A DNA stretch of 64,000 bases from Lysobacter spongiicola DSM 21749. GTDB taxonomy: Bacteria; Pseudomonadota; Gammaproteobacteria; Xanthomonadales; Xanthomonadaceae. Positions 1-64,000 of the stretch are shown piece by piece. Each line of letters opens with the position of its first letter. Position 1 is the first letter of the stretch. Below the pieces are notes generated by a model, which worked only from the letters and a program-made list of their open reading frames with translations, searched no databases and was not told the DNA's origin. The stretch lies in NCBI RefSeq assembly GCF_900167055.1, contig NZ_FUXP01000001.1:372001-436000 (forward strand). Reading direction: 5' to 3'. The translations under genes were made by a program, and so were the position numbers.

Positions 1-998
1 GAGCCGTCGAACAGGGACCGGTGGGTGACCCGTGCGTTCGATGGCAGCGTGGCTTCGTCGACGGCGAAACCATGGTTCTGGCTGGTGATCATGACCCGGC
101 CGGTATCAAGGTCCTGGACGGGGTGGTTCGCACCGTGGTGGCCGAACTTCATCTTCATCGTGCGCGCGCCCACCGCCAGGCCCAGCAACTGGTGGCCGAG
201 GCAGATGCCGAATGTCGGGATCTTCCGCGAGATGAACTCGCGGGTGGCGTCGATCGCGTAGTCGCAGGGTTCCGGATCACCCGGACCGTTCGACAGCAGC
301 ACGCCATCGGGCTCGAGCGCCAGTACGTCCGCGGCGCTGGATTGCGCCGGCACCACCGTCACCCGGCAGCCGCGTTCGGCCAGCATGCGCAGGGTGTTGT
401 ACTTGACGCCGAAATCGTAGGCCACCACGTGGCGCTTGGGCTCGGTGACCGGCACCTCGCCGGTGTCGAGGTCCAGCTGTCCATCGCGCCACTGCAGCGA
501 CTGGGCCACCGTGACTTCCTTCGCCAGGTCCATGCCCTTCAAACCTGCGAACTTGCGTGCGGCCTCCAGGGCACGCTCGCGATCGATGTTCTCCCCCGCC
601 ATGAGCGCCCCGCCCTGGGCACCGGTATCGCGCAACAGGCGGGTCAGTTTGCGGGTATCGACATCGGCGATGGCGACCACGCCCTGCGCGACCAGCCATT
701 CCGGCAACGACTGTTCGCTTCGCCAGCTGCTCGGGCGGCGCGGCACGTTGCGGACGATCAGGCCGGCAGCCCATGCCTTGCGTGACTCGTCATCGTGCCG
801 GTTCACGCCGGTATTGCCGACGTGGGGATAGGTCAGCGTCACCAGCTGCCGGGCGTAGGACGGATCGGTGAGGATCTCCTGGTAGCCGGTCATCGCGGTG
901 TTGAAAACGACTTCGCCGACGGAAAGGCCTGATGCGCCTACGGAGATGCCCTCGAAGATGGTGCCGTCTTCGAGCGCGAGGATTGCGGTTTGGTTCAC
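1..998 (-). CDS. carA: Carbamoyl-phosphate synthase small subunit (C-terminus cut by window edge)
   Basis: Glutaminase subunit that hydrolyses glutamine and channels ammonia to CarB for carbamoyl phosphate, feeding arginine and pyrimidine synthesis. I read this frame directly from the reverse strand. It starts at a GTG (996-998) preceded by AAGG with 8 nt spacing and begins [17 protein letters not shown], the usual CarA N-terminus. Further in are [15 protein letters not shown] and the class I amidotransferase nucleophile elbow [10 protein letters not shown]. The visible end is [10 protein letters not shown]. About 332 residues are present of a usual 375-380, so the last ~45 and any carB lie outside the window. 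It lies downstream of dapB on the same strand with a 181-nt gap, which contains a possible -10 (TAGAAT on the minus strand at 1118-1123). Confidence 0.95.
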
Positions 999-1179
999 GG
1001 AGATCGCCTTGGCTGCCAGGGAACTGACTCCATTCGCGCAGCGCCGCCGGATCACGGCTGCAGCAAAGCACGAACACGGTGCTGGACCGGTCCGGAATGG
1101 AGTTCAGGCGAACGGGAATTCTAGCGATGAACGTTGCCGGGCGCCAGCAGTAGATCGGCCCGGATCCGCTCCGCCCCGC

Positions 1180-1890
1180 TCAGGAAAGCAACAGGTCCCG
1201 CAAGCGGTAGCATCCGGGGGGCCTGGCGGCCAGCGCGCTGGCAGCATGAAGCGCGCCCCGCGCGAAGATGTCGCGGTTGGTGGCGCGATGGACCAGCTCG
1301 ATCCGTTCGCCCGGGCCGGTGAACTGGACCGTATGCTCACCGACGATGTCCCCGGCCCTCAGCGAGGCGTAGCGGGGATCCGCGCCGCCCGCGGACGCGC
1401 GCTCACCCAACGCCAATGCGGTTCCGGACGGTGCGTCCTTCTTGTGCACGTGATGGGATTCCACGATGTCGCAATCCCACTGACGCAGCATCGCCGCCGC
1501 CCGCTCCACCAGGTCGGCAAGAACTGCCACGCCCAGGCTGTAGTTGGCCGCCCACAGCACCGGTATGGCTTCTCCCGCCGACTCGAGCGCCTGCAAATCC
1601 GCCTGTTCGAGTCCGGTCGTGCCCGACACCAGCGCCGCCCCGCGCTTGCCGCACAACGACAGGATCGACTGGAATCCGGGCGGCAGGCTGAAATCGATCG
1701 CCACGTCGAACGCCGGCACCCCATGCAGCTCCTGGGAAGCGAACTGCGGCACGCCATCCAGCACCCGCTGCGACGGCTTGCCGCCGGACACCGCCGCCAC
1801 CACCTGAAGGTCTTCATGTTCCCCGGCGAGGCGAAGCAGGGACTGGCCCATCCTCCCCCTGGCTCCGTGGATCAGTACGCGGGTGGGCAT
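1180..1890 (-). CDS. dapB: 4-hydroxy-tetrahydrodipicolinate reductase
   Basis: NAD(P)H-dependent reductase of the diaminopimelate/lysine pathway, cytoplasmic. The 236-residue protein has the nucleotide-binding loop GARGRMG at residues 9-15, VSGTTG near 88-93, and the family signature HHVHK (146-150) followed by DAPSGTA (152-158), which carries the catalytic histidine and substrate-binding lysine. It is shorter than the E. coli enzyme (273 aa) but both domains are complete. It sits between the peroxidase gene and carA on the same strand; dapB-carA-carB is a common gene order in this family. No strong Shine-Dalgarno precedes the ATG. Confidence 0.95.
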   Translation of the reverse strand: MPTRVLIHGARGRMGQSLLRLAGEHEDLQVVAAVSGGKPSQRVLDGVPQFASQELHGVPAFDVAIDFSLPPGFQSILSLCGKRGAALVSGTTGLEQADLQALESAGEAIPVLWAANYSLGVAVLADLVERAAAMLRQWDCDIVESHHVHKKDAPSGTALALGERASAGGADPRYASLRAGDIVGEHTVQFTGPGERIELVHRATNRDIFARGALHAASALAARPPGCYRLRDLLLS

Positions 1891-1966
1891 GGTCGGGTCG
1901 CTTCCAGCATCGGGGTCATGCCGGAAGCCTAGGTGGCCACGGGAGCCCGGGCAAGAGCGCGCGGCG

Positions 1967-3229
1967 TCAGAACCCGCTCGGGGGTGGCGTGTCGTCGCTG
2001 CGCATCGGCAACTGCGGGTACTCGATCTCCGGTACCTCGCCCGTCAGGGCGTGCAGGAAGCTGACGATGTCACCGACCTCGGCCGCCGTCAGCTCGGCTC
2101 CCAGCTGGGAGCTGCCCATGATCTCCACCGCCTCTGTCAGGCTCCAGACCTGGCCGGTATGGAAGTACGGTGCGGTCAGCGCGACGTTGCGCAGCGGGCT
2201 GGCGCGGAACACATACTCGTCCGTCGCCGTCTTCGTCACGTCGAACCGCCCGCGGTCGCCCGGCGGCAGCAATTCCGCGCCCGGCCGCTCGACCACTCCG
2301 AAGGGGAAGTAGGCACCGCCGCCCACGTTGACGCCGTTGTGGCATGCCGCGCAGCCCTTGCCGATGAACGTGGAGAGTCCACGGCGGGCGGCATCGTCAA
2401 GTGCGTCGGCGTCCCCGCGCAGGTAGCGGTCGAAGGGGGCATCGGGCGTGACCAGGGTGACCTCGAACGCCTCGATGGCGCGGGCGATGTTGTCGTAGCT
2501 CAGGGACCCGGACTCACCCGGGAAGGCCCGGTCGAAGCCTTCGACATAGCCGGGGATGGACTCCAGGGTCGCAACCACATCTTCGGGACGCGCATTCATC
2601 TCGACCGCGGCCTCGATCGGTCCCTTGGCCTGCGCCTTCAGGTCTTCAGCGCGGCCATCCCAGAACTGGGCGACGTTGAAGACGGCGTTGTAGACGGTGG
2701 GCGCATTGCGCGGCCCCTTCTGGAATCCGTGGCCGATCGATGTCGGGACGCCATCGACACCGCCCATGCCGACGTTGTGGCAGGTGTTGCAGCTGATGAC
2801 ACCGCTGGAGGAGAGACGGCCGTCGAACCACAACTGCCGACCCAGCGCGACCTTCTCCTCGGTGACCGGGTTGCCCTCGGGATCCTCTGCGCGCGCGGGG
2901 ATCGGCTTGAAGATCGCCCTCGCCTGCGCCATCAACTCGTCTGCGGGTTCACCGGGCAGCTCGCCACCGGCAGCGGAAACCGCGCTGCCCGCCGGCGGGA
3001 GTACCTCCCCTTCCGCCGCGGAGGCCGGGGCATTCGCGGCCACGCCGGCCGAGTCCACACCCGGCGCCTGTTCCCCCGCGGCTTCGCCCGCTCCGCTCCC
3101 TCCGGCCGGCGGCTCCCGTTCGCTGCAGCCTGCCAACGCCAGGACGGCAGCCACGGCAAGCGCCAGGGCTCGCGCGGCCGGGGCCCGGAACGGGCTTGAA
3201 TGATCCAGGACGACTCTCGAACGCTCCAT
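1967..3229 (-). CDS. Di-heme cytochrome c peroxidase-family lipoprotein
   Basis: Belongs to the CcpA/MauG family of periplasmic di-heme peroxidases, which reduce H2O2 with electrons from small c-type cytochromes. The chosen ATG has GAGGAG 6 nt upstream; a longer reading would add 13 residues without a ribosome site. The 420-residue product has a lipoprotein signal with lipobox LALAGC (Cys35), then an Ala/Gly/Pro/Glu-rich linker of about 65 residues, then the enzyme domain with two c-type heme sites, CNTCH (147-151) and CAACH (293-297). The long linker suggests a tethered enzyme held away from the membrane. It interrupts the usual dnaJ-dapB adjacency. Substrate specificity cannot be read from the sequence. 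Confidence 0.88.
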   Translation of the reverse strand: MERSRVVLDHSSPFRAPAARALALAVAAVLALAGCSEREPPAGGSGAGEAAGEQAPGVDSAGVAANAPASAAEGEVLPPAGSAVSAAGGELPGEPADELMAQARAIFKPIPARAEDPEGNPVTEEKVALGRQLWFDGRLSSSGVISCNTCHNVGMGGVDGVPTSIGHGFQKGPRNAPTVYNAVFNVAQFWDGRAEDLKAQAKGPIEAAVEMNARPEDVVATLESIPGYVEGFDRAFPGESGSLSYDNIARAIEAFEVTLVTPDAPFDRYLRGDADALDDAARRGLSTFIGKGCAACHNGVNVGGGAYFPFGVVERPGAELLPPGDRGRFDVTKTATDEYVFRASPLRNVALTAPYFHTGQVWSLTEAVEIMGSSQLGAELTAAEVGDIVSFLHALTGEVPEIEYPQLPMRSDDTPPPSGF

Positions 3230-3334
3230 GGCAGGCTCCTCGACGGGTTCTGGAGCATTCAGCCACAAACGCGGTCAAGGATTCCTGAGCTCGATCAAAC
3301 CGCAGCAGCCTCGTGATACGGCACAGCCGTTCGA

Positions 3335-4471
3335 TCAGGAAGTCATCCGGTCCCAGAACCCCTTTACGCCATCGATGAAAGTGGATGAACGCGGCGAATG
3401 CTTGCGGGCGCCCTCGCCGATGAACGTCGCCTCCAGCTTCTCCAGGAGTTCGCGCTGCTCCGCCGTGAGGTTCACCGGGGTTTCCACCACCACCCGGCAA
3501 TAGAGATCGCCGGGGTGGCGGCTGCGCACGGACTTCACGCCCTTGTCCCGCAGGCGGAACACCTTGCCGGTCTGGGTTTCGGCGGGGATGCGCAGCTCCA
3601 CCTCGCCACCGAGCGTCGGCACCCGGGTGACATCACCCAGCGCGGCCTGACCCAAGCGGATCGGCACGTCGCAGTGCAGGTCGTCGCCCTCGCGACGGAA
3701 GATCTCGTGCTCGCGCACCCGCACATCGACGTACAGGTCTCCCGGGGGGGCACCTGCCGGCCCGGCCTCGCCCTCGCCGCTCAGGCGGATCCTGTCGCCG
3801 TTGTCGACGCCCGCGGGAATCTTGACCTGCAGGTTCTTGACGTTCTCGATGCGGCCCTGGCCGTGGCAGTCCCCACACGGATTGGCGATGATCTGGCCGC
3901 GCCCGCCGCAGTGCGGACAGCCCTGCTGCATCGAGAAGATGCCGCGCTGGAAGCGGACCTGGCCGCGACCACCGCAGGTCGCGCAGGTCTCCAGCTTCCC
4001 GTCGTCGGACCCGGTGCCGTCGCAGGTGTCGCACTCGTCCAGCGTCGGGACCTGGATCTCCTTCTCGACGCCGCCAACGGCCTCTTCCAGCGACAGCTCC
4101 ATCACGTAGCCGATGTCGGCACCACGCCTGGGGCCGCGCCCACCGGCACCGCCACCGAAGATGTCGCCGAAAATGTCGCCGAAAATGTCGCCCATGTCCG
4201 AATAACCACCGGGGCCGCCGGGGCCACCCCTGCCACCCATGCCGTGCTCGAAGGCGGCATGGCCGTGCTGGTCGTACATGCGGCGGCGATTCGGATCGGC
4301 CAGGACCTCGTACGCCTCCTTGCACTCCTTGAACGCGGCTTCGGCCGCGGCGTCGCCCGGGTTGCGGTCCGGGTGGTGTTTCATCGCGCATCGGCGATAC
4401 GCCTTCTTGAGATCCTCGGCACCGACGTTGCGGGCCACGCCCAGGACTTCGTAATAGTCGCGTTTGCTCAT
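3335..4471 (-). CDS. dnaJ: Chaperone DnaJ (Hsp40)
   Basis: Co-chaperone that stimulates DnaK ATP hydrolysis and delivers unfolded substrates. The 378-residue protein starts [11 protein letters not shown] after an AGGGGGAA ribosome site. The J domain carries HPD at 33-35. A Gly/Phe-rich stretch (about 75-110, with a repeated [13 protein letters not shown] segment) follows. Four zinc-finger repeats follow in order: [27 protein letters not shown] and CGDCHGQGR. The C-terminal substrate-binding and dimerisation domains are complete. It is downstream of dnaK, separated by a 140-nt spacer that contains two GC-rich hairpins and shows no clear promoter of its own. Confidence 0.97.
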
Positions 4472-4533
4472 CTGCTGCTGGTTCCCCCTGCCCCACCGGG
4501 ACAGGTCGGGACGCGGTGTTTGTTTAAACGACA

Positions 4534-4589
4534 AGGGTCCGGAAGCGCGAACGGTCCCGGACCCTCACCCCGGGCCCGCGTGGGGCCCG
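4534..4589 (-). terminator. Paired hairpins between dnaK and dnaJ (possible attenuator)
   Basis: Two perfect inverted repeats lie in the dnaK-dnaJ spacer: a 9-bp stem (4534-4542 with 4557-4565) and a 7-bp stem (4571-4577 with 4583-4589). Read on the minus strand, the second-met stem is followed by TTGTCGTTT, a weak U-rich tail. Partial termination here could lower dnaJ relative to dnaK. The regulatory role is inferred. Confidence 0.45.
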
Positions 4590-4611
4590 TTTCGGCATGG
4601 CGGTGGCCGAA

Positions 4612-6534
<1,923 letters not shown>

Positions 6535-6609
6535 GTTGCTGCTCCCTCTCGAATCCGGAATGTCTGAAATGTCTTGATCAGGGGGCGGTCTCGGCCGCCA
6601 ATGACCGCT

Positions 6610-6637
6610 ATCTGGGGACGCCGCCCCCCAGTTCAAG
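6610..6637 (-). promoter_or_regulatory. Sigma32-type heat-shock promoter for dnaK
   Basis: On the minus strand CTTGAA (6632-6637) is followed after exactly 14 nt by CCCCAGAT (6610-6617), close to the RpoH consensus CTTGAA-N11-16-CCCCATNT. Transcription would start near 6602, giving a leader of about 68 nt. It lies entirely in the grpE-dnaK gap. Confidence 0.8.
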
Positions 6638-6649
6638 AACGATGGCGGC

Positions 6650-7168
6650 TCAATCGGACTTGCTGACCACCACCAGGGCGGGACGCAGCAGGCGCTCGTT
6701 CAGCAGCCACCCCTTCTGGTAGACCTGCACCACGTGGCCGGGCGGGTGGTCGGCGCTCTCGACGGTGCTCATGGCCTGGTGGTGCTCCGGATTGAACGGC
6801 TGTCCCACCGGATTCACCTCGACCAGCCCGTTGTCGGCGGCCACCTTCAGCAGTTGCTTCAGGGTCAGCTCCATCCCTTCGCGCAGGGCGGAGGCCCCGT
6901 CGGCGTTCACGCCCAGTCCCGCTTCCAGGCTGTCGATGACCGGCAACAGCTGGCCCAGCAAGCGCTCGTTGGCGAACTTGCGCGCCATGTCGACGTCACG
7001 CGTCAGGCGCTTGCGCTGGTTGTCGAGGTCGGCACGCTCGCGTAGCGACTCCTCGCGCAGCTGCGCCAACTCGGCTTGCACGGCCTCCAGCTCTGCCGCG
7101 ATGGGCGACTGCACGTCGGTATCGACATCGGCCTGCTCGGCCGCTTCCTTCATCGGTTCGGTTGTCAT
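6650..7168 (-). CDS. grpE: Nucleotide exchange factor GrpE
   Basis: Releases ADP from DnaK so that substrate cycling can continue. The 172-residue protein has an acidic N-terminal arm, a long heptad-rich helix (about 25-75, [16 protein letters not shown] onward) used for dimerisation, the motif [12 protein letters not shown], and a C-terminal beta domain with [24 protein letters not shown] and VVVSKSD. It sits between hrcA and dnaK and is preceded by its own sigma32-type promoter overlapping the hrcA stop codon. Confidence 0.97.
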
Positions 7169-7220
7169 GCTCTGCTCTGGTCCTGGCGCCGGAAGGCGCG
7201 TTTCACGCGACAGGAACGAG

Positions 7221-7248
7221 CAATGGGGCCGGCGAGCACCAATTCAAG
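7221..7248 (-). promoter_or_regulatory. Sigma32-type heat-shock promoter for grpE
   Basis: On the minus strand CTTGAA (7243-7248) is followed after 14 nt by CCCCATTG (7221-7228), an excellent RpoH match. The -35 element overlaps the last codons of hrcA. This lets grpE-dnaK-dnaJ be heat-induced independently of the hrcA promoter. Confidence 0.85.
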
Positions 7249-8302
7249 CCGGGGGCGGTTTTGAACCATCGAAAGCCCGTCCCAGAGCATCCGCCGCGGC
7301 CTGCACCACTGGAATGACGCGTTCGTACGCCATCCGGGTGGGCCCGATGACGCCCAGCACGCCCAGCACGCGGTCGCCGGCGACGTAGGGGGCGGAGACG
7401 ACGGAGACGCCGTCGAGGGGCGCCAGGCCGGTTTCCTCGCCTATGAAGATGCGCACGCCTGGCGCCTGCACGGTGCGCTCCAGCAACTGCAGGATCTCGC
7501 GCTTGCTGGCGAATGCCTCGAACAGCTCGCGCAGGCGGTCCAGGTCCGCCAGCTCCTGCAGCCCCATGAGGCGGGTCTGGCCTGCCACCAGCATGTCCTC
7601 GTGCCCCGGCACCAGCACCTGCTCGGCAAGCTCGACCGACTGGGCGAGCACCTGCTCCATCTCGACCCGTGCGGACTTCAACTCGCGCAGCAGGGTCGCC
7701 CGGATCTCCGCGACCGAACGCCCGGCGAAGTGGTGGTTGAGGTAGTTGGCGATGCGCTCCAGCTCGCCCTGGTCATAGGCGCGCCGGGTTTGCAGCACCC
7801 GGTTCTGCACCTCGTTGTCGGCGAACACGAGGATTGCCAGGACCCGCTCCGCGTCGATCGCAACGAATTCCAGCCGGCGGAACGCGAACTGCTCCCGGCT
7901 GGGAACGCTCACCACCCCCACGAAGTGGGTCATCGCCGACACCAGTTCCGATGCGCTGTCCAGCAGCACGCGGGTACCGGCACCACTCGGGAGTTCATTG
8001 CGCAGGCGCACCAGCTCGCCTTCCGGCAATGGCCGGACCTGCAGCAGCGAATCGACGAACAACCGGTAACCCTGCGCGGTCGGAATCCGTCCGGCCGAGG
8101 TATGCGGTGCACTCAGCAGCCCGACGTCCTCCAGGTCGGCCAGGATGTTCCGCACGGTTGCCGGGCTCACGTCCAGCCCCGAGTGGCGGGCAAGTGTCTG
8201 CGAACCGACCGGCTCGCCACTGCGGATGTAGCGCGAGATCAGCGTGCGCAGCAGGTGGCGCGCACGGGGATCCTGGGTCGGGTCGGCGGATTTCCGGTTC
8301 AT
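7244..8302 (-). CDS. hrcA: Heat-inducible transcription repressor HrcA
   Basis: Repressor that normally binds CIRCE operators and is folded by GroEL. The 352-residue protein has an N-terminal winged helix (about 15-80, with SGEPVGSQTLA and VSPATVRNILADLEDVGLL) and a GAF-like core ending in VLGVLGVIGPTRMAYERVIP, the family's C-terminal signature. It heads the heat-shock block and is divergent from recN. I found no CIRCE inverted repeat upstream of it or elsewhere in this block, so its targets (probably groESL) are likely outside the window. Its own promoter looks like a sigma70 type. Confidence 0.95.
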   Translation of the reverse strand: MNRKSADPTQDPRARHLLRTLISRYIRSGEPVGSQTLARHSGLDVSPATVRNILADLEDVGLLSAPHTSAGRIPTAQGYRLFVDSLLQVRPLPEGELVRLRNELPSGAGTRVLLDSASELVSAMTHFVGVVSVPSREQFAFRRLEFVAIDAERVLAILVFADNEVQNRVLQTRRAYDQGELERIANYLNHHFAGRSVAEIRATLLRELKSARVEMEQVLAQSVELAEQVLVPGHEDMLVAGQTRLMGLQELADLDRLRELFEAFASKREILQLLERTVQAPGVRIFIGEETGLAPLDGVSVVSAPYVAGDRVLGVLGVIGPTRMAYERVIPVVQAAADALGRAFDGSKPPPA

Positions 8303-8310
8303 TGCCTATC

Positions 8311-8339
8311 GATATAGGTCCGTGGCCCCACGGGTGCAA
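8311..8339 (-). promoter_or_regulatory. Sigma70-type promoter for hrcA
   Basis: On the minus strand TTGCAC (8334-8339) is separated by 17 nt from TATATC (8311-8316), only 9 nt before the hrcA ATG, so any leader would be very short. No sigma32 match is visible here, unlike grpE and dnaK. Confidence 0.55.
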
Positions 8340-8374
8340 GCGCATCGACCCGATGCCTCCACGGCATGGGGCGC

Positions 8375-8383
8375 TGATAGAAT
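8375..8383 (+). promoter_or_regulatory. Extended -10 element for recN
   Basis: TGATAGAAT (TGn followed by TAGAAT) lies 9 nt before the recN ATG, divergent from the hrcA promoter. No LexA-type operator is evident to me in this 90-nt gap, although recN is SOS-induced in many bacteria. Confidence 0.5.
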
Positions 8384-8392
8384 CGCCGCCGC

Positions 8393-10060
8393 ATGCTCGC
8401 CCACCTCTCCCTCAAGCAATTCGCCGTGGTCAGCGAGGCGGAACTCGCCTTCGGACCGGGGCTCACCGTGATCTCGGGCGAAACCGGCGCCGGCAAGTCG
8501 CTGCTGGTGGATGCGCTCGGGCTGTTGTCGGGCCTGCGCGCCGACAGCGGCGTCGTCCGCCATGGCGCCGACCGGGCCGAGGTGCTGGGTGAGTTCTCGC
8601 TGGAGGACGTGCCGGCGGCCCGTGAGTGGCTGGTGGCGAACGAGCTGGACGAGGAAGACACCTGCCAGATCCGCCGCGTGGTTCGCGCCGACGGCGGCTC
8701 CCGGACCTGGATCAACGGCCGGCCGGTGACGCTGACGCAACTGGCGGCGCTGGCGGGCTGCCTGGTGGAGATCCACGGCCAGCACGAGCACCAGGCACTG
8801 ATGTCCCGCCCCAGCCAACTGGCGCTGCTCGATGCCTTTGCCCGCACCGCCCCCGAGCTCGAGGCGGTGGCGGCGGCAGCCAATCGCTGGACCGACCTGC
8901 TTCGCGAACGCGACAGGCTGTCTTCCCAAGGAGACGTGAGCGAGCGGATCGATTGGCTGGCCCACCAGCACGCGGAGCTGGAGCGCGAGACGCTCGAGCC
9001 CGAGTCGATCGAGCAACTGCAGCGCGATCATCGTCGCCAGGCCCATGCCTCGGACCTCATCGCCGCCTGCGAAACCGCCTTTGCCCGGCTTGGTGGCGAC
9101 GAGAACGAGTCGGTGACCCGCTCACTGGGCCGGGTGCGTGCAGAGCTGCAACGCGTCGCCGAGCACGAGCCGCGCCTTTCGCAGGTCGATGCGATGCTCG
9201 ACACCGCCGCGATCCAGGTGGACGAGGCGCACGCCCTGCTCGACCGGGTCCTCAGCGACCTGGACCTGGACCCGTCGGCATTCGACTCGATCGAACAACG
9301 CCTGGGCCGCCTGCACGACCTGGCCCGGAAGCACCGCGTGGCGCCGGAGCAGTTGGCCGCCCAGCGCGATGCGATCGAAGCCGAGCTGGAGGAGCTTCGT
9401 GGGGCCGGCGCCCGCCTGGAGAAGCTCGACCTTGAGATCGAGCAGGCACGCCAGCAGTGGCGCTCGGCCGCCGACGTGCTTGGCGCGCAGCGCAGGTCGG
9501 CCGCGGCCACGCTTGCCGAAGCGACGACGGCCTTGATCACCGAGCTGGGCATGGGCGGCGGACGCTTCGATGTCGCCCTTGAGCCCGTCGATGCCGACAA
9601 GCCGGATCCGCAGGGTGGCGAGCGGGTGGAGTTCCTGGTGGCGGCCAACCCCGGCCAGCCGCCCCGCCCGCTGCGAAAGGTCGCCTCGGGCGGCGAACTG
9701 TCGCGCATTTCGCTGGCCATCGAAGTTGCCGCGCTTGGCCTGGATGCGGTGCCGACCATGGTGTTCGACGAGGTCGACTCCGGCATCGGCGGCGGCGTGG
9801 CCGAGATCGTCGGCCAGAAGCTCAGGGCGCTGGGCGCGAGCCGGCAGGTGCTCTGCGTGACCCACCTCCCCCAGGTCGCAGCCCAGGGACATGCGCACTA
9901 CCGCGTGAGCAAGGCGGCAAGCGAGGGCGTGACCCAGAGCCAGGTCAAGCTGTTGGACGGCAAGCAGCGCCAGGAGGAACTGGCGCGGATGCTGGGTGGC
10001 GTGGAGCTGACGCCGGAGGCGCGTGCAGCGGCGCGCCGGCTGCTGCGCGACGTCGACTGA
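8393..10060 (+). CDS. recN: DNA repair protein RecN
   Basis: SMC-like ATPase acting early in double-strand-break repair. The 555-residue protein has Walker A GETGAGKS at 29-36, a central coiled-coil region (about 155-370), the ABC-type signature VASGGELSRISLAIE and a Walker B/D-loop segment TMVFDEVDSGIGGG followed by VLCVTHLPQVAA. Length matches the family (about 550). It is transcribed alone, divergent from hrcA, and ends 3 nt before the convergent fur stop codon. Confidence 0.97.
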   Translation: MLAHLSLKQFAVVSEAELAFGPGLTVISGETGAGKSLLVDALGLLSGLRADSGVVRHGADRAEVLGEFSLEDVPAAREWLVANELDEEDTCQIRRVVRADGGSRTWINGRPVTLTQLAALAGCLVEIHGQHEHQALMSRPSQLALLDAFARTAPELEAVAAAANRWTDLLRERDRLSSQGDVSERIDWLAHQHAELERETLEPESIEQLQRDHRRQAHASDLIAACETAFARLGGDENESVTRSLGRVRAELQRVAEHEPRLSQVDAMLDTAAIQVDEAHALLDRVLSDLDLDPSAFDSIEQRLGRLHDLARKHRVAPEQLAAQRDAIEAELEELRGAGARLEKLDLEIEQARQQWRSAADVLGAQRRSAAATLAEATTALITELGMGGGRFDVALEPVDADKPDPQGGERVEFLVAANPGQPPRPLRKVASGGELSRISLAIEVAALGLDAVPTMVFDEVDSGIGGGVAEIVGQKLRALGASRQVLCVTHLPQVAAQGHAHYRVSKAASEGVTQSQVKLLDGKQRQEELARMLGGVELTPEARAAARRLLRDVD

Positions 10061-10063
10061 GCG

Positions 10064-10465
10064 TCAGCGCTTCTTGCGTACGTAGAGCACCAGCGAGTGC
10101 TCCTCGATCTGGTAACCGTGCTGTTCGGCGATCCTGGCCTGCAATTCTTCGATCTCGCTGCTCTCGAACTCGATGATCTTTCCGGTCTCGATGTCGACCA
10201 TGTGGTCGTGGTGCTGCCCGCGATCGAGCTCGTAGACCGATTGGCCGGACTCGAAATTGTGCTTGAGCACCAGGCCCGCACTCTCGAACTGGGTCAGCAC
10301 GCGGTACACCGTAGCCAGGCCGATGTCCTCACCCTGGTCGAGCAGGAGCCGGTAGATGTCCTCGGCAGTCATGTGGCGCGGCTTTGCCTGTTCCAGCAAC
10401 TCCAGTATGCGCATCCGCGGGTGCGTCACCTTGAGTCCAGCCTTCCGCAGTTCGTTCGATTCCAT
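10064..10465 (-). CDS. fur: Ferric uptake regulator Fur
   Basis: Fe(II)-dependent repressor of iron-uptake genes. The 133-residue protein starts MESNELRKAGLKVTHPRMR; a longer in-frame extension is rejected because it covers the bamE promoter region. The winged helix includes DIGLATVYRVLTQFE and the metal site QHHDHMVD (84-91). The CxxC pair found just after HHDH in E. coli Fur is replaced by DIET (91-94), as is known for xanthomonad and pseudomonad Fur, so it should lack the structural zinc site. It is divergent from bamE (126-nt gap) and convergent with recN. Confidence 0.97.
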   Translation of the reverse strand: MESNELRKAGLKVTHPRMRILELLEQAKPRHMTAEDIYRLLLDQGEDIGLATVYRVLTQFESAGLVLKHNFESGQSVYELDRGQHHDHMVDIETGKIIEFESSEIEELQARIAEQHGYQIEEHSLVLYVRKKR

Positions 10466-10591
10466 CGGCTTCCCGTTCGGCGCGCTGCGACGCCGATGCA
10501 TTGCAATCCAGTATGAACAAGGCGCGGCAGCGTCTGCGCCATGGCCGCGGCAGTGTATCATCGGCCCGATATCCACCTGCCGCGGAAAACG

Positions 10592-10987
10592 ATGCCCAAG
10601 CACCCGATGCGTACCCTCCTGCTCGCCTTCGCCGTTGCCCTGGTGGCAAGTGGCTGCGGCATCGTCTACCGGCAGCCGATCTACCAGGGCAATCTGCTGG
10701 AAAAGAATGCGGTCGACCAGCTGCAGGAAGGCATGAGCAAGCAGCAGGTCCAGGGCCTGCTCGGCACGCCCTCGATCCAGGACCCGTTCCACCAGGATCG
10801 CTGGGACTACGCTGCCACCGAGCGCACCGATCGCCGCGCCCGGACCCGGGTGAAGAACCTGACCCTGTGGTTCGAGAATGACGTCCTGGCCCGCTGGGAG
10901 GGCGAGTACTTCCCGGAGCAGGACGCGGAACTCGCCAAGTCCGCCCGGAAACAGTTCGGCCCGAACCTCGCGCGCGACCGGAAGTAA
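10592..10987 (+). CDS. bamE: Outer-membrane assembly lipoprotein BamE (OmlA/SmpA)
   Basis: Lipoprotein subunit of the beta-barrel assembly machine. The 131-residue protein has a signal peptide and lipobox VASGC (Cys22), then the SmpA/OmlA domain with QGNLLEKNAVDQLQEGMSK, QVQGLLGTPSIQDPF and WDYAA. The ATG at 10592 follows GGAA; an internal Met six codons on is an alternative. Divergence from fur is a conserved arrangement first described as the omlA-fur region of Xanthomonas. It has a long polar C-terminal tail beyond the core fold. Confidence 0.93.
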   Translation: MPKHPMRTLLLAFAVALVASGCGIVYRQPIYQGNLLEKNAVDQLQEGMSKQQVQGLLGTPSIQDPFHQDRWDYAATERTDRRARTRVKNLTLWFENDVLARWEGEYFPEQDAELAKSARKQFGPNLARDRK

Positions 10988-11027
10988 CGGCACCCGCCTT
11001 CCCGGTTTTTTCCGGCGGCACCGTGTG

Positions 11028-11282
11028 TCAGGGCTGCCGCCTGGCCGCGCGCCGGCGGCGTGATTCCTTGGGGTCGACCTGCAGCGGTCGCAGCAATTCG
11101 ATGCGGTCCCCGTCACCCAGAGGTGTCCGCACGTCGACCACCTCGCCAAACACGGCCCAGCGCCCCACCGGGTCCATCCAGCCCGCCGCGTGCAGCGCGT
11201 CCTCGACGCACGCCCCCTGCGGCAGCTCGACTTCGACCGACTCGAAGCGCCGCGGCCAGGCGCGGATGAGCGTCACCTTCAT
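11028..11282 (-). CDS. ratB: RnfH/RatB-family ubiquitin-like protein
   Basis: UPF0125 family, small beta-grasp proteins paired with RatA in gammaproteobacteria. The 84-residue protein starts [20 protein letters not shown] and has the conserved VGRWAVFGEVVD and GDGDRIELLRPLQVDPKE, followed by an Arg-rich tail. Its ATG overlaps the ratA stop codon (11279-11282), so the two are translationally coupled. Molecular role is not established; the rnfH name comes from Rnf complex neighbours in other species. Confidence 0.85.
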   Translation of the reverse strand: MKVTLIRAWPRRFESVEVELPQGACVEDALHAAGWMDPVGRWAVFGEVVDVRTPLGDGDRIELLRPLQVDPKESRRRRAARRQP

Positions 11283-11710
11283 TCGGCTCCGCGGTCGGCG
11301 ACCTTGATGAAGTCTTCCACCATCCGGTCGGCCAGGCTCTGGAAGCCCACCGCCATCGCGGGGCCAAGCAGCTTCACGGCCGGCTCGAACGTCAGCGTGA
11401 GCGTCACCTTGCAGGCCGATTCGTCCAGCGCGTGGAATTCCCAGCGGCCGGACAGGCGCCGGAATGGCCCGTCGACCAGCCGCAGGTCGATGTGGTGCGG
11501 CGGCTCGAGCGTGTTCTCGGTGGTAAACCACGTACGCAATGCACCGAGCCCAAGGTCCAGCCTTGCCACCATGCGGTGCTCGGAGGATTCCAGGACCTGC
11601 GCCGAATCGCACCAGCCAAAGCGCCGCGGATAGGCGCCGACGTCGTTGACGAGCGCGAACATGCGGGCGGCGGAGTGTTCGACCAGAGCGGAGCGGCGGA
11701 TGGTGGGCAT
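11279..11710 (-). CDS. ratA: RatA-type START/polyketide cyclase-fold protein
   Basis: The 143-residue protein belongs to the Coq10/RatA START-domain family. In E. coli RatA has been described as a ribosome-associated toxin; the eukaryotic homologue Coq10 binds ubiquinone. It starts [24 protein letters not shown], the family N-terminus, and contains AYPRRFGWC and [16 protein letters not shown] at the end. A 13-residue longer start exists but would extend toward smpB. It is divergent from smpB (68-nt gap) and overlaps ratB, the same smpB/ratA/ratB layout as in E. coli. Confidence 0.9.
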
Positions 11711-11766
11711 GGCGTCCAGTTGGGGCACTGATGGCCGGATGTATCGCACGCCACCTCCGCTTCGGG

Positions 11767-11772
11767 GACAAT
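11767..11772 (+). promoter_or_regulatory. -10-like hexamer directly before smpB
   Basis: GACAAT ends exactly 6 nt before the smpB ATG, so the transcript would begin at or next to the start codon. No clear Shine-Dalgarno is present. Confidence 0.45.
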
Positions 11773-11778
11773 GACGCG

Positions 11779-12285
11779 ATGAGCAAGAACAAAAACCAGA
11801 ACGCCAAGGATAAGGGAAAGGGTGGTGGCGGGACCATCGCGCTCAACAAGCGCGCCCGCCACGACTACCACCTGGAGGAACGCTTCGAGGCTGGCCTTGC
11901 CTTGCAGGGCTGGGAACTGAAGTCCATCCGCGCCGGTCGCGCCAACATCGGCGAGAGCTATGCCGTGGTCCGCAACGGCGAGATGTTCCTGTTCGGTGCG
12001 CAGATGACGCCGCTGATCTCGGCGTCCACGCACGTGGTTGCCGATGACCGCCGCACCCGCAAGCTGCTGCTGCACCGGCGCGAGATAGACAACCTCATGG
12101 GGCGCATCCAGCGCGACGGCTACACCGTGGTGCCGACCTCGATGTACTGGAAAGGCAACAAGGTAAAGGTCGAGCTGGCGCTGGCGAAGGGCAAGCAGGA
12201 CCACGACAAGCGGCAGGCCAGCAAGGACCGCGACTGGGCGCGCGAGAAACAGCGCGTCATGCGCGGCCACAACAAGAGCGCCTGA
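11779..12285 (+). CDS. smpB: SsrA-binding protein SmpB
   Basis: Partner of tmRNA in trans-translation. The 168-residue protein starts [15 protein letters not shown], a Lys/Gly-rich arm, then [31 protein letters not shown], the conserved RNA-binding core (shown here in parts: [12 protein letters not shown] and [12 protein letters not shown]). It ends in a basic tail [15 protein letters not shown] and REKQRVMR, which enters the mRNA channel of stalled ribosomes. The ssrA gene lies 2.4 kb downstream on the same strand, separated by an opposing kinase gene. Confidence 0.97.
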
Positions 12286-12303
12286 CCAGGGCGCCCGGCC
12301 CAC

Positions 12304-14505
12304 TCAGACGGATTCGACCGCGCCTGGCAGGGTGAAGTAGAAAGTGGCGCCCTGCCCCTCCCGCCCGGCGGCGCGGATGCTGCCACCATGCCGCTCCACG
12401 ATGCGCTTCACCGACGCCAGGCCAATGCCATGGCCGGCGAAGTCGGTCTGGTCGTGCAGACGCTGGAATGGCCGGAACAGCTTGTCGACATATTCCTGGG
12501 CGAACCCGGCCCCGTTGTCCCTGACGATGAACTCGTCGCCCTCGCGGCCGAACTCCACCCGCGGATGATCCACCCCACGGGTGAACTTCCAGGCATTGCC
12601 GAGCAGGTTGACCAGCAGGCTCCGCAACAGGGTCGGGTCGCCCTCTACCAACAGGCCGGGTTCGACCACTGCCTCGACGTGGTACTCCCTGTCTCCCGCG
12701 CGCAACTCATCGATCACCTCGTGCGCCATGCGGCTCAGGTCCACGCGCTCCCGGTTCAAGGGGCTGCGCCCGACCCGCGACATCTTCAACAGTGCATCGA
12801 TGAGCTCGCCCATGCGCCCGGCCGCATTGCGGACCCGCTCGAGATATCCCAACCCCGCCTCGTCCAGGCTGCCGGCGTAGCGCTCGGCCAGCACCTTGCT
12901 GAAGCCATCGATGGCCCGCAACGGCGCGCGCAGATCGTGCGAAACACTGTAGGCGAAAGCTTCCAGTTCCTGGTTGGCCTGGCTGAGCTCACGGGTGCGC
13001 AGGGCCACCCGGGCTTCGAGCGTGCGGTTGAGCGCGTGTACCCGCGCCTCCGCGCGCAGGCGCTCGGTCACGTCTTCCACCTGCACCAGGCCGGCGATGT
13101 CCTGCTCCACGCTGCTGGGCAGCGGTGCATACGTCAGCTGGGCATGGCGCGGTTCTCCCCCCTGCCGATGCAGGCGACGGGTCTCGCGGCGCACGCCCTC
13201 GCCCAGGTCCTTCATGGCCTGGCGGGTATCGGTCGTGACCGGGGACGTCTCACCGTCGTCCTCGAACAGGGTGTGGAATCCGGCTCCGACCAGCGCCTCC
13301 GGCGTGCGCCCGACGATGGTCGAAAACGCTTTGTTAGCCTCGACGATCGCGCCGTCGCTGTCCAGGAGGACCTTGCCGATCGCCGAATACTCCATCGCGG
13401 TACGGAACCGCTGCTCGCTGCGGCGATAGTCGCCCGTCATCCGGACCGCGATGGCGTGCGCTCGCGACTCGGTGCGTGCCAGCATCCAGGCGATGGCATA
13501 CATCAGCAGGGACGCGAACAGCCCCACCGCGAGGGTGCTCTGCAGATTCTTCAATCTCGGGGCGGCTGCCGCGACAGGGGGTGAGTCGAACTCCACGCGC
13601 CAGCGGCGTCCGTGCAGGTCGAGCTCGGTGTGGTGCCGGAAGGCAGGGACCTGCGAGTCCGCTTCGGTGCTCGCTGTGTACAGCAGCGCGGCGTCGTCTC
13701 CGGACACGTCATAGATGCGGAAGCGGGCATCGCGTTGCTCACGCGGCGCCAGGACCTCGCCGACCAGCTGCTCGAGCTTGAACGGCATGTACACCCAGCC
13801 CAGCATCGCCTCGCGCCGGGCCTGAGGGGTCACGGGTCGGATGTCGCCACGGTATACGGGCAGGTACAACAGCAGTCCCGTGGACCGGGCAAGCGGGTCC
13901 TGGACCAGGTGTACCGGCCCCGACAGCGCCGGCTCGCCGGTTTCCATGGACCTCAGCATCGCCTCCCGGCGGGTCGGCTCGGAGAACATGTCGAATCCGA
14001 TCGCGGCGACGTTCTCCGCAGTCCGGGGCTCCAGGTACAGGATAGGACCGTAGTTCTCGCGCTCCCCTTCCGGCCGCACGTTCAGCGTGCCCCAGCCGGC
14101 GTTGCTCCACTCCTCCTGCAGGTCTCCCACCCGCGAGCCGCGCAGGTAGCCGGCAAAGCCCAGGCCGACCATGCCCGGGAATCGCCGGGACAGCTCCATG
14201 CCCTCCACGTAGCCATACCACTGCTGCGGCGTGGGGCGCTCGACCGAGGCGAACAGCGATGTGCCGCCGCCGCCTACCAGTTCGTAGTTGACCAGCTGTT
14301 GCCGGATCAGCTCGGCCACCTCCTCCGTGCGTGCGACGAAGGCGGCCTCGGCCACGCGCAGTTCGCGCTCGTAGGCCATCCGCCACAACGCGAAGACGGA
14401 CCCCACCGAGGCGAGAAGCACCACCAGCGCCCACAGGTGTCCGCGCAGCGGGCGCAGCCTGCGTGCGGGGGTCTGGGTGGGCTGCGCTCGGTGCTGGTCG
14501 TGCAT
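12304..14505 (-). CDS. CHASE-PAS sensor histidine kinase
   Basis: Membrane sensor kinase of 733 residues. TM1 spans about 21-42 (HLWALVVLLASVGSVFAL) and TM2 about 324-343 (LAVGLFASLLMYAIAWML). Between them is a ~250-residue periplasmic CHASE domain with EGMELSRRFPGM and GFDMFSEPTRREAML. A PAS domain follows (about 365-485, MEYSAIGKVLLDSDGAIVEA), then a coiled coil, HisKA with SVSHDLRAPLRAIDGF (His near 523), and HATPase_c with LLGNAWKFT, DNGAGF and GHGIGLASVKRIV. CHASE domains sense small molecules. No response regulator is adjacent, so the partner is unknown. The ATG at 14505 is preferred to a TTG three codons upstream. Confidence 0.9.
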   Translation of the reverse strand: MHDQHRAQPTQTPARRLRPLRGHLWALVVLLASVGSVFALWRMAYERELRVAEAAFVARTEEVAELIRQQLVNYELVGGGGTSLFASVERPTPQQWYGYVEGMELSRRFPGMVGLGFAGYLRGSRVGDLQEEWSNAGWGTLNVRPEGERENYGPILYLEPRTAENVAAIGFDMFSEPTRREAMLRSMETGEPALSGPVHLVQDPLARSTGLLLYLPVYRGDIRPVTPQARREAMLGWVYMPFKLEQLVGEVLAPREQRDARFRIYDVSGDDAALLYTASTEADSQVPAFRHHTELDLHGRRWRVEFDSPPVAAAAPRLKNLQSTLAVGLFASLLMYAIAWMLARTESRAHAIAVRMTGDYRRSEQRFRTAMEYSAIGKVLLDSDGAIVEANKAFSTIVGRTPEALVGAGFHTLFEDDGETSPVTTDTRQAMKDLGEGVRRETRRLHRQGGEPRHAQLTYAPLPSSVEQDIAGLVQVEDVTERLRAEARVHALNRTLEARVALRTRELSQANQELEAFAYSVSHDLRAPLRAIDGFSKVLAERYAGSLDEAGLGYLERVRNAAGRMGELIDALLKMSRVGRSPLNRERVDLSRMAHEVIDELRAGDREYHVEAVVEPGLLVEGDPTLLRSLLVNLLGNAWKFTRGVDHPRVEFGREGDEFIVRDNGAGFAQEYVDKLFRPFQRLHDQTDFAGHGIGLASVKRIVERHGGSIRAAGREGQGATFYFTLPGAVESV

Positions 14506-14596
14506 GGCCGGCAAGCATACAAGGCGCGGCCACCGCCGCGCTCCCCCAACGCCAGGCGGATGGCTGAACCGCCGCTACGAAAGCGCTCCCGGGCCC

Positions 14597-14624
14597 TTGA
14601 GTACCGGACGGGTGGCCCTATACT
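14597..14624 (+). promoter_or_regulatory. Promoter for ssrA
   Basis: TTGAGT (14597-14602) and TATACT (14619-14624) are 16 nt apart, a good sigma70 promoter. The same bases also read CTTGAG-N14-CCCTATAC, which resembles a sigma32 promoter, so dual or heat-responsive use is possible. The mature 5' end at 14652 would be made by processing. Confidence 0.6.
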
Positions 14625-14651
14625 GGCTGTGTCAGCAATCTTGTAGTCCCC

Positions 14652-15006
14652 GGGGGTGCACTGGCTTCGACGGGGGTCGCGAAATCGCTTGGCGCATGCC
14701 GAGGGGGTAGCTTTCCTCGTAAATCCAGCTGCAAACTTTTAGTTGCCAACGACGACAACTACGCACTGGCCGCTTAAGGCCTAAGCCCCGAAACCGCTTG
14801 TGTCCGTGCTCGCGATGTAGGGTCATTTATCACGGAATCGCCGGGAGTGGCTGCCTGCCAGCACCCGGTTAACACACAGCAGGCTGGTCCGCCGATGCGC
14901 TTTGCGCACCGTGCTGTCGGTGGATGAGATCCAACGGTGAGCTAAGCATGTAGTGCCGGGGATGGAGTGCCTTCGGACGGGGGTTCAATTCCCCCCACCT
15001 CCACCA
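14652..15006 (+). ncRNA. ssrA: Transfer-messenger RNA (tmRNA)
   Basis: Rescues stalled ribosomes together with SmpB. The 5' end GGGGGTGCACTGGCTTCGAC is the conserved tmRNA start. Its first seven bases pair with CACCTCC just before the 3' ACCA, forming the alanine-type acceptor stem. The T arm is GGGGG-TTCAATT-CCCCC. The resume reading frame at 14745-14777 encodes the degradation tag ANDDNYALAA followed by TAA, with GCC as resume codon. Total length is 355 nt, normal for a one-piece tmRNA. Confidence 0.98.
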
Positions 15007-15047
15007 ATTCAAGCTCCACGCAGTGAAGCTCCAAAGCAATCAGGACG

Positions 15048-15082
15048 AGCCGGAATCCGCAAGGGTCCCGGCTTTTTCTTTT
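15048..15082 (+). terminator. Rho-independent terminator of ssrA
   Basis: Stem AGCCGG (15048-15053) with CCGGCT (15068-15073) followed by TTTTCTTTT. It lies 42 nt past the tmRNA 3' end. Confidence 0.8.
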
Positions 15083-15094
15083 CCCGCCCGGGGC

Positions 15095-15478
15095 TCACCG
15101 GAGCAATGCCGTCACCATTGCGAATCCGAGCCAGGCTGCGAGCAGGCCCAGCCCCACGCTCGCGCCTGTGTACATCGCCGCCAGCAGCGGTTCGCCCCGC
15201 CGCAGCAGCGACAGCGCATCGAGTCCGAACGCCGAGAACGTGGTGAACCCGCCGAGCAGGCCGGTGAACACGAACAGCCTCGCATCGTTGCCGAGCACCG
15301 GATGCCGATCAGCCAAACCTGCCAGCAGCCCCACCACCAGGCAGCCCAGCACGTTGACTGCGAAGGTGCTCCACGGGAATCGCGCGTGGGGCGCCAGCTG
15401 CAGGACGAGGTTGCCGAGGGCGTAGCGTGCAACGGATCCGATGAAGCCGCCTAGACCCACAAGGATGAGTGCTTTCAT
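15095..15478 (-). CDS. crcB: Fluoride exporter CrcB/Fluc
   Basis: Dual-topology dimeric fluoride channel of the inner membrane. The 127-residue protein has four TM segments and the family motifs GGFIGSVARYALG (11-23), PWSTFAVNVLGCLVVG (about 35-50) and FTGLLGGFTTFSAFGLD (about 71-87); the latter two contribute pore Asn and Phe residues. A -10-like TAAAGT sits 6 nt before the ATG. I saw no fluoride riboswitch upstream. Length and fold match the family. Confidence 0.95.
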   Translation of the reverse strand: MKALILVGLGGFIGSVARYALGNLVLQLAPHARFPWSTFAVNVLGCLVVGLLAGLADRHPVLGNDARLFVFTGLLGGFTTFSAFGLDALSLLRRGEPLLAAMYTGASVGLGLLAAWLGFAMVTALLR

Positions 15479-15484
15479 CCGGCC

Positions 15485-15490
15485 ACTTTA
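15485..15490 (-). promoter_or_regulatory. -10-like hexamer directly before crcB
   Basis: TAAAGT on the minus strand ends exactly 6 nt before the crcB ATG, the spacing expected for a leaderless transcript. No Shine-Dalgarno is seen. Confidence 0.45.
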
Positions 15491-15505
15491 CCCGCGGCAC
15501 CGCAA

Positions 15506-15949
15506 TCAGTGCCCAAGCAGTTCCAGCTGGCAGCGAAGCTGCTCCGCGTACGCTTCCCGGTCCTGCGCGCCCGGCGTGTGCGGCGCGCGTGGATATACCT
15601 GCAACATGCCGTCACCGGTCCGGCGCGGGTGCACGTGGAAGTGCAGGTGCGGCACTTCCTGGCCTGCCGCCTCGCCGATCGAATGCCAGAGACTCAGTCC
15701 GTCATTCTGGAACCTCTCCCCCACCGCCCGTGTCACGCGGACCAGCATGGTCATCAGGGCAGCTCCAGTTGCGGTGTCCAGCTCGCGGATGTCCTGCAGG
15801 TGCCGCCGCGGAACCACGAGCACATGGCCCGGATTGAACTGCCGCAGATCGATGAAGGCGACGGCCAGCTCATCTTCGCACACGATGCTCGAGGGTCCGA
15901 CCCCGGCGACGACGGCGCAGAACGGGCATCCGCCAGGGGATTCGCCCAT
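15506..15949 (-). CDS. HIT-domain nucleotide hydrolase/transferase
   Basis: Histidine-triad protein of 147 residues starting MGESPGGCPFCAVV. The Cys pair CPFC near the N-terminus and the catalytic HLHFHVHP near residue 97-104 (HxHxH) are clear, with GHVLVVPRRHLQDIREL before it. HIT proteins hydrolyse nucleoside phosphoramidates or dinucleotides. The start ATG overlaps the stop codon of the upstream membrane-protein gene (TGATG), so translation is probably coupled; no separate ribosome site is visible. Exact substrate unknown. Confidence 0.88.
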   Translation of the reverse strand: MGESPGGCPFCAVVAGVGPSSIVCEDELAVAFIDLRQFNPGHVLVVPRRHLQDIRELDTATGAALMTMLVRVTRAVGERFQNDGLSLWHSIGEAAGQEVPHLHFHVHPRRTGDGMLQVYPRAPHTPGAQDREAYAEQLRCQLELLGH

Positions 15950-16461
15950 CAGTGCCGTACCGGACGGCGCATCAGCGCCGCAAGCGCGAGTCCTGCGCCA
16001 AGCGCGGCGTAGATGCCGCCCATGGAGCGCGCCGGGAGGTGTATTTCGAAGCCTGGCGTGAGCCGCGTCGGCACCAGGTGGTAGTCCACCAGGTAAGCCG
16101 CCGTGGTCACGGCCGCCGCCGCTGTCAGCGGGTGCGGTGGCCGGCGCCTCGCCAGCAACCATTCGAATCCGGTGGCCCAGAACACGGTGCTGGCATGGTG
16201 GATGGCCACGCCCGCCGCGGTATGCCGCAGGTCCACCTCATGGCAGCGTCCGGCGGATTCTCCCCAAAGCACATGGCTGGTAGCGTTGGGGGCGCTGGCG
16301 AGGCTGCCGGTGCGTCTCCGCGCAAGCAGCGCGAAGGCCAGGCCCGACGCCGCGGCGGCTATCGTGCCCGACCCCACTGCACGGCGCAGGAGGCCGCCCC
16401 AATCAGGCGGCTCGGCGCCTTTGGATGGCGAAAAGATGTGCTGCTGAGGATGCGTCGCCAT
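15949..16461 (-). CDS. Uncharacterised membrane protein (paralogue of the 18385-18810 gene)
   Basis: 170 residues with about four hydrophobic segments. The ATG follows a strong AGGAGG. I do not recognise a named function. Shared with the gene at 18385-18810 are NATSHxxWG, IHHASxVFWAT and VPxRLTPGFExHL, in the same order and spacing, so the two are paralogues about 2 kb apart in opposite orientations. The conserved His-His and Asp-Tyr positions within membrane segments suggest a functional site rather than simple structural conservation. It is coupled to the HIT gene downstream. Confidence 0.8.
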   Translation of the reverse strand: MATHPQQHIFSPSKGAEPPDWGGLLRRAVGSGTIAAAASGLAFALLARRRTGSLASAPNATSHVLWGESAGRCHEVDLRHTAAGVAIHHASTVFWATGFEWLLARRRPPHPLTAAAAVTTAAYLVDYHLVPTRLTPGFEIHLPARSMGGIYAALGAGLALAALMRRPVRH

Positions 16462-16564
16462 GCGAGTCCTCCTGATGCATCAATGGCGGAGCCGAGGTCG
16501 CAGGCTGCACCCCGGTCCGTAAAGCGCACGTGTTGCCGAGCGGAGCATCAGCCTCAAGACACCC

Positions 16565-17032
16565 TCAGTACGGTTTGGCCACCATCAGGTAGAAGATCAC
16601 GAGGAACGCGGCAAGAGCCGGGAATCCGAGCGTGGTCCAGATCCGGAACCGCCGCCAATACTCCGGTGGCAGCGGCTCGCCCGCCGCATCGGCGGCCGCG
16701 GCGATGTCCCTCAGGCGCACCTGCAGCCACACCACGGGCAACCAACAGGCAGCGGCGAACACGAACAGGATCGTGGACCAGACGATCCACTTCGCGCCAA
16801 GGGGCACCCCCATCAGGTGGGCCAGGTAGAAGCCGCTCACCGGCTGCACCACCATGGTGGTCGCGGTGAACAGCCAGTCGGCGATCACCACCCAGCGCGC
16901 GACGACCGCCACGGCGTGCACGTCCCGCGTCCTGCTGACGAAGAACAGGTAGAAGGCGGTGCCGATGCCCGTCCCGAACAGCATGGTCGAGGACAGGATG
17001 TGCAGCCACTTCACCACGAAGTACTCGGTCAT
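16565..17032 (-). CDS. DUF2269 integral membrane protein
   Basis: 155 residues with four predicted TM helices. It starts MTEYFVVKWLHILSSTMLFGTGIGTAF (motif in parts: KWLHILSST and FGTGIGTAF), contains TMVVQPVSGFYLAH, and ends FPALAAFLVIFYLMVAKPY. This matches the DUF2269 family. Its start overlaps the stop of the SDR-DoxX gene by 4 nt (ATGA), and GGAG precedes it, so the two are co-translated. Pairing of DUF2269 with SDR-DoxX proteins recurs in proteobacteria; I know of no assigned biochemical role. Confidence 0.85.
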   Translation of the reverse strand: MTEYFVVKWLHILSSTMLFGTGIGTAFYLFFVSRTRDVHAVAVVARWVVIADWLFTATTMVVQPVSGFYLAHLMGVPLGAKWIVWSTILFVFAAACWLPVVWLQVRLRDIAAAADAAGEPLPPEYWRRFRIWTTLGFPALAAFLVIFYLMVAKPY

Positions 17033-18321
17033 GCGCGCTGCTCCGGGCGGTCCAGCTCATGCAGCAACCAGATGGCCGCCAGCAGCGGGATGTTCTTCAG
17101 CACCGGGCCATAGGGGTGCGCCCAGAACTCCGGCAGCCACAGGGTGATGGCGAAGGTGTACCCCAGGATGAGCGCCGCTTGGAGCCTGTAGACGAGCTGC
17201 CGGCGCAGGCCCGGCCACAGCATCGCGACGCCGAGCACCAGATCAAGTAGCGCCGCGCCGTACAGCGATATCCATCCCGTCGTTCCAGTCAGGCCGGTGC
17301 GGGCCAGCAGGCCCAGGCTGTCGGGTACCGGATACACCCACAGGGAGACGACGGCGGTAACGACCCACATCAGCGCCAGGGCCACGCGCAGGACCGGCAG
17401 GAGCCAGCGCAACTGGGCGCTGCGCCTCACCTCGCCGGCGCTTGCGGATTCAAGGAAGTCCCCGGGATCTAGCGGAGGCCTTCCGATCAGGCGTACCAGC
17501 GCGTCCGCGGGTGCACAGTTGCCCCGTTCGAGCATCTTCAATGTATCTGGATTGCCGATGGATCCGGGCACCTTCCCCATCAGCCACACGCCGGCCCTGG
17601 ACAACCAACCGGGCACCGGCACTACGACTCTGCGCCGCAGGCCCATCGGTGCCGCCAGCGCATCGAGATAGCCGCGCAGGGTCAGCGGACGCGGGCCGAC
17701 GACGGCCACCGTGGCGGGCGGCTCCGCGGCAGCGACCGCGGCCACCACGGCTGCGCATACATCATCCAGGTGCACCGGCTGCAGGCATTGTGGCCCGCCC
17801 CGCGGAAGTGCGAGCGCCGGCATCGTCGCCAACATGGTGAACCATCGGGCACTGGGCCCATGGGCGGAGAACACCAGCGACGGCTGCAGGATGCTGGAGG
17901 ACACGTCGAGCGACACCAGGCACCGGTCGGCCTCGCGCTTGCTGCGGTGGTAGTCGGTTTCGGCGTCTTTGTCGGCGCCCAGCGCCGATATCTGGACCAC
18001 GCGCCGTACACGCATTCGCGCGCAGGCTTCGAACAACGCGCAGGGCGCGCGCACGTGAATCGCCTCGAAGGTCTGGCTGCCATGCGAAGAGAGAATCCCG
18101 ACGGCATTGATGACCGCGTCCACACCCTCGAGCCGCGGCAGCCAGTCCGACGCGGAATGGTCGGTGAGATAGTCGATCCCGACCGCGTCGATACCCGGCC
18201 AACGGCGGCTGGCGGCAGCGACGTCGCGCACGCCCACCACCACGTCGTGACCGGCGCGCCCCAGCGCATCCACCAGGGCACTGCCGAGGAAGCCGGTGGC
18301 GCCGGTCAGCAGGACTCGCAT
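17029..18321 (-). CDS. SDR-family NAD(P)-binding protein fused to a DoxX-like membrane domain
   Basis: 430 residues. The N-terminal half is an atypical extended SDR with Rossmann motif TGATGFLGSALV (about 7-17), VINAVGIL, ISALGADKDAETDYHRSKREAD (Tyr and Lys of a YxxxK motif, here YHRSK) and a substrate-domain region to about 285. The C-terminal ~125 residues hold four TM helices of the DoxX-like family, from LRWLLPVLRVALALMWVVTA to PLLAAIWLLHELDRPE. The fusion suggests a membrane-anchored oxidoreductase acting on a lipid or quinone-like substrate; that is inference. It is coupled by ATGA to the DUF2269 gene and divergent from a paralogous membrane protein gene. Confidence 0.85.
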   Translation of the reverse strand: MRVLLTGATGFLGSALVDALGRAGHDVVVGVRDVAAASRRWPGIDAVGIDYLTDHSASDWLPRLEGVDAVINAVGILSSHGSQTFEAIHVRAPCALFEACARMRVRRVVQISALGADKDAETDYHRSKREADRCLVSLDVSSSILQPSLVFSAHGPSARWFTMLATMPALALPRGGPQCLQPVHLDDVCAAVVAAVAAAEPPATVAVVGPRPLTLRGYLDALAAPMGLRRRVVVPVPGWLSRAGVWLMGKVPGSIGNPDTLKMLERGNCAPADALVRLIGRPPLDPGDFLESASAGEVRRSAQLRWLLPVLRVALALMWVVTAVVSLWVYPVPDSLGLLARTGLTGTTGWISLYGAALLDLVLGVAMLWPGLRRQLVYRLQAALILGYTFAITLWLPEFWAHPYGPVLKNIPLLAAIWLLHELDRPEQRA

Positions 18322-18384
18322 CGTGCTGCCGACCCTGGTCCGAGCAACAGCTGGGCTCCGTGGAAACGCGCGCTGCGCCGGGCA

Positions 18385-18810
18385 ATGGTGTCCGGGGCCG
18401 TGGCAAGCGCGCTATGCACCGTGGTGGTCTCGCTCGGGGCGCGGGGCGTCGGCCGGCGCCCGGCACGCGGCACCAATGCCACCAGCCACTGGGTCTGGGG
18501 AGATGCCGCCGCCGACCAGGACCCTGCGAGCGTGCGATACACGGCGGTCGGCTACCTGATCCACCATGCCAGCTCCGTGTTCTGGGCGACCTTCTACGAG
18601 CGGTGGTTGCTGTCGCGGATTCCGCTGTCCAGGCGGCCGGCCATCGCCGCTGCCGCGATGGCCGGCGTGGCCTACACCGTCGACTACAAGGTGGTGCCGC
18701 GTCGGTTGACCCCAGGTTTCGAGTTCCACCTCTCCAGACCCTCCATTCTCGGCGCGTACGCGGCGTTCGCCGCGGGGCTGTTCCTGGTTGCCGCCACGCG
18801 CCGCCGCTAA
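18385..18810 (+). CDS. Uncharacterised membrane protein (paralogue of the 15949-16461 gene)
   Basis: 141 residues from the first ATG in frame; homology to the 15949-16461 protein continues upstream of this ATG (WAPWKRALRRA resembles the paralogue's DWGGLLRRA), so the true start may be an upstream non-ATG codon overlapping the divergent SDR promoter region. Motifs NATSHWVWG, IHHASSVFWATFYE and VPRRLTPGFEFHL align with the paralogue. Several hydrophobic helices. Function unknown. It is divergent from the SDR-DoxX gene with a gap of only 63 nt. Confidence 0.7.
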   Translation: MVSGAVASALCTVVVSLGARGVGRRPARGTNATSHWVWGDAAADQDPASVRYTAVGYLIHHASSVFWATFYERWLLSRIPLSRRPAIAAAAMAGVAYTVDYKVVPRRLTPGFEFHLSRPSILGAYAAFAAGLFLVAATRRR

Positions 18811-18924
18811 TACCGATATGTGGCGCTCTGCATTTCGCCTCCCTGCCCGCCCGTGCGTCACCGCGGCGGGGAAATGTTGTCCCACCTTCGCGCAGCTGCG
18901 CGTGAAGCCTTTGGAGAAAAAGTC

Positions 18925-19476
18925 TTGAGCGAGTCGAGCCGCACTCCCGTCCTGCTGATCGTGGACATGATCAACCCGCTCGACTTTCCGGGTGGGGCCT
19001 CGATGCGGCCCCTGGCCATCGAAGCGGCGAAGCGGCTGGCCAAGCTCAAGAAGCGGTTCCGCAACAGCGGCCGTCCGGTGGTCTACGTCAATGACAACTT
19101 CATGGACTGGAAGGCCGACTTCAAGGAGATCGTTGCGGTGGTGGGCCATGACACCCCGGGCGCTCCGCTCGCCGAGCTGCTTGCTCCGGAACACGATGAC
19201 TACTTCGTACTGAAACCCAAGCATTCGGGCTTCTACGAGACGCCCTTGCCGACGCTCCTGGAAAAGCTGCAGGCAGGCCGGCTGGTGGTCACGGGGGTGG
19301 CCACCGACGGCTGCGTGCTCGCGACTGCCACCGATGCGCATATCCGGGAGTTCGACGTGCACGTGCCCCGGGACTGCGTTGCCGCCATCAGCACCGAACG
19401 CACGGAGCGTGCGCTGGCGCTGATGAAGGCCTCAATGCACATCGATGTGCGGACCTCGCGCTACGTCGATCCATGA
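18925..19476 (+). CDS. Isochorismatase-like cysteine hydrolase
   Basis: 183 residues of the isochorismatase/nicotinamidase fold. I place the start at a TTG with GGAG 8 nt upstream, giving a protein that opens SESSRTPVLLIVDMIN as family members do; in-frame ATGs at 18820 and 18874 would add a non-homologous leader. The catalytic triad is visible as Asp14 (IVDM), Lys99 (PKHSGF) and Cys130 (ATDGCV), with the conserved cis-peptide region GVATDGC. It probably hydrolyses an amide or carbamate; the substrate is not predictable. Its 3' end overlaps the opposing small membrane protein gene by 16 nt. Confidence 0.82.
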   Translation: MSESSRTPVLLIVDMINPLDFPGGASMRPLAIEAAKRLAKLKKRFRNSGRPVVYVNDNFMDWKADFKEIVAVVGHDTPGAPLAELLAPEHDDYFVLKPKHSGFYETPLPTLLEKLQAGRLVVTGVATDGCVLATATDAHIREFDVHVPRDCVAAISTERTERALALMKASMHIDVRTSRYVDP

Positions 19477-19772
19477 GCGCCGGCCCCGTCCTCGGGCGTC
19501 GCCTCGCCGGCTTCGGCAAGGCGACGATTACGACGGTAGATCGCTTGCCCCAGCACCGCGGTGGCGAGCAATGCGACGTTGGTGAAGACGAAGACCCAGT
19601 TATCCAGCATCCAGCTGTAGACAGTGAAGCCGACGCTGGCGGTCACCTGACCGATGAACAGCCATGAGGAAACGCCGGCGGTACTCCGGCTGCGCCACTG
19701 CACCCAGACCTGTCGCCCCAGCGTAGCCAGCAGGACCGCCGAGGCGGCCCAGCCCAACGCGTCGGCACCCAC
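19461..19772 (-). CDS. Small PQ-loop/SemiSWEET-like membrane protein
   Basis: 103 residues with three likely TM helices: AASAVLLATLGRQVWVQW, SSWLFIGQVTASVGFTVYSW and NWVFVFTNVALLATAVLGQA. The pattern of a three-helix unit with RSRSTAGVSSWLF after the first helix resembles bacterial SemiSWEET/MtN3-type transporters, but the PQ dipeptide itself is RQ here. GTG start, 3 nt after the ferritin-like gene's stop, so the two form an operon. C-terminal tail is Ala/Glu-rich and overlaps the convergent hydrolase gene. Assignment is tentative. Confidence 0.6.
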   Translation of the reverse strand: MGADALGWAASAVLLATLGRQVWVQWRSRSTAGVSSWLFIGQVTASVGFTVYSWMLDNWVFVFTNVALLATAVLGQAIYRRNRRLAEAGEATPEDGAGAHGST

Positions 19773-19775
19773 CGG

Positions 19776-20396
19776 TCAGTGCCGGCCCTTCAGCATGTCG
19801 TCCCGTGCCTGCTCGGCACGGGAAGCGCCGATCTTGGTCTCGACGTTCTTGACCTCCTCCGGTGGCGGCAGCACCGCCGGCAGTCCAAGCGACTGGATCC
19901 ACAGTTCGCGTGTCCAGCCAGTCGTATGCAGGAGGTGGTGGTGCTCGTCCTCGGCCACTGCCTCGTAGGCCTTCTTCAACACCTTCGTCTCTTCGCCACT
20001 GCCCTTCTCGGCGACCAGGCCGATCAGCTCCCAGTTGAGGTGGTCCTTGGTTTCCGCGAGTACCACGCATTCGCCGGCCACCAGCTCGGCGGCCGCCGGA
20101 TCACCGGCGTCCTGGGCCATCTGCATGGCCTTGACCAGTGACTCCCCGTGGTGCGCTACCACCTCGCGCCCCGGGGTCATGGTGCCGGGATCCAGCCCGA
20201 GCTCGGAGAAGACGTTCAGCAGCACCTTCTGGTGGGTGCGGGTTTCATCGAGGTATTCCTCCCATTCCTTGTGCAGGTCTTTGTTGACCGCGCACTCGAG
20301 CGCCTTCTGGTAGACCTTCTCGCCACCGAGCTCGGTTTCCAGTGCCTGGTAGAGCAGCTCGTGGAGCTGCGCCTTGTCGTACTGCTTCTTTGCCAT
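19776..20396 (-). CDS. Ferritin-like domain protein
   Basis: 206 residues, mostly helical. It starts MAKKQYDKAQLHELLYQALE; AAGGA lies upstream within a small hairpin. Acidic and His residues spaced as in ferritin-like four-helix bundles are seen: ETELGGEKVY, EYLDETRTHQKVL, GECVVLAETKDHLNW and AEDEHHHLLH. These would make a di-metal site. The C-terminus has WIQSLGLPAVLPPPEE. Likely a stress or metal-handling protein, but no enzymatic role can be assigned. It is co-transcribed with the PQ-loop-like gene. Confidence 0.68.
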   Translation of the reverse strand: MAKKQYDKAQLHELLYQALETELGGEKVYQKALECAVNKDLHKEWEEYLDETRTHQKVLLNVFSELGLDPGTMTPGREVVAHHGESLVKAMQMAQDAGDPAAAELVAGECVVLAETKDHLNWELIGLVAEKGSGEETKVLKKAYEAVAEDEHHHLLHTTGWTRELWIQSLGLPAVLPPPEEVKNVETKIGASRAEQARDDMLKGRH

Positions 20397-20469
20397 GGGG
20401 ACGTTCCTTGCGGGAGGGAGACCGCAAGTTAGGCCAGCGCGCGTCTGTGTCCCGTATAGGCGGGCACGG

Positions 20470-21129
20470 TCATTCGTCCAGCGGCAGCCGCACCACGACC
20501 GTTGTCCCGTCCGTCCCGCCCTCGCCTGTAATCTCGCCCCCGTGGGCGGTAGCGATTTCACGGGCGATCAGCAGCCGCATGCCCAGCCCCTCGTCGAACG
20601 GCACCGCCTGCGGCATCCTGAACAGGCCGTCCAGCTGCACCATCCCGCCCTCCACCGGCGGCGCCGCGAGGCGGAGACTGAGGACCTCCCCATCCCGCGA
20701 TGCCCGGAGGGTGATCGTGCCCTGGGGATCAAGTGCCTGGGCCCAGTCGAGCAGGGTCCCCAGCATCTGCGTGAGCCGTTGGGCATCCCCCAGGACGTTC
20801 GCCTCGTCCAGGCTCTCGGGCAGGTCCACGCTGACCGCAGGACGGGTGGCGCAGACAAGCTCCACCAGCATCGGCACCCCCAGCGGCTCCTTCGTACCGA
20901 CCAGCCGCGCCTTGCGGGCGCGCATCCAGTCCGACACTTCCTGGACCATCCCACTCAGGCGGGATGTCTGCCGGTCGATGATCTCCAGCAGCTCCTTCTG
21001 GCGCTGTGGATCCACGTCATCGCGCCGCAGCAGGTAGGCGGCCGTCTGCAGCGGCGACAAGGGGCCACGCAGGTCATGGGCGAGCCGTTCAAGCAGGTCC
21101 ACGCTGTGGTCGGGTGAAGCATCAGGCAT
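20470..21129 (-). CDS. Small cytoplasmic histidine kinase with degenerate ATPase domain
   Basis: 219 residues, no TM segment. The HisKA part has LAHDLRGPLSPLQTAAYLLRR with the phospho-acceptor His near 18. In the HATPase part only the G2-like EGLGMRLLIAREIATAHGGE is recognisable; the N box reads LLDWAQALD without the key Asn, and the G1 DxGxG loop is missing (LAAPPVEGG). It may therefore be phosphorylated in trans or act as a scaffold. Its ATG overlaps the stop of the upstream hybrid kinase gene by 8 nt, so it is the third gene of the kinase operon. Confidence 0.82.
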   Translation of the reverse strand: MPDASPDHSVDLLERLAHDLRGPLSPLQTAAYLLRRDDVDPQRQKELLEIIDRQTSRLSGMVQEVSDWMRARKARLVGTKEPLGVPMLVELVCATRPAVSVDLPESLDEANVLGDAQRLTQMLGTLLDWAQALDPQGTITLRASRDGEVLSLRLAAPPVEGGMVQLDGLFRMPQAVPFDEGLGMRLLIAREIATAHGGEITGEGGTDGTTVVVRLPLDE

Positions 21130-22845
21130 CGGTCGGCTCCTCGTCGTGGCGTGCGCGGTCCGGGCCGCTGCACAAACGGGCGATGGCGTCCAATGCCGGG
21201 GGTTTCACCAGGTGTTCGTCGAAGCCGGCCTCGCGGGTGAGGCGGCGGTCGTCGGGCTGTCCCCAGCCGGTGACGGCGACGATTGCCATGTTCCGGCATT
21301 CCGGCTGGGCGCGCAGGGTCCGCGCAAGCTCGTATCCGCTCATGCCGGGCATGCCGACATCCAGGAACACGATGTCGGGACGGAATTCGCGCACATCGGC
21401 GATCACCGTATGGGGCGTGTAGTGGCGATGCACGTCATGACCGAGCATCTCGATCATCATCGCCAATGTATCGGCGGCGTCGCGGTTGTCGTCGGCGACC
21501 ACCACGCGCTTGCCTCCGGACGCGGAGCGCTCGACGGCTCCCGCCGGTTCCGTGCTCTCGGGGCCGGTCGGCTCGCACACATGCGGGAAACTCACCTTGA
21601 AGGTGGAGCCCTGTCCCGGACCGTCGCTCTGCACGGAAACCTCCCCGCCGTGCATCTCCACCAGCCTGCGCACCAGGGTCAGGCCGATGCCGAGCCCACC
21701 GTGGGTGCGGTCCACCGCCGTGTTGACCTGCGAGAACATCTCGAAGATGCGTTCGGTCTCCTCGGGTGTCAGGCCGATACCGGCATCACGTACTTCAAGC
21801 TCGACGCGCTCCTCCGCGACCCGCGCCAGCAGGTGGATGTGGCCCCCGGGCTCGGAGTACTTCGCCGCGTTGTTGAGCAGGTTGGACAGCACCTGCGAAA
21901 GCCGGGCCTCGTCCGCCACCAGGTGCACGGGCGACTCCGGCACCTCCACGACCAGCTCGTGCTCACCCGCCTCGACCGTCGGCCGGGCGGTTTCCACCGC
22001 GGACTGGACGATGTCCTGGAGCACCGTCGGGTGCCTGCGCAGCATCAGCTTGGCCTGGCTGATGCGGGCGATATCCAGCAGGTCGTCGATCAGCCGGACC
22101 AACTGCGCGACCTGGCGCTCCATCAGTCCCTGCAGCGGATCCTCGCTATCCGCCCCGGCCATCGCAAGCCGGCGGATGCTCAACGCGTTCTGGAGCGGAG
22201 CCAGCGGGTTACGCAACTCATGGGCCAGGGTGGCGAGGAACTCGTCCTTGCGGCGGTCGACCTCGCGCAGCAACTGCTCGACCCGGGTCCGCTCCAGCAC
22301 CTCGCCATGCAACTCGACGTTCTGTGCGCCCAGCGCGGCATTCGCGCGCCGCAACGACTCGTTGAGCACCTCGAGCTCGCGCGCCTGTTCGGCCTGCAAG
22401 GCACGGTTGGCGGCCTCGAGCTGGGCGTTGGCGGCTTGCAGCTCCGTCCTTTTCCGGTGCAGCTCCGCCAGCACCACCACCTTGCTGCGCAGGATCTCCG
22501 GGATCACCGGAACCATCACGTAATCGACGGCGCCGAGCTTGTAGCCCCTCAGGCGATCCATGTCGGTAACGTTCACCGCCGTGACGAAGATGATCGGGGT
22601 CTTCTCGAAACGCGGGTGCTGGTGGATCATGCTCGCCGTTTCGAAGCCGTCCATGCCCGGCATGTTGACGTCGAGCAGGATCAGCGCGAAGTCGTCCTGC
22701 ATCAGCAGCCGCAGCGCCTCGTCGCCCGAGTCCGCCTCCACGAGCTCCTCGCCCAACGGCTCCAGGATCGCCCGATAGGTGAGCAACCGGCCCGGCTGGT
22801 CGTCGACCAGCAGGATCTTCACCGGTGCGTCGACACCGGCGGGGT

Positions 22846-22861
<16 letters not shown>
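21122..22861 (-). CDS. Hybrid histidine kinase, REC-HisKA-HATPase-REC
   Basis: 579 residues from a GTG that overlaps the end of the upstream kinase gene by 16 nt and follows a GGGGGTG stretch. Domains in order: receiver 1 (about 15-130; KILLVDDQPG and LLDVNMPGMDG), coiled coil (140-210), HisKA with LATLAHELRNPLAPLQNAL, HATPase_c with LLNNAAKYS, VRDAGIGLTPEE and GGLGIGLTLVRRL, and receiver 2 at the C-terminus (VVVADDNRDAADT, FLDVGMPGMSG). No TM segments, so it is soluble. It may receive phosphate through receiver 1 from the large upstream kinase; that is inference from operon order. Confidence 0.9.
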
Positions 22862-28284
<5,423 letters not shown>

Positions 28285-28446
28285 GCGTGGCTCCCCCCGA
28301 GCTGTCTGTGGCCAAAAATCAAAGCAAAATAGCCTACCCCGCGTGAGGGCGATTTCACACTTTTCTAACAGGAGCGGCCGGCCGGGCCACCCGGGGCGCG
28401 TGTCCCGCCCACGACGCCTGCACGTCCGCTGCAGCAAAGTGCACGA

Positions 28447-28929
28447 ATGGATTGGACATCACAACTTGGCGTACTCATTTCGACCGCCACCGCGATGGCG
28501 CTCGGCGGCGCAATCGGACTGGAGCGCGAACTCAAGAATCGACCCGCGGGCTTCCGTACCCACATGCTGGTGGCCGGTGCCGCCGCGCTGCTGGTCGGCA
28601 TCGGCCGGCTGGCGCTTGAGGATCCCGGCATCGTCGAGCAGATGACGGAGAACCTCCGGTTCGATCCCCTGCGCCTGGTGGAGGCGGTGATCGCGGGCGT
28701 TGCCTTTATCGGTGCCGGCGCGATCTTCGGGAAGCGGGGAAGCATCAACGGCATCACTACCGCCGCCTCACTGCTGATGGTGTCGGTGATCGGCATCGCC
28801 GCGGGGTTCAACTACTACGTGCTTGCCACCGCAGCGACCGCGCTGACCCTGCTGGTGCTGGTGGCACTCAAGTTGATCGATCGCAGTCTCGGCCGGAACC
28901 GGCCGGAGGGCGAGCATCCCCCGGAGTAG
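28447..28929 (+). CDS. MgtC/SapB-family membrane protein
   Basis: 160 residues with five hydrophobic segments. Family motifs are GGAIGLERELKNRPAGFRTH (about 19-38) and FIGAGAIFGKRGSINGITTAASL (in parts: GAGAIF and INGITTAASL). MgtC proteins are linked to growth in low Mg2+ and, in pathogens, to inhibition of the F-ATPase, but many homologues are uncharacterised. This one lacks the extra C-terminal domain of Salmonella MgtC. It is divergent from the giant kinase gene (162-nt gap) and ends at a bidirectional terminator. Confidence 0.88.
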   Translation: MDWTSQLGVLISTATAMALGGAIGLERELKNRPAGFRTHMLVAGAAALLVGIGRLALEDPGIVEQMTENLRFDPLRLVEAVIAGVAFIGAGAIFGKRGSINGITTAASLLMVSVIGIAAGFNYYVLATAATALTLLVLVALKLIDRSLGRNRPEGEHPPE

Positions 28930-28953
28930 CGGGCGCGCCCCGGGAACTGGCAA

Positions 28954-28992
28954 CAAAAAAACGGGCCCCGAAGGGCCCGTTGTCTATTCTTG
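28954..28992. terminator. Bidirectional terminator between mgtC-like and ompA-like genes
   Basis: Perfect 8-bp stem ACGGGCCC/GGGCCCGT (28961-28968 with 28973-28980) with a CGAA loop. On the minus strand it is followed by seven T, a strong terminator for the OmpA-type gene; on the plus strand the tail TTGTCTATTCTT is weaker. Confidence 0.9.
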
Positions 28993-29006
28993 CGGCAGTA
29001 CCTCGA

Positions 29007-29708
29007 TCAGGAGCGGATCGGCACCAGCGTGATCTCGACCCGGCGGTTCTGGGCCCGGCCGGCCTCGGTGTCATTGCTGGCGACCGGACGGCTCTCGCCG
29101 GCCCCGGTGATGATGAAGCGGTCGCGCATCAGCCCCTTCGACATCAGGTAGTTGCCAACGGCCTCGGCACGCCTGACCGACAAGGCCTGGTTGTACTGGT
29201 CGGTGCCCTTGCTGTCGGTGTGGCCCGCGACCTCGACGATCGTCTGGTTGTACTCGCCCAGGGTCGCGGCGACATTGTCCAGCACCGGATAGAACTGCGA
29301 CTGCAGCGAGGAGCTGTCGAAACCGAAGGTGATGTTGTCGGGCATGTTCAGGGTGATGTTGTCGCCCTGGCGGACCACGTCGACGCCGGTACCGGCCATG
29401 CGATCGCGCAGCTCACGCTCCTGGCGATCCTGGTAGTTGCCGATGGCGCCGCCAGCCAGGCCGCCGACACCGACGCCGACCAGCGCGCGCTGGCGCCGCT
29501 CGGTCGCGTCGTCACCGCTCAGCAGTCCGGCCACCGCGCCGACGGCCGCGCCGATGAGCGCTCCCTTCTTGGTGCGGTCGTTGCTCGGATCGGGTTCGTT
29601 GTAGGCGTCCTGCTGGCCGTAATAGCCGCCGCCGGTGGTGGCGCAACCTGCGATCAGGGTGCTGCCCATGATGGCGGCTGCAAGTACGAGCTTGGTCGGG
29701 TTCTTCAT
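29007..29708 (-). CDS. OmpA-family lipoprotein with glycine-zipper domain
   Basis: 233 residues; ATG preceded by AGGAAGGA. Lipoprotein signal with IAGC (Cys22). A glycine-zipper stretch follows, KKGALIGAAVGAVAGLLSG then ALVGVGVGGLAGGAIG (about 46-92), like YiaD-type proteins. The C-terminal OmpA/Pal peptidoglycan-binding domain (about 120-230) has ITFGFDSSSL, VEVAGHTDSKGTDQYNQALS and RAQNRRVEITLVP. It probably tethers the outer membrane to peptidoglycan. It is monocistronic with a strong terminator. Confidence 0.92.
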   Translation of the reverse strand: MKNPTKLVLAAAIMGSTLIAGCATTGGGYYGQQDAYNEPDPSNDRTKKGALIGAAVGAVAGLLSGDDATERRQRALVGVGVGGLAGGAIGNYQDRQERELRDRMAGTGVDVVRQGDNITLNMPDNITFGFDSSSLQSQFYPVLDNVAATLGEYNQTIVEVAGHTDSKGTDQYNQALSVRRAEAVGNYLMSKGLMRDRFIITGAGESRPVASNDTEAGRAQNRRVEITLVPIRS

Positions 29709-29834
29709 GGTGTGTCCTTCCTGTTGGCTTTGGGCCTGAATAGCAGGCCACAAGCTAAGCATGGACCCGTATGAGGCGGGTGACGGCCCAAACTCCCCGT
29801 TCAGGTTCTGGCGGGGAGACCGCCGTCCAGGGGA

Positions 29835-30926
29835 TCAGCGTTCGAGGAAGCGGACCCTGCGCGTGATCGAGCAGGTCAACTCGTAGCTGATGGTGCCCGC
29901 GCACGACGCGATACTTTCGACTGGCAGGTCAGGCCCCCACAGGGTGACCGGAGCCCCCACGACACCACCAGCGATTCCCCGCAGGTCGATGGTCATGAGG
30001 TCCATCGAAACCCGGCCCACGATCTGCGCGCGCTGCCCCGCCACCATTACCGGTGTACCGGGAGGCGCGGCACGTGGATAGCCATCGCCGTAGCCGATGG
30101 CGGCGACCCCGACCGGCATGTCCTCGGGGCATTCCCAGGTGGCCGAGTAGCCGATCCGCTCGCCCTTGGCGATCGTGTTGACTGCGATCAGGCGCGTCGA
30201 GAAGGTCATCGCCGGCCGCAGCCCGAAGTCGGCTCCGGTCCGGCCCTCGACCACCGACATGCCGTAGAGGGCGCCGCCGGCCCGCACCCACTCGCCATGG
30301 GACTCCGGCCACCCCAGGATCGCCGCGGAGTTGGCCATCGAGCGCTCGCACGGCAGGCCGGCACAGACCTCATTGAAGATCCGCAGTTGCTCGCGGGTCT
30401 GCGCACCGCCCGAAGGCGCATCCGCGAACTCGTCGGAACTCGCGAAATGGTGGAGCAGCCGTATCTCCCCCACCACGCCCGGCAGTGCCGACAGGCGGGC
30501 ATGGGCCGCGGCCACCTCGCCGGGTGGAAACCCGAGGCGATGCATCCCGGTGTCGACCTTCAGCCAGCACCGCAGCGGCTCTCCGGAATCGGCCTGCTCG
30601 AGCATCTCGATCTGGCTGGCATGGTGGATCGCCGAGTCCACGTGCAACTGGCGCATGCGCCCGATGTCGGCAAGCTCATTGAAGCCCGACAGCAGCAGGA
30701 TGGGCTGTGAGATACCCACGGCACGGAGGCGCTCGGCGTCCGAAAGCGCCGCCACGCCAAAGGCATCGGCCCCGCCCATGGCCCGCGCCACCCGTTCCAG
30801 CCCATGTCCGTATCCATCCGCCTTCACCACCGCCATGACACGGCTGCCCGGGGCACGCTTTCGGACCTGCGCCAGGTTGTGGCGCAGCGCATCGAGGTGG
30901 ATGACGGCGGAGGTGGGTCGGGCCAT
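29835..30926 (-). CDS. alr: Alanine racemase
   Basis: PLP enzyme producing D-alanine for peptidoglycan. 363 residues. The PLP lysine is in VVKADGYGHG (Lys35), the opposing catalytic tyrosine in RIGYSATWE, and other fold-III motifs are VDTGMHRLGF, IGYGDGYPR and GRVSMDLMTIDL. It is 9 nt downstream of the KTSC gene and follows dnaB; the dnaB-alr order is common in gammaproteobacteria. Confidence 0.96.
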   Translation of the reverse strand: MARPTSAVIHLDALRHNLAQVRKRAPGSRVMAVVKADGYGHGLERVARAMGGADAFGVAALSDAERLRAVGISQPILLLSGFNELADIGRMRQLHVDSAIHHASQIEMLEQADSGEPLRCWLKVDTGMHRLGFPPGEVAAAHARLSALPGVVGEIRLLHHFASSDEFADAPSGGAQTREQLRIFNEVCAGLPCERSMANSAAILGWPESHGEWVRAGGALYGMSVVEGRTGADFGLRPAMTFSTRLIAVNTIAKGERIGYSATWECPEDMPVGVAAIGYGDGYPRAAPPGTPVMVAGQRAQIVGRVSMDLMTIDLRGIAGGVVGAPVTLWGPDLPVESIASCAGTISYELTCSITRRVRFLER

Positions 30927-30935
30927 GGAGGGATA

Positions 30936-31151
30936 CTAGTGGAGCTGGTGGAAGTCGAAGCCGGCGTCGCGGATATGGTGGGCGAAGAACTCCCCATGGG
31001 AGGCGGCGGTCATCAACCCCACGTGCACGGATTCGGGGACGTCGAGGTAGCGGTAGACCGCGCCGCTGGTGAATTCGATCTCGAGTTCGCGCGTGTCCCG
31101 GTCGTAGCCCACGCTCACAAGTGCCTCCGAATCGACCGGCTCGCGTCGCAT
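30936..31151 (-). CDS. KTSC-domain small protein
   Basis: 71 residues. VGYDRDTRELEIEFTSGAVYRYLDVPESV and GEFFAHHIRDAGF fit the KTSC domain (shown in parts: FTSGAVYRYLDVP). KTSC domains occur alone or fused to RNA-binding proteins such as lysyl-tRNA synthetase; the function is not known. It lies 8 nt after the dnaB stop and 9 nt before alr, so it is in the same transcript. Confidence 0.75.
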   Translation of the reverse strand: MRREPVDSEALVSVGYDRDTRELEIEFTSGAVYRYLDVPESVHVGLMTAASHGEFFAHHIRDAGFDFHQLH

Positions 31152-31159
31152 CGCCGCCC

Positions 31160-32581
31160 TTACTCGAAGCTGCCGACCGAGTCGTGCGAGAGGTTGTCGA
31201 AACGGGTGTATTCGCCGAAGAACTTCAGCTTGATTGAGCCGGTGGGGCCGTTACGCTGCTTGCCGATGATGACCTCGGCGAGCCCCTTGTCGGGGGAGTT
31301 TTCCTTGTTGTAGTAGTCGTCGCGATAGATGAAGACGATGACGTCCGCATCCTGCTCAATGGCGCCGGACTCGCGCAGGTCGGCCATCACCGGACGTTTG
31401 TCGGCACGGGTTTCCAGCGACCGGTTGAGCTGCGACAGCGCGATCACCGGCACGTTGAGCTCCTTGGCCAGGTGCTTGAGCGAGCGCGATATCTCCGAGA
31501 TCTCGGTGGCGCGGTTTTCGGTGTTGCCCGGCACCGCCATCAACTGCAGGTAGTCCACCACCACCAGGCCCAGGTCGTGCTCGCGCTTGAGGCGGCGCGC
31601 CTTCGCACGCAACACGTCGGGCGACAGGCCGGGGGTGTCGTCAATGAAGATCTTGGCTTCCTTCAGCATCCGGATCGCACTGGTCACGCGGCTCCAGTCC
31701 TCGTCCTCCAGCTGGCCGCTGCGCAGGCGCTGCGCGTTGACTCGTCCGTTGGAGGAAATCAGGCGCAGCGCGAGCTGGCTGGCCGACATTTCCATCGAGA
31801 ACACCGCCACCGCCTTCTTGGTGCGGATGGCAGCGTGCTCTGCCATGTTGAGCGCGAGCGTGGTCTTGCCCATCGCCGGACGCGCGGCCAGGATCAGCAG
31901 GTCGGTGGGCTGCAGGCCGGCGGTCATCTCGTCGAACTCGGTATAGCCGGTCGGCAGGCCGGTGACGGTACCGCCCGCGGCGTAGCGCGTCTGCAGGACG
32001 TCGAAAGCTTCGGAAAGTGCCGTGTTGATCGCGGTGAAGTCGGTCCGACCCTTCGCGCCGGCCTCGGCGATGGCAAACACCTCCTGCTCGGCCTTGGACA
32101 GGATCTCGCTGCTCTCGCGGCCGTCCGGCTGGAAGCCGTCGTTGACGATGCCGGTACCGACCTCGATCAGCTGCCGCAGGACCGCCTTGTCGCGCACGAT
32201 CTCCGCGTAGGCCTTGATATTGGCCGCCGAGGGCGTGGTGCTGGCGAGTTCGATCAGGTACGCGCCGCCGGCGACCTGCTCGGATTCGCCCATGGACTCG
32301 AACCATTCGCCCAGGGTCACTGCATCGAACGGCTTGTTCTTCTCCGCCAGTTCCCGGATGGCCCGGAAGATCAACTGGTGGTCGCGCCGGTAGAAGTCCC
32401 GTTCGGTGATGCTGTCGCCGACCATGTCGTAGGCGTCGGGCGCGAGCATCAGCCCGCCCAGCACCGCCTGCTCGGCCTCGATCGATTGCGGGGGCACCCG
32501 CAACTGGTCGACGCGCTGCTCGGCGCGGGTTTCGAAACGGGAGTCGCGGTGTTCGCCGCGGAAACCGGGTCGTGCGCTCAT
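31160..32581 (-). CDS. dnaB: Replicative DNA helicase DnaB
   Basis: Hexameric 5'-3' fork helicase. 473 residues from ATG 32581 (a TTG directly before it is not needed). The N-terminal domain has PQSIEAEQAVLGGLML. The RecA-like domain has Walker A AARPAMGKTTLALN, Walker B VVDYLQLM and FSMEMSASQLALRLIS, and it ends in EVIIGKQRNGPTG and the arginine-finger region. No intein is present. Upstream is a 376-nt gap that holds DnaA-box-like sequences and a REP element. Confidence 0.97.
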   Translation of the reverse strand: MSARPGFRGEHRDSRFETRAEQRVDQLRVPPQSIEAEQAVLGGLMLAPDAYDMVGDSITERDFYRRDHQLIFRAIRELAEKNKPFDAVTLGEWFESMGESEQVAGGAYLIELASTTPSAANIKAYAEIVRDKAVLRQLIEVGTGIVNDGFQPDGRESSEILSKAEQEVFAIAEAGAKGRTDFTAINTALSEAFDVLQTRYAAGGTVTGLPTGYTEFDEMTAGLQPTDLLILAARPAMGKTTLALNMAEHAAIRTKKAVAVFSMEMSASQLALRLISSNGRVNAQRLRSGQLEDEDWSRVTSAIRMLKEAKIFIDDTPGLSPDVLRAKARRLKREHDLGLVVVDYLQLMAVPGNTENRATEISEISRSLKHLAKELNVPVIALSQLNRSLETRADKRPVMADLRESGAIEQDADVIVFIYRDDYYNKENSPDKGLAEVIIGKQRNGPTGSIKLKFFGEYTRFDNLSHDSVGSFE

Positions 32582-32798
32582 CAAGGGATGGTGTCCTGGC
32601 AGAGGCCGCCATGCCGGGGCGGCGGCCGAAGAAGCATCCTAGGGCCTGCGGCCCCGGACCGTTGCAGATAAGTCTGTGGATATCACGGTATAAAACCACC
32701 GCTCGGGCCGCCCCGCCCTTGTGGCATGGGAACGTCTCAGCCGATGCGACGCAGGCCGATGTGCGCGCCTGTAGGTAACCGTTGATGGGAGCGGCCTT

Positions 32799-32873
32799 TG
32801 TAGGAGCGGCTTCAGCCGCGATCTGCAACCGTGCACCTTCGCCTGCTCTCGATCGCGGCTGAAGCCGCTCCTA
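32799..32873. repeat. REP-type double palindrome, copy 1
   Basis: Left arm begins GTAGGAGCGGCTTCAGC and the right arm is its reverse complement. Each arm also contains its own small palindrome (GCGGCT-TC-AGCCGC). Together the arms can form one hairpin of more than 20 bp with a variable ~28-nt centre. It lies between dnaB and the rplI terminator. Confidence 0.92.
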
Positions 32874-32901
32874 CAACAATCGGTACAACATCGGCACCTG
32901 C

Positions 32902-32934
32902 GAAAATACGAAGGGCGCCTTTCGGCGCCCTTCG
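32902..32934 (-). terminator. Terminator of the rpsF-rpsR-rplI operon
   Basis: Perfect 11-bp stem (32909-32919 with 32924-32934), GAAA loop on the minus strand, followed by TATTTTCG. Confidence 0.85.
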
Positions 32935-32957
32935 GGTCGATCGGTCGTCGGCGACGA

Positions 32958-33410
32958 TCAGACCACTTCGCCCTCGACCACCACCTTGACGGTGGCTTCA
33001 ATGTCGGCGTGCAGGTGGATGACCACCTCGTACTCACCGGTGCGGCGGATTGCGCCCTCACCCATGATCACCTCGGACTTCTCGACGGGGTAGCCGTTCT
33101 TGGTCAGCTCCTCGGCGATGTCGCGGGTGGTGATCGAGCCGTACAGCTTGCCCTCGGTGGCGGCGTTGGCGCGGATCGTGATGGACACGTCGGCCAGCTT
33201 GGCCTGGCGGGCTTCGGCTTCGTCGTGCAGCGCCTTGGCCTTGGCTTCGTACTCGGCGCGGCGCGCTTCGAACTCGGCCAGGTTGGCCTCGGTCGCCGGC
33301 GTGGCCTTGCCCTGCGGCACCAGGTAGTTGCGGCCGTAGCCCGGCTTGACGTCGACCTTGTCGCCCAGCTTGCCGAGGTTCTGCACGTTCTGCAGGAGGA
33401 TCAGTTGCAT
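32958..33410 (-). CDS. rplI: 50S ribosomal protein L9
   Basis: 150 residues. N-terminal rRNA-binding domain [19 protein letters not shown] and [16 protein letters not shown], a long connecting helix (about 40-75), and a C-terminal domain with [20 protein letters not shown] precedes the ATG. It is last in the rpsF-rpsR-rplI operon and is followed by a strong terminator. Confidence 0.97.
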
Positions 33411-33481
33411 GGTGTTGCTCCGTATTCGTTAGCGGGGCCGCGGCCCCGCAGCGATGGCTGTCCGAATGACCGGGAGGCCGA

Positions 33482-33712
33482 TCAGGCGTTGTGGTTGTCG
33501 GTGTACGGGATCAGCGCCAGGAAACGGGCGCGCTTGACGGCCGTGGCCAGCTGGCGCTGGTACTTCGACTTGGTGCCGGTGACGCGGCTGGGAACGATCT
33601 TGCCGGTCTCGGTGAGGTACTGGCGCAGGGTGTTGAGATCCTTGTAATCGATCTCCTTGACACCCTCGGCGGTGAACTTGCAGAACTTGCGACGACGGAA
33701 GAATTTGGACAT
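33482..33712 (-). CDS. rpsR: 30S ribosomal protein S18
   Basis: 76 residues, normal length. [37 protein letters not shown] and [15 protein letters not shown] are characteristic (given in parts). AGGAG precedes the ATG. It lies between rpsF (23-nt gap) and rplI; the priB gene that sits between rpsF and rpsR in enterics is absent here. Confidence 0.97.
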
Positions 33713-33735
33713 GTGCGTGCTCCTGGAAGGCGTGA

Positions 33736-34191
33736 TCAGGCCGTTTCGGCGTTGTCGTCGGACTTCTCGTCCGATGCGGCTTCGGACTTGTCGCCCTCGC
33801 CCTCGTTGCTGTCGTCGTCACGACGACGGCGCTCGCCGCGGTCGCCACGGTCCGGCTTGTCGCTCTTCTCGTCCTTGAACTTCATGATCAGCGACTGCTC
33901 GGTGTCGGCCTCGTCACGCTTCATGACGAGGTGGCGCAGCACGGCGTCGTTGAAGCGGAAACCGTCGACCAGCTCGTTCAGCACTTCCTGGTTGCACTCG
34001 ATGTTGAGCAGGACGTAGTGGGCCTTGACCAGGTTCTCGATCGGGTAGGCCAGCTGGCGACGGCCCCAATCCTCGAGACGGTGGATCTTGCCCTCGCCGC
34101 CCTCGATCAAGCCCTTGTAGCGCTCGATCATGGCCGGCACCTGCTCGCTCTGGTCCGGGTGGACCAGGAACACGACTTCGTAATGACGCAT
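33736..34191 (-). CDS. rpsF: 30S ribosomal protein S6 with long charged C-terminal tail
   Basis: 151 residues. The S6 fold is complete ([52 protein letters not shown]). From about residue 108 a low-complexity tail of Asp, Glu, Lys, Arg and Ser extends to the end, longer than E. coli S6 (131-135 aa), whose tail is modified by RimK glutamylation. AAGGA precedes the ATG. First gene of the operon. Confidence 0.96.
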
Positions 34192-34514
34192 GGTGTTTTC
34201 CTTGTGGATATCGGCCTTCTGGCCGGGTCAGCCCCCCAGCCGGCGAAATCCGCGCGTGCAGGTGGGGCAAGGTTTCCCCGGCCGGGCCGGAGGAAGCCGC
34301 GCATTATGGCAGGTTCGGGGGCGGGGAGCCAGCGTCGACGCGCAGGCGCCCGGCAATACAGCCGCCCCCTGTAGGAGCGGCTTCAGCCGCGATCGGATAG
34401 TGGATCGCCCGCGCCGGTTCCTGATCGCGGCTGAAGCCGCTCCTACGACCGAAGGAAGTCCCCGTGGGACAGGGATATCGGCACCGCAGGCCCTCCCGGG
34501 AACCGCGGCCCGGT
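34192..34514. other. 323-nt intergenic region between rpsF and the Fe-S carrier gene
   Basis: Holds the rpsF leader and presumably its promoter (no convincing -35/-10 seen), a REP double palindrome (34371-34446), and just beyond it a short hairpin GTCCCCGTGGGAC (34458-34470) that is also found, in variant form, after the REP copy at 63149. No credible gene is seen. Confidence 0.65.
34371..34446. repeat. REP-type double palindrome, copy 2
   Basis: Same arms as the copy at 32799, 76 bp overall with a different centre. It is followed by GAAGGAAGTCCCCGTGGGAC, an extension shared with the copy at 63149. Confidence 0.92.
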
Positions 34515-34853
34515 TCAGGCCGCGTCGGCGTCGGTGGTGAAGCTCTCCCCGCAGCCGCATTCGGCGCTGGCGTTGGGGTTGCGGAACAGGAACTGCTCGC
34601 CCAACCGCTGCTTGACCAGGTCGATCGTGGTGCCGTCGACCTGCGGCAGGCTCAACATGTCCACGTAGATCCGCACCCCGTCCTGCTCGAACACGGTATC
34701 GCCGGCGCGCTCTTCCTTCGCCAGGTCCGCGGTGTGCTGCCAGCCCGAACAACCGGTCCTGGTCACGCCGAAGCGCAGGCCGATCGCGTCCGGGGTCTCG
34801 GAGAGGTAGCGCTGCACGCGGGCGAGCGCGGCGGGGGTGAGGCTGACGGACAT
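34515..34853 (-). CDS. A-type iron-sulfur carrier protein (IscA/ErpA family)
   Basis: 112 residues from an ATG with CAGGAG 7 nt upstream; the longer frame covers its promoter. It carries the three cysteines of A-type carriers in GCSGW (about residue 38) and CGCGESF near the C-terminus, and the fold motif GLRFGVTRTGCSGWQ. These proteins deliver Fe-S clusters to apoproteins. It stands alone, not in an isc or suf operon, which favours an ErpA-like housekeeping role, but the sequence alone does not settle IscA versus ErpA. Confidence 0.88.
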   Translation of the reverse strand: MSVSLTPAALARVQRYLSETPDAIGLRFGVTRTGCSGWQHTADLAKEERAGDTVFEQDGVRIYVDMLSLPQVDGTTIDLVKQRLGEQFLFRNPNASAECGCGESFTTDADAA

Positions 34854-34914
34854 TCGGCTACTCCTGCATTTCGACGGCTGGCACTGGAATGGCGCCCGGC
34901 CATTGCCGGCGTCG

Positions 34915-34920
34915 ATTATA
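34915..34920 (-). promoter_or_regulatory. -10 element for the A-type Fe-S carrier gene
   Basis: Perfect TATAAT on the minus strand, about 61 nt before the start codon. No good -35 is seen at 16-18 nt, so an activator may be needed. Confidence 0.5.
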
Positions 34921-34993
34921 GCGACGCGGCGTGAATGGCTCCGGTAAACTCCCGGACTCTCCATATCTAGCCGGACAGGCGAGGATTCAAGGC

Positions 34994-35010
34994 ATGACGG
35001 TGCTCAGCCC

Positions 35011-35014
<4 letters not shown>
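34994..35014 (+). CDS. Six-codon leader ORF overlapping the asnS start
   Basis: ATG-ACG-GTG-CTC-AGC-CCA-TGA (MTVLSP) follows GAGG with 9 nt spacing, and its stop overlaps the asnS start as ATGA. asnS has no ribosome site of its own at the right distance. Translation of the leader could therefore feed asnS by re-initiation. Coding status is inferred from position only. Confidence 0.4.
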
Positions 35015-36411
<1,397 letters not shown>

Positions 36412-36442
36412 TGGGCCCCCTGGAACTCTACGGAACGCCTAC

Positions 36443-36745
36443 GTGATCCTGTTCTTCGCCCTGCTCTGCCTGGCCCTGGCCATCGCCGGCGCCACCGCGT
36501 TCGTGATCTTCTGGCCATTGATGCTGGTGCATGTGCGCGATCGCCACCCCGGCCTCGAGGCAAGCCTGGGCAGCAATGCCTTTGCGCGTCCGTCCGCCTG
36601 GGCCTGGCTGCTGCGCGGCGGCTACCGCGCCGCCGGCGACCGCAACCTGGACGGGCTCGCGACCCCCGCACGCATCTCGCTGCTGACCATCATCGGCGGA
36701 CTGGTCGGTGCCGGGCTGCTCTACCTGTTGTCCCTGGTGGTGTGA
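36443..36745 (+). CDS. Small two-TM membrane protein of unknown function
   Basis: 100 residues from GTG. It opens with a hydrophobic helix ILFFALLCLALAIAGATAF, then FWPLMLVHVRDRHPGLEASLG, a polar loop, and a C-terminal helix LLTIIGGLVGAGLLYLLSLV (motifs shown in parts). I do not recognise a family. Its stop overlaps the next ATG (TGATG), so the two genes are coupled. It follows asnS by 31 nt. Confidence 0.65.
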   Translation: MILFFALLCLALAIAGATAFVIFWPLMLVHVRDRHPGLEASLGSNAFARPSAWAWLLRGGYRAAGDRNLDGLATPARISLLTIIGGLVGAGLLYLLSLVV

Positions 36746-37047
36746 TGAACCTTACGAATGATCACTGGTGGCTGGCCACCATCGGCCGTACCGTCGTCTG
36801 GGCCCGGTTGAGGCTGCTGGAGGCCGGCACCGCCGAGGTCTTCGACAGCGACGGCAACACCCTGCCCTACGACAGCGAGGACAGCGCGCGTGCCGCGCTG
36901 ATGGACGCCGAGTTCTCCGCCCTCGATGGCATGGATGAAGAAGACGCCGCCGCCCGCGGCTTCGAGCTCTCCGAGCTGGTCCCTCCCAGCGGGAGCGACG
37001 AGCAACTCCGCGACCACATGGTCCAGAAGCTCCCGCGCTGGCACTGA
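36745..37047 (+). CDS. Small acidic protein of unknown function
   Basis: 100 residues, Asp/Glu-rich, no TM or signal. It starts MNLTNDHWWLATIGRTVVWA and has AEVFDSDGNTLPYDSEDSA and AALMDAEFSALDGMDEEDA, a pattern seen in small conserved proteins of Xanthomonadaceae. No function is known to me. It overlaps the stop codon of the upstream membrane protein gene. Confidence 0.65.
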   Translation: MNLTNDHWWLATIGRTVVWARLRLLEAGTAEVFDSDGNTLPYDSEDSARAALMDAEFSALDGMDEEDAAARGFELSELVPPSGSDEQLRDHMVQKLPRWH

Positions 37048-37135
37048 TCCACCTTCGTCGCATCGCGACCGGTCGCCGTTTGGTGGCAACATCGGGCGGA
37101 CCAGCGCGTTGGCGCGAAGACTGACGGAGAACCCC

Positions 37136-37921
37136 ATGGATCTGAACCTCAAGGGCCGGCACGCGCTCGTCTGCGGCGCCAGCCAGGGCATCGGCCTCGC
37201 GACCGCGCGCGCATTGGCGGACCTGGGCGCCGACGTGACCCTGCTGGCGCGGCGCGAGGAGCGCCTGCGCGAACTGGCAGCGGCCCTGCCCGCCTCTTCG
37301 GGCCAGGCGCACGGCTGGATCTCCGCCGACGCCGCCGACACCGAGCGGCTGCGGGCACAGGTGGAGGCGCTGGTGGCCGGCAAGCCAGTGCACATCCTGG
37401 TGAACAACAGCGGTGGCCCCCCGCCGGGCACGATCCATGGCACCGATGTCGCCGCGTTCGAAGCCGCTTACCGGCAGCACCTGTTGGCCAACCATGTGCT
37501 GGCCGAGGCCGTCATACCTGGCATGGAACGCGATGGTTACGGCCGCATCGTCAACGTCATCTCGACTTCGGTGAAGGAGCCGATCAAGGGCCTCGGCGTC
37601 TCGAACACCACCCGTTGGGCGGTCGCCAGCTGGGCAAAGACTTTGGCCACCGAGCTGGCGCCGAAGGGCATCACCGTGAACAACGTGCTCCCGGGCTCGA
37701 CCGAGACTCCGCGGATCGAACAGATCATCGATACCACTGCCGGCAAGACCGGCCGTAGCCGCGAGGATGTCTTCGCCACGATGGTCGCCGAAATTCCCAT
37801 GGGCCGGTTCGCCAAGCCCGAGGAAACTGCGGACGCGATCGCGTTCCTGTGCTCCCCGGCAGCCGCCTACATCACCGGGGTGAACCTGCCTGTCGACGGT
37901 GGTCGCACCCGGTCGCTCTGA
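37136..37921 (+). CDS. SDR-family oxidoreductase lacking the YxxxK motif
   Basis: 261 residues; GGAG precedes the ATG. The Rossmann motif is CGASQGIGLATARAL (about 13-27) and NNSGGPPPG follows the NNAG position. At the catalytic site the sequence is VSNTTRWAVASWAKTLATE, so neither the Tyr nor the Lys of YxxxK is at the expected place. The C-terminus GRFAKPEETADAIAFLCS and GVNLPVDGGRTRSL is normal for SDRs. This variant occurs as a recognisable subfamily, so it is not a random lesion. It lies just upstream of the kynurenine-catabolism operon, but membership is uncertain because the next gene has its own -10-like element. Confidence 0.85.
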   Translation: MDLNLKGRHALVCGASQGIGLATARALADLGADVTLLARREERLRELAAALPASSGQAHGWISADAADTERLRAQVEALVAGKPVHILVNNSGGPPPGTIHGTDVAAFEAAYRQHLLANHVLAEAVIPGMERDGYGRIVNVISTSVKEPIKGLGVSNTTRWAVASWAKTLATELAPKGITVNNVLPGSTETPRIEQIIDTTAGKTGRSREDVFATMVAEIPMGRFAKPEETADAIAFLCSPAAAYITGVNLPVDGGRTRSL

Positions 37922-37981
37922 CAGGTCCCACCCCCCGGGGAAGTGAAGCAGTCGTGGAGCTCCCGTCGCTCGATGCTGCGA

Positions 37982-37987
37982 TAAGCT
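37982..37987 (+). promoter_or_regulatory. -10-like hexamer before the kynurenine-catabolism operon
   Basis: TAAGCT ends exactly 6 nt before the ATG of the dehydrogenase gene at 37994. There is no Shine-Dalgarno at the usual distance, so a leaderless operon transcript starting here is plausible. No clear -35 box is seen. Confidence 0.45.
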
Positions 37988-37993
37988 AGCCGG

Positions 37994-39418
37994 ATGCGCC
38001 TGACCCACTGGATCGACGGCAAAGCACGAGAGGCGTCCAACGGCCGCTGGCTCGAGGTGTGGGACCCGGCCACCGGACGGTGCGTGGGCGAAGTGGCTGC
38101 CGGTGACGCAGCCGATGTGGATGCCGCCGTCACCGCTGCCCGGGCCGCGCTGCCCGAATGGTCGAAGCTGCCGAATACCGAGCGGTCGCAGTGGCTGGAG
38201 AAGCTGGCCTCCGCGCTGGAAGACCGCCTGGAGGCGTTCGCCAGCGCCGAGTCCCGTGATGGCGGCAAGCCGATCCGGCTGGCGCGCGATGTCGAGATCC
38301 CACGCGCCATCAGCAACCTGCGCTTTTACGCGCATGCCGCCACGCAGTTCGCCAGCGAGTCGCACCATGGCCAGGCCGGCCTCAACTACACCCTGCGCCT
38401 GCCGCTGGGCGTGGTGGCGGCGATCTCGCCGTGGAACCTGCCGCTGTACCTGTTGACCTGGAAGATCGCGCCGGCACTGGCCGCGGGCAACACGGTGGTC
38501 GCCAAGCCTTCTGAGATCACCCCGCTCACCGCGACGATGCTGGGCGAGCTGGCCGCGGAGATCGCGCTGCCTCCGGGCGTGCTCAACATCGTGCACGGCC
38601 GGGGGCCGGAAGTGGGCGAGCCGCTGGTGGCGCACCCCGGGGTCAAGGCGGTGTCCTTCACCGGCAGCACCGCGGTCGGGCGCCGCATCGCCGGTATCGC
38701 CTCACCCCTGCTCAAGAAGGTCTCGCTCGAGCTGGGCGGCAAGAACCCGACGCTGGTGTTCGCCGACAGCCGCTGGCGCGAAAACATGGACACCATTGTC
38801 CGCTCGGTCTTCCAGAACTCCGGGCAGATCTGCCTGTGCGGTTCGCGCATCCTGGTGGAGCGAGGCATCTACGCCGAATTCCGCGACGCCCTCGTCAAGC
38901 ACGCGCTCGCCCTGCGCGTGGGCGACCCGATCGACGAGGACACCCGGCTCGGCCCGCTGGTGTCGCAGGCGCACTTCGACAAAGTGGTTGCCGCACTGGC
39001 CCGGGCCCGTGAGGAAGGCGGCACCGTCCTGTGCGGCGGCAATGCGCTGGACCGCCCCGGCTGGTTCGTCGCGCCCACCCTGATCGAAGGACTGGGTCCG
39101 GACTGCGCCAGCAACCGCGAGGAGATCTTCGGGCCGGTTGCCACCCTGCAACCATTCGACGACGACGACCACGCCCTCGAGCTGGCCAACGCAGGCGAGT
39201 ACGGCCTGGCGGCTTCCATCTGGACGCGCGATCTCGACCGCGCCCACCGCATGGCCAGCGAACTGCGCGCCGGCATGGTCTGGATCAACACCTGGCTGCA
39301 GCGCGACCTGCGCACGCCCTTCGGCGGCAGCGGCGCATCCGGCATGGGCCGCGAAGGCGGCTTCGAAGCCATGCGATTCTTCACCGAACCCCGCAATGTC
39401 GGGCTGCACCTGGAATAA
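37994..39418 (+). CDS. 2-aminomuconate semialdehyde dehydrogenase (ALDH family)
   Basis: 474 residues of the NAD-dependent aldehyde dehydrogenase superfamily. Substrate-channel and NAD motifs are ISPWNLPLYLLTWKIAPAL, KPSEITP and FTGSTAVGRRI; the general-base Glu is in LELGGKNP and the nucleophile Cys in NSGQICLCGS. Sequence and operon position with ACMSD, HAAO, KynU and KMO identify the substrate as 2-aminomuconate 6-semialdehyde (ALDH8A1/AmnC/NbaE-type). Product is 2-aminomuconate. It is the first gene of the operon and 7 nt before the carbonic anhydrase gene. Confidence 0.88.
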   Translation: MRLTHWIDGKAREASNGRWLEVWDPATGRCVGEVAAGDAADVDAAVTAARAALPEWSKLPNTERSQWLEKLASALEDRLEAFASAESRDGGKPIRLARDVEIPRAISNLRFYAHAATQFASESHHGQAGLNYTLRLPLGVVAAISPWNLPLYLLTWKIAPALAAGNTVVAKPSEITPLTATMLGELAAEIALPPGVLNIVHGRGPEVGEPLVAHPGVKAVSFTGSTAVGRRIAGIASPLLKKVSLELGGKNPTLVFADSRWRENMDTIVRSVFQNSGQICLCGSRILVERGIYAEFRDALVKHALALRVGDPIDEDTRLGPLVSQAHFDKVVAALARAREEGGTVLCGGNALDRPGWFVAPTLIEGLGPDCASNREEIFGPVATLQPFDDDDHALELANAGEYGLAASIWTRDLDRAHRMASELRAGMVWINTWLQRDLRTPFGGSGASGMGREGGFEAMRFFTEPRNVGLHLE

Positions 39419-39425
39419 GCACTGC

Positions 39426-40088
39426 ATGAGCACCATCAGCGACCTGTTGCGCAACAACCGTGAATGGGCCGACCGGATCAGTTCGGAGGACCCGGGCTTT
39501 TTCGAGCGCCTGTCCCGGCAGCAGGCACCCGAGTTCCTCTGGATCGGTTGCTCGGACTCCCGCGTACCGGCCAACCAGATCATCGACGTGGCGCCCGGCG
39601 AGGTCTTCGTCCACCGCAACATCGCCAACGTGGTGGTGCATACCGACCTGAACTGCCTGTCGGTGATCCAGTTCGCCGTCGACGTACTGAAGGTTCGGCA
39701 CATCCTGGTCGTGGGCCACTACGGTTGCGGCGGCGTGCATGCGGCCCTGCACGGTGCCCGGCTGGGGCTCGCCGACAACTGGGTGCGCCATGTCGTGGAC
39801 GTACGGGAGAAACACGCCGGCGCGCTCGCGGCCTTCGGGGACGACGAGCTTCGCCATGACCGCCTGTGCGAGCTGAACGTGCTCGAGCAGGTGGCCCATG
39901 TCTGCCACACCACCGTCGTACGCGATGCCTGGACGCGTGGCCAGGAGGTTTCGGTCCACGGCTGGGTCTACACCCTCCGCGACGGGCGGGTGCACGACCT
40001 GGGCATCGACGTGGATTCCAGCGACGGCTTCAACGACCTCTACCAGGACGCACTCGACCGCATCCGCACCGACGAGGAGGACCGCTGA
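39426..40088 (+). CDS. Beta-class carbonic anhydrase
   Basis: 220 residues. Zinc ligands Cys42 (GCSDSR), His98 and Cys101 (GHYGCGG), and the Asp44-Arg46 dyad are all present, with FVHRNIANVV. It interconverts CO2 and bicarbonate. It sits in the middle of the kynurenine-catabolism operon, 7 nt after the dehydrogenase and 1 nt before the RidA gene (TGAgATG), so it is co-transcribed. The operon's ACMS decarboxylase releases CO2, which gives a plausible reason for its presence. Length and motifs match E. coli Can (220 aa). Confidence 0.95.
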   Translation: MSTISDLLRNNREWADRISSEDPGFFERLSRQQAPEFLWIGCSDSRVPANQIIDVAPGEVFVHRNIANVVVHTDLNCLSVIQFAVDVLKVRHILVVGHYGCGGVHAALHGARLGLADNWVRHVVDVREKHAGALAAFGDDELRHDRLCELNVLEQVAHVCHTTVVRDAWTRGQEVSVHGWVYTLRDGRVHDLGIDVDSSDGFNDLYQDALDRIRTDEEDR

Positions 40089-40089
40089 G

Positions 40090-40515
40090 ATGGCTGGCTC
40101 GATCCAGGCTCCCGGTGCGCCGGCTGCGGTCGGCCACTACCCCCATGCACGCCGCGTGGGGAACCTGCTGATGCTTTCGGGCATCGGCCCCCGCGACCCG
40201 AAGACCAATGCCATCGTCGGCCACGTGCATGATGCCGACGGCAATCTGGTGAGCTACGACATCGATGCCCAGACCCGCGCCGTGTTCGCCAACGTGCGGG
40301 CGGTGCTGGAGGCCAGTGGTGCGCGCTGGGAGGACCTCGTGGACGTCACCGTCTACCTCACCGACATGGCGGCCGACTTCAAACGCTACAACGCCGTGTG
40401 GGCCGAGTATTTCCCCGATGCCGCGAGCGCGCCCTGCCGCACGACGCTCGGAATCAGCGCGCTGCCGACGCCGATCGCCATCGAACTCAAATGCACCGCT
40501 GCCATCCACGAATGA
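40090..40515 (+). CDS. RidA/YjgF-family protein, likely 2-aminomuconate deaminase
   Basis: 141 residues. RidA fold with LMLSGIGPRDPKTNAIVG, VLEASGARWEDLVDVTVYLT (in parts) and the conserved C-terminal PCRTTLGISALPTPIAIELK. The Arg in PCRTT and the final IELKCTA are typical. In 2-nitrobenzoate and aminophenol pathways RidA-family members (NbaF/AmnD-type) deaminate 2-aminomuconate; operon context supports the same job here. A generic enamine deaminase role is the alternative. A REP element follows before the next gene. Confidence 0.85.
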   Translation: MAGSIQAPGAPAAVGHYPHARRVGNLLMLSGIGPRDPKTNAIVGHVHDADGNLVSYDIDAQTRAVFANVRAVLEASGARWEDLVDVTVYLTDMAADFKRYNAVWAEYFPDAASAPCRTTLGISALPTPIAIELKCTAAIHE

Positions 40516-40527
40516 AATGAAACCGTT

Positions 40528-40602
40528 GTAGGAGCGGCTTCAGCCGCGACCGGATCAACACCCTCCGTTCGATTTCACGATCGCGGCTGAAGCCGCTCCT
40601 AC
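40528..40602. repeat. REP-type double palindrome inside the kynurenine operon, copy 3
   Basis: Same arms as the other copies. It lies between the RidA and dioxygenase genes, 75 bp. Its last bases CTCCTAC directly abut AGGAG (40603-40607), the ribosome site of the next gene, so folding of the REP could affect both mRNA stability and translation. Confidence 0.92.
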
Positions 40603-40614
40603 AGGAGATCGCCA

Positions 40615-41148
40615 ATGCCTCTGCCCGACCCGATCAACCTGCAAGCCTGGATCGAGGAGCACCGCCACCTGCTCAAGCCGCCGGTCGGCAACAAGGTGGT
40701 GTACGACGGCGACTTCATCGTGATGGTGGTCGGCGGGCCCAACGTGCGCACCGACTACCACTTCGATGAAGGCGCGGAGTGGTTCTACCAGCTGGAGGGC
40801 GAGATGGTGCTGCGCATCCAGGAGGACGGCGCGCCGCGCGACATCCCGATCCGTGCCGGCGAGACCTTCCTGCTGCCTCCGCGCGTACCGCATTCGCCGC
40901 AGCGCATGCCCGACTCGGTCGGGCTGGTGATCGAACGCCGGCGCCTGGCGCACGAGGACGATGGACTGATGTGGTTCTGCGAGCGCTGCAACCACAAGCT
41001 GTACGAGGAGTACTTCCACCTGCAGGACATCGAGCAGGACTTCCCGCCCGTATTCGATCGCTTCTATGCATCCACGGAACACCGCACCTGCGACAACTGC
41101 GGACACCTGAACCCCGCGCCCGACAAGTACGTCATGCCGGATACCTGA
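40615..41148 (+). CDS. 3-hydroxyanthranilate 3,4-dioxygenase
   Basis: Non-heme Fe(II) cupin enzyme that opens the ring of 3-hydroxyanthranilate to 2-amino-3-carboxymuconate semialdehyde (NbaC/HAAO). 177 residues. Catalytic iron ligands are His49, Glu55 and His93; substrate-binding arginines sit at 45 and 97. The bacterial-type rubredoxin-like second iron site is complete: Cys122, Cys125, Cys159 and Cys162. The ribosome site AGGAG is 7 nt upstream and abuts a REP palindrome. It is followed after 7 nt by the ACMS decarboxylase gene. Confidence 0.96.
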
Positions 41149-41155
41149 GGCGAAG

Positions 41156-42166
41156 ATGCTCAAGATCGACACCCACGCCCACTACCTGCCGCGCGACTGG
41201 CCGGACCTGGCGCGCAAGTACGGCGAGAACCGCTTCCCGGTGATCCACCACACGGAGGATGGCAGGCACCGCATCTACAAGGACGGCAAGTTCTTCCGCG
41301 AGATCTGGTCCAAGACCTGGGACGCGCATGAGCGCATCGACGACTACGCGCGCTACGGCGTGCAGGTACAGGTGCTGAGCACGGTGCCGGTGATGTTCTG
41401 CTACTGGGCACGGCCGCACCACGCGCTGGAGCTGCACCAGGCGCTCAACGACCACATGGCCCGCGCCTGCCGCGACAATCCGCGCCACTACGCCGGCATC
41501 GGCACGGTGCCACTGCAATCGCCGCGCCTGGCGGTGCAGGAGCTGGAAAGGTGCATGGACCAGTTGGGCCTGCAGGGCGTGCAGATCGGCAGCCATGTCG
41601 GCGACTGGAACCTGGATGCACCCGAGCTGTTCGAGTTCTTCCAGGCCGCCAGCGAACTGGGCGCCGCCATCCTCGTGCACCCCTGGGACATGATGGGCAG
41701 CGACACCATGACCAAGTACTGGCTGCCGTGGCTGGTCGGCATGCCCGCCGAGCAGTCGCGCGCCGCCTGCAGCCTGATCTTCGGCGGCGTGCTGGAGCGG
41801 CTGCCGAAGCTGAAGATCTGCCTCGCCCACGGCGGCGGCAGCTTCCCGTACACCATCGGCCGCATCGAACACGGCTTCAACATGCGCCCCGACCTGGTCG
41901 CCACCGACAATCCGCGCAACCCGCGCGAGTACCTGTCGCGCCTGTACTTCGACTCCTGGGTGGCCGATCCGGCCGCGCTGCGCTACCTGCTAGACACCTG
42001 CGGCGTCGACCGGGTGATGCTCGGAACCGACTATCCCTTCCCGCTCGGCGAGCAGGAGCCCGGGGCCGGCATCGCCGCGCTCGACCTGGACGACACCGCG
42101 CGCGCCCGGCTCTACCACGGCACCGCGCTGGAATGGCTCGGCCTGCCCGAATCCCGCTTCACCTGA
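41156..42166 (+). CDS. 2-amino-3-carboxymuconate-6-semialdehyde decarboxylase (ACMSD)
   Basis: Zinc amidohydrolase-superfamily decarboxylase. 336 residues. Metal ligands are in DTHAHYLP (His-x-His, residues 7-9), VHPWDMMG, LAHGGGSFPYTIGR and GTDYPFPLGE. It removes CO2 from ACMS, diverting flux from quinolinate/NAD synthesis to 2-aminomuconate semialdehyde. Length matches Pseudomonas NbaD (about 335). It lies between the dioxygenase and kynureninase genes. Confidence 0.96.
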   Translation: MLKIDTHAHYLPRDWPDLARKYGENRFPVIHHTEDGRHRIYKDGKFFREIWSKTWDAHERIDDYARYGVQVQVLSTVPVMFCYWARPHHALELHQALNDHMARACRDNPRHYAGIGTVPLQSPRLAVQELERCMDQLGLQGVQIGSHVGDWNLDAPELFEFFQAASELGAAILVHPWDMMGSDTMTKYWLPWLVGMPAEQSRAACSLIFGGVLERLPKLKICLAHGGGSFPYTIGRIEHGFNMRPDLVATDNPRNPREYLSRLYFDSWVADPAALRYLLDTCGVDRVMLGTDYPFPLGEQEPGAGIAALDLDDTARARLYHGTALEWLGLPESRFT

Positions 42167-42185
42167 CCCACAGGACACCCACTAC

Positions 42186-43466
42186 GTGACCGATACGTTC
42201 TCGCTCGACCATGCCCGCTCGCTCGACGCAGCCGACCCGCTGCCCACCCTGCGCGACGAGTTCCACGTGCCCCGCTTCGGCGACGGCGAGCAGGCGTACT
42301 TCGTCGGCAACTCGCTGGGGCTCCAACCCAGGGGCACCCGCGCGCAGGTCGAGGACGTGCTGGACAAGTGGTCGATGGAGGCGGTGGAGGGACATTTCCG
42401 TGGCCACTCGCAGTGGATGAGCTACCACGAGCTGATGCGCGAGCCGCTCGCGCGGCTGGTCGGTGCCGAGCCCGCGGAAGTGGTCGCGATGAATTCGTTG
42501 ACCGCCAACCTGCACCTGATGATGGTCGGCTTCTACCGGCCCACGTCCGAGCGTCCGGCGATCCTGGTCGAGGCCGGCTCGTTTCCGTCCGACCGCTACG
42601 CCGTCGAGTCGCAGATCCGCTTCCACGGATTCGATCCCGCGACCGACCTGGTCGAGGTACAGCCCGACGAGCCGGGCGGCACGATCTCGATGCAGGCGAT
42701 CGAGCGGGCCATCGCCGAGCACGGTCCACGCCTCGCGCTGGTGCTGTGGCCCGGCGTGCAGTACCGCACAGGCCAGGCTTTCGACCTGCGCGAGATCACC
42801 CGGCTGGCGCATGCGCAGGGGGCAGTGTGCGGGCTGGACCTGGCGCATGCGGTGGGCAACACCGAGCTGCACCTGCATGACAGCGGCGCCGACTTCGCCG
42901 TCTGGTGCCATTACAAGTACCTCAACAGTGGCCCGGGCGCGGTGGCCGGCTGCTTCGTGCACGCGCGCCATGCGCAGACCGACCGGCCGCGCTTTGCCGG
43001 CTGGTGGGGCCACGAGGCGCAGACGCGCTTCCAGATGGGTCCGCACTTCAGGCCCACGCCGGGCGCGGAAGGATGGCAGCTGAGCAACCCGCCGATCCTC
43101 GGGTTGGCCCCGCTGCGGGCGTCGCTGGACCTGTTCGACCGGGTCGGCATGCCGGCGCTGCGGGCCAAGTCGCTCCGGCTGACCGGTTACCTCGAATCAT
43201 TGATCACCGGCCACCTGGCGGACGTGCTGCAGGTGCTGACCCCGGCCGATCCCGCCAGCCGGGGCTGCCAACTCTCGCTCCGGGTCGTCGGCGGACGCGA
43301 ACGTGGGCGGGCACTGTTCGACGATCTCGCCGCCAACGGCGTGCTGGGCGACTGGCGCGAGCCCGACGTGATCCGTATCTCCCCGGCGCCCTTGTACAAC
43401 ACCCACGAGGATGTGTTCCGGTTCGCCCAGGCGGTACAGTCATGGCAGGGACGTTCCGGGGCATGA
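42186..43466 (+). CDS. kynU: Kynureninase
   Basis: PLP enzyme cleaving 3-hydroxykynurenine to 3-hydroxyanthranilate and alanine. 426 residues from GTG with CAGGA upstream. Motifs are YFVGNSLGLQPRG, DLAHAVGNTELHLHD and the PLP-lysine segment WCHYKYLNSGPG, with FAGWWGHE after it. Length equals other bacterial KynU proteins (about 415-425). It precedes kmo by 40 nt. Confidence 0.96.
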   Translation: MTDTFSLDHARSLDAADPLPTLRDEFHVPRFGDGEQAYFVGNSLGLQPRGTRAQVEDVLDKWSMEAVEGHFRGHSQWMSYHELMREPLARLVGAEPAEVVAMNSLTANLHLMMVGFYRPTSERPAILVEAGSFPSDRYAVESQIRFHGFDPATDLVEVQPDEPGGTISMQAIERAIAEHGPRLALVLWPGVQYRTGQAFDLREITRLAHAQGAVCGLDLAHAVGNTELHLHDSGADFAVWCHYKYLNSGPGAVAGCFVHARHAQTDRPRFAGWWGHEAQTRFQMGPHFRPTPGAEGWQLSNPPILGLAPLRASLDLFDRVGMPALRAKSLRLTGYLESLITGHLADVLQVLTPADPASRGCQLSLRVVGGRERGRALFDDLAANGVLGDWREPDVIRISPAPLYNTHEDVFRFAQAVQSWQGRSGA

Positions 43467-43506
43467 TGCGGCTTCCGGAGCAGGCTACGGCCAAGGACAC
43501 GCGACT

Positions 43507-44895
43507 TTGACCCAGCACACCGACAAGCACATCACCATCATCGGCGCGGGACTGGCCGGCGCCCTGCTGGCAACGCTGCTGGCGCAGCGCGGCTGGGAAG
43601 TGGACGTGCATGAGATGCGCGGCGACCCGCGCCTGCTCGGCTACGAGCGCGGCAGGTCGATCAACCTCGCCCTTGCCGAGCGCGGCCGAAATGCGCTGCG
43701 CCAGGCCGGCGCCGACGACGCCGTGATGGCGCAGGCGGTCATGATGCGCGGCCGCATGGTGCATTTCCGGGACGGCCGCACCGACCTGCAACGCTACGGG
43801 AGGGACGACAGCGAAGTCATCTGGTCGGTGCATCGGGGCGAGCTCAACCAGGTGTTGCTGGACATCGCCGAGGCCGCCGGTGCCCGGCTGCATTTCAACC
43901 AGCGCCTGGTCGGTGCCGATTTCGACACACGCACTGCGCGATTCGCTGACGACGCCAGCGGAGGCGCGGTCACCGAAATGGCGTTCCGGACGCTGGTGGG
44001 CGCCGATGGTGCCGGTTCGGCACTGCGCAAGGCCATGTCCGCCAGCACCGATCTAGGCGAACGCAGCAAGTTCCTCAACCACGCGTACAAGGAGCTGGAG
44101 ATCCCACCGGCTTCCGATGGCGGATTCCTCATCGAGCCCAATGCCCTGCACATCTGGCCGCGGGGCCGGTACATGTGCATTGCGCTGCCCAACGATGAGT
44201 CGACCTTCACCGTCACCCTGTTCCTGCCCAACGAGGCGGATCTCGAGAACGACGTACCGGGGTTCGACACGGTCCAGACCGGGGCCGACGCACGTGCCCT
44301 GTTCGACCGCCAGTTCCCGGACGCCTCCCGCCTTATCCCCCACCTGGAACGGGACTTCGACACCAACCCGACCGGCGTGCTGGGCACGCTCTACCTGGAG
44401 CACTGGCACCTGGACGAGCGCGCGGTCCTGCTCGGCGACGCCGCGCACGCGATGGTACCGTTCCACGGCCAGGGCATGAACTGCGCGTTCGAGGACTGCG
44501 TCGCCCTCGCCCGCCACCTCGAGCGGTCCCCGGACCGGGCGGAGGCCTTCTCGGCTTTCCAGCGGGAGCGCCTGCCCAATGCCCGCGCGATCCAGCACAT
44601 GGCGCTGGAGAACTACCTGGAGATGCGCGACCGGGTGGATGACGACGACTACCTGTTGCAGCGGGCATTGGAACTGCGGCTGGCCGAGCGCCACCCGGAG
44701 CGTTTCGTGCCCCGCTACGCGATGGTGAGCTTCCGCCACATCCCCTACTCGGTCGCCCTGCTGCGCGGGAACATGCAGCGGGAGTTGCTGGTCGAGCTGA
44801 CCCGCGGCCATGAAAGCCTGGATACGCTCGATTGGGACGCGGTCGACGCCGCCGTGAACGAGCGACTTTCGCCGCTTCCCGCCGACGCCTCCTGA
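43507..44895 (+). CDS. kmo: Kynurenine 3-monooxygenase
   Basis: FAD monooxygenase that hydroxylates kynurenine with NADPH and O2. 462 residues. I place the start at a TTG with AAGGA 9 nt upstream; it gives the N-terminus TQHTDKHITIIGAGLAGALL with the FAD-binding GxGxxG. Other motifs are SINLALAERGRNALR, VGADGAGSALR and GDAAHAMVPFHGQGMNCAFE. Unlike the eukaryotic enzyme there is no C-terminal membrane anchor. The stop codon is inside the first unit of a 10-bp tandem repeat, and a REP follows. Tryptophan dioxygenase (kynA) and formamidase (kynB) are not in the window. Confidence 0.95.
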   Translation: MTQHTDKHITIIGAGLAGALLATLLAQRGWEVDVHEMRGDPRLLGYERGRSINLALAERGRNALRQAGADDAVMAQAVMMRGRMVHFRDGRTDLQRYGRDDSEVIWSVHRGELNQVLLDIAEAAGARLHFNQRLVGADFDTRTARFADDASGGAVTEMAFRTLVGADGAGSALRKAMSASTDLGERSKFLNHAYKELEIPPASDGGFLIEPNALHIWPRGRYMCIALPNDESTFTVTLFLPNEADLENDVPGFDTVQTGADARALFDRQFPDASRLIPHLERDFDTNPTGVLGTLYLEHWHLDERAVLLGDAAHAMVPFHGQGMNCAFEDCVALARHLERSPDRAEAFSAFQRERLPNARAIQHMALENYLEMRDRVDDDDYLLQRALELRLAERHPERFVPRYAMVSFRHIPYSVALLRGNMQRELLVELTRGHESLDTLDWDAVDAAVNERLSPLPADAS

Positions 44896-44960
44896 TGCTT
44901 CCTGATGCTTCCTGATGCTTCCTGATGCCTCCTGATGCCTCCTGATGCCTCCTGATGCTT
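44891..44960 (+). repeat. 10-bp tandem repeat (seven units) at the kmo stop codon
   Basis: Seven head-to-tail units of CCTGATGCTT or CCTGATGCCT. The kmo TGA (44893-44895) is in the first unit. Units 1-3 and 7 end in CTT, units 4-6 in CCT. A REP begins three bases after the last unit. Every unit carries the same TGA in shifting frames. Confidence 0.95.
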
Positions 44961-44962
44961 CT

Positions 44963-45036
44963 GTAGGAGCGGCTTCAGCCGCGATCATGGAACCGGATGC
45001 CTGCGCGGGTTCCGATCGCGGCTGAAGCCGCTCCTA
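44963..45036. repeat. REP-type double palindrome, copy 4
   Basis: Same arms as the other copies, 74 bp; placed between the kmo tandem repeat and sbcB. It may protect the 3' end of the kynurenine operon mRNA from exonucleases. Confidence 0.92.
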
Positions 45037-45067
45037 CAAAAATGCCCCCTGCTCCAGAGAAGGTGCA

Positions 45068-46525
45068 ATGCCCGCCAGCTTCCTGTTCTACGACCTGGAA
45101 ACCTTCGGCTCCGATCCGCGCACCACGCGCATCGCCCAGTTCGCCGCCATCCGCACAGACAGCGAGCTGCGCCAGGTCGAGGAGCCGATCAGCATCTTCG
45201 TCAAGCCGGCTGACGACCTGCTGCCTTCGCCCGGCGCCACCCTGGTCACCGGCATCACCCCGCAGCAGGCCGAGCGGGATGGCATGACCGAAGCCGCGGC
45301 GATGGGGCTGATCTTCGAGGAGATGTCCCGCCCGGAAACCTGCAGCCTCGGATACAACTCGCTGCGTTTCGATGACGAGTTCATCCGCCACGGCTTGTTC
45401 CGCAACTTCTACGATCCCTATGAGCGCGAGTGGCGCGGCGGAAACTCCCGCTGGGACCTGCTGGACGTGTTCCGTTTCGCCCATGCGCTGCGCCCGGAAG
45501 GCCTGGTCTGGCCGAAGCGCGAGGATGGTTCCACCTCGTTCAAGCTCGAGAACCTGGCGGAAGCCAACCAGTGCCGCGACGGCGATGCCCACGAAGCGCT
45601 CTCCGACGTCCGCGCACTGATCGCGCTGGCGCGGAAGCTCAAGGATGCCCAACCCCGGCTGTGGGATTACGCACTGCAGTTGCGGGACAAGCGGCGCGCC
45701 GCGGCACTGCTGGACGTGGTGGCCATGACGCCGGTGGTGCATGTGTCCCAGCGCTTCCCGGCGAGCCGGCTCTGCGCGGCGCCGGTGATACCGCTGGCCC
45801 GCCACCCGCACATCGACAACCGCGTGCTGGTGTTCGACCTGGGGCAGGATCCGGCGAACCTGCTGGCGCTGGATGCCGAAGCGATCGCCGCGCGGCTGTA
45901 CGTGCGCAGCGCCGACCTGCCCGAAGGGGCGGAGCGCATCGGCCTCAAGGAGATCCACCTCAACAGATGCCCGGCCATCGCCGCGTGGGACCACCTGCGC
46001 CCGGCGGACCTGGAGCGGCTCTGCATCGACCCGGCGCAGGCCCTGGAGCGCGCCGAACGCATCCGAGCAGCGGGCCCGGCCCTGGCAGCCAAGATCCGCC
46101 AGGTGTTCTCCCGGGAACGCCAGCATGGCCCGTCCGATGTCGATGCGGGCCTCTACGACGGGTTCATCGGCGAGGGCGACAAGCGGCTGTTCCCGCAGGT
46201 GCGCAGCACCCCGCCCGAAGCACTGGGCCGGCAGGACTTCCCGTTCCGCGATCCGCGCCTGCCCGAGCTGCTGTTCCGCTACCGCGCCCGCAACCATCCA
46301 CTGACCCTGACGCTGGATGAGCGTCTGCGCTGGGATGCCTACCGCCGCGAGCGGCTGATGGGTGACAACCGGCTGGGCGAGTACAACTTCGAACGCTTCG
46401 ACGCTGAACTCGCCACGCTGCGCGCCACCCACGCGGCCGATTCCGACCGGCTCGCACTGCTGGAGACACTCGAGGCGTGGCGGCGGGACCTCGAGGACAG
46501 CCTGGACGCCCTGCCGGCGCAGTGA
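45068..46525 (+). CDS. sbcB: Exodeoxyribonuclease I
   Basis: Single-strand-specific 3'-5' exonuclease. 485 residues. DEDDh catalytic motifs: FYDLETFGSDP (Asp9, Glu11), LGYNSLRFDDEFIRH, and HEALSDVRALIALA, which holds the last Asp and His. The ExoI-specific SH3-like and C-terminal helical domains follow (RTPPEALG region, NHPLTLTLDE, RW). Length is close to E. coli SbcB (475). AGAAGG precedes the ATG. It ends before a 9-bp hairpin. Confidence 0.96.
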   Translation: MPASFLFYDLETFGSDPRTTRIAQFAAIRTDSELRQVEEPISIFVKPADDLLPSPGATLVTGITPQQAERDGMTEAAAMGLIFEEMSRPETCSLGYNSLRFDDEFIRHGLFRNFYDPYEREWRGGNSRWDLLDVFRFAHALRPEGLVWPKREDGSTSFKLENLAEANQCRDGDAHEALSDVRALIALARKLKDAQPRLWDYALQLRDKRRAAALLDVVAMTPVVHVSQRFPASRLCAAPVIPLARHPHIDNRVLVFDLGQDPANLLALDAEAIAARLYVRSADLPEGAERIGLKEIHLNRCPAIAAWDHLRPADLERLCIDPAQALERAERIRAAGPALAAKIRQVFSRERQHGPSDVDAGLYDGFIGEGDKRLFPQVRSTPPEALGRQDFPFRDPRLPELLFRYRARNHPLTLTLDERLRWDAYRRERLMGDNRLGEYNFERFDAELATLRATHAADSDRLALLETLEAWRRDLEDSLDALPAQ

Positions 46526-46529
46526 GCAT

Positions 46530-46556
46530 CCGGTTCGGAGCCTGTTCCCGAACCGG
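46530..46556. terminator. Inverted repeat between sbcB and the DUF2461 gene
   Basis: Perfect 9-bp stem CCGGTTCGG/CCGAACCGG with a 9-nt loop. It begins 4 nt after the sbcB stop and ends 4 nt before the -10-like TAACAT. There is no T run, so it may act as an operator or a 3'-end stabiliser rather than a classical terminator. Confidence 0.4.
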
Positions 46557-46560
46557 CGGA

Positions 46561-46566
46561 TAACAT
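46561..46566 (+). promoter_or_regulatory. -10-like hexamer directly before the DUF2461 gene
   Basis: TAACAT ends 6 nt before the ATG at 46573, the spacing of a leaderless transcript. Confidence 0.45.
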
Positions 46567-46572
46567 GGGCCC

Positions 46573-47259
46573 ATGCCTACCTACTTCTCTGCCGCGACCT
46601 TCAAGTTCCTCCGCGCAGTAGCCCGCAACAACAACCGGGAATGGTTCCACGCGCACAAGCAGGACTACGAGGACCACGTGCGTGGCCCGTTCCGCCGCCT
46701 CCTCGTCGACCTGCAGCCGGTGCTGGCGGAGGTCAGCCCTCACTACCGGGCAGATCCCCGTCCCGTCGGCGGCTCGATGTTCCGGGTCAACCGGGATACC
46801 CGCTTCGCCAGCGACAAGTCGCCGTACAAGAGCTGGCAGGGCGCGAAACTGTTCCACGAGCGCAGCCGCCAGGTCGTTGCGCCCTCGTTCCACCTCAACA
46901 TCCGCCCCGGCGGGTGCTTCGTCGGCAGCGGCCTGTGGCACCCGGGGACCGAGACCCTCCGCCGGGTGCGGCAGTTCATCCTCGACAACCCCGCCAACTG
47001 GAAGACGGCCGCGCACGGTCCCGCTTTCCGCCGCCGCTACCGGCTGGACGACAGCGAAATGCTCGTACGCATGCCACGCGGCTACCCCGCCGACTTCGAG
47101 TTCGCCGAAGACCTGCGGCGCAAGAACCTGGTGGCGCTGCGCGCGCTGGACGACGAGGTGGTTACCGGTCCCCGCCTGCTGAAGGTGCTGGAAGCCGACA
47201 TCAAGGCGCTCGCACCGTTCACCGACTACCTGTGCGCATCGCTCGACCTGGAGTTCTGA
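46573..47259 (+). CDS. DUF2461 domain protein
   Basis: 228 residues of the TIGR02453/DUF2461 family. Characteristic segments are FLRAVARNNNREWFHAHKQDY (in parts), FRVNRDTRFASDKSPYKSW and HLNIRPGGCFVGSGLWHP, and ALAPFTDYLC near the end. Family members are widespread in bacteria and fungi without an established biochemical role. It is followed after 1 nt by the DUF2939 gene, so the two are co-transcribed. Confidence 0.88.
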   Translation: MPTYFSAATFKFLRAVARNNNREWFHAHKQDYEDHVRGPFRRLLVDLQPVLAEVSPHYRADPRPVGGSMFRVNRDTRFASDKSPYKSWQGAKLFHERSRQVVAPSFHLNIRPGGCFVGSGLWHPGTETLRRVRQFILDNPANWKTAAHGPAFRRRYRLDDSEMLVRMPRGYPADFEFAEDLRRKNLVALRALDDEVVTGPRLLKVLEADIKALAPFTDYLCASLDLEF

Positions 47260-47260
47260 G

Positions 47261-47803
47261 ATGAAGAAGCTGCTCGCGCTGTGCATCCTCGCCCTCCTGC
47301 TGCTGGTGGGCTACGTGGCGGCCGGCCCGTTCATGGCCTACAACGGCATCCGCAACGCGGTGGAGGCGCAGGACACCGCGGCGTTGGCGCGCCACGTGGA
47401 CTTCCCGGTATTGCGCCGCAACCTCAAGGCGCAGGTCGATGACTTCCTGGTGCGGCGGGCCGGTACCGATGTCCAGTCCAACCTGCTGGGCGCCTTCGCC
47501 CTGCGCGTGGCCAGCGGCGTCGCCGGTGGCGCGGTCGACACCATCGTGACCCCGGCAGGCCTGGGGGCACTGATGGAAGGACGGTCGGCATTGCACCGCA
47601 TCACCGGCGGCGGCGTGACCGACAACACCTATGAGCACGCGCCGCCGGACAATCCGCTGGCGGAACCCGAGTACGGTTTCGAGTCGACTTCCAGGTTCAC
47701 CGCGACCGTCACCGATGCGCAGGGCCAGCCTGTCGAGTTCGTGCTGACCCGGTACGGCCTGCAGTGGAAGCTGACCGACATCCGCCTGCCGCTGGGACGT
47801 TGA
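47261..47803 (+). CDS. DUF2939 family secreted or membrane-anchored protein
   Basis: 180 residues. The N-terminal hydrophobic segment LLALCILALLLLVGYVAAGP acts as signal or anchor. It is followed by AYNGIRNAVEAQDTAALARHVDFPVLRRNLK (in parts) and a C-terminal beta-rich part ending YGLQWKLTDIRLPL. This matches DUF2939, an extracytoplasmic domain of unknown function. It starts immediately after the DUF2461 stop codon. Confidence 0.82.
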   Translation: MKKLLALCILALLLLVGYVAAGPFMAYNGIRNAVEAQDTAALARHVDFPVLRRNLKAQVDDFLVRRAGTDVQSNLLGAFALRVASGVAGGAVDTIVTPAGLGALMEGRSALHRITGGGVTDNTYEHAPPDNPLAEPEYGFESTSRFTATVTDAQGQPVEFVLTRYGLQWKLTDIRLPLGR

Positions 47804-47824
47804 GACCCGCCGCTGCAGGGAGCG

Positions 47825-48745
47825 CTATTCGGGGTTCGCCACCCCGTGTGGCACGTGGCCGGCGGTGACCAGGCCGCGTGCGGACTCGATGTTGTGCTGG
47901 GAATCATCGAAGAAGATGTCGGCCCCGAAGGCTTCCAGGAACGGACCTTTCGAGCGGCCTCCGAGGAACAGCGCCTCGTCCAGGCGAATGCCCCACTCCC
48001 TCAAGGTGCGGATCACCCGCTCATGGGCGGGAATCGACCGTGCGGTGACCAGCGCAGTCCGGATCGGCGCGTCCTGGCCGGTCGGGAACGCCGCCTGCAG
48101 CCGATGCAGCGCGTCGAGGAAGCCGCGGAAGGGCCCGCCCGACAACGGCTCTCCGGCATGGCTCAGCTCGTGTTGCGCAAAAGCCGCCAGCCCGCCTTCG
48201 CGTGACACCCGTTCGCTCTCATCCCCGAAGATCACCGCATCCCCGTCGAAGGCGATGCGCAACTGGTCCGGCGGATGCGGCGAGGTGCGTGACAGATTGG
48301 CGCCCGGCAGCAGGGTCGCCGCGGCCACGCCGGCCGCCAGTGCGTTGCGCACGTCCGATGCGTGGGTCGACAGGAACAGGTCGGCGCCGAACGGGCGGAT
48401 ATAGGGGAACGGCGCCGCGCCATTGCTGAAGGCGGCACGGCGGATCGACAGGCCGTGGTGGGCGATCGAGTTGAAGATGCGCAGGCCGGTATCGGCCGAA
48501 TTGCGGGAGATCAGGATCACCTCGACCCGGGGCGCCTCGGGAGGCGAGCCGTCGTTGAGCCCGAGCAACTTGCGCACCAGCGGGAACGCGACCCCCGGCT
48601 CCAGCAGGTCGTCCTCGTGGCTGCGCTGGTACGCCGCATAGGCGTCCAGCCCCTCCCGTTCGAACAGGGCATGGCTGTCCTCCATGTCGAACAGGGTGCG
48701 CGATGAGATCGCGACGATCAGCGGATCGGCTTGGCTGTCTGGCAT
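47825..48745 (-). CDS. Cytosolic 5'-nucleotidase (NT5C1-like family)
   Basis: 306 residues of the 5'-nucleotidase family with HAD-like active site. IVAISSRTLFDMEDSHALFE at the N-terminus gives the modified nucleophile motif, IAFDGDAVIFGDESE holds the central DGD, and ALFLGGRSKGPFLEAF and IFFDDSQHNIESA supply the Lys and DD motifs. It should dephosphorylate nucleoside monophosphates. It is convergent with the DUF2939 gene and lies downstream of nadK, both nucleotide-metabolism genes. Confidence 0.87.
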   Translation of the reverse strand: MPDSQADPLIVAISSRTLFDMEDSHALFEREGLDAYAAYQRSHEDDLLEPGVAFPLVRKLLGLNDGSPPEAPRVEVILISRNSADTGLRIFNSIAHHGLSIRRAAFSNGAAPFPYIRPFGADLFLSTHASDVRNALAAGVAAATLLPGANLSRTSPHPPDQLRIAFDGDAVIFGDESERVSREGGLAAFAQHELSHAGEPLSGGPFRGFLDALHRLQAAFPTGQDAPIRTALVTARSIPAHERVIRTLREWGIRLDEALFLGGRSKGPFLEAFGADIFFDDSQHNIESARGLVTAGHVPHGVANPE

Positions 48746-48751
48746 GCCACT

Positions 48752-48757
48752 ATTGTG
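48752..48757 (-). promoter_or_regulatory. -10-like hexamer directly before the 5'-nucleotidase gene
   Basis: CACAAT on the minus strand ends 6 nt before the ATG at 48745. No ribosome site is seen. Confidence 0.35.
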
Positions 48758-48804
48758 CCCCGACCGGATCGCAGCCGGTGCGACGGAACGGCGGACGCCG
48801 CGCC

Positions 48805-49596
48805 TCAGCCGCTGGCGAACTGCTCGGTAAGCATCCGGTCGTCGAGGTTGTGCTCGGGATCGAACAGCAGGGTCACCGACCGGTCGTGCGACTCGCGGAT
48901 GGTGACCTGCACGATGTCGCGGACCTCGTGCGAATCGGCGGTGGCACTGACCGGGCGCTTGTAGGGATCCAGCACCCGGAAACACACCTCGGTGTCCGCC
49001 CTCAGCACCGCACCGCGCCAACGCCGAGGGCGGAACGCGGCGATCGGCGTCAACGCCACCACCTGGGTGCCCAGCGGCAGGATCGGGCCGTGCGCCGAGA
49101 AGTTGTAGGCGGTACTGCCGGCCGGGGTGGCGACCAGCACGCCGTCGCAGATCAGCTCTTCCAGGCGGACCTGGCCGTTCAGGGCGATCGACAGGTGGGC
49201 GGCCTGCCGCGTCTGGCGCAGCAGCGACACCTCGTTGTAGGCCAGTGAGCCGACAGTGGCGCCGGATTCGGTCTCGGCGACCATCTCCAGCGGGTGCAGC
49301 ACGGCCGGCTCCGCTGCATGGATCCGCGCGACCAGGTCATCGAGCCTGAGGTGGTTCATCAGGAACCCGACGGTCCCCAGCTTCATGCCGTAGACGGGTT
49401 TGCCGAGCCCCGCGTGGCGGTGCAGGGTCTGCAGCATGAAGCCGTCGCCCCCCAGGGCGACCAGCACATCCGCCTCCTCCGGCGGATGTTCCCCATGTCG
49501 CTGCACCAGTTCGGCGAGGGCCGCCTGCGCGTCTTCCGACGGGCTGGCGAGGAATGCGACGCGGGGCGTCGCGGGCATCTGCTTTTCGGGACTCAT
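48805..49596 (-). CDS. nadK: NAD kinase
   Basis: Phosphorylates NAD+ to NADP+. 263 residues. The catalytic GGDG is in [14 protein letters not shown] (about 47-50), followed by the family motifs [21 protein letters not shown], and [20 protein letters not shown]. It starts [21 protein letters not shown]; the longer frame upstream is not homologous. Shorter than E. coli NadK (292) but complete. Confidence 0.95.
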
Positions 49597-49602
49597 GGCC
49601 GG

Positions 49603-49608
49603 AGGATA
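49603..49608 (-). promoter_or_regulatory. -10-like hexamer directly before nadK
   Basis: TATCCT on the minus strand ends 6 nt before the nadK ATG; no Shine-Dalgarno is present. Confidence 0.4.
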
Positions 49609-49663
49609 ACGCGGGCGGGGGCCATTGGCCGCCCGCCCGCGATCACGTCCGATGCCCCTCCGG

Positions 49664-52600
49664 TCACGCGCCGGCCGCGGCCACCTGGGCAAGCCGCCGC
49701 ACGGCGACCGATACCGTCGGGTAGTCCAGCGACTTCTGGGTCAACACATCGTTGAGCATCGCCAGGGTGAAGCGCAGGGTCGGCTCGTCGCGCTGCAACC
49801 AGGCCTCGACCCTGTCGGTGGCCGGCTTCCGGCCACCGCTCGCGAGGACCTGGCCGACCAGCGTCCTCTGCTGGGCCGCCAACTCGTCACGCAGTGCACC
49901 GCGCGCAAGCGCCTGCCAGCGGTTGTCCACCGGCAGGTCCTCGATCTGTTCGTACAGCCACGGCATGTGCAGCGCCGCGCCCAGGCTGAAGTAGGCACGT
50001 GACACCTCGACCGGGGACAACTTGCGGGCATGGGCGATCTCGACGATGTCGCAGCCGAACTCCAGCGAAGGCAGGGCGGCAAGCTGTTCCGCCAGCCCGG
50101 CCGGTACCCCCTTGGCCTTCCAGTCGGCCAGGGCGGCATCGAACTGCTCGCGACGCACCTGCGACATGGTCTCGGGCAACGCCTTGCGCACCTCTTCCAG
50201 ACCATCGCCGTAGCGGGCCATGGCCTCGGTGATTTCCGGCATGTCGCCCGGCCGCGACAGCAGCCAGCGCGACATCGTGCGCAGCAGCTGCCAGATGGTC
50301 TGCAGGGCATCGATCTGCACCGATTCCAGCACCTTGCCGTCGAGCGCGTCGATCTGCGCCCACAGGGCCCGCGCATCCACCGCCTCACGGGCGATGGTGT
50401 AGGCCTCGGCCACTTCGGCGGCGCTGCGGCCGGTGTCCTCCTGCATGCGCATGGCGAAGGTCGCGCCCATGCGGTTGACCATCGAGTTGGTCACCGCGGT
50501 GGCGATGATCTCCCGCTTCAGGCGGTGGTTCTCCATCGCGGCCGAGTACTTGGCCTGCAGGGGCTGCGGGAAGTAGCGCACCAGCTCCTTGGAGAGATAC
50601 GGGTCCTCGGGCACGTCGGACTCGACCAGTTGCTGGAACAGCACCAGCTTGCTGTAGGACAGCAGCACGGACAGCTCCGGCCGGGTCAGGCCCAGCCCGC
50701 GCGCCTTGCGCTCTGCAAGCTCCGCGTCGGACGGCAGGTACTCGATCTGCCGGTCCAGCAGGCCTTCGGCCTCCAGGGTGCGGATGAAGTGCTGCTTGGA
50801 GCCCAGCCTCGGGACGCTCATGCGCTCCATCAGGCTGATCGCCTGGTTTTGCCGGTAGTTGTCGACCAGCACCAGCCCGGCCACTTCGTCGGTCATCGCA
50901 GCCAGCAACTTGTTGCGCGCCGGCTGCTTCAGCTTGCCGGACTGCACCAAGTCGTTGAGCAGGATCTTGATGTTGACCTCGCGGTCCGAGGTTCCGACGC
51001 CGGCGGAGTTGTCGATGAAGTCGGCGTTGAGCAGCGCGCCGGCCTGGGCGGCCTCGATGCGACCCAGCTGGGTGACGCCGAGGTTGCCGCCCTCGCCGAT
51101 CACCTTGCAGCGCACCTCGTTTCCGTTGATGCGCAACCCGTTGTTGGCACGGTCGCCGACGTCGGCGTGGCCCTCGCTGCTGCCCTTGATGTAGGTGCCG
51201 ATGCCGCCGTTCCACAGCAGGTCGACCGGCGCCTTGAGGATCGCGTTCATCAGCTCGTTGGGGCTCATCGCGCCGACCCCCGGATCGATGCCGAGGACTT
51301 CGCGCACCGGGGCCGTGAGGGTGATCGACTTGGCGCTGCGCGAATGGACGCCGCCGCCCTTGCTGACCAGGTCCCGGTTGTAGTCGTCCCAGCTCGAGGT
51401 GGGCAGGTTGAACAACCGCTGGCGCTCCTTGAAGGACTTCGCGGCGTCCGGATCCGGATCCAGGAAGATGTGGCGGTGGTCGAATGCGGCGACCAGCCGG
51501 ATGTGCTTGCTCAGCAGCATGCCGTTGCCAAATACGTCGCCGGACATGTCACCGATACCGACCGCAGTGAAGTCCTGCGTCTGGGTATCCAGCCCCATGG
51601 CGCGGAAATGGCGGCGCACCGACTCCCAGGCACCGCGCGCGGTGATGCCCATGCCCTTGTGGTCGTAACCGACCGAGCCGCCGGAGGCGAAGGCATCGCC
51701 CATCCAGAAGCCGTGCTCGGCGGAGATGCCGTTGGCGATGTCGGAGAACCGGGCGGTGCCCTTGTCGGCCGCGACCACCAGGTACGGGTCGTCGCCGTCG
51801 TGGCGCACCACGTTGTCGGGGTGCACCACCTCGCCTTCGACGAGGTTGTCGGTGATGTCCAGCAGGCCGTTGATGAACATGCTGTAGCAGGCGATGCCTT
51901 CTTCCTGCAGTGCGGCGCGGTCGGACGGGGGCCGCTTGACGATGAACCCGCCCTTGGCGCCGACCGGCACGATGATGGTGTTCTTGACCATCTGCGCCTT
52001 GACCAGGCCGAGCACCTCGGTGCGGAAATCCTCGCGCCGGTCCGACCAGCGCAGGCCGCCGCGCGCAACGGGACCGAACCGCAGGTGGATCCCCTCGACC
52101 CGGGGTCCGTAGACGAAGATCTCGCGATAAGGCCGCGGCTTTGGCAGGTCCGGCACGAGCGAGGAATCGAACTTGTAGCTGACGTAGCCCTTGCCCGAAC
52201 CGGCCTCGCCGGACTGGTAGTAGCTGGTCCGCAGCGTCGCCTCGATGACGCCCATGAAGCTGCGCAGGATGCGGTCTTCGTCGAGGCTGGAGACGCCGTC
52301 CAGCAGCATCTTGAGCGCGGTTCGCGTCGCCTCGATCTGGGCATCGCGCTTGCTGCTGCGGGCAGCCACCACCGGCGTGAGCACCGCCATGACGGCCTCG
52401 TTCCCGCCACACAGTCGCTCCAGCTGCGCGGTGAAGCGCTCCTTGCCCTGCTTGACCTCGGCCTTGCTCTCCGAGCCGGTGGCCGGATCGAAGCGGGCTT
52501 CGAACAGCTCCACCAGCAGCCGCGCCAGCAACGGATGGCTCGAGAAGGTTGCCTCGACGTAGGCCTGCGAGAACGGCACGCCCACTTGCTGCAGGTACTT

Positions 52601-54697
52601 GCTGTAGGCCCGCAGCATCGCGACCTGGCGCCAGGAAAGACCGGCGCCGAGGATCAGGCGGTTGAAGCCGTCGTTCTCCGCGTCGCCGTGCCAGATGCGC
52701 GCGAAGGCCTGTTCGAAGTTGGCATCGAGGCCGGCGATATCGGCATCGGGATCGGCCGTCTCCACCTCGAAGTCCTGCACGTACAGCAGGCTGCTGTGCG
52801 CATACAGGCGGTATGGATGCTCGGACATCACCCGCAGGCCCATGTTCTCCATCATCGGCAGCACGTCCGACAGCGGGAGGTCCTCCCCCTGGCGGTAGAA
52901 CTTGAAGCGCAGCCCGCCCACGCCGGGGCGCGACCGGTAGAAGCTCAGGCGCAGGTCGTCGGGCCCCTCCAGCGCGGCGAGGTGCTCGACATCGTCCGCG
53001 GCGACGGTGACGGACACGTCCTCGATGTAACCGGCCGGCAATGCCCGCCCGTAGCCTTCCGCCAGCGCCAGGCCCTTCTGCTCGCCATGGCGCTCGACCA
53101 GCAGCTCGGCGAGGTCATCGCGCCAGTTGCGCACGATCTCGGCCAACTCGGCCTCGATGGCCGCGTTGTCGACATGGATCACTTCGCCGGACTTCGGCCG
53201 CACCAGCAGGTGCAGCTGCGCCAGCGGCGACTCGCCGAGCACCACGGTGGTGTCGACGTGCTCGCCGTGCAGCACGCGCTTGAGCATGGCTTCGATGCGC
53301 AGGCGCACGTCGGTGTTGAATCGCTCGCGGGGGATGTAGATCAGTCCGGAGAAGAAGCGGCCGTAGCGATCGCGGCGCAGGAACAGCTTGCTGCGCACGC
53401 GCTCCTGCAGGCCGAGGATGCCGGTCGCCGTCGCCAGCAGTTCGTCACCGGTGGCCTGGAACAGCTCGTCGCGCGGCAGGGTCTCCAGGATATGGCGCAG
53501 TGCCTTGCCACTGTGGCTGTCCTCGCGCAGGCCGGACTGCTCCATCACGTAGTTGTGGCGCTTGCGGACCAGCGGGATGTCCCATGGCCTGCGGGTGTAG
53601 GCGCTGGAGGTATACAGGCCGAGGAACCGCTCCTCGCGTACCGGGTTGCCCTTGCCGTCGAAGCTGAGCACGCCGATGTAGTCCATGTAGCCTGGACGGT
53701 GCACGGTGGCCCGGGCATTGGTCTTGGTCAGGATCAGCGCGTCCACCGAGCCCGACTGCGGCATGTAGTGCGCCGCCAGGCTCTTGATCGGACGCGGCTT
53801 GCGCGTGTCCTGCCCGCGCAACAGGCCGAGGCCGGAACCCTTCACCGCACACAGCACGTCTTCCCCGCCGCGCTTGACCACCTCGTACTCGCGATAACCG
53901 AGGAACGTGAAGTGGTTCTCGGCGGCCCAGCGCAGGAACTCCTGGCCCTCGGCCCGCTCCGCTTCGCTCACCGGAAGCTTGCGCTCGCCCAGCTCTTCGG
54001 CGACCTCGAGCATCTTGCCGCGCATCGCCGCCCAGTCGCGCACGATGGCGCGCACGTCGCCCAGCACCGACTGCAGGGTCTTCTCGATCCTGCCCATCGC
54101 TTCCGGCGGGAGCCGGTCGATCTCCAGATGCATCAGCGACTCGGCCTCGCCTTCGCCGATCGTCACCAGCTTGCCGCTGCGATCACGCTTGAACGGCAAC
54201 ACCGGGTGGCCGAGCACGTGCACGCCGAGGTTCTGCTCGGCCAGCGCCATCGTCACCGAATCGACCAGGAACGGCATGTCGTCGTTGGCGATCTGCAGCA
54301 CCGTGTGCGGGGAGTCCCAACCGTGGGTCCCCGTGTCGGGATTGAACAGGCGCACCAGCGCGGTTCCCGGCTTGCGCACGCGCACGTACTCGAGCAGGTC
54401 GGCCGCGAGCGCGGCCCATCCCGCCGGGCTGTGCTTGGGCATTTCGTCCTCGCCCATGCGCTGGTAGAAGGCCTGGACGAAGGCCTCCCCCTCGGCATGG
54501 CGCGACTTCGGCAGGCGCTTGCGCATCGCCTCCAGGATCGGCTTCAGCGACACGCCGCCTCCGTTACCGTAGTTGCTGCCGATGGTGGCGGGTCGCGGCT
54601 TACCCTTTCGCGACGCGGCCTTGGCCGGAGTCTTGGCCGGGGCCGATTTGGATGCCTTGCCGGAGGTCTTGCCCGCAGTCTTGCTTGAAATGCTCAT
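49664..54697 (-). CDS. gdhB: NAD-specific glutamate dehydrogenase, 180-kDa class
   Basis: Large oxidative deaminase of glutamate (L-GDH class, PF05088). 1677 residues. It opens with a Lys/Ala/Ser/Pro-rich basic tail of ~45 residues, then a long N-terminal region with ACT-like segments, then the catalytic core with [20 protein letters not shown] and [19 protein letters not shown] (in parts; catalytic Lys in KAQMVKN), then [15 protein letters not shown]-type nucleotide-binding sequence (here [17 protein letters not shown]), and a long C-terminal helical part. Length fits the 1600-residue family. An upstream ATG at 54733 is possible but less likely. It stands alone between nadK and the acyl-CoA dehydrogenase. 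Confidence 0.94.
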
Positions 54698-54902
54698 GTG
54701 AACGTTGGGTCCAATACAGTGAGGCCCGCGCATCTGCGCAGGCCATGGCTCGGAGTTCAGTAGGGTTGGAGACTTGCGCGGACGGCGCGAAGGGACCGTG
54801 GACGGCCCCTCCCGCGGTCCGCCACGATCGGGATGTCGCGGCGATCGCAGCCGCGCTGCGCATGGCAGGCGGCGGTGAAGCGGCAGCAGGCGATGTGCAT
54901 GT

Positions 54903-56063
<1,161 letters not shown>

Positions 56064-56225
56064 GTTGGCACCTCTGGCTGTCTGGTGGGCTGCCGCTTTC
56101 GCGCGGCGCTCCGGCGGCGGATGGAGCGACGCCGGGAAGCAGTGAATTGTACCCTCAGCCGCGCCGCAACCCCACTTCCGCCGGGACCCGGCTGGGCCCG
56201 CCGGTGCGCTGCAGGGCCCCTCCGC

Positions 56226-56253
56226 CTTGAATCGGCCGGCGGCACCCCAATCT
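56226..56253 (+). promoter_or_regulatory. Sigma32-type heat-shock promoter for htpG
   Basis: CTTGAA (56226-56231) is followed after 13 nt by CCCCAATCT (56245-56253), a good RpoH match. Transcription would start near 56260, about 66 nt before the htpG ATG. Confidence 0.8.
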
Positions 56254-56325
56254 GCGCTTCATTCCCCCGCCGCCGCGATCCGCTGGCCGCAGGGCTGCAT
56301 GAACCAGACACGGAGCAACCCGAAC

Positions 56326-58230
56326 ATGAGCGTGGACACCCGCAAGGAAACCCTCGGCTTCCAGACCGAGGTGAAGCAGCTGCTTCACCTGATGATCCAT
56401 TCGCTGTACTCCAACCGCGAGATCTTCCTGCGCGAGCTGGTCTCCAATGCCTCCGATGCCGCCGACAAGCTGCGCTTCGAGGCGCTGGCAAAACCGGAGC
56501 TGCTGGAGGGCGGCGGCGATCCGCGGATCCGCATCTCCTTCGACACCGATGCCCGCACGATCACCATCGACGACAACGGCATCGGCATGAGCCGGGACGA
56601 GGTGGTCTCGCACCTGGGCACGATCGCCCGCTCGGGTACTGCCGACTTCCTCAAGAACCTCTCGGGTGACCAGAAGAAGGATTCGCAGCTGATCGGCCAG
56701 TTCGGCGTGGGCTTCTACTCGGCCTTCATCGTCGCCGACCGGGTCGAGGTCTTCACCCGCCGGGCAGGCCTGCCGGCCGCGGAAGGCGTGCACTGGTCCT
56801 CCACCGGCGAGGGCGAGTTCGACATCGCCACCATCGACAAGCCCGAGCGCGGCACCCGCATCGTCCTGCACCTGAAGGAGGACGCCAGCGAGTTCGCCAG
56901 CGGCTGGCGCCTGCGCAGCATCATCAAGAAGTACTCCGACCACATCGGCGTGCCGATCGAGCTGCCCGAGGAGTTCCATGGCGAGGAGAAGGACCGCCCG
57001 GCCGAGCCCGAATGGGAGACGGTCAACCGGGCCAGTGCCCTGTGGACGCGTCCGCGCAGCGAGGTGACGGACGAGGAGTACCGCAGCTTCTATCAGCACG
57101 TCGCCCATGACTTCAGCGACCCCGCGGCCTGGAGCCACAACAAGGTCGAGGGCAAGCTCGAATACACCTCGCTGCTGTACGTGCCGTCGCGCGCCTCTTT
57201 CGACCTCTACCAGCGCGAATCGCCGCGCGGGCTGAAGCTGTACGTGCAGCGCGTCTTCATCATGGACCAGGCGGAGGAGTTCCTGCCGCTGTACCTGCGC
57301 TTCATCCGCGGCGTGGTCGATTCCTCCGACCTGTCGTTGAACGTCTCGCGCGAGATCCTGCAGAAAGACCCGGTGATCGGCTCCATGAAGACGGCGCTCA
57401 CCAAGCGCGTGCTGGACATGCTGGACAAGCTCGCCAGTAACGAGCCGGAGAAGTACGCCGAATTCTGGAAGCAGTTCGGCCAGGTGCTGAAGGAAGGCCC
57501 GGCGGAGGATGCCGGCAACCGCGAGAAGATTGCCGCGCTGCTGCGCTTCGCCTCCACCCACGGCACCGACGGCGAGCAGACGGTGTCGCTGGCCGACTAC
57601 ATCGGCCGGATGAAGGACGGCCAGAACAAGATCTACTACCTGACCGGCGAGAGCCATGCGCAGGTCCGCAACAGCCCGCACCTGGAAGTCTTCCGCAAGA
57701 AGGGCGTTGAGGTCCTGCTGCTGACCGACCGCATCGACGAATGGCTGATGGGCTACCTGACCGAGTTCGATGGCCGCTCCTTCGTCGACGTCACCCGTGG
57801 CGACCTCGACCTGGGCGCGCTCGACAGCGAGGACGACAAGAAGGCCCAGGAAGAGGTCTCCAAGTCACGCGAGGGGCTGGTCGAGCGCCTGGCGAAGGCG
57901 CTGGACGACCAGGTGGCCCAGGTACGGGTATCGCACCGGCTGACGGAGTCGCCGGCGGTGCTGGCACTGGGCGAGCAGGACATCGGCCTGCAGATGCGGC
58001 AGATCCTCGAGGCCGCGGGCCAGAAGGTGCCCGAGAGCAAGCCGATCTTCGAGTTCAACCCGGAGCATCCGCTGGTCGCCAAGCTCGACGCCGAGCAGGA
58101 CGAGTCCCGTTTCAACGACCTCGCCCGGGTGCTGTTCGACCAGGCTGCGCTGGCGGCCGGCGACACCCTGAAGGATCCGGCCGCGTACGTGCAGCGGCTG
58201 AACAAGCTGCTGGTCGAACTCTCGGCCTGA
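56326..58230 (+). CDS. htpG: Chaperone HtpG (Hsp90)
   Basis: 634 residues starting [20 protein letters not shown]. The GHKL ATPase motifs are [26 protein letters not shown] and [11 protein letters not shown]. The middle domain has [16 protein letters not shown] and [10 protein letters not shown] with the catalytic Arg, and the C-terminal dimerisation domain is complete. The upstream in-frame Met residues lie in the promoter region and are rejected. It is heat-regulated through the sigma32-type promoter upstream. Confidence 0.97.
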
Positions 58231-58245
58231 CGCTGGTGAAACGTG

Positions 58246-58276
58246 GCTCCCCCGCGCCGCTTCTGGCCGGGGGAGC
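58246..58276 (+). terminator. Hairpin after htpG
   Basis: Perfect 8-bp stem GCTCCCCC/GGGGGAGC (58246-58253 with 58269-58276), loop 15 nt, 16 nt past the htpG stop. No T run follows, so it may not terminate efficiently on its own. Confidence 0.4.
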
Positions 58277-58307
58277 TGCCGATCCACACTTTCGTCGCTG
58301 CCCTGCC

Positions 58308-58336
58308 TTGACCCTGCGCGCCGTCCACACCACACT
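58308..58336 (+). promoter_or_regulatory. Candidate promoter of the ArsR-MTase/metH operon
   Basis: TTGACC (58308-58313) with CACACT 17 nt later (58331-58336), or TTATCG slightly downstream. Transcription would start next to the palindrome at 58344. Confidence 0.4.
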
Positions 58337-58343
58337 TATCGCT

Positions 58344-58355
58344 GTATCGCGATAC
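58344..58355 (+). promoter_or_regulatory. Candidate operator of the ArsR-methyltransferase regulator
   Basis: Perfect 12-bp palindrome GTATCGCGATAC, preceded by an additional TATCGC half-site 2 nt away from the palindrome's own TATCGC. It lies between the likely -10 and the start codon, 20 nt upstream of the GTG. ArsR-family repressors bind palindromes in this position; autoregulation and control of metH are inferred. Confidence 0.5.
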
Positions 58356-58375
58356 GTTTATGGAAGGGCTTGCCC

Positions 58376-59335
58376 GTGGATCTGGAAGGCTGGTCGTCAC
58401 GACTCAAGGTATTCGCCGACGCGACTCGCGTCCGGCTGCTGGCGCTGATCGAGCGCGAAGAGCTCACCGTGGCCGAGCTCTCGGCCATTACCCGGCTGGC
58501 CCAGCCACGCGTATCCACCCACCTGGCCCGCCTGAAGGACGCCGGGCTGGTCCGCGACCGCCGCGCCGGCGTATCCGCCTACTACCGCTTCGACGAGGCG
58601 CTGCTCGACCCGGCCCAGCGGGCGCTGTGGACGACGCTCAAGGAAGGCAGCGACGACCCGCTGTTGCGCCAGGATGCCGAGCGCGTGCCCGCGGTGCTGG
58701 CCAATCGCGCCGCCGACCAGAACTGGGCCGATGCCGTCGCCGGCGACATGGAGCGGCACTACTCGCCCGGCCGCACCTGGGAAGCCATGGCGCGTTCGGC
58801 GCTGCCATTGCTGGAAACAGGCGACGTGCTCGACATCGCCTCCGGTGATGGCGTGCTCGCGGAACTGCTGGCCCCGCACTCCCACCGCTACGTATGCCTG
58901 GACTCCAGCACCAAGGTCGTGCTGGCGGCGTCCGAGCGCCTGCGCCGGCTGGAGAACGTGGAGGTCTGCGAGGGCGACATGCACGCCCTGCCCTTCGACG
59001 ACGCCCACTTCGACCTGGTGGTGCTGATGCATGCCCTGACCTATGCCGACCACCCGGGCGAGGCCGTTGCCGAGGCGGCGCGGGTGTTGCGGCCCGGTGG
59101 AAAACTGCTGCTGACCAGCCTGGCGCGGCATGAACACCAGACCGTCGTGGAGGCCTATGGCCACGTCAACCTTGGCTTCGGCGCCAAGGAACTGTCGCGC
59201 TTCGTTACCCGCGCAGGGTTGGACATCGGCAGCTGCGAACTGGTGACCAGGGAACGACGACCGCCCCACTTCGAAGTGATCGCCCTGATCGCACGCAAGC
59301 CCGCGAAGCCTTCCGGCAAGCGGCGGAAGGACTGA
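58376..59335 (+). CDS. ArsR-family regulator fused to a SAM-dependent methyltransferase
   Basis: 319 residues from GTG with AAGGG 8 nt upstream (a TTG two codons earlier is possible). The N-terminal ~95 residues form an ArsR winged helix: [20 protein letters not shown], then [19 protein letters not shown]. No arsenic/metal CxC site is present. The C-terminal half is a class I methyltransferase with [17 protein letters not shown] (SAM loop), [18 protein letters not shown] and [12 protein letters not shown]. It heads the metH operon (stop to ATG: 1 nt). In other bacteria ArsR-type regulators respond to S-adenosylhomocysteine to control the SAM cycle; here the methyltransferase fold could be the SAM/SAH sensor. 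Confidence 0.88.
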
Positions 59336-59336
59336 G

Positions 59337-60430
59337 ATGGACGTGCTCCCATGGCTGGCCCCGCGGCGGGCCGAGGCGCTCCTGCAGGCGCTGGAGCAGC
59401 GCATCCTGGTCATCGACGGCGCCATGGGCACGATGATCCAGCAACACCGGCTGGAGGAAGCCGATTACCGTGGCGAACGCTTCGCCCACGGCTTCGACGG
59501 CAACGCGCCCTCCGACCACACGCACGGCCCGGACTGCGGGTGCGCACATGACCAGCGCGGCAACAACGACCTGCTCAGCCTGACCCGTCCCGACATCATC
59601 AAGGCGATCCACCAGGCCTACCTCGATGCCGGCGCCGACCTGGTCGAGACCAACACCTTCAACTCGACCTCGATCGCATTGGCCGACTACGGCCTGTCGC
59701 ACCTGGCTCGCGAGCTCAACGCCGCCGGCGCCCGGCTCGCACGCGAGGCCTGCGACGCGGCCGAGGCCTCCGATCCGGGCCGCCCCCGTTTCGCCATCGG
59801 CGCGATCGGCCCCACCAACCGCACCGCCTCGCTGAGTCCGGACGTGAACCTCCCGGGCTTCCGCGCCATCGACTTCGACGGTTTGCGCGACGCCTACCGC
59901 GAGGCCGCCGAGGGCCTGCTCGACGGCGGGGCCGACATCATCATGGTCGAGACCGTCTTCGATACCCTCAATGCCAAGGCCGCGCTGTTCGCCATCGCCG
60001 AGGCTTTCGAGGCACGGGGTGGAATGCTGCCGGTGATGATCTCCGGCACGATCACCGACGCCTCCGGCCGCACGCTGTCGGGCCAGACCGCGGAGGCGTT
60101 CTGGTACTCGCTGCGTCACGCCCGGCCGGTATCGATCGGGCTCAATTGCGCCCTTGGGGCGAAGGACCTGCGCCAGCACGTCGACGTGCTGTCCCAAGTG
60201 GCCGACACCCGGGTCAGCGCTCACCCGAACGCCGGTCTGCCCAACGCTTTCGGCGAGTACGACGAGACGCCGGAGGAGATGGCGGCGGTGCTCCGGGAAT
60301 TCGCCGAGGCCGGCCTGCTCAACCTCGTCGGCGGTTGCTGTGGCACCACGCCCGCCCACGTCGCGGCCATTGCCGCCGCGGTGGCGGGCATCGCTCCCCG
60401 GCAGCCGCCTGTCATGGAGGAGGCGCCAGC

Positions 60431-60434
<4 letters not shown>
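59337..60434 (+). CDS. metH: Methionine synthase, homocysteine-binding subunit (split MetH, part 1)
   Basis: 365 residues, the zinc homocysteine-methyltransferase barrel of cobalamin-dependent methionine synthase. It begins [20 protein letters not shown]-like sequence ([11 protein letters not shown]) and has [33 protein letters not shown], and zinc ligands in [10 protein letters not shown] and [13 protein letters not shown]. It overlaps the second gene by 4 nt (GTGA), so the two subunits are co-translated. In E. coli this is residues 1 to about 340 of one 1227-residue protein. Confidence 0.94.
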
Positions 60435-63118
<2,684 letters not shown>

Positions 63119-63148
63119 TCGACGGGCTGCAGGCGGCGCCCCGCCCCT

Positions 63149-63223
63149 GTAGGAGCGGCTTCAGCCGCGATCGGGCGATGACGCAGGCGGACAATTCCAC
63201 ATCGCGGCTGAAGCCGCTCCTAC
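63149..63223. repeat. REP-type double palindrome, copy 5
   Basis: Same arms as other copies; lies between the convergent metH and DUF2058 genes. It is followed by GACGGAAGTCCCCCTGGGGA (63229-63248), a variant of the extension seen after the copy at 34371, and no other terminator is evident between the two genes. Confidence 0.92.
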
Positions 63224-63274
63224 GCCCCGACGGAAGTCCCCCTGGGGAACAAAGCCAGGTCGGCCCGGATACCG

Positions 63275-63922
63275 TCACCACACCAGGTCGTCGGGCACCT
63301 GGTACTTGGGATCGGCATAGGGATCGTCCTCGGCGGGCGCGTCGGGATCGACCTTCAGCGCCACCGCGGGCGCGAATACCTGTTCTGCTTCAGCCAGCAG
63401 CGCCGCCGTGACCAGCAGATAGCGCCCATCCATCTGCAGCACGCCCAGCTCGCCCGCATTGAGCGCCTTGAGCTGGTCGGCGGTGACGTAGACGCGTTTG
63501 ATCTTGCCACCGTAAGGGAAGTGGCGCGCGATATCGGCCTCTTCGACGTTCAGCGCCTTGCCCTTCACCAGCTCCGCGAGGCGTGTACGCGCTTCGCGAC
63601 GCTTGCGCGCCTCCTCCTGCTTGGCCTGCTCGGCCCGGATCCGCTCCTCCTTCTCGCGTTGCGCGCGGATCGCGTAGGCCTTGGCGAGATCGATGTCCTC
63701 CTGCGAGCGCGGCTTGCCGCGTCCCGTGCCCTGCGCGCCCTGTCTGTGGCCACCCTTGTGGGGAGCTCCCGCCCGGGCATTCCGCCCCGGCGCCGGGGCG
63801 TTGGACTTCTGCCCCGCCTTGGCATCGTGCCTGCCACCACGCCGGGGCGGATCGTTGCGCTTGGGGGCCGGAGCGGCCTTGAACCCGAGGCCGAGCAGCT
63901 GGTCGCGGAGGGAGTCGGTCAT
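63275..63922 (-). CDS. DUF2058 family protein (YaiL-like)
   Basis: 215 residues. It starts MTDSLRDQLLGLGFK and has a basic low-complexity segment (about 18-70), a strongly charged helix rich in Arg, Glu and Lys (about 70-115), and a C-terminal globular part with FPYGGKIKRVYVTADQLKAL, GRYLLVTAALL and DDPYADPKYQVPDDLVW. This matches DUF2058, a nucleoprotein/polynucleotide-associated family without a defined activity. Convergent with metH. The last 78 bases of the window upstream of it show no gene. Confidence 0.88.
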   Translation of the reverse strand: MTDSLRDQLLGLGFKAAPAPKRNDPPRRGGRHDAKAGQKSNAPAPGRNARAGAPHKGGHRQGAQGTGRGKPRSQEDIDLAKAYAIRAQREKEERIRAEQAKQEEARKRREARTRLAELVKGKALNVEEADIARHFPYGGKIKRVYVTADQLKALNAGELGVLQMDGRYLLVTAALLAEAEQVFAPAVALKVDPDAPAEDDPYADPKYQVPDDLVW

Positions 63923-64000
63923 GTCGTTGTTCGCCAGGTCGCGCAGCGGGCACTGCGCCCTTGTCAGTAATGGGGCGGAGGGGGTTCGCTGGCGGGATCG

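Follow-up and report, generated by a model that had tools for sequence, protein, structure and literature searches.

We analyzed a window of 64,000 nucleotides from Lysobacter spongiicola DSM 21749 (contig NZ_FUXP01000001.1), to which all coordinates refer. The locus comprises the following features:

14652..15006, plus strand: ssrA (tmRNA; ARAGORN; Rfam RF00023, 202.3 bits)
15007..18946: lineage-specific stretch with the CrcB, HIT, A, DUF2269, SDR-DoxX and B genes (comparison with three genus mates)
15095..15478, minus strand: CrcB-like protein, final gene of the minus-strand run (PF02537, E 8.5e-29)
15506..15949, minus strand: HIT-domain protein, its ATG overlapping the stop codon of A (TGATG; PF01230, E 2.4e-24 on 15506-15943)
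15949..16461, minus strand: protein A, 170 aa, second family copy, downstream of DUF2269 on the same strand (BLASTP against B)
16565..17032, minus strand: DUF2269 four-helix membrane protein, ATGA overlap with SDR-DoxX (PF10027, E 5.8e-61; model pLDDT 92.0)
17029..18321, minus strand: SDR (NDUFA9-like) fused to DoxX_3, 430 aa (Pfam; PDB profile search)
18355..18384, plus strand: homologous stretch 5' of the ATG of B, without a canonical start codon (A-to-genome alignment starting at 18355)
18385..18810, plus strand: protein B, 141 aa from the called ATG, belonging to an unnamed family of four-helix membrane proteins; gene divergent from SDR-DoxX (BLASTP against A; model)

The Pfam matches and the sequence itself bear out the earlier note in placing a DUF2269 gene and an SDR-DoxX gene between A and B, and the ATGA overlap of the two inner genes can be read directly. 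The B gene is divergent from the other three, whereas A, whose ATG is preceded by the ribosome-binding-like AGGAGGA, belongs to a minus-strand run (SDR-DoxX, DUF2269, A, HIT, CrcB) because its stop codon overlaps the HIT start. The start of B is uncertain, given that family homology reaches about 10 codons upstream of its ATG.

Similarity to three genus mates (L188, L189 and L190) ends at 15006 and resumes at 18947-18952, so that a 3.9-kb stretch directly 3' of ssrA is missing at this site in these genomes; in a fourth genus mate (G009), there is no ssrA within the 19 kb examined. The module lies beside ssrA only in the window and in genome G024, and we rejected such proximity as a general rule because no tmRNA was found in the 60 DUF2269 loci scanned. 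Phage or mobile-element cargo was rejected as well: none of the 33 pattern-matching stretches in viral contigs was confirmed. PADLOC returned no match to any of the four proteins at E 0.1, and, in a PHROGs search with A, B and DUF2269, the DUF2269 protein matched phrog_33833, of unknown function (E 9.1e-5), all other matches being at E 0.075 or worse.

The SDR-DoxX fusion and the DUF2269 protein

The protein encoded at 17029-18321 matches PF13781 (DoxX_3) over residues 316-418 with 96.9 bits, above the curated cut-off of 25 bits, and its SDR half matches the Epimerase profile with 58.8 bits (cut-off 20.9). The SDR motifs are largely intact across the SDR alignment, with G7, G10, G13, S112 and K128 present in 40 of the 40 aligned sequences and Y124 of the Tyr-x-x-x-Lys motif in 33. 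Among the best 60 of 146 matches in the PDB profile search, the top one is 9g83_P (E 3.4e-40, positions 3-266), which is labeled only as an NAD-dependent epimerase/dehydratase, followed by chains of the complex I 39-kDa subunit (NDUFA9), which start at E 3.1e-34 and dominate the top; the first SDR outside complex I is ylbE, at 5e-15. By this comparison, the SDR half is of the NDUFA9 type, with its closest kin among solved structures, within those best 60 of 146 matches, in that family. The complex I 39-kDa/NDUFA9 proteins are NADPH-binding accessory subunits that are not known to be catalytic. The likeness to NDUFA9 is this proximity of the SDR half in the profile search; the window protein differs in that its chain continues into a DoxX_3 membrane domain, and the aligned SDR sequences mostly keep Tyr-x-x-x-Lys. 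The fusion to DoxX argues against a role as a complex I subunit.

The DUF2269 protein matches PF10027 over residues 6-154 of 155 with 205.4 bits (cut-off 28 bits). Compared with HemJ (17 of 25 loci retained after a motif filter), DUF2269 aligned end to end over 138 columns with P 1.7e-4 but with an HHalign probability of only 24% (13% with a narrower alignment), whereas five control pairs gave P 0.05 or worse over 4-25 columns. Pfam lists no match to UPF0093 (HemJ) up to E 10 in 16565-17032. In this alignment, the two families share K-x-x-H in TM1 and a C-terminal K-P; the W..K-L lysine of HemJ is, by eye, not seen in DUF2269, and the host has separate HemJ genes of its own. In a structural comparison, the DUF2269 model matched designed bundles, apolipoprotein E and cytochrome chains (Z 9.8-15.1), which we read as generic four-helix packing; HemJ and PuuD are not among the structural matches listed. 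According to passages of one paper (PMC4562309), DUF989 (PuuD) is distantly similar to DUF2269 by HMM comparison (E 0.15) and PuuD carries a cytochrome c domain, which DUF2269 lacks; a passage of a 2020 review states that HemJ has no known cofactor (PMC7242693). The TM1 histidine of DUF2269, H11, is kept in 37 of 37 sequences, along with many other invariant polar residues.

These features bear on a rather unlikely alternative, in which SDR-DoxX and DUF2269 form a carbonyl- or quinone-modifying reductase, or an NDUFA9-like NADPH scaffold, without transmembrane electron transfer, and the small family aids membrane insertion or substrate access. The proximity to the complex I chains among the best 60 of 146 matches fits this proposal, and the catalytic Lys (40/40) and Tyr (33/40) are what a working reductase would have; a scaffold, however, would have no use for conserved catalytic residues, and the invariant polar residues of DUF2269 exceed what packing requires.

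An unnamed family of four-helix membrane proteins

Proteins A and B are paralogues, identical at 70 of 141 positions (50%; BLASTP E 1e-32). This likeness goes well beyond generic transmembrane similarity, which the earlier note had named as a possible refutation, and the three motifs it singled out (NATSHxxWG, IHHASxVFWAT and VPxRLTPGFExHL) are indeed present in both proteins. Neither matches a Pfam or NCBIfam family above cut-off. The B model (pLDDT 96.3) contains long helices at 2-21, 50-76, 85-103 and 118-140, so that B is confidently predicted to be a four-helix membrane protein. Foldseek found no solved structure matching the model at E 0.001 or better, and the best VIA-align match, the RyR3 repeat domain (Z 4.3, rmsd 3.8, 105 aligned), is level with unrelated proteins at Z 4.0-4.2; by these comparisons, the B model appears to have no clear match in the PDB, which does not make its fold new. 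The suggestion that all four proteins are membrane-associated agrees with the predictions: the models of B and DUF2269 are helical membrane-type bundles, and within the fusion the SDR half is a soluble-type domain.

After redundancy filtering, the alignments retained 57 of 80 loci (A2), 36 (A3) and 39 (A4). In a 59-row family alignment, H60, H61 and D100 are near-invariant (58/59, 59/59 and 59/59, respectively), yet the second histidine is replaced by L, Q or M in four more distant members. Adjacent histidines are unlikely to ligate one heme, so that, of the ligand roles proposed in the earlier note, heme ligation by the family in particular is unsupported, and a metal site would be hypothetical. 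Protein A, itself one of the 59 rows, has all 11 columns that are invariant across this alignment.

The nearest likeness among small membrane proteins is to DUF1440/DUF6789, and consists of weak DUF1440 matches in 3 of the 59 family members (best E 0.035) and a weak DUF6789/DUF1440-like gene that adjoins the family gene in Bosea; neither A nor B matches DUF1440 (PF07274) in Pfam. Sequences of DUF1440 are scarce (weak matches in 2 of 60 genomes and in 0 of 185 in another set), too few for a profile comparison.

A recurrent gene pair with an optional third gene

The SDR-DoxX and DUF2269 genes both adjoin the family gene in 59 of the 80 nearest loci, SDR and DoxX forming a single reading frame in all 59 and the family gene being divergent, as in B, in 56. 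The recurrent pair consists of an SDR-DoxX_3 fusion and a four-helix DUF2269 protein, with a third gene that is mostly divergent from the SDR. Adjacency extends across Lysobacterales, Burkholderiales, Nitrosomonadales and Bosea. Convergent layouts (G149, G437 and Bosea) and same-strand layouts (L083, L086, L087 and G498) also occur, so that one shared divergent promoter cannot explain the adjacency. In Lysobacterales, the distance between the extracted SDR start and the family core ranges from -21 to 66 nt, which leaves little room between the genes. None of the module loci showed the family fused to a partner, and, beyond the three module genes, any one neighbor cluster recurs in at most 15 of the 80 loci.

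Of 398 Pseudomonadota genomes drawn evenly, 10 have the family, and 9 of these have DUF2269 within 2 kb (in G055, it is a divergent paralogue with one gene in between), compared to 94 of 398 genomes with DUF2269 overall (hypergeometric 1.4e-5, relatedness ignored). A single-order draw of 250 genomes yielded the family in 12, with DUF2269 within 2 kb in 7 and anywhere in 9, against 55 of the 250 overall (8.7e-5). Conversely, 85 of the 94 DUF2269 genomes in the Pseudomonadota draw lack the family. Pairwise distances of the three proteins correlate across 58 loci (r 0.77-0.82), shared ancestry being part of this. The wider core is the SDR-DoxX and DUF2269 pair, and the family is an optional third gene. 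The predicted functional unit is therefore well supported as gene linkage of the three families, and the profile check suggested in the earlier note shows that the family mostly does travel with these partners, but the idea that two flanking copies belong to the unit is unsupported: a second copy was found in none of the 80 loci, within the stretches examined.

Both partners are missing in 20 of the 80 nearest loci, 9 of these being Methylocystaceae at one site; loci L066 and L080 have less than 1 kb of upstream sequence. Among 74 plasmid records with the family, 65 of which are Sinorhizobium, the partners are missing in 5 of the 6 profile-scanned loci, which indicates a branch of the family without partners. 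Such loci favor the view that the family acts on its own as a small membrane protein related to stress and that its adjacency to SDR-DoxX and DUF2269 reflects co-inheritance without a shared complex: the plasmid copies stand mostly alone, and genes for Mn catalase, ferritin-like proteins or hemerythrin occur in some neighborhoods. Given that the adjacency is kept across Lysobacterales, Burkholderiales, Nitrosomonadales and Bosea, and in convergent and same-strand layouts, we consider this view unlikely.

The second family copy at this locus is probably a local extra. No second copy is found in the other family-bearing genomes of the Pseudomonadota and single-order draws, and genome G498 has a single copy at the same position in the gene run as A. 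More than one copy occurs in two plasmid records, far apart in each: in Comamonas endophytica, 593 kb separate two copies with equal scores, and in Sinorhizobium terangae a single full match is accompanied by partial pieces at two other places, at distances of hundreds of kb. No extra plasmid copy flanks a module in the loci that were read (L015). In the family tree (built without L056, a 7-residue extraction), A is placed beside its genus mates (93/73), and B lies close to Tahibacter and G024 (96/67); both places are inside one Lysobacterales clade, but separate and weakly supported; the SDR and DUF2269 trees (21 rows each, of 65 and 66) leave the window sequences unplaced. That A and B associate as a lineage-specific heteromeric pair is suggested by the intactness of both proteins, the 11 invariant columns in A and their location within the same lineage-specific stretch, but appears quite improbable given the lack of a second copy in the 80 loci and in the other family-bearing genomes of the draws, and the tree places fit two single-copy histories equally.

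A putative membrane oxidoreductase

The reading we favor, at a probability of about one half, is that the module is a membrane-bound, NAD(P)H-dependent oxidoreductase with the family as a recurrent third gene. The SDR half would draw NAD(P)H from the cytoplasm, as suggested by the glycine motif, Ser112, Tyr-x-x-x-Lys and a conserved Arg32, and DoxX together with DUF2269 would make up the membrane part, through which electrons or hydride equivalents would reach an acceptor in the lipid phase or the periplasm. The redox cofactor may reside in DUF2269, whose TM1 K-x-x-H and C-terminal K-P also occur in HemJ. Protein B would be an optional subunit with a conserved polar face (N31, S34, H35, H60/H61, D100, R107 and E113) opening on one membrane side, the periplasmic one judging by a mild charge bias. 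Protein A, an extra copy in the same gene run, could form a heteromer with B or an alternative form.

A heteromeric membrane redox complex of an NDUFA9-like SDR, DoxX and HemJ-like DUF2269 is plausible. Against the favored reading, SDRs normally deliver their hydride to a carbonyl group rather than to heme. The fully specified version is doubtful. In it, Pseudomonadota would have a transmembrane redox complex not described before, in which the NDUFA9-like SDR-DoxX oxidizes cytoplasmic NAD(P)H and electrons pass through DUF2269, as a HemJ/PuuD-like heme protein, to a periplasmic catalytic or acceptor site of the four-helix family, with two alternative or heteromeric forms of the complex here. 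Passages of two papers describe DoxX-SodA-SseA of M. tuberculosis as a membrane oxidoreductase complex (PMC7907618, PMC6930017), and the likeness lies in a DoxX-type membrane anchor of a redox complex countering oxidative stress; here, the SDR is fused to DoxX, the partners are DUF2269 and a new family, and SodA and SseA are absent among the seven typed proteins between 15095 and 19476. By analogy, protection against oxidative or envelope stress would be the most likely role.

Although both DUF2269 and the SDR-DoxX fusion are recurrent in Pseudomonadota, they are hardly mentioned in the literature searched, and the passages naming DUF2269, in two papers, do not describe this gene set. Since distantly related species often have the unnamed family next to this pair of genes, the four neighbors here resemble components of a membrane enzyme that has not been described. 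One gene unit would thereby bring together the NADPH-binding fold of NDUFA9 from complex I, stress proteins of the DoxX type and membrane proteins similar to HemJ, and its tie to a third, unnamed family makes for a testable membrane oxidoreductase.

Gene layout and kinship of the flanking proteins

Two small membrane proteins, A and B, flank an SDR fused to DoxX_3 (SDR-DoxX) and a DUF2269 (PF10027) gene; we refer to the latter two, with or without a gene of the family of A and B, as the module.

18385-18810, + strand: B, divergent from SDR-DoxX
17029-18321, - strand: SDR-DoxX, first in the minus-strand run
16565-17032, - strand: DUF2269
15949-16461, - strand: A, after DUF2269 in the run
minus strand: HIT protein, start codon inside the stop codon of A
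minus strand: CrcB, after HIT in the run

The kinship of A and B and the ATGA overlap of DUF2269 (16565-17032) with SDR-DoxX (17029-18321), both claimed in the earlier note, are borne out, the two proteins being 50% identical (E 1e-32). Neither A nor B matches Pfam or NCBIfam above cut-off, and the commonest Pfam match among 59 aligned relatives, TMEM164 (4/59, best E 0.0063), is read as chance, so that the family is unnamed in both databases. In the family tree (92 rows), A and B both fall inside a 20-row Lysobacterales clade (support 97/89), A grouping weakly with genus mates and B, also weakly, with Tahibacter and G024, a Pseudomonadota genome; the SDR and DUF2269 trees did not resolve the position of the window.

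Homology of B runs upstream of its start, yet without a canonical start codon there (18322-18385); in several Lysobacterales loci, as extracted, the distance between the start of the divergent SDR and that of the family core ranges from -21 to 66 nt. The SDR-DoxX start (18306-18321) resembles, on the opposite strand, the sequence just upstream of the start of A (16460-16475; 16-nt inverted match, 94%); this may be chance, or what is left of a second SDR that formerly lay divergent to A. Elsewhere in the window (GC about 67%; host genome 3.1 Mb), a very large histidine kinase/response regulator (22846-28437, 1863 aa by ORF) contains numerous repeats, each about 92 residues long and almost identical to the others, HAMP-like by eye.

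Linkage of the family to DUF2269 and SDR-DoxX

A scan of GTDB genome contigs yielded 364 relatives, and the best 80 loci were kept for neighbourhood analysis; as the closest relatives, they are a biased sample. SDR-DoxX and DUF2269 are both present at 59 of these 80 loci, by tblastn and by profile, so that, among the closest relatives, the family is not found mostly without these neighbours, the outcome that the earlier note had named as refuting its functional unit. By the same two methods, one locus (L093) has DUF2269 without SDR-DoxX and 20 have neither partner; nine of the 20 are Methylocystaceae with a common set of other neighbours, and the partnerless L066 and L080 have <1 kb of upstream sequence. 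The layout of B, with the family gene divergent from SDR-DoxX-DUF2269, occurs at 56 of the 59 module loci, and all module genes share one strand at three (L083, L086, L087). No second family copy was found in the examined stretches of the 80 loci. Among 60 relatives' genomes, seven have a family match, five of these with the full module; G055 has a match without SDR-DoxX there, and G016 a weak one that the profile did not confirm.

Two genome draws are less biased than the 80 closest loci. The Pseudomonadota draw (398 genomes) contains 10 genomes with the family and 94 with PF10027. Comparison of the place lists shows nine of the ten to have a DUF2269 no more than 2 kb from the family gene: G000 (the genome whose HemJ genes are given as the host's), G024, G281, G349, G383, G415, G149, G437 and G055, where a divergent DUF2269 (E 3.6e-13) is 0.8 kb away with one 173-aa reading frame between; none was found within 2 kb in G305. 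The second draw, 250 genomes from the order to which G383 belongs, has five family-bearing genomes in common with the first; 12 of the 250 have the family and 55 have PF10027, with DUF2269 within 2 kb in seven of the 12 (G383, G415, G349, G498, G512, G573, G281), at 6.6 kb in G536, as a partial match far away in G650, and not detected in G305, G483 and G579. Tests of co-presence, which ignore relatedness, gave 1.4e-5 (Pseudomonadota) and 8.7e-5 (order).

At the 30 best-scoring DUF2269 places of the Pseudomonadota draw, SDR and/or DoxX occur in the flanks (about 1.5 kb) at 24, fused in one reading frame at 19 of these, and the family gene at four, so that SDR-DoxX with DUF2269 is the more widespread core, to which the family is an addition. 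In G281 and L093, the family gene adjoins DUF2269 with no SDR found, so that DUF2269 is the family's most constant partner. In G498, SDR-DoxX, DUF2269 and the family gene follow in that order on one strand, the last taking the module position of A.

On a Bosea plasmid (L014:5491-6938), the family gene faces DUF2269 and SDR-DoxX; it is annotated with about 170 additional N-terminal residues, and the gene after it is weakly DUF6789/DUF1440-like. On a Sinorhizobium terangae plasmid, a match split in two pieces (L191:8001-8365), with other matches far off on the same record, is possibly a broken family copy.

The genomic site after ssrA

Similarity between the window and three genus mates extends through ssrA (tmRNA), ending with it at 15006, and resumes with the isochorismatase gene (at 18947 or 18952). 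The 3.9 kb directly after ssrA (15007-18946) carries CrcB, HIT, A, DUF2269, SDR-DoxX and B, whereas two genus mates (G003, G004) have about 110-140 bp there and the third (G005) has an alcohol-dehydrogenase-like gene in about 1.4 kb; the stretch is thus lineage-specific at this site. The module lies elsewhere in the genomes of G003 and G004, and 5.6 kb after ssrA in G024.

The isochorismatase-like hydrolase (18820-19476) adjoins the module in the window, and seven Nitrosospira loci (L042, L046, L054, L056, L071, L077, L103) have a relative adjacent to the module, while L105 has one close to the family gene. At eight of the 80 loci (L028, L039, L047, L056, L071, L077, L091, L103), a relative of the alcohol-dehydrogenase-like protein of G005, at 72-74% identity, is encoded no more than about 6 kb from the family gene.

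Predicted folds and a putative membrane oxidoreductase

The AlphaFold2 model of B (pLDDT 96.3, pTM 0.90) has four long helices, with conserved polar residues in two of the loops (1 and 3) and two of the helices (TM2 and TM3). Mean charges per sequence are +2.46/-0.61 for loop 2 and +3.47/-1.22 for the C terminus, compared with +2.59/-2.88 for loop 1 and +2.73/-1.15 for loop 3, which mildly favours a periplasmic conserved face.

DUF2269 is likewise modelled with four long helices (pLDDT 92.0), and its invariant residues include K8, H11, T16, Q63, P64, W82 and S86. Its profile aligns with that of HemJ (UPF0093) over 138 columns (P 1.7e-4; 5.1e-4 with a narrower alignment), compared with P values of 0.05 to 0.98 for five control pairs, which align over 4 to 25 columns; because the HHalign probability is just 24% (13% with the narrower alignment), we treat this possible kinship as a lead. 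G000 has two HemJ genes (C11:49979-50425 and C14:53252-53647), the second scoring lower. Sources disagree on HemJ: one has it likely using plastoquinone (PMC7133116) and lists among its references a 2018 paper whose title calls HemJ a b-type heme protein, and another describes it as not purified and with no known cofactor (PMC7242693). The DUF989 of PuuD is distantly similar to DUF2269 (E 0.15), according to PMC4562309. For the SDR half, a PDB profile search placed 9g83_P first, followed at the top by chains of the complex I 39-kDa subunit (NDUFA9).

The literature searched yielded no account of the module: two papers there name DUF2269, none names it together with a DoxX-like protein, and none names NDUFA9 together with DoxX. 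Linkage, domain types, residue conservation and predicted folds are shown for the module, which we suggest would act as a membrane oxidoreductase dependent on NAD(P)H; in it, DUF2269 would be a candidate redox carrier and B an optional subunit. By analogy with DoxX proteins, as presented in PMC7907618 and PMC6930017, and from a few neighbourhoods, the module may have a role in stress.
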